Source: a virus | Strand: one strand, 5' to 3' | Virus record (IMG/VR): IMGVR_UViG_3300025806_000178 | Location: 1 to 26,671 of that record | Length of the DNA stretch: 26,671 bases | Shown here: piece after piece, positions 1 through 26,671 of the stretch | How positions within the stretch are numbered: the first letter of the stretch is position 1 | How the letters are laid out: every line of letters begins with the position of its first letter | The notes under the pieces: generated by a model | Told to the model about the DNA's origin: nothing | What the model saw: the letters and a program-made list of their open reading frames with translations, nothing else | Database searches by the model: none | Position numbers and translations under genes: made by a program

Positions 1-278
1 TGAGCCTGTAGTCTCGACCCTATCGGGCTTCCATCCTGACGCAAGAGAAGAGAGAAGAGAGATAGAGTCTCGCTACACGAGACAAGTTATAGAAGGGATT
101 TGACCAACTCGAAGATCGAGTGCGGCCATCCCCGTCATGGAACAACCAGAACCTTATGTCAACACGGACGTGGTTGCGTATTGACATCAGAACCATGGCA
201 ATTCCCTGTCGTTGCTGTCCACCCTCTCACTTCGGGTCGGGCAAATTTGATAAGAAAGACATATAAACGGAGAAAATC
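1..278. other. non-coding leader with small dyads
   Basis: I see no convincing gene here. Two perfect dyads are visible: GTCTCG-CTACA-CGAGAC at 67-83 and ACTCGA-AGA-TCGAGT at 107-121. The heptamer AGTCTCG occurs at 10-16 and 66-72. TTGACC (100-105) and TTGACA (181-186) resemble -35 boxes, but neither has a good -10 at 16-18 bp. TATAAA at 262-267 is -10-like but lacks a -35. It is probably the control leader for the rightward left-arm genes. This is inference from position and dyads only. Confidence 0.4.
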
Positions 279-776
279 ATGTCAAAAATTATACAAGCAA
301 TAGTAGATACATACACTCATAGTACAGAGCTATACATCACTACCAATAACCTAGATCGCCACTCTTCAAACGATGGATGGAAAGTTATAGATACTCTCAA
401 GTTTCATGCAGAGCGTAAACTAAAGAGAGAGATCCAAGATCTAGAGTTCTGGATTTCCAGACAGTCAGAGAGAGAGACCACCGCTAAAACTTGGATGAAC
501 AGGTATCGAAGTCAATTCAATGGTGATGAGATCAGCACCAATAACCTTCAAGCGTCTGTCTCTAAGTATAAAGCAGAAAGCTTTGCTCTCATGTTAATGC
601 AGTCTGAACTTTCAGCAGCCCAGTCAGCGTATAAAGGAATGACCGGCGCAACCTACACAAGCATTGAGAGCAAACCAGATGCAGAGATGCCAGATGACAT
701 CAAAGCAATGTTTGCAGAGCTAGATGCTCTTGAAGCAGCCAACGAGCCAGAGATCAAAGCTAAGAAGAAAGCTTAG
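279..776 (+). CDS. hypothetical early phage protein
   Basis: This 165-residue protein is not recognised. It is predicted to be mostly helical and charged, with a central stretch rich in Lys, Arg and Glu (about residues 48-75) and a short basic Lys-rich tail ending in KAKKKA. No membrane segment, Cys cluster or catalytic motif is visible. The ATG has a GGAG six bases upstream. It is the first gene of the plus-strand arm and is followed directly by the hairpin at 785-804, so it may be its own short transcription unit. The basic tail could favour nucleic-acid binding, but nothing confirms that. Confidence 0.75.
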   Translation: MSKIIQAIVDTYTHSTELYITTNNLDRHSSNDGWKVIDTLKFHAERKLKREIQDLEFWISRQSERETTAKTWMNRYRSQFNGDEISTNNLQASVSKYKAESFALMLMQSELSAAQSAYKGMTGATYTSIESKPDAEMPDDIKAMFAELDALEAANEPEIKAKKKA

Positions 777-784
777 ACATTGGA

Positions 785-804
785 GGGAGGTCGAAAGGCC
801 TCCC
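785..804 (+). terminator. GNRA-loop hairpin after first gene
   Basis: GGGAGGTC-GAAA-GGCCTCCC forms an 8-bp stem (one G-U) with a GAAA tetraloop, nine bases after the first gene's stop. The bases that follow are AAAAATTT rather than a clean T-run; a T5 tract comes only at about 833-837, after the repeat CTCGCTTCGCTCGCT. It is therefore a possible but imperfect intrinsic terminator, or a processing/attenuation hairpin. Its two arms recur in swapped order at 5331-5354. Confidence 0.5.
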
Positions 805-854
805 AAAAATTTCGCGCTCGCTTCGCTCGCTTTTTATACTCTTGCGGAGAGGGC

Positions 855-883
855 TTGACTTGCTGCATACGTGCAGTTACTAT
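855..883 (+). promoter_or_regulatory. sigma70-like promoter with dyad in spacer
   Basis: TTGACT (855-860) and TACTAT (878-883) are separated by exactly 17 bp, matching 5/6 and 4/6 of the sigma70 consensus. The spacer holds the dyad CTGCA-TACG-TGCAG (863-876), placed where a repressor would block polymerase. Predicted transcription starts near 890, about 25 bases before the 915 start codon. It lies directly after the hairpin at 785-804, as expected of a new operon start. Confidence 0.55.
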
Positions 884-914
884 CATATTGAAACCAATGC
901 AAAAGGAGAAGTTT

Positions 915-1148
915 ATGTTGGAATCAGCTACATCAAAACAGCTATGGAAAATTAATCAACTTGCTTGGGAATACTCACAGCTTGTTGAAAAATTAGAAAA
1001 CAAAGGAGAACTCAAGTTAATTACTGAGGCTTACTTTCCAATCACAAAATCAATTGCAATTGATGTGATAAAGAAAATGATAAAAACAAATGAAAAACTT
1101 GCTGAATTAGTAGCAATGGAAAAGGAGAATGAAAATGTTAATGCTTAA
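915..1148 (+). CDS. hypothetical small helical protein
   Basis: A 77-residue, Lys/Glu-rich protein of unknown function. The N-terminal SATSKQLWKINQLA resembles the opening of many small phage proteins, but I cannot assign a family. I chose ATG 915 because AAAGGAGAAG lies six bases upstream and the promoter at 855-883 precedes it. An ATG at 897 and an open frame back to 780 exist, but the latter would run through the hairpin and promoter and reads unlike protein. It overlaps the next gene by 14 bases, so the two are probably translationally coupled. Confidence 0.7.
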   Translation: MLESATSKQLWKINQLAWEYSQLVEKLENKGELKLITEAYFPITKSIAIDVIKKMIKTNEKLAELVAMEKENENVNA

Positions 1149-1479
1149 TCCAGATGTTGATGCACCTTCGGATCATATTGTGCAATCATTAGGTTTCTTA
1201 CCCTATTGGGTGAGAGACTTCTGCGCTCAAGCAGATGATGAACACAAGCAGTGTGATTTAGTTGAGTACATGACAGAGCAGTATGGTTTTGGTAAGCTGT
1301 ATAAGTTTGGCTCAAAGCTAGTCGGCAAGAAACTCATATCAGAATACGAAGAAGATGATGATATGGATTATCTTGCTGCATACGATACGCCAGTGGGAAC
1401 AGTTTACTTTTTCCAGTACGCTATCGTTGCACTGCCAAGAGTAGAAGAGAATGATTACTTTATTACGAGGATGGATTAA
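1135..1479 (+). CDS. conserved hypothetical phage protein
   Basis: About 114 residues. The opening LNPDVDAPSDHIVQSLGFLP and the later GTVYFFQYAIVALP resemble a small protein I recall from marine podovirus early regions with no known function. It is acidic (EEDDDMD around residue 80) and has no membrane segment. ATGs occur at 1129, 1135 and 1141; 1135 sits seven bases after GGAG (1124-1127), while 1129 is too close to it. Its stop overlaps the next ATG in TAATG, so the two are coupled. Confidence 0.7.
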   Translation: MLMLNPDVDAPSDHIVQSLGFLPYWVRDFCAQADDEHKQCDLVEYMTEQYGFGKLYKFGSKLVGKKLISEYEEDDDMDYLAAYDTPVGTVYFFQYAIVALPRVEENDYFITRMD

Positions 1480-1691
1480 TGGCACGTTGGACTAGACAAG
1501 ACTTTGAGTTTGTTGCTGATGAGATAGCACCTTTCTTACATTGGCCTACTAATATCAAAGAACTATCGCAAAAACTTAAGCGCATGAACCCAAGATTCGA
1601 TGCGGATAAGTTTGAACGCAGAGCAATAGCAGCTTGGGAAGAACGCTATCAAGAAAGCTTGGAGGAGTTACAAGATGAAGTCCCATATTGA
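1479..1691 (+). CDS. hypothetical small protein
   Basis: A 70-residue, probably all-helical protein with a highly charged C-terminal half (residues 35-70) and aromatic residues near the N-terminus. No family is recognised. Its ATG overlaps the preceding stop (TAATG) and its 3' end overlaps the next gene by 17 bases, so it lies inside a tightly coupled operon. The helix-rich pattern around residues 26-60 could be a small DNA-binding fold, but no clear helix-turn-helix is visible. Confidence 0.7.
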   Translation: MARWTRQDFEFVADEIAPFLHWPTNIKELSQKLKRMNPRFDADKFERRAIAAWEERYQESLEELQDEVPY

Positions 1692-1929
1692 TGCAATGGA
1701 TCACATGTTGAATGACATATTCAAAAAAGTTTTCTGGGAACCTCTCGAACAGAAAGAGAAAGAAGAAAGCTTTTGCCCCGACTGTGGAGGTTGGGGTTAT
1801 GTTGAACGTGAAGTCACTGTACCTATGAGCTTTGATCGTGACGTTGGTTACATCGACACTGATCATATCGATTGTCCTGACTGTCTGGGAACAGGGCAAA
1901 ACCTAAGTGAAATAACAGAGGAGGAATAA
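1675..1929 (+). CDS. DnaJ-type zinc-motif protein
   Basis: An 84-residue protein with two CxxCxGxG-like motifs: CPDCGGWG (about residues 34-41) and CPDCLGTG (about 67-74). This is the spacing of one zinc centre of the DnaJ cysteine-rich domain. There is no J domain, so it is not a DnaJ co-chaperone; small phage proteins with isolated motifs of this sort are common and mostly uncharacterised. GGAGGAG at 1661-1667 supports ATG 1675. The C-terminus is acidic (EITEEE), and the codons for its last residues double as a strong SD-like GGAGGAA. Confidence 0.75.
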   Translation: MKSHIDAMDHMLNDIFKKVFWEPLEQKEKEESFCPDCGGWGYVEREVTVPMSFDRDVGYIDTDHIDCPDCLGTGQNLSEITEEE

Positions 1930-1941
1930 CAACAATGTCAT

Positions 1942-1970
1942 GGGCAGTAGCACATCCCCCTTTACTGCCC
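1942..1970 (+). promoter_or_regulatory. perfect 8-bp dyad abutting a -35 box
   Basis: GGGCAGTA (1942-1949) and TACTGCCC (1963-1970) are perfect inverted arms, extendable by one G-U pair, around a C-rich loop. The right arm ends at the base before TTGACA (1971-1976). In RNA it is a stable hairpin that could end transcription of the upstream operon, although no T-run follows. In DNA it is well placed as an operator for the helix-turn-helix protein encoded just downstream. Confidence 0.5.
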
Positions 1971-2002
1971 TTGACATCTTACTTTATGTTGCTCCATATA
2001 TG
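1971..2002 (+). promoter_or_regulatory. putative promoter for regulator gene, leaderless
   Basis: TTGACA is a perfect -35. The -10 is weak: CATATA (1995-2000) at 18-bp spacing or TATATG (1997-2002) at 20 bp. With either, transcription would begin at about 2006-2010, at the ATG at 2007, which has no SD upstream. This predicts a leaderless mRNA, as known for lambda cI from PRM. The promoter lies inside the longer reading frame from ATG 1935. Confidence 0.4.
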
Positions 2003-2006
2003 CAGT

Positions 2007-2291
2007 ATGAAAGCATACTTAGATACTGTCAAAGATCAAGCAAAACTAAAGGGTGTAGATTTGTTTACAGCCTTCAAGTATGCAGGTCTTCCGACATCTA
2101 CATACTACCGAACGATCAATGGGCAAACTGAAATGCGGTTTAGTACCGCGTGTTCTGTTTTAGATGCGATAGATGAGCAACACAGAAAAGACGAAGCCGC
2201 CAAGCGTACCAAACAACTACGAGACTCTGGTCAGGTTGTTAATAGACGCTCGGCACGAAAGGGCATTAAGCCAAGAAAGCTTAGCGCGTAA
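2007..2291 (+). CDS. helix-turn-helix regulator, Cro/C1-like
   Basis: A 94-residue DNA-binding protein. Residues 1-55 fit a lambda-repressor-type fold, with a recognition region around GLPTSTYYRTINGQ (about 26-39) and a later packing helix (STACSVLDAI). The remaining 38 residues are strongly basic and may add DNA contacts or be constrained by the gene they overlap. I chose ATG 2007 because the fold begins there and the putative promoter at 1971 would start transcription there. ATG 1935 has an excellent SD (GGAGGAA, 8 bases away) and would add 24 residues unlike protein, encoded by the dyad and promoter. Both starts may be used. The last 119 bases overlap the next gene in another frame. Confidence 0.72.
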   Translation: MKAYLDTVKDQAKLKGVDLFTAFKYAGLPTSTYYRTINGQTEMRFSTACSVLDAIDEQHRKDEAAKRTKQLRDSGQVVNRRSARKGIKPRKLSA

Positions 2292-2412
2292 GATTGGTTG
2301 CACTGAATCTTTGGTTCACAAGTGGGAGCAGTTCAAGCGGATGCCTTCTGGGTTTATGTTAATGTGTTGGTTAGAGGCATTAGAATATGACATCGAAGCA
2401 ATTAAGAGGTAA
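2173..2412 (+). CDS. XRE-family helix-turn-helix regulator
   Basis: A 79-residue protein with a clear XRE/Cro-type domain at about residues 16-75: first helix YETLVRLLIDARHERAL, then SQESLARKIGCTESLVHKWE with the recognition helix in the second half, then a closing leucine-rich helix. It is a probable transcriptional regulator of phage genes. ATG 2173 is needed to keep the first helix; the SD is poor, so translation may depend on the upstream regulator, which it overlaps by 119 bases in a different frame. TTG 2236 is a weaker alternative that would trim the first helix. It overlaps the next gene by 26 bases. Confidence 0.75.
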   Translation: MSNTEKTKPPSVPNNYETLVRLLIDARHERALSQESLARKIGCTESLVHKWEQFKRMPSGFMLMCWLEALEYDIEAIKR

Positions 2413-2707
2413 GGCTGCAACGTGCAAACTATGTGGAGACAAAACATATTGGTATGTCGCAATACTAAAAGGCAACCATGAATCATCAATGCAAAAGTGT
2501 TGGTTCATTTGTTTGCACTGCTATGAGGAAGAGCCGTGGTCAATAGAAATAAAAATAAAGGAACTTACCATGAAAAGTGGTTCGTCAAGTGGCTTACAGA
2601 AATCGGTATCAAAGCGAAGAGGCAACCACTCTCAGGCAGCTTGGGAGGAGAGTATTCGGGAGACATCAAGCTCGAACTCAAAGGAAAAGAATTGGTGGGA
2701 GAAGTAA
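2387..2707 (+). CDS. small zinc-ribbon-like protein
   Basis: 106 residues. CKLC at about 13-16 and CLHC at about 42-45 form a two-knuckle zinc-ribbon pattern. Residues after about 50 turn rich in Ser, Lys and Glu; this part is encoded by DNA that is also the start of the PDDEXK nuclease gene in another frame (172-base overlap). The N-terminal half reads like real protein, while the C-terminal half may be unconstrained overprint. Its 5' end overlaps the XRE gene by 26 bases. The function is unknown; nucleic-acid binding is possible. Confidence 0.55.
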   Translation: MTSKQLRGKAATCKLCGDKTYWYVAILKGNHESSMQKCWFICLHCYEEEPWSIEIKIKELTMKSGSSSGLQKSVSKRRGNHSQAAWEESIRETSSSNSKEKNWWEK

Positions 2708-2889
2708 AGTATAGGGATGTATCAAACTTCCCAAGCCCATTCAAAGTATTAGAAGGTCGAGACATAGCCTTTTATAAAAGACGGAGAGGAACTCCGCAAA
2801 CTTTAGTCATTATGTCTGGTGAAATGTTTGAACAACTAATGGAGAATCAAGATGGAATCACAGAACAAACAGATCAAAGCTTACCTTGA
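2536..2889 (+). CDS. PDDEXK nuclease, Holliday-resolvase-like
   Basis: 117 residues, GTG start with GAGGAA five bases upstream. A PD-(D/E)XK core is visible: Glu13 in the first helix (GTYHEKWFVKWL), PLSGSLGG, Asp43 in SGDIKL, then Glu56 and Lys58 in EVKYR. This matches small phage endonucleases related to archaeal Hjc resolvases, which cut branched DNA. Next to YqaJ and ERF genes it probably resolves recombination or replication intermediates. The first helix carries a motif residue, so the long overlap with the zinc-ribbon gene cannot be removed by a later start. It overlaps the next gene by 38 bases. Confidence 0.82.
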   Translation: MVNRNKNKGTYHEKWFVKWLTEIGIKAKRQPLSGSLGGEYSGDIKLELKGKELVGEVKYRDVSNFPSPFKVLEGRDIAFYKRRRGTPQTLVIMSGEMFEQLMENQDGITEQTDQSLP

Positions 2890-3052
2890 AGAAGGCAACA
2901 GCATCACTGCAATACAAGCATTAGAAAAGTTTGGATGCTTTAGATTAGCGGCACGTATTAAAGATCTAAAAGAAACTGGCATGGTCATTGATAAAGCTAT
3001 GATTGCTAACAATGAGGGCAAGCATCATGCTATCTATTGGGAGGTAAACTAA
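2852..3052 (+). CDS. small helix-turn-helix phage protein
   Basis: 66 residues. The pattern YLEEGNSITAIQALEKFGCF, then RLAARIKDLKETG, is that of the small winged helix-turn-helix phage family (PF14090-like) found in many phages; the C-terminal AIYWEV is the closing strand. It is probably a DNA-binding accessory protein with no assigned role. ATG 2852 has a GGAG eight bases upstream and overlaps the nuclease gene by 38 bases. The stop overlaps the next ATG (TAATG). Confidence 0.82.
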   Translation: MESQNKQIKAYLEEGNSITAIQALEKFGCFRLAARIKDLKETGMVIDKAMIANNEGKHHAIYWEVN

Positions 3053-3261
3053 TGCCATTATTTAATGTTGGGTTTCATTATGCAGAAGGTATGTTTTTAA
3101 CTATAAATGCAAAAGATGAAGATGAAGCATCTTATTTGGCGAATCAAATCTTAGAAGAATACTCAGGCAGCATAGAAGAAATACATTCCATGAAACATGT
3201 TGAGAATTATAAATGTGTTCATAGAGAGTCTATGATTACAGATATTAAAGAGAGTAAATAA
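3052..3261 (+). CDS. hypothetical small protein
   Basis: 69 residues, not recognised. The beginning (PLFNVGFHYAEGMFLTINAKDEDEA) suggests a beta strand pair followed by a helix, a small alpha/beta fold. I chose ATG 3052 because GGGAGGT lies just upstream and the ATG overlaps the preceding stop; a TTG at 3037 would sit before that SD. The stop overlaps the next gene's ATG. It lies in the middle of the coupled replication/recombination operon. Confidence 0.72.
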   Translation: MPLFNVGFHYAEGMFLTINAKDEDEASYLANQILEEYSGSIEEIHSMKHVENYKCVHRESMITDIKESK

Positions 3262-3560
3262 TGGCTCAGTTTAAAAGACTATCAGGTAACGCTTCTTCTT
3301 GGGATGCACATGTTAAACGAGCAAGCACCTCGCCAAGTCTTGCTGCGGAATATCGCAAGTCCTCTTGGAGAATAGACACACACAGAATTATGGCTAACAG
3401 AATTAAGAATGGGGAGGGAGTGGGACACTACTGGCTCGAAGGTAAACTCAAGAAAGAGTTGCTTGAGATGACAACAATAACTGAAGATGACTTCAAGAAA
3501 TACCTTGACCCTACTGCACAAACGCAGTACACAAGACCTTACAATGATGGAGAAAATTAA
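3261..3560 (+). CDS. hypothetical phage protein
   Basis: 99 residues, basic and mostly polar, with no recognised family. Residues 20-60 are rich in Arg, Lys and Ser (AAEYRKSSWRIDTHRIMANRIKNGEG). It is joined to both neighbours by one-base TAATG overlaps and directly precedes the YqaJ-type exonuclease gene, so it may act with it; that is positional inference only. No membrane segment or Cys motif is present. Confidence 0.72.
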   Translation: MAQFKRLSGNASSWDAHVKRASTSPSLAAEYRKSSWRIDTHRIMANRIKNGEGVGHYWLEGKLKKELLEMTTITEDDFKKYLDPTAQTQYTRPYNDGEN

Positions 3561-4330
3561 TGGAGCGTAAGGGTTTTATCGGTGGCTCTGACTGTGTAAA
3601 AATAATGCAGGGCAACTGGTTGGAACTATGGCAGGTCAAGACAGGTCGCGTCGAGCCTGACGATTTGTCTGACAATATTGCGGTGCAGCTTGGTGTGCAT
3701 ACTGAGCAGTTCAATTTGGATTGGTTTGCAAGACAGCATGATTGTGTCCTTGGTGGCTTTCAGTCTGCTTACAAAAAACAAATCGGTAATGTTCCTGTCA
3801 AGGGTACAGTCGATGCAATGAATGGAAGCAATCCAGTAGAAGCAAAGCACACCAATTCATACAACAGTATGGACGATGCAATTAAATATTACATGCCACA
3901 GTTACAAATGTATTCTCACTTGTCTCAGTCGGATGGCATCTGGGTATCAATAATTTTTGGGAATAATAAATGGGAGTCAGCATTTGTCTCATATGATGAA
4001 GAGTATTTCAATTCAATGTGGGCAGTGGTGTCAGACTTCTGGGGTTATGTGTTACGCAATGAAGAGCCAGTTGGTATTGACACACCGACACTCTCAACAA
4101 ACCACATCCCGATTGATGATATGGTCGTGCGAGATGCAAGCAGGGACAACCAGTTCTGTTATGCCGCAATCACGTACGTCAACTACTATGAAAAGAATAG
4201 GGTCTTTGACAACGCAAAGAAAGACCTTAAACAAATGGTCGGTGATAACGAACGAGAAGTATACAACGACCAGATCTCGGTGAAACGAGACAAACGTGGA
4301 TCACTTAGGATAACAAGGAGAAATCAATGA
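3560..4330 (+). CDS. YqaJ-type viral recombinase exonuclease
   Basis: 256 residues. It matches the YqaJ/lambda-exonuclease-like PD-(D/E)XK family: FIGGSDC near the N-terminus (residues 6-11), LGVHTE with Glu49, GTVDAM with Asp85, the VEAKH core with Glu94 and Lys96, and YMPQLQMY with Gln114/Gln116. Such enzymes chew the 5' strand from DNA ends to expose a 3' single strand for an annealase. The stop overlaps the next start (ATGA), and the next gene is an ERF-type annealase, its expected partner. The C-terminal 90 residues are helical and basic, and the family motif ends earlier. Confidence 0.9.
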   Translation: MERKGFIGGSDCVKIMQGNWLELWQVKTGRVEPDDLSDNIAVQLGVHTEQFNLDWFARQHDCVLGGFQSAYKKQIGNVPVKGTVDAMNGSNPVEAKHTNSYNSMDDAIKYYMPQLQMYSHLSQSDGIWVSIIFGNNKWESAFVSYDEEYFNSMWAVVSDFWGYVLRNEEPVGIDTPTLSTNHIPIDDMVVRDASRDNQFCYAAITYVNYYEKNRVFDNAKKDLKQMVGDNEREVYNDQISVKRDKRGSLRITRRNQ

Positions 4331-4758
4331 AAGACCACATAAAATTACTAATCAAAGTACGCAATGAGATACAGCCTATCAAAAAGAAAGGCAGCAATCC
4401 TCACTTCAAGAGTCAGTACGCTACACTCGAGGATGTTATCGAAGCGGTTACTGAGCCACTACAAAACAATGGCTTCTTTCTTAGCCACATCTGTGGCAAG
4501 GACGAGTTCGGTGCGTATGTATCTACTGAATTGTTTCATGATACTGGCTTCACGCTGCAAACAAAAGTCCCTGTTGTCTTGAGTAAGCAGGACATGCAAG
4601 GGCTCGGTAGTGCTATAACATACGCTAGACGCTACGGAATACTATCCATTCTCAATCTTCCTACTGAAGATGATGATGGTAACGATGCTTCCCGAAAGGT
4701 GAGCGGCTCCTCAAGTAAGCCGCAAACCGTTGGGAATATAAAGCACATAGATTTCTAA
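4327..4758 (+). CDS. ERF-family single-strand annealing protein
   Basis: 143 residues. The ERF hallmarks are clear: HFKSQYATLEDVIEAV (residues 26-41), PLQNNGFF, and the signature LGSAITYARRYGILSILNLPTEDDDGN (about 93-119). Family members anneal complementary single strands during recombination and genome circularisation. It is short for the family (usually about 180-200 residues or more), with a compact Ser/Lys linker and a C-terminal HIDF. That ending resembles an SSB-like interaction tip, as does the C-terminus of the protein encoded at 4908. It overlaps the YqaJ exonuclease gene by four bases; together they form a lambda Red-like pair. Confidence 0.92.
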   Translation: MKDHIKLLIKVRNEIQPIKKKGSNPHFKSQYATLEDVIEAVTEPLQNNGFFLSHICGKDEFGAYVSTELFHDTGFTLQTKVPVVLSKQDMQGLGSAITYARRYGILSILNLPTEDDDGNDASRKVSGSSSKPQTVGNIKHIDF

Positions 4759-4907
4759 TTCTTGAGGACTGGGAGGGGCTTCTTCCTAACCCGAAGAAGT
4801 AAGGGGCTGGGGCCAGCTTACGACACCTATTCCCTCCTTAATTATCACCTGATGGGTGGCAGGTTTCTCAAGAACCACCCACTTAACTTAACAAAGGAGT
4901 CAGAAGC
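4759..4907 (+). other. structured non-coding spacer
   Basis: This 149-base gap carries three consecutive inverted repeats: CTTCTTC-CTAACCC-GAAGAAG (4779-4799, perfect 7-bp stem), a short GC-rich hairpin around GGCTGGGGCCAGC (4805-4817), and TGGGTGG...CCACCCA (4853-4881), whose interior GGTTT/GAACC can pair as well. None is followed by a T-run. It could be mRNA structure separating the annealase from the SSB-like gene, a small RNA, or a protein-binding site. The SD for the next gene (GGAG, about 4896) follows. Confidence 0.4.
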
Positions 4908-5276
4908 ATGACAGAATACGACAACACAGATACAGGCGCAGCCTTCACACCATTCACGACACAAAGACTTATCTTGCAGGGTAAGATTAATAGTGGAGGC
5001 ACTGACATGAAAGTTACCTGTGTTATGGATGAGACAAAAGACGGCAAGCAAATCATTGAAATATACCAGAAGGTCGGTGTATTATTTCAGAATGAAGGTA
5101 TGAAAGAAGGAGCTCCAGATTATACTGGCCCACTCTTTGATGATAAAAGACTTGCAGCTTGGAAAAAAATGAAGGATGAAAAACCTTACATGTCTTTCTC
5201 TGTTTCAGATAAACTGGACAAGGGTCAGTACACAGAAGGTAAGTCTTCAATTGGTGAAGATAAGATCCCATTCTAA
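4908..5276 (+). CDS. putative SSB-like DNA-binding protein
   Basis: 122 residues. The body has alternating strands (about 18-60 and 94-102) compatible with a small beta-barrel. The last residues, GEDKIPF, closely resemble the acidic C-terminal tip of bacterial SSB (DDDIPF), which recruits partner proteins. Position right after an ERF annealase and YqaJ exonuclease fits a single-strand-binding role. I do not see a canonical SSB OB-fold signature, so assignment rests on tail and context. It may be a recombination accessory protein instead. ATG 4908 has a GGAG upstream. It is followed by two hairpins. Confidence 0.6.
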   Translation: MTEYDNTDTGAAFTPFTTQRLILQGKINSGGTDMKVTCVMDETKDGKQIIEIYQKVGVLFQNEGMKEGAPDYTGPLFDDKRLAAWKKMKDEKPYMSFSVSDKLDKGQYTEGKSSIGEDKIPF

Positions 5277-5289
5277 TAGCGGTCACGCT

Positions 5290-5318
5290 TAGTAGGTTTT
5301 CTTCTCCGTTCCCTACTA
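5290..5318 (+). promoter_or_regulatory. 7-bp dyad after SSB-like gene
   Basis: TAGTAGG (5290-5296) and CCTACTA (5312-5318) are perfect inverted arms around a pyrimidine-rich 15-base loop. Next to it, AGTTG-ACA-CAACT (5318-5330) is another perfect dyad and contains TTGACA (5320-5325). No -10 lies at the right distance, because the terminator hairpin at 5331 occupies that place. It may be an operator, or extra RNA structure upstream of the terminator. Confidence 0.35.
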
Positions 5319-5330
5319 GTTGACACAACT

Positions 5331-5359
5331 GGCCTCCCTTTAATCGGGGAGGTCTTTTT
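5331..5359 (+). terminator. intrinsic terminator
   Basis: GGCCTCCC (5331-5338) pairs with GGGAGGTC (5347-5354), 8 bp with one G-U, followed at once by TTTTT (5355-5359). This is a standard rho-independent terminator ending the recombination operon. The genes at 5375-6404 start 16 bases further on with no clear promoter, so they may be expressed by read-through or antitermination. Confidence 0.75.
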
Positions 5360-5374
5360 ATAAGAGGAAACATA

Positions 5375-5626
5375 ATGGAAACATATGCACAAATGAAAGT
5401 ACGCCATGAGCGAGAGGTAAAAGAACTAATACTAAAGTTCAGTAAAGATCATACAATTGCTCAAGCAGCAAAAAGAATTGGTATGGACAAGGACAAGCTC
5501 AGACGCTTTGCACATTACCACGGAGTATCATTTAAGAAAAAGTATGGGGATGATATAACAAAGTGTGATACAGTATACAGAAAGAAAACAGTTACACTTT
5601 CAGCAGCACCTTGGGAAATGCAATGA
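5375..5626 (+). CDS. small putative DNA-binding protein
   Basis: 83 residues, basic. Residues about 28-52 (TIAQAAKRIGMDKDKLRRFAHYHGVSF) fit a helix-turn-helix of the 'AA.iG.....l.r...hG..f' kind seen in small phage regulators and recombinase-type HTH domains. The rest is a basic tail. GAGG lies seven bases before ATG 5375. It is the first gene after the intrinsic terminator. The stop overlaps the ATG of the next gene (ATGA). The role is unknown. Confidence 0.7.
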   Translation: METYAQMKVRHEREVKELILKFSKDHTIAQAAKRIGMDKDKLRRFAHYHGVSFKKKYGDDITKCDTVYRKKTVTLSAAPWEMQ

Positions 5627-5868
5627 TAAATTTATTCTGGACTTTTCTTGTTATCACTTACTGGGTTGAAGGTGAGAGGTTATCAACTAGCATCCTCCTT
5701 CCAAGCGAACAACAATGTTATTCTGTTATGAACAGAGGTATACTAGATGGTATATACTTTGAATTGTTAGGCACATACGGTAAAAATATAATGATGTCTT
5801 GCAAGCCAACACCAGTTATCTCAAAGAAACTAATCAAGCCAAGGACAAGGCCAATAGATGCCGATTAA
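5623..5868 (+). CDS. small exported or membrane-anchored protein
   Basis: 81 residues from ATG 5623, which overlaps the previous stop (ATGA). An N-terminal hydrophobic stretch (INLFWTFLVITYWV, residues 2-15) is a short signal or anchor; two Cys (about residues 32 and 60) could form a disulphide in the periplasm. Many phages encode small proteins with this layout, most of unknown function; roles such as superinfection exclusion are possible but not shown here. The C-terminal 20 residues are basic and proline-rich. A TTG at 5611 would only add four residues. Confidence 0.65.
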   Translation: MINLFWTFLVITYWVEGERLSTSILLPSEQQCYSVMNRGILDGIYFELLGTYGKNIMMSCKPTPVISKKLIKPRTRPIDAD

Positions 5869-6208
5869 AGACCCAATAAAAAGAAAAGAATATCAGCGAG
5901 AATACGGACGCAAATGGTACAGACGTAACAGAGAAAAAGTTATTGCATCGAACAAAAAAAATAAAAGAAAGAGACACAATGCTTGGTTGGCTTTCAAAGC
6001 ATCTCTTAGTTGCAATACCTGTGGCATACAGCATCCTGCTTTAATTGACTTTCATCACAGAGATGGCTCGACAAAAGAAAGCGAAGTAAGTACATTTGTA
6101 AATCAAGGACAGTATTCAAGAGCTTACAAAGAAGCAGCAAAATGTATTCCGCTCTGTCCAAACTGTCATAGAGTTTTACACTGGGAAGAGAGACATGCAA
6201 CTACCTGA
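5858..6208 (+). CDS. HNH endonuclease
   Basis: 116 residues. The N-terminal 45 are very basic (a KRKEYQREYGRKWYRRNREK-type helix) and suit DNA binding. The HNH module follows: CNTC (Cys52, Cys55), DFHHRDG (His66, His67), and CPNCHRVLH (Cys100, Cys103, His104), i.e. a zinc-ribbon-stabilised beta-beta-alpha nuclease. It may be a free-standing homing-type endonuclease or a processing enzyme. It is not next to a terminase, so a packaging role is unlikely. It overlaps the upstream gene by 11 bases and the next one by 14. Confidence 0.88.
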   Translation: MPIKDPIKRKEYQREYGRKWYRRNREKVIASNKKNKRKRHNAWLAFKASLSCNTCGIQHPALIDFHHRDGSTKESEVSTFVNQGQYSRAYKEAAKCIPLCPNCHRVLHWEERHATT

Positions 6209-6404
6209 GTACTTTAACACTGCAAATAAAATTATAGAAAGAGCGCACAGAGGACTGCCACACGATAGATGGATGATTGGCAACAAAGAAATGGAACACT
6301 TTCTAAAAGCTTACATGGATCTGCTAGACATATGCAACAAAATGAATATGGATATTATCCAACGTGGCACAGACTCAATGAGTACAGATCCAAATAATAC
6401 TTAA
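6195..6404 (+). CDS. hypothetical small protein at arm end
   Basis: 69 residues, probably helical (residues 1-55), no family recognised. It is the last gene of the plus-strand arm. The ATG overlaps the HNH gene by 14 bases and has a GAAGAGAG purine stretch upstream. Its stop TAA (6402-6404) shares the palindrome TTAA with the stop of the convergent endolysin gene, so no intergenic space or terminator separates the two arms. Confidence 0.68.
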   Translation: MQLPEYFNTANKIIERAHRGLPHDRWMIGNKEMEHFLKAYMDLLDICNKMNMDIIQRGTDSMSTDPNNT

Positions 6405-6874
6405 ATGATTAGTTCGAAGTGAGGTCCATCAATGAATGGTCTGCGTCCTTGCGATCTTCTCAAGTCAACGTATGCGTTCATTGCTTCTTCCATTGATCCA
6501 TCCCATTTAGATATATCCATTGGGTATGGATCAGATGGTGTTGCCCAAGCAGCACCCCAACATACACCGATGTCAAACTTACGAGCAGCTTGTGCCATTG
6601 CGTCAGCTATATCATCATATAGATTCAGTTCCCAACTGGCTCTTGACCCTACGTAAGCCATGAGATCTACAGCTATTCCATCAAGGTGTTTGCTTTTCAT
6701 GGTTTGGCTTGCACCAGACTCGACTAACTTGCGTTGCTCTCCTTCAGTTCGCTTGCCGCAAATCACTCCGAAGTCAACTTTAGTTACCTTGATTGCTTCC
6801 CTCACAACATACTGCATACGAGGATCAACAGTGTTTAATCTATTATTACTTCTCTTTGATAATTCAAAACCCAT
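6401..6874 (-). CDS. M15 peptidase endolysin
   Basis: 157 residues from ATG 6874, which has AAAGGAAA upstream; a longer frame to 6916 would start inside the holin gene. It belongs to the VanY / L-alanyl-D-glutamate peptidase group: SKHLDGIAVDL supplies His63 and Asp70, and DGPHFEL supplies His152 plus Glu154, the zinc site and general base. It would cut cell-wall peptide stems at lysis. No signal peptide is seen, so it needs the holin encoded two bases upstream for release. It is the most distal gene of the late arm. Confidence 0.92.
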   Translation of the reverse strand: MGFELSKRSNNRLNTVDPRMQYVVREAIKVTKVDFGVICGKRTEGEQRKLVESGASQTMKSKHLDGIAVDLMAYVGSRASWELNLYDDIADAMAQAARKFDIGVCWGAAWATPSDPYPMDISKWDGSMEEAMNAYVDLRRSQGRRPFIDGPHFELII

Positions 6875-6875
6875 T

Positions 6876-7262
6876 TTATTTCCTTTTAAAGAACTTTGTG
6901 GCAGAACGCACAGCAAAGCTACTAGCTACTATAACACCTAATGTATACTGATACCACTCAGGCATCTGCTCCAACGCTGTGAAGCCCTCTGCAACAACGT
7001 TACGCCCCCATTCACCAGTGAACACTAAACATAATGGAATAGAAAAAAGCAGAACCAACCATTCGTCCTTCCAAGAATTTTGAGAACCTTGCGCCATTAT
7101 GCGTTCCCAATCTTGAACCGATGTTTCTTTTGAAACTAAAATTTTTGCTTTGGCTTCAGCCTCTGTAAGTTTGAGCTTTGCGTTTGCTTGTTGAGCTTGT
7201 GTTTTTGCATTGAGCCAACCACCTGCTAACTCAGTGATTGGGCCTATCAGTGCTTGTAGCAT
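6876..7262 (-). CDS. holin, GTA 3TM type
   Basis: 128 residues from ATG 7262, with GGGAGGT upstream. The layout is N-terminal amphipathic segment, Ala/Lys/Glu-rich helix (about 20-45), then two hydrophobic segments, WLVLLFSIPLCLVFTG (about 74-89) and YTLGVIVASSFAVRSA (about 107-122), and a basic end KFFKRK. This matches the holin family typified by the gene-transfer-agent '3TM holin'. It would open the inner membrane for the endolysin encoded next. It overlaps the upstream small membrane gene by 32 bases. Confidence 0.85.
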   Translation of the reverse strand: MLQALIGPITELAGGWLNAKTQAQQANAKLKLTEAEAKAKILVSKETSVQDWERIMAQGSQNSWKDEWLVLLFSIPLCLVFTGEWGRNVVAEGFTALEQMPEWYQYTLGVIVASSFAVRSATKFFKRK

Positions 7263-7476
7263 TGTTACCTCCCTTTGTTGTTGCAGATTCTTTTGACATC
7301 CAAATCCCAAAGCATCCTGTCAATGCACCCATGCACACCGACACTAATCCAGATTGCTCTAAGCTTGGGGAGGGTAAAGACATATACCAATGCACAGCTT
7401 GATAAGTTAAAACTGTAACAGCTAACATCATTAGCCGTGGGATTATCTTCCAATCATCTACTATAGTATGTGCCAT
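7231..7476 (-). CDS. two-TM small membrane protein, lysis cluster
   Basis: 81 residues from ATG 7476, with GAGG seven to eight bases upstream. Two membrane segments are visible: RLMMLAVTVLTYQAVHWYM (about 14-32) and SGLVSVCMGALTGCFGIWM (about 42-60), with a short loop and a polar tail. I recall close relatives with the opening 'MAHxxVxDWxxIPRLMMLA' beside phage holin and endolysin genes. It could be a second holin or an antiholin; the sequence does not decide. The stop lies 32 bases inside the holin gene. Confidence 0.8.
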   Translation of the reverse strand: MAHTIVDDWKIIPRLMMLAVTVLTYQAVHWYMSLPSPSLEQSGLVSVCMGALTGCFGIWMSKESATTKGGNNATSTDRPNH

Positions 7477-7488
7477 GTAAAACCTCAC

Positions 7489-7560
7489 TTGTTAGTATAT
7501 AAACAATGAACAGCAGAATTAGTATTGTTAATTAAAACAGCAGCCTCTGCTTTTTCTAGT
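7489..7560. other. short gap in lysis cluster
   Basis: On the minus strand AGCAG-AGG-CTGCT followed by GTTTTAATT is a weak terminator-like hairpin after the upstream lysis genes. TATACT close to the 7476 gene is -10-like but has no -35 partner. Nothing stronger is seen. Confidence 0.3.
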
Positions 7561-7749
7561 TCACAGATCTCCTCTGAACCATAAGTTCCAATCTGATAGT
7601 AAGTAAAAGCTCCATTCAGGAATTGCATCCAAACTAAAAACCACATCACCATCTACCCTGATATTTGCCAAGAAAATAAAATAAACAAAACAAGATGCCA
7701 CCACTAACAGCAAAAATAAAAGCACCAATAGCAAAGTTAATAGCCGCAT
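7561..7749 (-). CDS. possible Rz1-like lipoprotein (nested)
   Basis: 62 residues from ATG 7749. The first 20 residues, Met-Arg then an unbroken Leu/Val/Phe run ending VVAS-Cys20, form a textbook lipoprotein signal with a lipobox (V-A-S-C). The gene begins inside the 3' end of the 7646-8122 gene in another frame and runs 85 bases beyond it. Rz1-type outer-membrane spanins have just this arrangement. Against it: T-rich DNA coding for a membrane helix in one frame tends to give hydrophobic codons in the other, the SD is weak, and the mature part starts hydrophobic and lacks the usual Pro-rich sequence. Confidence 0.42.
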   Translation of the reverse strand: MRLLTLLLVLLFLLLVVASCFVYFIFLANIRVDGDVVFSLDAIPEWSFYLLSDWNLWFRGDL

Positions 7750-8122
7750 CCATCTGCTCTTGTTTTCTATACAACTCTTGTTTTCTTTTTCTACGCATCT
7801 GAGCCTCAATACTTAAGACTTCCTTCCACGCACTCGGTCCGTATGTAAATGAGATATGATCTTTAATCTCAGCCCTCATTTGCTCCATCTTTTTTTTATG
7901 TGCAAAGATTTCTATTGCAGTCTCTTCATCAGATCCTTTGAATGTCTTCTTCCAGAAAGGTGGGTTCTTCTCTCTCTCTTCGATGTTAGTAAAATCAGAG
8001 AAAGCTTTGCCCCAGTTAGCAAGCTGACTTGTCATATCTTGGAAATCTTTACCTGCACCAATAGCAGCCTTCAGTCCTTTGAAAGCACCAGTTGCCATCA
8101 TTACACAAGAAACTGGGTCCAT
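7646..8122 (-). CDS. conserved phage protein with C-terminal TM
   Basis: 158 residues. The layout is an N-terminal Gly/Ala region (MATGAFKGLKAAIGAGKD), a charged helical middle (about 45-122, including HKKKMEQMRAEIKDHIS and YGPSAWKEVLSIEAQMRRKRKQELYRKQEQ), and one membrane helix near the end (about 126-150) with a short basic tail. I recall relatives with the PSAWKE motif next to lysis genes of marine podoviruses, function unknown. The coiled coil plus a single TM recalls inner-membrane spanins, but the TM is C-terminal. It is coupled to the upstream gene by TAATG. Confidence 0.8.
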   Translation of the reverse strand: MDPVSCVMMATGAFKGLKAAIGAGKDFQDMTSQLANWGKAFSDFTNIEEREKNPPFWKKTFKGSDEETAIEIFAHKKKMEQMRAEIKDHISFTYGPSAWKEVLSIEAQMRRKRKQELYRKQEQMDAAINFAIGAFIFAVSGGILFCLFYFLGKYQGRW

Positions 8123-8352
8123 TACTCAGCCGCCATTTTCTCCAAAGTTTCACGGATAGCCTTTATATTTTCATCTATTCTAGCAGACATTAAAGCTTGC
8201 GCTTGCGCTGTATTCTCTAGCTTGTCTATACTAATTTCATGACGTGCAATGTTCCTAGCATTTTCATCAACGTCGCTCCCAAGGGTACTTACATACCAAA
8301 CAACACCACCAACCTGTAGAGATATTGCTATTATGAGAGCGACCTTTTCCAT
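8122..8352 (-). CDS. TM-anchored coiled-coil protein, spanin-like
   Basis: 76 residues: an N-terminal membrane helix (about 3-22, VALIIAISLQVGGVVWYVST) then a polar coiled coil (about 27-74) with heptad-like spacing and the segment ARIDENIKAIRETLEKMAAE. This N-in, single-TM, coiled-coil layout is that of an inner-membrane spanin (Rz), and the gene lies in the lysis cluster. Small size and lack of a confirmed partner leave other roles open, for example a holin regulator. TAATG overlaps join it to both neighbours. Confidence 0.78.
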   Translation of the reverse strand: MEKVALIIAISLQVGGVVWYVSTLGSDVDENARNIARHEISIDKLENTAQAQALMSARIDENIKAIRETLEKMAAE

Positions 8353-8549
8353 TACTTTTCTAACTCTTGTTTAAGTCTTTGCATGAAAGCATCACGCCCA
8401 ACTTGCAGTTGCGTTAAGTTAAACTGTGTGCTTGCTATCTTTTGATCTAAAGAACTAATGTGATTTACACAGCCCTTTGCTTCGTCTGATAGTTGATCTT
8501 CGGTATATTCTATATCGTCAATCGTGATGGTCTTTTTATCTTCAACCAT
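8352..8549 (-). CDS. DUF6447-like small protein
   Basis: 65 residues. The pattern ITIDDIEYTEDQLSDEAKGCVNHI, then LDQKIASTQFNLTQLQVGRDAFMQRLKQEL, matches the DUF6447 family: a small beta start and two long helices, often encoded near tail and lysis genes. Function unknown. GGAG lies six bases before the ATG. It is followed by the spanin-like gene with a TAATG overlap. Confidence 0.8.
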   Translation of the reverse strand: MVEDKKTITIDDIEYTEDQLSDEAKGCVNHISSLDQKIASTQFNLTQLQVGRDAFMQRLKQELEK

Positions 8550-8567
8550 GTTGATCTCCTTTCTAAG

Positions 8568-8900
8568 TTAAGCAGCCCAAGGTTGTCCTGAGCCTGTGGT
8601 TGGTGTTTTCTTAACAGCAATATTATCAGCAATAGCTGTTTCAATCGCGTCCTTGTCTAGCGCAGCTTGCGCCCATGCAATGCAGTTAGCTTCCGTTACG
8701 CTGTCGTAAGCAATGAAGCCATCTGCGCTAGCATCTGGTGTGTGGCCTGTTGTGCCGTATTGACCGTCAGTGTAGGTAACAGCGTCATCGCCAGAGCCTA
8801 CTGTTTCCGTTCCACTACAACGCCAGTGAATGACGTTAATGCCACCGTCACTAAGGTTGCGTTCTACGGTGGGGATAGTCCAAGTGTATGTTATAGCCAT
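8568..8900 (-). CDS. DUF7936-like tail-region protein
   Basis: 110 residues. The beginning, MAITYTWTIPTVE, and the arrangement of strands followed by an Ala-rich helix (EANCIAWAQAALDKDAIETAIADNIAVKKTP) match a common phage family (DUF7936-type) encoded after tail fibre genes. Role unknown; tail fibre assembly or accessory virion protein are guesses from position. The SD (AGGAG) sits about eight bases before ATG 8900, only 10 bases after the fibre gene's stop. Confidence 0.78.
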   Translation of the reverse strand: MAITYTWTIPTVERNLSDGGINVIHWRCSGTETVGSGDDAVTYTDGQYGTTGHTPDASADGFIAYDSVTEANCIAWAQAALDKDAIETAIADNIAVKKTPTTGSGQPWAA

Positions 8901-8910
8901 GATAAATCTC

Positions 8911-11900
8911 CTATATTGCTGCTATAATAAAGGCTAAGAGTTCGCTGTATCTTACGCCCATGCGTGTACGTTCTTCGCCAGTTTCTTCAGTCCAAGTGCT
9001 AGAGATAAACATTCCGTAATCCCCTGCGTCCAATCCTTCAGCCGCAAATGCAGCCTGTAAGTCTTGAGCTATGATACCAAAGTGAGTTCTAGCTTTGTCA
9101 CCCTTCTCAGCTACTTTGGCCTTCCAACGAAACTTACGCAGCAAGCCTTTGGCAGCGACTGCTACCTTTTGCTCTGCGTCTGTTAGCTCTGCAATGTCTT
9201 GCTTTTCGTTGCGGTCAGATGTTTGGATTGTGCCGTTGGTGGCGTAGATGTCATCCCAACGAGAGGACACGTTTCCGAGGTCCATAGCATTATCATTGTT
9301 AGTTCCAGTGGATGTGCTTGGTTTGAAAACGCCATCTGCCCAAGCGGTGTACGCGTCCGTGTTAGAAGGTGAACCCATATAGCAGTAAAGACCGCCTTGC
9401 GACCCAATACTCCCCACAGTGGCGCCGCTTTTGTAAAACGAAATAAGGTTTCCATCATCAGTGTTGCGATTAACTAAGAAAGGCGTAGAACCGCTATCTG
9501 ATACAGAAGCATATCCAGAAGCCCGTGCCTCAAAGCCATCCGTTGCATAGCCAGCACTCGTCTTACCCACAAGCAAGTTGCCGCTGCTGTCTATGCGCAT
9601 ACGTTCTTGATAAGCATTAGAGCTATCATTTGTATAAAACAGTAGATTAGCGCCGAAGGCATCACCTGCCGATTGACTTGCTATCTTTGATCGAACAACA
9701 TTGCCGTAACCATATGCAGGGCCGTTGTTCCCGTACAGCGTAAGCTCTGCGGCATTAGCGCCACCACTAGTAGCTGATATTTTTAATTTACCGTCTGTTG
9801 AACTCGTCCCGATGCCTACGTTGCCCGATGAGTCGATGCGCATACGTTCTGTAGTGTCATGCTTAAACAGCGTGTTTGTTCCATCATGCTGTAGAATAAA
9901 GGATGTACCACCACCAGAAATATCGTCCATTTCTAATGTAGGTAGGTAGCTTTCAATCTTAAAACCGCCAGTGCCATCGCTTGTTGCATCAGTAAGTGTT
10001 AATGGTCTGCTTGGACTTGCAGTTCCTATGCCAATTTTGCCATCGCCACGCACATACAAATATGAATTTGTACCATCTTTGTCATATACACGAAAACTGG
10101 CATCAGCACTGGTGCTTCCTGCGTTAACGCCTAAACCCCAACTTGTTCCTGAGCCAGTATTGCCTTTCACAAATACAGTATTTGAACCTGCGTCTCCTTG
10201 AACTACTAACCTTGAGCCTGTGGAAGCAGGATCAGAAAAGTTAATACCAACGTGTCCCGAATTAGCTATACGCATACGTTCTGTGTCGGAAGTTAAAAAT
10301 GCAATAGGTTTATATGCACCTGATGAAGAATAACTGGAAGATATTCTATTCGTATCGGATGATGAGTCATAACCCATACCAATGTATGTGTCATTAGCAG
10401 AGTTAATTGATACAACTCCAAAAGAAGCTGCGCTTGTATTACCAGATTGTTTGACTGATAATCTGTTGGGTGGTGAACTCGTCCCAATGCCCAAACTCTC
10501 AGCGCTCGCATCCCAGAAGAACTTTGCTGTCGTGCCTGTGTCCTCGTAGAAGCTGATGTCTCCTGTAGCCCCATCAAACAAAGCAAAATCAACGCCACTT
10601 CTTCTTATCTTAATGTCATTTGGTAAAGATGCGTGGCTTGATCCATATAGAATAATATTTGAGCCTGTGTTTGAATTATTTCCTCCCGACAATGCGACAC
10701 TGCCATCATCAACAGTTGATCTGAACGCACCGCCCGAGGTAAGTGTAATTGCACTAGCCGTAACAATATTATCTTTCAACACAACACTATCTATTGTTAC
10801 ACCACTGCCTGACGTAGTTTCATCAATAGTATTTGTTGTTAGCTTTTGCCCCGAAGAAATAACAGCATCTGTTGATCCAGTTGTATTACCATTTGCTAAA
10901 ACTTCTGCCCAAGTGTCGGCTGTAGCAACTTGAGCATCTACATAAGCTTTTACAGATTGTTGAGTAGGAACAAGCGTAGCACTGTTTGATGACATATTAT
11001 CTTCATCAACAAATGCTGTGACAGTAATTGAACCATCTGATAAACTGCCATACGTTACAGTCCCACTAGCAGTTAGATTGCGAAAACTAGAAATGTCTTT
11101 ATTTGTATCAACAACAACTGCTTTGCTTGCCGCTACTGTTCCAGCTGTCACTCCGTCAATCGCTTCTAAATCATTCTCATTAATGTCTGCGCTGCCAATA
11201 ACAAAGCTACCACCAGTAATTGCACCTGTAGCAGTTAGATTGCGAAAGCTTGCAATGTCTTTATTACTATCAACAATAACTGCCTTGCTTGCTGCCACTG
11301 TACCCGCTGTTACATCATCAAGAGCCTCTAGCTCCGCTTCAGAAATAACCGCGCCAGAACCTAATGTAATAGTTCCAGAAACCTCTAGGTTTCCATTTAC
11401 ATCAATCAGGGTTGCATTAAGTTCAATTTCATCCGTTGCATTAATATCTAACGTAGTTGCATTAGGCGCATTTATATATTGTGACGCATCATTGAATTGT
11501 AGTTGTCTAGTGCTGTTTAACAGCAAACCAGTATCCGCAACATGAGTTAATGTAACATCTGTATCTACACCAAAACCTAGAACAGCAGCATCAGATGCTA
11601 GTGTTAAATCATCACCAACAGTTAGATCACCTGCAGGGCTACTTACATCAATGATTTTATCATACTTAGAGCTATTGGTATTTGTAGTAAGAGGCTGAGA
11701 ACCAGAGCTAGTATGCGCTGCATTTACAATAAACACATTATTTGTTGTTGTGTCTTTAACTAGATCACGCTCAACATAAGAAGTAGATGCAGCCCAGTTG
11801 CCCTTAAAAGTTCCTAACTCTTGGGTTACAAGAGTATTTCCTGTACTATTAAAAGCAAGAACTTTATTTATTCTGTCAGCAGCTATAGGCAAAGTAAGTG

Positions 11901-12300
11901 TTGCACTCGTATCTGAATCAGAAAGCTGTAAACTTCTACTTGCCAAATCATTTAAATCAGCCGCAATAGCTACAAGCCTATCTAACTCTGTATTCAAAGC
12001 TACAATGTTAAATGCACCAGATACAGGAAAGTCAGTAGTTCTTTCTAATTCAATATCACGGGTAATAACAACAGTAGAACCACCAGTGCCACCTGTGACA
12101 GACATAGAAACAGTACCAGTAGAACCATCGCCACCCGAAACAGTGTAGTGTGTCGTGATTGTCTTAAGTGTTCCGTCAATGTAGACATTTAAATCTCCAT
12201 TATCAAAGAACTCGAATGGTACTGCAAAGCTTGTTTGGGTTGCGCCCTGCGCTACTGTGTAAGAAATACGTGGTGAATTGTCTGCTATGTTAATTGTCAT
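8911..12300 (-). CDS. tail fibre with S74 self-cleaving chaperone
   Basis: 1129 residues. Residues 1-about 150 resemble the T7 gp17 N-terminal domain that attaches the fibre to the tail. The middle is a long Gly/Ser/Thr-rich shaft with a duplicated 54-residue unit (around VTAGTVAASKAV) and several copies of ERMRIDSSGNVGIGTSS-like repeats. The last 102 residues are a Peptidase_S74 intramolecular chaperone. The expected dyad is Ser1028 and Lys1033 in SDRNEK, so cleavage before Ser1028 would release the chaperone after trimer folding. It is a receptor-binding protein and probable host-range determinant. GAGG precedes ATG 12300. Confidence 0.92.
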   Translation of the reverse strand: MTINIADNSPRISYTVAQGATQTSFAVPFEFFDNGDLNVYIDGTLKTITTHYTVSGGDGSTGTVSMSVTGGTGGSTVVITRDIELERTTDFPVSGAFNIVALNTELDRLVAIAADLNDLASRSLQLSDSDTSATLTLPIAADRINKVLAFNSTGNTLVTQELGTFKGNWAASTSYVERDLVKDTTTNNVFIVNAAHTSSGSQPLTTNTNSSKYDKIIDVSSPAGDLTVGDDLTLASDAAVLGFGVDTDVTLTHVADTGLLLNSTRQLQFNDASQYINAPNATTLDINATDEIELNATLIDVNGNLEVSGTITLGSGAVISEAELEALDDVTAGTVAASKAVIVDSNKDIASFRNLTATGAITGGSFVIGSADINENDLEAIDGVTAGTVAASKAVVVDTNKDISSFRNLTASGTVTYGSLSDGSITVTAFVDEDNMSSNSATLVPTQQSVKAYVDAQVATADTWAEVLANGNTTGSTDAVISSGQKLTTNTIDETTSGSGVTIDSVVLKDNIVTASAITLTSGGAFRSTVDDGSVALSGGNNSNTGSNIILYGSSHASLPNDIKIRRSGVDFALFDGATGDISFYEDTGTTAKFFWDASAESLGIGTSSPPNRLSVKQSGNTSAASFGVVSINSANDTYIGMGYDSSSDTNRISSSYSSSGAYKPIAFLTSDTERMRIANSGHVGINFSDPASTGSRLVVQGDAGSNTVFVKGNTGSGTSWGLGVNAGSTSADASFRVYDKDGTNSYLYVRGDGKIGIGTASPSRPLTLTDATSDGTGGFKIESYLPTLEMDDISGGGTSFILQHDGTNTLFKHDTTERMRIDSSGNVGIGTSSTDGKLKISATSGGANAAELTLYGNNGPAYGYGNVVRSKIASQSAGDAFGANLLFYTNDSSNAYQERMRIDSSGNLLVGKTSAGYATDGFEARASGYASVSDSGSTPFLVNRNTDDGNLISFYKSGATVGSIGSQGGLYCYMGSPSNTDAYTAWADGVFKPSTSTGTNNDNAMDLGNVSSRWDDIYATNGTIQTSDRNEKQDIAELTDAEQKVAVAAKGLLRKFRWKAKVAEKGDKARTHFGIIAQDLQAAFAAEGLDAGDYGMFISSTWTEETGEERTRMGVRYSELLAFIIAAI
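11057..11345 (-). repeat. 162-bp tandem repeat in tail fibre gene
   Basis: The segment starting GCAGTTAGATTGCGAAA occurs at 11069 and again at 11231, exactly 162 bp (54 codons) apart, with clear similarity over about 130 bp. At protein level both copies read LEA[LI]D[DG]VTAGTVAASKAV, then a divergent SFRNLTA segment. It is an in-frame duplication of a shaft unit, with third-position changes showing it is not recent. Confidence 0.8.
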
Positions 12301-12321
12301 ATCAAATCCTCATTTGAGCAT

Positions 12322-12350
12322 AGAATATAAATCAATTAAGAAAGCTGCAA
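12322..12350 (-). promoter_or_regulatory. weak promoter-like site before tail fibre
   Basis: On the minus strand TTGCAG (12350-12345) and TATTCT (12327-12322) are spaced by 17 bp, 22 bases before the fibre ATG, in the 78-base gap after the internal virion protein gene. The -35 match is only 3/6, so this is a tentative call. Confidence 0.28.
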
Positions 12351-12378
12351 CGCACAAAAAACAATTCTATCCGCACAA

Positions 12379-15300
12379 TTAAAATCTACCTATTCCTATA
12401 GATCCTACGTTATCATCTACAGCCCTAGTCAAATTATTAGTAAAACCTTTTAACCAAAACAATTGAGCAAAAGGAAGCACTCTACCCAAATCCTTTGTTC
12501 CTTCACCAATGTTACCAGTTAAAAGATTTTGAAAACCTCTGTAATAATCTAACCCAACAGACGGCCCTGCCCCTGCAACAGCAGTAACAGCGTCAGCTAT
12601 GTTTGGTTCTTGTGGGTATTTAGGTGCAAGAAGACCATTAGTTATGTTAGGACCGCCAAGAGCAAGAGAAGTAGCCATAGAAGTATAAAACAAATCACTG
12701 TAAAGAGGGGCTAATCCAGAGTAATCAAATGCCCTAGCAAACTGATCTTGAAAACTTAAGTCTACATAATCAGGTGTTCTTATTTGCAAGACCATATAGC
12801 CTAATCCAAGAGCAGCGGCACTACCAATAAACTGACTTTTTATTTGACCGTGAGCAAAAGCACCCATTGTTTTATTAACAGCAGCAAGACTGTAGCTATA
12901 AAACTGAAATGGTAATCCAAGCAATCCGCTTTCTATTCTTGCATAGCCTCTATACTTGGCGTCTTCTTTCATACCAAATTTTCTAGCTACATGCATGGGA
13001 ATGTAAGCAATACCATCTGTAATAATAGGTTTGTCAGCAGGAGTGCCCATTAAAATAGTATTAGCAACGCCAGATCCTAGAGCATTCCTAAATCTGTTTT
13101 GAGCAAGCTCATCTGTCCATTTATCTGAGTTTGCTAAATACAAACCAGACTGACCTTTTTCCCACTGACCACTTTGTTTAGCAATTCTATTTGCAATAGG
13201 AGCGTCAATTAAATATCTTGCTAAATAGTCTTGCTCCATCTTTGTTGCTTTGCCCTCAGAAAGCCTAACAGAGTAATCAATCAAAGTATGACTACGCATC
13301 ATAGCATCAAAGTCTTTAAATATTCTTGTAAGTGGAGCTAAACCATTAAGTAAATAAAATGCGTTTTTAGATTTATCAAAGATGTTTGATCGAAGAGGAT
13401 TGTTCCCTAAATCATCTACTAACCTTAAATGTACACTACCAAAAAGTATTTCTAAAGCTTCTCCTGCTATTCTTGCTTCTTTGCCGCCAAGTTTAATTTG
13501 GCTGTCTTGCATAACGCCAAACAAACCTCTTATGCTTTTACCAAGGCCATGTTCCATAATTATTTTTGCAGGTTCAGTAAGCGTAGCTATCCCTGCTGAA
13601 CCTAAATAACCAAGCTGTGCAGCAGTTCTTAATACTTCAGCAGTTTTGTAATCCCAAGAACTAGGATCTCTATGTATAACAGTCCCTGCTATTCTTTCAT
13701 AAAGATGCCTTTGATCTTTTAGTACAGCGTTTCTTTTTTTTTCTTTTACTCCTGCATCTATTAGATCTAGTTCTTGATCGTCTAATAGTTCATCAATAGA
13801 TCTACCGCCAAACTGCTTAGAAAACTCATATCTAGACCCAGTTCTTGTTGTGTAAGCTCTCATTACTTGAATAGGATTAGTGTGTATAAACTCCAATACT
13901 TCTGAATTTGGTATATCAATCATTCGATGTTTAAAATGTTTTGATTTGCCCATGCCAAAAAACGCTTGATCAAAATCTAAAGGATCACCATTGTTTATAA
14001 TCCTATCAGTAATATTTTTAACTCTAGCGTTTACATCGCTTGTTCTTGTAGACAATGCAAAAGTTTCAACGCCATCTTTTGTCATTCTTTCTACTTCAGA
14101 AGGGTTGTCCTTAAACCATCTGGCTAAAACAGTTTCAAATTTATCTCTGTTCTTCTTAATATAGTCTCTATCCCAATATCTAGGTCTAAATACAGATTCG
14201 TTTCTTGGGTTTACTTTTGGTTCTGGTCCTGCCTCATCAAGAATAGATTGATGCATTTCCATTGTTTGCTTTTGTCTTGCAATAGATCTTTTTATTGAAG
14301 CTTTTGCATCTCTACTTTTTGCTTTAGCAAGTTTCTTTTCAAGTAGATCAATTTTATTTTGTCTTTTTTTGATGTCAGTTTTATAAAAAGAGTTGCTACC
14401 AATCATACCCTCTTCTCGTAATCGAATCTCCCAATCGTCATAAAATTTATTAAGAGCAGACATTGCCCTTGACTCAAACGCATCAGAAGCTTTTTCTCCT
14501 TTAATTATTTTAGAGTCAACTCTTTCTATCCAAGACTCAAAGTCTGATCTTTTGTGCAGATAGTCCAAGGGTTTTATTGTACCCTTGCCTGTTGATTCGC
14601 CCCATATATGAACAAGGTCATCATATACTTTAACCATCTCACCATCTAGCAACTTAGCGTTCTGATGCACAGAAGGCCTTAAAGCTTTACCTGCCTTATT
14701 TGCGGCAAGCAGTATTCCAGAATCATTTGCTATTTCTAATGTTGTAAGCTTTACGCTGTCAGGAATATTTTTGTCTTGAAGTATTCTTTTCATTGGAGTT
14801 GTTACAGACTTGTAGAGCCATGAGTTCGTAAAAATACTATCAGCAATATTTAAATCTGTAGTTGCTGTAGAGGGATCTCCAACAGTATCGAAGTCAGATA
14901 ACTTTTGACTCTTGTCAAAACCTTCATCTACAATTGTAGGTTTATAGGTAGGATCAATAAACTGTCTAAGGTTATTTATTTCTATTTCTGCTTCTCTAGT
15001 TGCTCTTGCTCTTCTAGTCACAGGTATAGAAATCAAACCTTGAAGAGCAGCACCAAAAACAAAAGCACTACCAACATTTATAGCAGCCTCTTGTTTTGTA
15101 GCCAAAGGGTCAAAGGGATAACGAATTGCTTCTTGTCCTGCCACAATTGCACCAGTAGCAGTACCAGTTTTCAAAGCTTTGTAAGCTACACTGCCACCTT
15201 TTATAAAAGGAAGTGGTACATAATTTATAACATCGAAAAACTCTGCGCCCATTTGCATACCAGTAGAAGCTCTTCCATAAATATCTCTTCTAGAAATATT

Positions 15301-15591
15301 GTCTCTTAGATCTTTTTCTAAATGCTTTAAATGTTCCATACTAGTTGCTCTAGCAAGCTCTACAGAATACATTTTTAAATCATCAGAAACATTATCAACC
15401 GCACTAAAACCATCCTCTACTTCGGGACGCGAGCCAAATTTATTGTACTCCCTAATTCTGTCTATAAGGGGATCGTATCTCATACCAAGCATAGCGCCTA
15501 CAGTTTCTAAGAACTCAGGACTTTCTTGTTCTTCTACTGGCCTGTCAGGTAAATACTCTACAACAGGGAATGTAGTTAATCCATTTTTCAT
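12379..15591 (-). CDS. large internal virion protein (gp16-like position)
   Basis: 1070 residues from ATG 15591, whose A is shared with the upstream stop (TAATG); a TTG five codons earlier is less likely. Features: hydrophobic stretches at about 130-190 (including INYVPLPFIKGGS and GSAFVFGAALQGLISIPV), a charged coiled coil around 420-465 (KIDLLEKKLAKAKSRDAKAS), and further hydrophobic, Gly-rich segments in the last 200 residues (GSAAALGLGYMVLQI, AVAGAGPSVGL). By size, order and membrane-active segments it is the likely ejection protein inserted into the host envelope, like T7 gp16. No lytic transglycosylase motif is evident. Confidence 0.78.
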   Translation of the reverse strand: MKNGLTTFPVVEYLPDRPVEEQESPEFLETVGAMLGMRYDPLIDRIREYNKFGSRPEVEDGFSAVDNVSDDLKMYSVELARATSMEHLKHLEKDLRDNISRRDIYGRASTGMQMGAEFFDVINYVPLPFIKGGSVAYKALKTGTATGAIVAGQEAIRYPFDPLATKQEAAINVGSAFVFGAALQGLISIPVTRRARATREAEIEINNLRQFIDPTYKPTIVDEGFDKSQKLSDFDTVGDPSTATTDLNIADSIFTNSWLYKSVTTPMKRILQDKNIPDSVKLTTLEIANDSGILLAANKAGKALRPSVHQNAKLLDGEMVKVYDDLVHIWGESTGKGTIKPLDYLHKRSDFESWIERVDSKIIKGEKASDAFESRAMSALNKFYDDWEIRLREEGMIGSNSFYKTDIKKRQNKIDLLEKKLAKAKSRDAKASIKRSIARQKQTMEMHQSILDEAGPEPKVNPRNESVFRPRYWDRDYIKKNRDKFETVLARWFKDNPSEVERMTKDGVETFALSTRTSDVNARVKNITDRIINNGDPLDFDQAFFGMGKSKHFKHRMIDIPNSEVLEFIHTNPIQVMRAYTTRTGSRYEFSKQFGGRSIDELLDDQELDLIDAGVKEKKRNAVLKDQRHLYERIAGTVIHRDPSSWDYKTAEVLRTAAQLGYLGSAGIATLTEPAKIIMEHGLGKSIRGLFGVMQDSQIKLGGKEARIAGEALEILFGSVHLRLVDDLGNNPLRSNIFDKSKNAFYLLNGLAPLTRIFKDFDAMMRSHTLIDYSVRLSEGKATKMEQDYLARYLIDAPIANRIAKQSGQWEKGQSGLYLANSDKWTDELAQNRFRNALGSGVANTILMGTPADKPIITDGIAYIPMHVARKFGMKEDAKYRGYARIESGLLGLPFQFYSYSLAAVNKTMGAFAHGQIKSQFIGSAAALGLGYMVLQIRTPDYVDLSFQDQFARAFDYSGLAPLYSDLFYTSMATSLALGGPNITNGLLAPKYPQEPNIADAVTAVAGAGPSVGLDYYRGFQNLLTGNIGEGTKDLGRVLPFAQLFWLKGFTNNLTRAVDDNVGSIGIGRF

Positions 15592-18500
15592 TATGGTAAA
15601 TCCCAACCATAAAACTTAAGTATAGGAAGCCGCCTTAGTACACTATCTTCTGGGATAAAAGGTTTTGCCCCCTCTTCCCTAGCTTTTCTTTCTTCTTCTC
15701 TAGCGGCTGCTTGAATAGATCTTAACAATTGATTGTGTTTATTTTTAGCAAAATCTTGTGTCATACTAGTATCAAACATAGGCCATGTAAGCTCAGAAGA
15801 ACCAAATTCATCGATCTGCCTGTCATATATTAATGGTCTTATTTCATTGTTTTCATCTCTAAAGTAAGCATAAAACTGAGGGACATCACCACCATCAAAC
15901 GGAACAAGAAATACTTCTTTTGTTTGGCCTGTTACAATAGTAGATTCTGTTTCTCTTGCTTTACCACTTCTAGTTGAAAGCACAGTTTTTTGTATATACG
16001 AAATATCTTGAGGTGGGCCTAAGCTAAACCCTCTTGGAAGTTCTTGATTAACGAGTTTAACAAACTCAGCTTTCTCTTCTTCATCTGGGAAAACTATGTC
16101 TAGTGACATTTTAGAAACACTCTCACCACGAACAAATGGACTGTTAGGATCTATAACATGTTCAGATGGTTTATAGTTTTCATCAAAATAATTAGTAAGC
16201 TCTTCTATTATTTCTTGAGATGTTTTACCCATTTCAGCGTACATTTCTGCTATAGGTGCAAGATCTGCTACAACTAACGTATCTGAAGATATTTCTTTTT
16301 CAACAAACTGAACAGGAGATAATTCACTAAATACTCTATCTCTATTTATTTTTGCAGAAGGAGAATTAGCTTGTTCTTTTATCTCTAATAGTATTTGATT
16401 AGCTGTTTTTTCATTTCCAAAGTATGCTTTTCTTCGAGCAACCTCTCTTAATAAAGCTGTATCTTTTCCAAAAATATCACCAAATCTATTTACAGTACCA
16501 GAAGGACTTCTGTCATTCATTAGAACATTAGCGTGCTTAAGTAATGTATCAGCATCTACTTCTGGCGCAGTACCGCTTAAAAAGTTTTTAAGACCAGATA
16601 CCAAACTTTCTGGTAATGTTATTCTTGAAAGCTGATAAAACGAAGGTGTTGTAGAATTTGGGTCAGCAGCAGAAGAAATGTCCAAGTTATCTGACATTAT
16701 CTTATCCATATCTTCTCTATGGCTTATTGTTTTGTTTGTATTCCCTGCTTGAATAGTTTCATTTCTAAGTTTTATAGCATCGTTTAATTTTTTCTTTTCT
16801 TTTTCACGATCTGTTTCAGCAGTTCTTATATCTGTTTCTCTTTTTTCAAGAGTTCTTATTATTTCCTTTTTACCTTCTGGAAATGATTGAACAATTTTAT
16901 TTAAAGTTTCTGCTACTTCTTTATTAGCTTTACTTAAATTTATAACAGAAGGATCTTTGCTCTTACCATCACTTTGAATAAATAAACTAATTGCATTTAA
17001 ATCTAGAGAGCTAGCATTTTGAGTATTGTTAATTATTCCTTCTGCTCCTGCTAACTTAATACTATTTTCAATATTATCTTTTTCAGAATCAGTAAGAATA
17101 TTGCTAGATGTAGTTATAATTTTTTTGCTAAATTTATTAAACTCATCTTCAGTTAATGAATTAGATCGTGCTGCTTGAGCAATGCTATTGCTTTCAGCTT
17201 GCAATTGTTTTTTAGCAATATAATTATTTATATTTTCTTCAGCCTTATTTCTTATTTCGCTAAGAAAACTAGTAACAGTTTCTGTCTGGTTAGAATCATA
17301 TAATTTGTAAGCTTTTATATTTCTAACTACATGTTTCTGAAAAGAAGTTAATTTTTCAAAACCATCGGCATCTGTTGATATTATTGCTAATCTAAGAGAA
17401 TCTATATTACCATCTCTAGCAGCTATAGTAAGGTAATTTTTCAATTCTTCAGACTTAATGTCTGTAATTAAACTTGCATCTACAGGAACTTCAGCATCTA
17501 TAAATCCTTGAAAAGTATTCTGTAATCTATCTAACGTATCTAGAGAATTACTTATTGCAACATTAAATTCTATTAAAGCATCAGAGTTTGACTCAGGCTT
17601 ACCAAAATTATTATAGACAGTATCTAAGCTTCCAAAAGTACCAGAGGTATATTTGCCTATGTCAGTTTCAGTTAATAGCTTAAAAGTATTATAATCTACT
17701 TTTAAGTCTGCTTTTGCAGATTCAATTTTATCTTTTTGCGCCTCTAGCAATAATCTTCTTTGTTCAAGCTCAGAATCTTCTGCTTTGCGATAATCGCCAG
17801 AAAGACTTTCTGCAAAAGCCATAACATTTTCTAAATCTTCTGCGCTTAAATCTTCAGTGTATTTAAGTATACTACTTAAATCTTCTTTATATTCTTCATC
17901 TAAATATGTTGTAACCTTACCATCAGTTCTTATTGCTAATTCAAATTGAGTTCTCTGATAGTCATTCATCATAAACTTTGGGTAAAAACCTTCTAGCTTG
18001 CCAAACACATAAGCAATTTTTAGTTCCACGCCATGTCTGTCAGCAGTTCCTTCATTAACCAAGCTTGATGCTTCAGCATCTGCATTTTTCGCAACTCTCG
18101 CTTCTATAAATGCATCAAGTTTTGTAGCGTCCTGATTTGTTTTGCCAAACTCATAGGCTGTTACTTTGTCATCTTTATTAGATAAAAGTACATGCTCCCC
18201 AAGCTTTTGCCTTTGCCTACTAGCGTTTAACTTGCCTAAAGATAGCTCTGCTTTAGCTAGTTCTAGTGCGCCCTGTTGCTGCACATAATTTGTGTATATA
18301 GTTGCTTTACCATCTTGCTCTGTACTAAATGCCATATTTTTAAGGTATTCGTTGAGAGCACCTGTAACTTTTCCAACATTATCAGGATCATCTTGGTAAC
18401 TTAAAATAAGTTCATTTGTTTTTCGCTGAATATCAAGAGATACTTCATTTTGATACCTATCTAATATTACTCTTTGATATGCCTCACCTGCTGCTCTACC

Positions 18501-18767
18501 TATAAACTTATCATCATTTAATTGATTTAATGCTTCTGGCTTACCAGTAAGAGGGTTAATATTAATAATAGATTTTGAGTCAGTCTCAAATGCTAACTGC
18601 TCTCCCTGCTTAACTGCTTGCACACCCATTTCTTTAACTGAGGCTTGAACAATTTGATTGGCAGCCCTAGCAATATTACTATACTTTTCTACTCCACCAG
18701 TATTTACAGATCTAATGCCAACAGGGCCAATCGATCCAGTACCTAATCTTTCTCTTATTACTGGCAT
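15591..18767 (-). CDS. large internal virion protein (gp15-like position)
   Basis: 1058 residues, overwhelmingly helical and polar with long Lys/Glu/Asn/Gln-rich coiled-coil stretches (for example about 620-680, LEKRETDIRTAETDREKEKK). No membrane helix or enzyme motif is seen. Between the gp14-like and gp16-like genes, and of similar size to both large ejection proteins, it is probably the T7 gp15 counterpart that builds the periplasmic DNA channel. Family assignment rests on order and size, as these proteins diverge quickly. The gene looks AT-richer than its neighbours. TAATG overlaps join it to both flanking genes. Confidence 0.75.
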   Translation of the reverse strand: MPVIRERLGTGSIGPVGIRSVNTGGVEKYSNIARAANQIVQASVKEMGVQAVKQGEQLAFETDSKSIININPLTGKPEALNQLNDDKFIGRAAGEAYQRVILDRYQNEVSLDIQRKTNELILSYQDDPDNVGKVTGALNEYLKNMAFSTEQDGKATIYTNYVQQQGALELAKAELSLGKLNASRQRQKLGEHVLLSNKDDKVTAYEFGKTNQDATKLDAFIEARVAKNADAEASSLVNEGTADRHGVELKIAYVFGKLEGFYPKFMMNDYQRTQFELAIRTDGKVTTYLDEEYKEDLSSILKYTEDLSAEDLENVMAFAESLSGDYRKAEDSELEQRRLLLEAQKDKIESAKADLKVDYNTFKLLTETDIGKYTSGTFGSLDTVYNNFGKPESNSDALIEFNVAISNSLDTLDRLQNTFQGFIDAEVPVDASLITDIKSEELKNYLTIAARDGNIDSLRLAIISTDADGFEKLTSFQKHVVRNIKAYKLYDSNQTETVTSFLSEIRNKAEENINNYIAKKQLQAESNSIAQAARSNSLTEDEFNKFSKKIITTSSNILTDSEKDNIENSIKLAGAEGIINNTQNASSLDLNAISLFIQSDGKSKDPSVINLSKANKEVAETLNKIVQSFPEGKKEIIRTLEKRETDIRTAETDREKEKKKLNDAIKLRNETIQAGNTNKTISHREDMDKIMSDNLDISSAADPNSTTPSFYQLSRITLPESLVSGLKNFLSGTAPEVDADTLLKHANVLMNDRSPSGTVNRFGDIFGKDTALLREVARRKAYFGNEKTANQILLEIKEQANSPSAKINRDRVFSELSPVQFVEKEISSDTLVVADLAPIAEMYAEMGKTSQEIIEELTNYFDENYKPSEHVIDPNSPFVRGESVSKMSLDIVFPDEEEKAEFVKLVNQELPRGFSLGPPQDISYIQKTVLSTRSGKARETESTIVTGQTKEVFLVPFDGGDVPQFYAYFRDENNEIRPLIYDRQIDEFGSSELTWPMFDTSMTQDFAKNKHNQLLRSIQAAAREEERKAREEGAKPFIPEDSVLRRLPILKFYGWDLP

Positions 18768-19264
18768 TAGCCTACATCCTTATTGCTACTAAAAATATTA
18801 CTAACAGAGGGAGGCATATTAATAGCAATGTCAGCTAAATTAGTTAAAAAATTAGCGTTAGACATAGACCTCATTCCTGCGGCTGCATTTTGACCATATG
18901 TATATGCAGTAGCAGCTTGTGCAGCATATTTCGCTTCTGTCAAACGAGATTGCCTTTCTATATTAGCCATATCTTCGCCAACAATTTGCCTATTCTTTTT
19001 TAAGTAAGCTGCTACTGACCTATCAGAAGAAGCTATCTTAGCACTAAAAAAAGCAGTGTTTTGTTTTTCTGCGTCTAATGCCTCAGACATTCTTCTGTTA
19101 GAAACATCTATAGCTTCAGCTTTAGCTAAAAATAATTCAGAAACATATTGCCTTGCCTCTAACTCACCTATTTTTTTTCTTTCTTCAGCAGCTTCTTTTT
19201 CAGAACTTCTTTGTTTGAAGGTGCCGTAAATACTTAAACCTGCTGCTATTAAAGGTAGTACCAT
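18767..19264 (-). CDS. internal virion protein, gp14-like
   Basis: 165 residues. A short hydrophobic, Gly/Ala start (LPLIAAGLSIYGTF) is followed by a long charged helix (about 18-110) and an Ala/Met/Asn-rich end. This layout, small size and placement between the nozzle and the two giant proteins are those of the T7 gp14 ejection protein, which enters the outer membrane. GGAGGT lies a suitable distance before ATG 19264. It overlaps both neighbours by one base (TAATG). Confidence 0.75.
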   Translation of the reverse strand: MVLPLIAAGLSIYGTFKQRSSEKEAAEERKKIGELEARQYVSELFLAKAEAIDVSNRRMSEALDAEKQNTAFFSAKIASSDRSVAAYLKKNRQIVGEDMANIERQSRLTEAKYAAQAATAYTYGQNAAAGMRSMSNANFLTNLADIAINMPPSVSNIFSSNKDVG

Positions 19265-21534
19265 TAGAAAGATACCTCCGCGACTAAACCATTAACTTGT
19301 ATAAACATAGGTGCAGTTTGAGTTACCGTAATCTGAGGATCTTTGTTGTACCCCAGTAAGTAGAACTCCCTTTTACCTGTGACCGCTTGCCTTGGTAGAC
19401 TAAAGTCATTGTTTACTTTTCTTATTATTAACTTCTTGTTGTTTACTGAAACAGAAAGAGTCTCAGATAAATCTAGTATTACTCTAGATAAACTTCTAGG
19501 TTGCCCTGTCTCTGGGCCAATAGCAGTATTAACATCTATTGGATTAGTCTTTAGCTCTACATCAAACCCAAACCCTACCTGACAGCTAGTGAGAGAAGCG
19601 TCTACAGCCGAAACGTCCACCTTGCCATTAGCTACTGTAAATTTACCTAAATAGTCTGTAGAGCTTATTACATCAACCTCTGCACCATTCTCAAAGAAAT
19701 TAGATACAGTAAACACTCCTGCTGTTCCTGTATATGTATTCCCAAGATCTAAACTTACATTTTGATTTAACTCAGCAAATACAAAACTCTTTGTACCTGA
19801 TCCAAGATTGGTCTTAATAACAGCAAAAACCCTATTACCAATAGCAGTAACAGAATGAAACGAACCGTTGGTTTCAAATCTTGTCCATCCTGCAACTCCT
19901 TCTATACGATTAAGATTATAGACGGCAATCTCACCAGTAAAGTTTTGAGCAAATACAAATGATTCGGCTGTGTTTACTGCTCCACTAATTACACACATCT
20001 GAACAGGGTCGCTTATTAAATGAGAAGAAAGCAATGAAATAGGATCAGCTTTATAAGCTTGCTCACTATCATCATAAACAAACTGACGTATCATCTTTCC
20101 GCCAATTTGTCCAAAAATTGTAGCACCATAGAAAGGTTGAGGCCTTACAAACGTAGCGCCAAAAGATGTCTGCCTTTTAACCCTAGCATTTGTTGGGGTA
20201 ATAGGTTGGTTCTCGAATGTAGGAATAAAAAACTCAGAACCTGCGGTAAAGATGTGTATATCTCTATTAGATACAAAGTGGCGTATAGTGGCTACCTCAC
20301 CAATACTCATTACAAGTTCTAGTGAATCATCGTCAGCAGCGTCACCAATATCAAAGTTATAAAATAATCCAGACTTACTTGCCCACACTGTATCGGGTTG
20401 AGATAATGTTCCACCGAACCACAATCTGTTTTCGTGAAACCCAACAGCGGCAGGGTAACCACGCAAGGAAGAGTAAGACTGCTCCATCCATTGTTGTGTT
20501 GCAGCGTGTGTTACTATCTGTAAAAACCCACCACCATCTTCTGATGTATTAGCAGAAGAACCTGCGGTAACGACATATCTATTTTCGTCTATAACACTTG
20601 CAATACTTCTAGTACCATTAATCTGTGCAGCATTTATACCACCAACAGCAGAAGCATTTCTTATTGTAATACTGTCACTTGCGGTCATTCCATGATTAAT
20701 ATGAGTAATTTCTAAATTACCAGAGCCGTCAGTTGTTCTAATAGAATTAGGATCAAGCTCTACATAAAGCTCATCGACAACTCTACCAGTAGCAGAAGTA
20801 GCGGATTGAACAGATGTAATATATATTTCAGCTTCATGGTATAACAATGTTACACCAACATGCTTAGAATCAGGATAATTACCACCAGACTGACTTCCTG
20901 TAGTATCAAAATAAGCAGCACTCGTTGTTAAAGTAATAGAGGTACCAGTTGTAGCAGAAGGATCTAACGTCATACCAGTTGCTTGAAAATGATAATATGG
21001 TTGATAAATCTTAGCACCACCTGCTTGTAAAACAAAATCAAACTGTTCTACTTGAAAACTATTCAAACCAGTTCTTACAATTTGTTGACACATAAATGTA
21101 TTGTGGCAAAGAAATAAAACATCACCACCTTGGGCATAAGTCATTTCATGTAGGTACGCCTGATCCCATTGTAAACTATTTGAGTCCACATCTTGCGTAA
21201 GGGTTGTAACCAAACTTAATGCGCCAGTTGTCGGGTTAATAAAAAATATTTCACACTTCTGATGCGAGAAAGCTATTACATATTGCTCATCATCTGAGAA
21301 TACAAAAGGTATTAATCTTACTTGCTGCCTTATAGATGTATCCTCAGTTACAGCAGTAAAATCATGCAGAGCTTGAAACCCACCACGTTTAGCCACGCCA
21401 CCTTCTGTTCTTATAAAAAAGTTTTTAACACTTTGAGCAGATGAATTATAAATTGGAGAATCCGTCCTTGCTACCAAAGACGGACTAATTTCACCATACT
21501 GAAAGTTTGTTATAGGTATTCTAGCCTTTTGCAT
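19264..21534 (-). CDS. tail nozzle / tubular protein B-like
   Basis: 756 residues, mostly beta strands. The opening NFQYGEISPSLVARTD, then SVKNFFIRTEGGVAKRGGF, is the signature of a large phage family annotated as tail nozzle, tail tubular protein B or P22 gp10-like stabilisation protein. Such proteins form the hexameric tip of the short tail below the adaptor. Later WFGGTLSQPDTVWAS and GWTRFETNGSFHSVTAI agree with the family's propeller-like domain. The ATG directly abuts the adaptor gene's stop, and the next gene is the gp14-like protein, the T7 order. Confidence 0.88.
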   Translation of the reverse strand: MQKARIPITNFQYGEISPSLVARTDSPIYNSSAQSVKNFFIRTEGGVAKRGGFQALHDFTAVTEDTSIRQQVRLIPFVFSDDEQYVIAFSHQKCEIFFINPTTGALSLVTTLTQDVDSNSLQWDQAYLHEMTYAQGGDVLFLCHNTFMCQQIVRTGLNSFQVEQFDFVLQAGGAKIYQPYYHFQATGMTLDPSATTGTSITLTTSAAYFDTTGSQSGGNYPDSKHVGVTLLYHEAEIYITSVQSATSATGRVVDELYVELDPNSIRTTDGSGNLEITHINHGMTASDSITIRNASAVGGINAAQINGTRSIASVIDENRYVVTAGSSANTSEDGGGFLQIVTHAATQQWMEQSYSSLRGYPAAVGFHENRLWFGGTLSQPDTVWASKSGLFYNFDIGDAADDDSLELVMSIGEVATIRHFVSNRDIHIFTAGSEFFIPTFENQPITPTNARVKRQTSFGATFVRPQPFYGATIFGQIGGKMIRQFVYDDSEQAYKADPISLLSSHLISDPVQMCVISGAVNTAESFVFAQNFTGEIAVYNLNRIEGVAGWTRFETNGSFHSVTAIGNRVFAVIKTNLGSGTKSFVFAELNQNVSLDLGNTYTGTAGVFTVSNFFENGAEVDVISSTDYLGKFTVANGKVDVSAVDASLTSCQVGFGFDVELKTNPIDVNTAIGPETGQPRSLSRVILDLSETLSVSVNNKKLIIRKVNNDFSLPRQAVTGKREFYLLGYNKDPQITVTQTAPMFIQVNGLVAEVSF

Positions 21535-22119
21535 TTAGCTTCGCCTGTTAGTAATAAACCTTGATGTTACAACCTTACGAGTTGTTTGTTGCTGAGAATC
21601 TGTTGACCTAGCTTTAGCCATAAGAAACTCATACTGATTAGACATTAAGCTAGATAAAGAAGTATCTCTTATTAATGCAGTAGCAAATACAACAGCCATT
21701 GCATACTCTACACACACAGAAAAATAAGAAGGCCAATTAACCTCATCAGCTCTATAAGTAAAATCAGCTATAAGAACATCAGCAACGTCAGCATCACAAA
21801 AAACCTTATTGCCATAAACATTGTATTCAATTTGCAAATCTCTTACCGTAACAGCATGAAGAAATAAATAGTCAGGAAGTTGATAAGCAGAATCAAATCG
21901 ACCAGTAGGTGATTCAGTTAACCTGTTTAATACAGCTTGATTTGTTGCAAACCTCCAACGTGTAGAAGTAAGGTTAGTTCTTGCAATATCTTCATACATG
22001 TTACCTGCAATCAAAGCTTCAGATGTATCATCATCAAAAGAAGTAATAGGCTCTGCACCAATTAAGATGAGAGCTCGGCTACATATATCAATTGCACTAT
22101 TTGCAGGAGTACTTACCAT
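21535..22119 (-). CDS. tail tubular protein A / head-tail adaptor
   Basis: 194 residues. It matches T7 gp11-like adaptors: AIDICSRALILIGAEPITSF, EALIAGNMYEDIARTNLTSTRWRFA and LPDYLFLHAVTVRDL in order, followed by strands and a C-terminal helix rich in Gln and Arg. A ring of this protein joins portal and nozzle. GAGG precedes ATG 22119. The hairpin terminator at 22134-22161 lies immediately upstream, so expression depends on read-through from the capsid operon or on an unseen promoter. Confidence 0.9.
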   Translation of the reverse strand: MVSTPANSAIDICSRALILIGAEPITSFDDDTSEALIAGNMYEDIARTNLTSTRWRFATNQAVLNRLTESPTGRFDSAYQLPDYLFLHAVTVRDLQIEYNVYGNKVFCDADVADVLIADFTYRADEVNWPSYFSVCVEYAMAVVFATALIRDTSLSSLMSNQYEFLMAKARSTDSQQQTTRKVVTSRFITNRRS

Positions 22120-22133
22120 TATAAACCTCTATG

Positions 22134-22161
22134 AAAAGAGGGGGGCTTTCGCCCCCACTCT
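22134..22161 (-). terminator. intrinsic terminator after capsid unit
   Basis: On the minus strand GGGGGC-GAAA-GCCCCC forms a perfect 6-bp GC stem, extended by AGAG/CTCT across a one-base bulge, then a T-rich TCTTTTC tail. It lies just after the stop at 22163. A terminator here, between capsid genes and adaptor, mirrors the position of T7 T-phi after gene 10 and would set high capsid versus lower tail expression. Confidence 0.75.
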
Positions 22162-22162
22162 A

Positions 22163-22426
22163 TTAGTCACCATCGGTCTCTGCAACAGCAGTACCATCAG
22201 ATACATCTACAACTGAACCAGTATTAGAAAGAACAGTACAGAAGTTAGTTGTTGGAACATTTGTGTCCCGAACCATAATCAAGTCACGAACAGAAAGCAT
22301 ATTAGCTGCACTGTTAAAATAACCTGATGTGTTCACAGTAGCAATCGCATCCGCAGATGTATACATCCACAAACTACCATTTGAGTCGCCACCGATACGA
22401 GCAAGACCACTTGCACTATAAGCCAT
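22163..22426 (-). CDS. small beta-rich virion-associated protein
   Basis: 87 residues: GLARIGGDSNGSLWMYTSADAIATVN, GYFNSAANMLSVRDLIMV, then SNTGSVVDVSDGTAVAETD. I recall similar small proteins encoded right after phage capsid genes; strands and small residues suit a capsid decoration or stabilising protein, but no function is established here. GAGGAGGATC upstream is one of the strongest SDs in the window, implying high expression like the capsid gene 14 bases before it. Only the terminator hairpin follows. Confidence 0.78.
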   Translation of the reverse strand: MAYSASGLARIGGDSNGSLWMYTSADAIATVNTSGYFNSAANMLSVRDLIMVRDTNVPTTNFCTVLSNTGSVVDVSDGTAVAETDGD

Positions 22427-22440
22427 TTTAGATCCTCCTC

Positions 22441-23250
22441 TTAGTTATTGTCTAGGACTTCGTAGATACCGTTATCATCGATAGCTACCGCGCCCATTGA
22501 CATCATTGATGTTGCTAAGTGAGATACTTTCTCAGCAACATAGTTTACTTCAGTTTGAACATCAGAGTTCACACCAATACCTACAGCACTTGTATGGTAA
22601 GCAAAGTTTTTACCACCTGCTACAGCAGACGTTGAGAAGATCTTGAAGCCCAAGAACTCTTTCATTGTCATACCACCTGCAAAAGGTAAGTTTTGCGGAC
22701 CAACAAAGTCTGATGATGCAAACTCATTGATTGCAAACAAATCAGCATAACCTGCAGGAGACATCGCAAGATAGCGTTGCCCGTCTTCTGGAACATCTGC
22801 CGTACCCATTGTCTCAAACAATGATAGAAGATCTGCTTTTTCTAGAGCAGAACTAGTATCGTGTATTTGAGTAGAGTTAGCACCTGCATCCATTGCAGTA
22901 ATGATTAGCTCATCTGTTTTTCTACCAAGAGCAGCAGCAGCGGATTGTGCTACAGCTTGTCGCTCGTTGATATTTGTTTTCAACTCATCAAGCTTGTCGA
23001 TAAATTCAGCAGCATAGAAGTCACTCATTGATACTTCTACGTTGGTGTGTACTAACTCCATAGGAGTTACATTACCATTGCGAGATTTTGTTGATGCTGT
23101 TCCAGTGCCTATTTTCTGGAATCTTGCAGTTGAACCTGACACATTTGTAGAGCGAATAGTATTCCGTAGCTTGGAACCCATACGCTGATACGCCATGTGA
23201 ACTTCAGTTTCAAACTGCTTTATAAAGGCTTGGTCTATTGTATTAGCCAT
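22441..23250 (-). CDS. major capsid protein
   Basis: 269 residues, short for an HK97-fold capsid but typical of a group of podovirus capsids. Family-like features are the start ANTIDQAFIKQFETEVHMAYQRMGSKL, the DFYAAEFIDKLDELKTN spine region, the LGRKTDELIITAMDAGA helix, and the end MSMGAVAIDDNGIYEV. It assembles the head shell on the scaffold encoded upstream. It is read after a 79-base untranslated leader with promoter-like features, and is followed by a small virion gene and a terminator. Confidence 0.9.
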   Translation of the reverse strand: MANTIDQAFIKQFETEVHMAYQRMGSKLRNTIRSTNVSGSTARFQKIGTGTASTKSRNGNVTPMELVHTNVEVSMSDFYAAEFIDKLDELKTNINERQAVAQSAAAALGRKTDELIITAMDAGANSTQIHDTSSALEKADLLSLFETMGTADVPEDGQRYLAMSPAGYADLFAINEFASSDFVGPQNLPFAGGMTMKEFLGFKIFSTSAVAGGKNFAYHTSAVGIGVNSDVQTEVNYVAEKVSHLATSMMSMGAVAIDDNGIYEVLDNN

Positions 23251-23329
23251 TTTTACAGTCCTAAATTGAGTTTCCGATTGCTACGAGTATCCACGCTCAC
23301 ATGTCAATTCGGGTATCCATTAGGGCCGA
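23251..23329 (-). promoter_or_regulatory. capsid gene leader with TTGACA and direct repeats
   Basis: On the minus strand a perfect TTGACA (23307-23302) sits in the gap before the capsid gene. The best -10 at 18-bp spacing is TAGCAA (3/6), so the promoter is uncertain. GGATACCCG (23318-23310) and GGATACTCG (23292-23284) are direct repeats exactly 26 bp apart that flank the TTGACA, like binding sites for an activator or a phage polymerase signal. Confidence 0.38.
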
Positions 23330-23863
23330 TCAATGCACTATGGGTCGTAATGATTTATTATTAACATCATAATTCTCAAAATTGCAACGCACAAATTCAA
23401 CAAACTTATTATCTGCGCTCATTTCTACAGGCTCAAAACCAAGCCAACATGCCCAATTTAGCATATGTTCGTTCTTAGAAAGTATAGTCATAGTAATAAC
23501 AGGATGAACTTTATCAAACATATTCAACAAAGACTTAGACATCTTTGCTACCAACACAACATTGTGGTCGAGGTTATTTGCAAATATTGCGAACATGTGT
23601 GGCACTTCTTCAGAAAAATTTAAACCACTAACAAAAACTATATTATTATTACCGTTGCGACATATGTAAGCTTCTGACTCTTCGTACATTTCTTCTATAG
23701 ATTCTTCAAAAGAATTGTAACCAAAGTCTTTTGTTTCAGCCTTATTCTTAGGATGAACAATATCTACAAATTCTTCTATATGATAATGTTTCATTGGGGT
23801 AAGATATGACTTACCCCTTTTAATTATTTTCTTTTCAGCCGTTATAAAGTTTTTGGAAACCAT
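23330..23863 (-). CDS. GNAT-like protein between scaffold and capsid
   Basis: 177 residues. The alpha/beta pattern with an EFVDIVHP segment, a central strand (NNIVFVSGLNF), and NEHMLNWACWLGFEPVEM near the end resembles the GNAT-like fold of T7 gp13-type and related phage proteins. The acetyl-CoA loop (RxxGxG/A) is not evident, so acetyltransferase activity is doubtful. Its position between scaffold and capsid genes suggests a role in head or ejectosome assembly. It overlaps the scaffold gene by 29 bases. MKHYH at residue 24 is an alternative start. Confidence 0.68.
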   Translation of the reverse strand: MVSKNFITAEKKIIKRGKSYLTPMKHYHIEEFVDIVHPKNKAETKDFGYNSFEESIEEMYEESEAYICRNGNNNIVFVSGLNFSEEVPHMFAIFANNLDHNVVLVAKMSKSLLNMFDKVHPVITMTILSKNEHMLNWACWLGFEPVEMSADNKFVEFVRCNFENYDVNNKSLRPIVH

Positions 23864-24596
23864 TGTTTACTTCTTGTATAAAGTCATTGTTTCTTCGAGC
23901 AGGATGCCAGTATCTTTCGTCCTGCATCATTTCCCTTAAGCCTTGTTCTGTAATCTTTCCAGATGGAGTAGCATCACTACCTATAGATGGAGACTGTAAT
24001 TTTTCCATAACAAACTCAAGAGCCATTAGCCCTTCAGCAGTTTCTGTTAGCCTCTCAATAGATTCCATATGCTCTTCTGGAAAGAACTGCTTAGAAAATA
24101 ATGCAGCAGCTTCTACTCTTGCATTTGCATTATCACCAAGTTTTTCCATTTCTTTTTCTGGATCTGGTATATCGTCCATGCCTACTTGCATAACTTTATC
24201 TATACCTTCTTCAAATTCAGCTTGACTAAATCCATAGGTAAATGCGTGATCTGCCCACCATTTCAAAACATCACTATCAATAGTGCTTTCTTCATCCAGA
24301 TACTCAGGCAACTGATAGTCTCCTGCGGTTTCTGGCCTATCCTTAAAGCTTTCAGTTTCTATTTCTTTTAATACTTGGTTGCGAATATCTTCGTCTTTGT
24401 TTCCTAACTTAGACTCAAGCTCTTTGTATGCTTTAGCTAAGTCCTCACCCGATTTGTATTTTTCTGGCAACCATTCTGGTCGGTCATCTGTTTTAGTTTC
24501 CAGATCTTCTGCTACTACAAAATCTCTTTCTTCTTGAGGAGGTAGCTCTGTTGCTACTTTTGTTGCTACTTCTGCTTCTTGAACTTGTTCATTCAT
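23835..24596 (-). CDS. capsid assembly scaffolding protein
   Basis: 253 residues, very acidic. RPEWLPEKYKSGEDLAKAYKELESKLG (about 39-65) is the hallmark of T7 gp9-type scaffolds. A helical middle and a basic C-terminal helix (ERYWHPARRNNDFIQEVNNGFQKLY) follow; such ends contact the capsid protein. The scaffold guides shell assembly and leaves before packaging. AAGG lies upstream of ATG 24596. The gene overlaps the Bbp19-like gene by 8 bases and the GNAT-like gene by 29. Confidence 0.9.
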   Translation of the reverse strand: MNEQVQEAEVATKVATELPPQEERDFVVAEDLETKTDDRPEWLPEKYKSGEDLAKAYKELESKLGNKDEDIRNQVLKEIETESFKDRPETAGDYQLPEYLDEESTIDSDVLKWWADHAFTYGFSQAEFEEGIDKVMQVGMDDIPDPEKEMEKLGDNANARVEAAALFSKQFFPEEHMESIERLTETAEGLMALEFVMEKLQSPSIGSDATPSGKITEQGLREMMQDERYWHPARRNNDFIQEVNNGFQKLYNG

Positions 24597-24852
24597 TATT
24601 CTTTACCTTATGTGATCTTTGGACATGACGTTCTATTAGGCCAACTAAATAACGCTGACCTTCTAAATGACGCAACTCATCAGTAGAAATATTAGGACCG
24701 CTAACCATTTCTATAGTAATACTACGCAAGTATTTAAGAATTTCTTGACCAGTGGGTTCGGAAAACAAAGAGCCAAAGTTAAGGCTTATTCTATCTTCTT
24801 CTGTTTTTTTTCTTGCTATTCCGTCTAAACCAATATGACTATTCTGCGGCAA
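24589..24852 (-). CDS. Bbp19-like small protein
   Basis: 87 residues. The run FGSLFSEPTGQEILKYLRS, then LRHLEGQRYLVGLIERHV, matches the Bbp19-type phage family (F..LF..P.G..vL..L, ..EG.R.lv..I) usually encoded between portal and scaffold or capsid genes. Its function is unknown. No ATG is available; TTG 24852, inside the portal gene's last codons, is the likely start, with AGGG eight to nine bases upstream. It overlaps the portal gene by 14 bases and the scaffold gene by 8. Confidence 0.82.
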   Translation of the reverse strand: MPQNSHIGLDGIARKKTEEDRISLNFGSLFSEPTGQEILKYLRSITIEMVSGPNISTDELRHLEGQRYLVGLIERHVQRSHKVKNNE

Positions 24853-26386
24853 TAGGTGGCCCTGCTAATTGTTGCTGTTGCTGCATCTGTTGCATTTGCT
24901 GCATCATCGCAACTATCTCTTTACGCTCTTCCCTGTCACGAATCAACCCATCAGGTACACCAAATTTCTTAGCTAGATGAATAGCGGTCTCTTCTGAGTT
25001 AATAAGGATGTTTGTAGTATCAGGACCAAAGTAAGCATTTACTAACTCTAGGAATCTAGAAACAGAAGTAATATCCTGATTAGATTGTGCTTGGGCCAAT
25101 GGAGAAACTGAACGTATCTTAACTTCTCGACCATTGACAGTAGGCATTTCAATACGCCCCTGCTTTTTAAGAATATAAATTACTCTTTGTAGTACAGGCT
25201 GCACTAACTCTGCTTGCAACCTACCAAATGCTGAACCTATTCTTCGTGACAAATCTGCCATACGCTCAGCTACTTCTGTAGCAGATGCAGGAGTTCTGTC
25301 TGGATTTCCTAGCATATCATTGTATAGTGCGCGTTTTATATTCAAGCGCATATCGCTTAGAACTATATCCGCAACATCAAATCTTCCTGCCGATTGTATT
25401 GGCTGCAATCCACCCGATTGAGGTGACTTTGGTATTATCGTGCCAGGGACTAAATTGATAGTATCTGGGTTGATGATGCCGTCATCATCCATCTGGTAAA
25501 TGCCAGAGATAGCCATCTGTGCATTTTCTAATATTAATTGTATAGTAAGGTTAGTAGTCTTTATAGCAGATAAAGCATTAATCAATGGACCTCTGCCATA
25601 CACTTCTCCTGCACATTTAGACCATCTAAAGCAAACGTATGGATTAGACCCTACACCTTTAAACTTTCTCTCAACTAAATATGTTTTAGTAGAAAGATCT
25701 ATTGCGTAATATAAGTAAGCTTCTTCATTACGTTTACTGTAATCTTTACAAGCAACTTCTAGAATAGAACATTTGCCTTCTGGGTCTTGCTTTACTCTTT
25801 GTTGAACTTGATTGTCTAGTTTTGCATCTGGGTATAGTATTGTTATTTCAGAGTTCCTAATACCTTTTCTTTCTCTAAATACATGATCAATATTATCATC
25901 AGGTCCAGTATCTAGAACTACATGCGGTAAAGGTATTGCAGAAAACTTAACAGGATTTATTGCATCTCCTTCATCAACACAAAGAACGCCAGTACCTACC
26001 GCTAGATCCATAAAGGCTTCATGTACTTCCTGAGAGAAGTTTGAGTTCTGAAGTATCTCAAATACATACTCAGTAATTTCATCAAGGTCATTATCTACAA
26101 AATCCCTTTCTTCCTTAGGTATTTCTGATCCTGCCGTAAGATCAGCCCACCTAGCAAAGTTAGGGACTAATCCCGATTGGAGCCTCGAAGCAAATTCTTG
26201 AACGCCAACCACTGCCGTTTCGTCAAAGATTTTATCATCTCTGCGTTGACCTGCAGTTTCGTAATAGAAAGATTCACGCTGCGGTAGAGCGTACTCATAA
26301 CATTCTTCAAAAAGGTCAACAAAATTTTGCCTATGTGCTTTAGCTTTTTCATATCGTTCTAACTTTTGTTTTGGATCTTGCATCAT
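24839..26386 (-). CDS. portal protein (T7-type head-tail connector)
   Basis: 515 residues, near the usual size for T7 gp8. It matches the head-tail connector family: ECYEYALPQRESFY near the N-terminus, FDETAVVGVQEFASRLQSGLVP (about 54-75), PYVCFRWSKCAGEVYGRGPL (about 248-267), and a helical C-terminal region with PASATEVAERMADLSRRIGSAFGRL. The protein ends with a Met/Gln-rich run and a Pro/Ala tail. It forms the dodecameric ring at the packaging vertex. Its ATG overlaps the upstream gene's stop (ATGA). Confidence 0.93.
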   Translation of the reverse strand: MMQDPKQKLERYEKAKAHRQNFVDLFEECYEYALPQRESFYYETAGQRRDDKIFDETAVVGVQEFASRLQSGLVPNFARWADLTAGSEIPKEERDFVDNDLDEITEYVFEILQNSNFSQEVHEAFMDLAVGTGVLCVDEGDAINPVKFSAIPLPHVVLDTGPDDNIDHVFRERKGIRNSEITILYPDAKLDNQVQQRVKQDPEGKCSILEVACKDYSKRNEEAYLYYAIDLSTKTYLVERKFKGVGSNPYVCFRWSKCAGEVYGRGPLINALSAIKTTNLTIQLILENAQMAISGIYQMDDDGIINPDTINLVPGTIIPKSPQSGGLQPIQSAGRFDVADIVLSDMRLNIKRALYNDMLGNPDRTPASATEVAERMADLSRRIGSAFGRLQAELVQPVLQRVIYILKKQGRIEMPTVNGREVKIRSVSPLAQAQSNQDITSVSRFLELVNAYFGPDTTNILINSEETAIHLAKKFGVPDGLIRDREERKEIVAMMQQMQQMQQQQQLAGPPIAAE

Positions 26387-26671
26387 AAAAACCTGCTATA
26401 GTATCCGATTCCACCAGTAGAACCAGTAATTAAAGACCTGCGACCTGCACCTTTACGTCTACCTGTTCCTGCTTGTCGTGACTGTATATTTAATTCTTTT
26501 TCAGTACCAGACAAAACTCTTCTGCCAGAACCAACTTCTCTTGATCGTTCTAATCTACGCCTAAGTAAAGATTGTTTTGATCTAGCTCTTTTTATTCTTT
26601 GTCTCCTTAACTCAGCTTGAGCTAATCTTTCTTGCTGTGAAATAGCTTCTTCTGGGGGCGCTTGATAAATA
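26383..26671 (-). CDS. Arg-rich conserved phage protein (partial)
   Basis: An open frame with no start inside the window; the 5' end is cut by the right edge. The visible 95 residues have a Glu/Gln-rich coiled-coil start (PEEAISQQERLAQAELRRQR), a strongly basic Arg/Lys/Ser middle, and the end GAGRRSLITGSTGGIGYYSRFL, followed by TGA overlapping the portal ATG. I recall 'RRSLITG..GG.GY' endings in small genes upstream of podovirus portals; function is unknown. The basic character suggests binding to DNA or an acidic partner. Confidence 0.75.
   Translation of the reverse strand, partial: IYQAPPEEAISQQERLAQAELRRQRIKRARSKQSLLRRRLERSREVGSGRRVLSGTEKELNIQSRQAGTGRRKGAGRRSLITGSTGGIGYYSRFL

Follow-up and report, generated by a model that had tools for sequence, protein, structure and literature searches.

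A candidate repressor-operator system and a conserved RNA hairpin at the start of a helix-turn-helix regulator gene in uncultured marine phages

The DNA analyzed here, called the window, is the 26,671-nucleotide (nt) IMG/VR virus record IMGVR_UViG_3300025806_000178. On its plus strand, positions 2007 to 2291 encode a 94-residue putative regulator with a helix-turn-helix (HTH) domain, HTH1. The gene is overlapped by a second HTH gene, HTH2 (2173 to 2412, plus strand; HTH_3/HTH_31 in Pfam), which is located 3′ of HTH1 in every close relative and in each of the 25 divergent clusters. Upstream, at 1675 to 1929, is a gene for a small zinc-finger protein (CxxCxGxG, DnaJ-like) with a weak match to Q-like antitermination proteins (phrog_6060, E = 6e-4); a relative of this protein is also found upstream of HTH1 in several divergent clusters. 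The portal protein encoded in the window shares 64% identity with its counterpart in Pelagibacter phage EXVC031P Hodr, a cultured isolate with a 34-kb genome. Hodr has a YqaJ protein (33% identity), as well as relatives of HTH2 (33%) and of a RusA-like resolvase; HTH1 and the palindrome and hairpin described below are all absent from its genome.

No model in Pfam or NCBIfam matched HTH1 above the cut-off, its family has no name in the libraries searched, and its weak matches were to LacI/CcpA, HI1420, and PHROG regulators. An AlphaFold model with a mean pLDDT of 80.7, which replaced an earlier model made with 17 sequences (pLDDT of 74), predicts helices at residues 4 to 15, 19 to 26, 30 to 37, and 45 to 73. 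As modeled, HTH1 would have the four- to five-helix HTH domain of the lambda-repressor-like (XRE/Cro) fold. Its structural neighbors are mostly XRE/lambda-repressor-type HTH proteins (Z, 5 to 6), and it resembles C proteins, HipB, P22 c2, and Aca proteins. An earlier note on this DNA had the HTH encoded from position 2007 on, which agrees with the predicted structure.

The earlier note also pointed out two in-frame ATGs, at 1935 and 2007, which are indeed present, 72 nt apart. We compared the start codons in the window's clade, consisting of 28 sequences (the window and 27 relatives). ATG 2007 was invariant across all 28 and was also kept in seven relatives at 65 to 70% protein identity; every close relative read had this start. 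In contrast, ATG 1935 was in frame in 15 of the 28 sequences, the other 13 having lost the start or the frame to CTG, TTG, ATA, or single-base shifts. The residues of the 24-codon N-terminal extension (1935 to 2006, plus strand) vary from subgroup to subgroup, and the extension is not a conserved coding feature. Its absence in many relatives supports the short form and rules out a long product that is conserved; the extension appears to be an RNA stem, described below, read in one frame. The Shine-Dalgarno sequence that had been called excellent does exist, as AGGAGG at 1919 to 1924, 10 nt before ATG 1935, but it coincides with the final codons of the gene before it (GAG GAG GAA TAA, with the stop at 1929) and is therefore weak evidence for initiation at ATG 1935. 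ATG 2007, as reported, has no Shine-Dalgarno sequence.

A −35 box, TTGACA, is present at 1971 to 1976 on the plus strand and is invariant in the 27 close relatives. The first T of this box is 36 nt from ATG 2007 in all window-clade relatives, a fixed spacing that supports the claim of a promoter, here called P2, that ends at the second ATG. The candidate −10 box, CATATA at 1995 to 2000 (plus strand), is suggested by its position only; it has an 18-nt spacer, matches TATAAT at 3 of 6 positions, and would put the transcript start at about 2007. This weak −10 box is the main soft point of P2. A consensus promoter scan did not list P2, and the region had no excess of promoter-like sites (21 versus 18.7 ± 4.9 in shuffles). 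When viral contigs were scanned for the P2 DNA pattern, the matches were to the family and to unrelated sequences, mostly repeats of one similar sequence in other phages, and the literature on pelagiphage transcripts held no promoter data. A candidate promoter on the minus strand (TTGACA-17-CATACT, 2032 to 2004) was rejected because its −35 box is not kept in the relatives. Thirty bases separate the end of TTGACA from ATG 2007, which is consistent with a leaderless mRNA. Given the fixed −35 spacing, the conserved ATG, and the absence of a Shine-Dalgarno sequence, the HTH1 mRNA probably has its 5′ end on the A of ATG 2007 or on an adjacent base, and the autoregulated, leaderless short form proposed in the earlier note appears to be the best reading.

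One base before ATG 2007 is a second, 14-bp near-palindrome that the earlier note missed, CTCCATATATGCAG at 1992 to 2005 (plus strand). It overlaps the −10 region, is near-invariant in the clade, and is likely to be the operator; the conserved block CTCCATAYATGCAG matches the palindrome CTGCATACGTGCAG of an upstream promoter, P1. A profile search of viral contigs found 324 relatives of the regulator, 80 of which were kept; the relatives read and the window's clade, grouped at 80% identity, gave 27 clusters. In the ∼70 nt preceding the gene, the sequence CTGCA-N4-TGCAG, with ≤2 mismatches, occurred in 27 of 27 clusters versus ∼5% of control windows; these windows were drawn from the contigs themselves, and other genuine operators are among them. 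Thus, a palindrome at the gene's own predicted promoter, as in autoregulated repressors, was found in every cluster, and in 10 of the 27 it was perfect. Two layouts were seen. In the first, which is that of the window, TTGAC is followed by 15 to 16 nt, the operator, 1 to 2 nt, and the ATG; in the second, TTGAC is followed by 4 to 5 nt, the operator inside the spacer, 11 to 13 nt, and the ATG. The operator of the hairpin-bearing clade is imperfect, with a left half-site (1992 to 1995) of CTCC rather than CTGC; CTCC occurs only in that clade, the other clusters having mostly CTGC.

The palindrome also precedes HTH1, and directly precedes yqaJ, in contigs of a Novosphingobium metagenome-assembled genome (MAG) that encode a 47% identical homologue. 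The cultured-phage collection contained no homologue of HTH1, and neither did the plasmid collection when queried with a divergent homologue. Judged by sequence comparison, the palindrome and predicted promoter at the start of the regulator recur in many uncultured marine phages. One contig carrying the phage module, L083 (PBGS01000047.1), is labeled a Euryarchaeota MAG but is probably a phage contig binned into it.

The same palindrome is found at two other predicted promoters on the plus strand. P1, TTGACT-17-TACTAT at 855 to 883, has CTGCATACGTGCAG at 863 to 876 filling its 17-bp spacer. The palindrome was present in 31 of 31 relatives with enough upstream sequence, while its central bases and the promoter hexamers varied. 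Just before P1, at 783 to 835, lies a pair of GC-rich hairpins, with a T-run after the second, that is likely the terminator of the preceding gene. The probable promoter P3, TTGACC-17-TACACA at 3505 to 3533, lies inside the end of the gene at 3261 to 3560, and its operator, CTGCACAAACGCAG at 3514 to 3527 between the −35 and −10 boxes, ends 32 nt before the YqaJ recombinase gene. This operator was present in 30 of 30 relatives with sequence there. The codons of its half-sites had zero synonymous changes in the 30 relatives, whereas most neighboring codons do vary.

We consider it likely that HTH1 is a Cro-like autorepressor with a leaderless transcript that acts at three promoters, P1, P2, and P3. 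HTH1 would be transcribed from P2, the −10 and start region of which (∼1995 to 2007) overlaps the operator, and the protein, perhaps with HTH2, would bind the operator and repress its own promoter. By occupying the −35/−10 spacer of P1, it would repress the early gene block at 915 to 1929, and via the spacer operator of P3 it would probably repress the YqaJ/ERF recombination genes. The protein would thus most likely switch off its own promoter and two neighboring phage promoters, and this repression would limit early gene expression. With sites located in spacers, activation instead of repression is possible.

The region between the two ATGs contains a further element. The earlier note described a perfect 8-bp dyad at 1942 to 1970 and took it to be an operator. 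The arms, GGGCAGTA at 1942 to 1949 and TACTGCCC at 1963 to 1970, are present, but the true inverted repeat is larger, pairing 1935 to 1949 with 1963 to 1977 over 15 bp with one T-T mismatch (14 of 15 paired) and a 13-nt loop. Such a dyad (14 of 15, loop ≤30) is expected by chance 0.1 times per window of the same composition. ATG 1935 lies within the 5′ arm and the whole TTGACA within the 3′ arm. The RNA fold has a z score of −6.0; folding energies of the hairpin are −16 to −22 kcal/mol, with −21 kcal/mol for that in the window. It occurs once per genome examined.

Covariation was counted over a 13-bp stem in 27 aligned sequences, 24 of them distinct. The stem was formed in 92% of the cells (13 pairs, 27 sequences), and 7 of the 13 pairs had changes on both sides. 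Stem-keeping compensatory changes, the mark of a structured cis-acting RNA, were found in 43 cells versus 11.0 ± 2.8 in shuffles, and the signal vanished once the register was slid. The outer part of the 3′ arm, which holds the −35 box, varies less than the 5′ stretch with which it pairs, and some of the relatives at 65 to 70% identity have TTGCAA or TTGCAT as the −35 box with the matching change in the 5′ arm. The arms are thus free to vary provided that pairing is kept. An operator bound by a protein would not tolerate such changes, and the dyad was therefore ruled out in that role. Among the distinct sequences, there were 32 G-U cells on the plus strand versus 11 A-C cells, the latter corresponding to G-U in the opposite strand. 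Because of this excess, the structure is most likely used in the plus-strand RNA, that is, in the upstream transcript. Two further pairings were tried and not adopted. A loop-to-Shine-Dalgarno pseudoknot was rejected by eye, for the loops are pyrimidine-rich yet not consistently complementary to AGGAGG, and an outer stem (alignment columns 21 to 25 with 84 to 88), although 85% paired, ranked second among the more than 1,000 helices tried and is not claimed.

In the mechanism proposed above, the hairpin would act on the P1 transcript. The simplest role for it would be that of an insulator located immediately before P2, where it would slow or terminate transcription arriving from upstream or prevent that transcript from being translated into HTH1. 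A more specific possibility, which we regard as real but hold to be somewhat improbable, is that the P1 operon ends at the hairpin, which would be its intrinsic terminator and overlap the promoter that follows. Its stable stem (−21 kcal/mol), its place directly 3′ of the upstream stop codon, and its apparent action on plus-strand RNA would all fit a terminator, and in one distant relative, L167, the corresponding region contains a strong hairpin that is followed by a T-rich tail. However, an intrinsic terminator has a GC-rich stem and a U-run, and in the window the stem is followed by UUGACAUC, not a U-run. In addition, the hairpin was missing from the terminator program's list, and a model of it had no significant match upstream of HTH1 in clusters other than the window's.

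HTH2 always accompanies HTH1, and therefore joint action, or binding by HTH2 or a host protein, is possible. It seems unlikely to us that the protein binding the palindrome is not HTH1 alone but HTH2, a complex of HTH1 and HTH2, or a host regulator. HTH2 adjoins HTH1 in every cluster and is the clearer Pfam match, but the operator abuts HTH1, not HTH2, and HTH1 carries a conserved HTH of its own, including an invariant STYYR segment. Moreover, Hodr, which has a relative of HTH2 but no HTH1, has no palindrome, although this is a single genome.

Less likely still is that the hairpin, built into the −35 box, acts as a dedicated regulatory RNA and is recognized in the operon transcript, either by HTH1 or HTH2 or through pairing of GGAG (1920 to 1923) with the fixed CUCC (1992 to 1995), so that control of the regulator would depend on the same few bases in DNA as well as in RNA. 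The switch envisaged in the earlier note, with a long form translated from the operon mRNA at ATG 1935, a short leaderless form from 2007, and the 1942-to-1970 dyad as operator, is very improbable. The window does have the in-frame ATG and AGGAGG, and 15 of the 28 clade members retain the ATG, but the losses in the other 13, the covariation of the dyad arms in place of preserved half-sites, the pairing of ATG 1935 in the hairpin, and the origin of AGGAGG in the codons of the upstream gene all argue against it. Equally improbable is that HTH1 and HTH2 form a toxin-antitoxin pair in which HTH1 would be the antidote, autoregulated in the manner of such operons: the genes overlap in tandem and have weak matches to the HI1420/HigA antidote models (HTH1) and to YdaS (HTH2), but all these matches are below the curated cut-offs, no recognizable toxin is present, and operators at other phage promoters fit a phage regulator.

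That the phage has no visible integrase, as the earlier note stated, is true of the window and of its close long relatives, in which no tyrosine or serine recombinase was matched, with the caveat that these records may be fragments. It is not true of the whole regulator family, for a tyrosine integrase is present in 3 of 15 long contigs; these contigs all fall outside the window's clade and may be fragments as well. Thus, the regulator is not tied to one lifestyle. In two integrase-bearing contigs (L101 and L103; G315 and G316), a further perfect CTGCA-N4-TGCAG lies within ∼200 nt of the integrase domain match. The window itself encodes, at 5375 to 5626, a small HTH-like protein whose match to phrog_16129 is weak (E = 0.003) and excisionase-like. 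These observations add a candidate repressor-operator system, with the consensus CTGCA-N4-TGCAG and three predicted promoters, for a large group of metagenomic phages that had no previously recognized regulator, and they suggest that members without an integrase may keep a Cro-like control circuit.

The controller (C) proteins of restriction-modification systems autoregulate via palindromes at the promoters of their own genes. C.BclI and C.Esp1396I resemble HTH1 in fold and in having palindromes at their own promoters; unlike them, HTH1 has no adjoining restriction-modification genes and no detected sequence relation. The anti-CRISPR-associated (Aca) autorepressors (PMC9410906) are likewise small, phage-encoded HTH proteins of similar fold, but they belong to a different sequence family, and no anti-CRISPR gene was identified here. 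Another comparable system is the Cro/CI switch of the telomere phage PY54, with a small HTH lytic repressor, a palindromic operator at a promoter, and leaderless cI and cro mRNAs (PMC4488713). However, PY54 possesses cI and cro as a pair and has a prophage state, and its Cro is believed to leave its own synthesis unrepressed (PMC4488713), whereas HTH1 is codirectional with the early genes, and neither a CI partner nor an integrase was found here. The cI mRNA of lambda, expressed from PRM, is also leaderless, according to work cited in PMC3017554, and cI is controlled by operators at promoters, as proposed for HTH1. In contrast to lambda cI, HTH1 lacks a cleavable C-terminal domain and has single 14-bp operators instead of cooperative triplets. 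As leaderless mRNAs are established for phage repressors, the system is known in kind; its unusual part is the hairpin overlying the −35 box, and the sharing of bases between the two is a clear and conserved puzzle.
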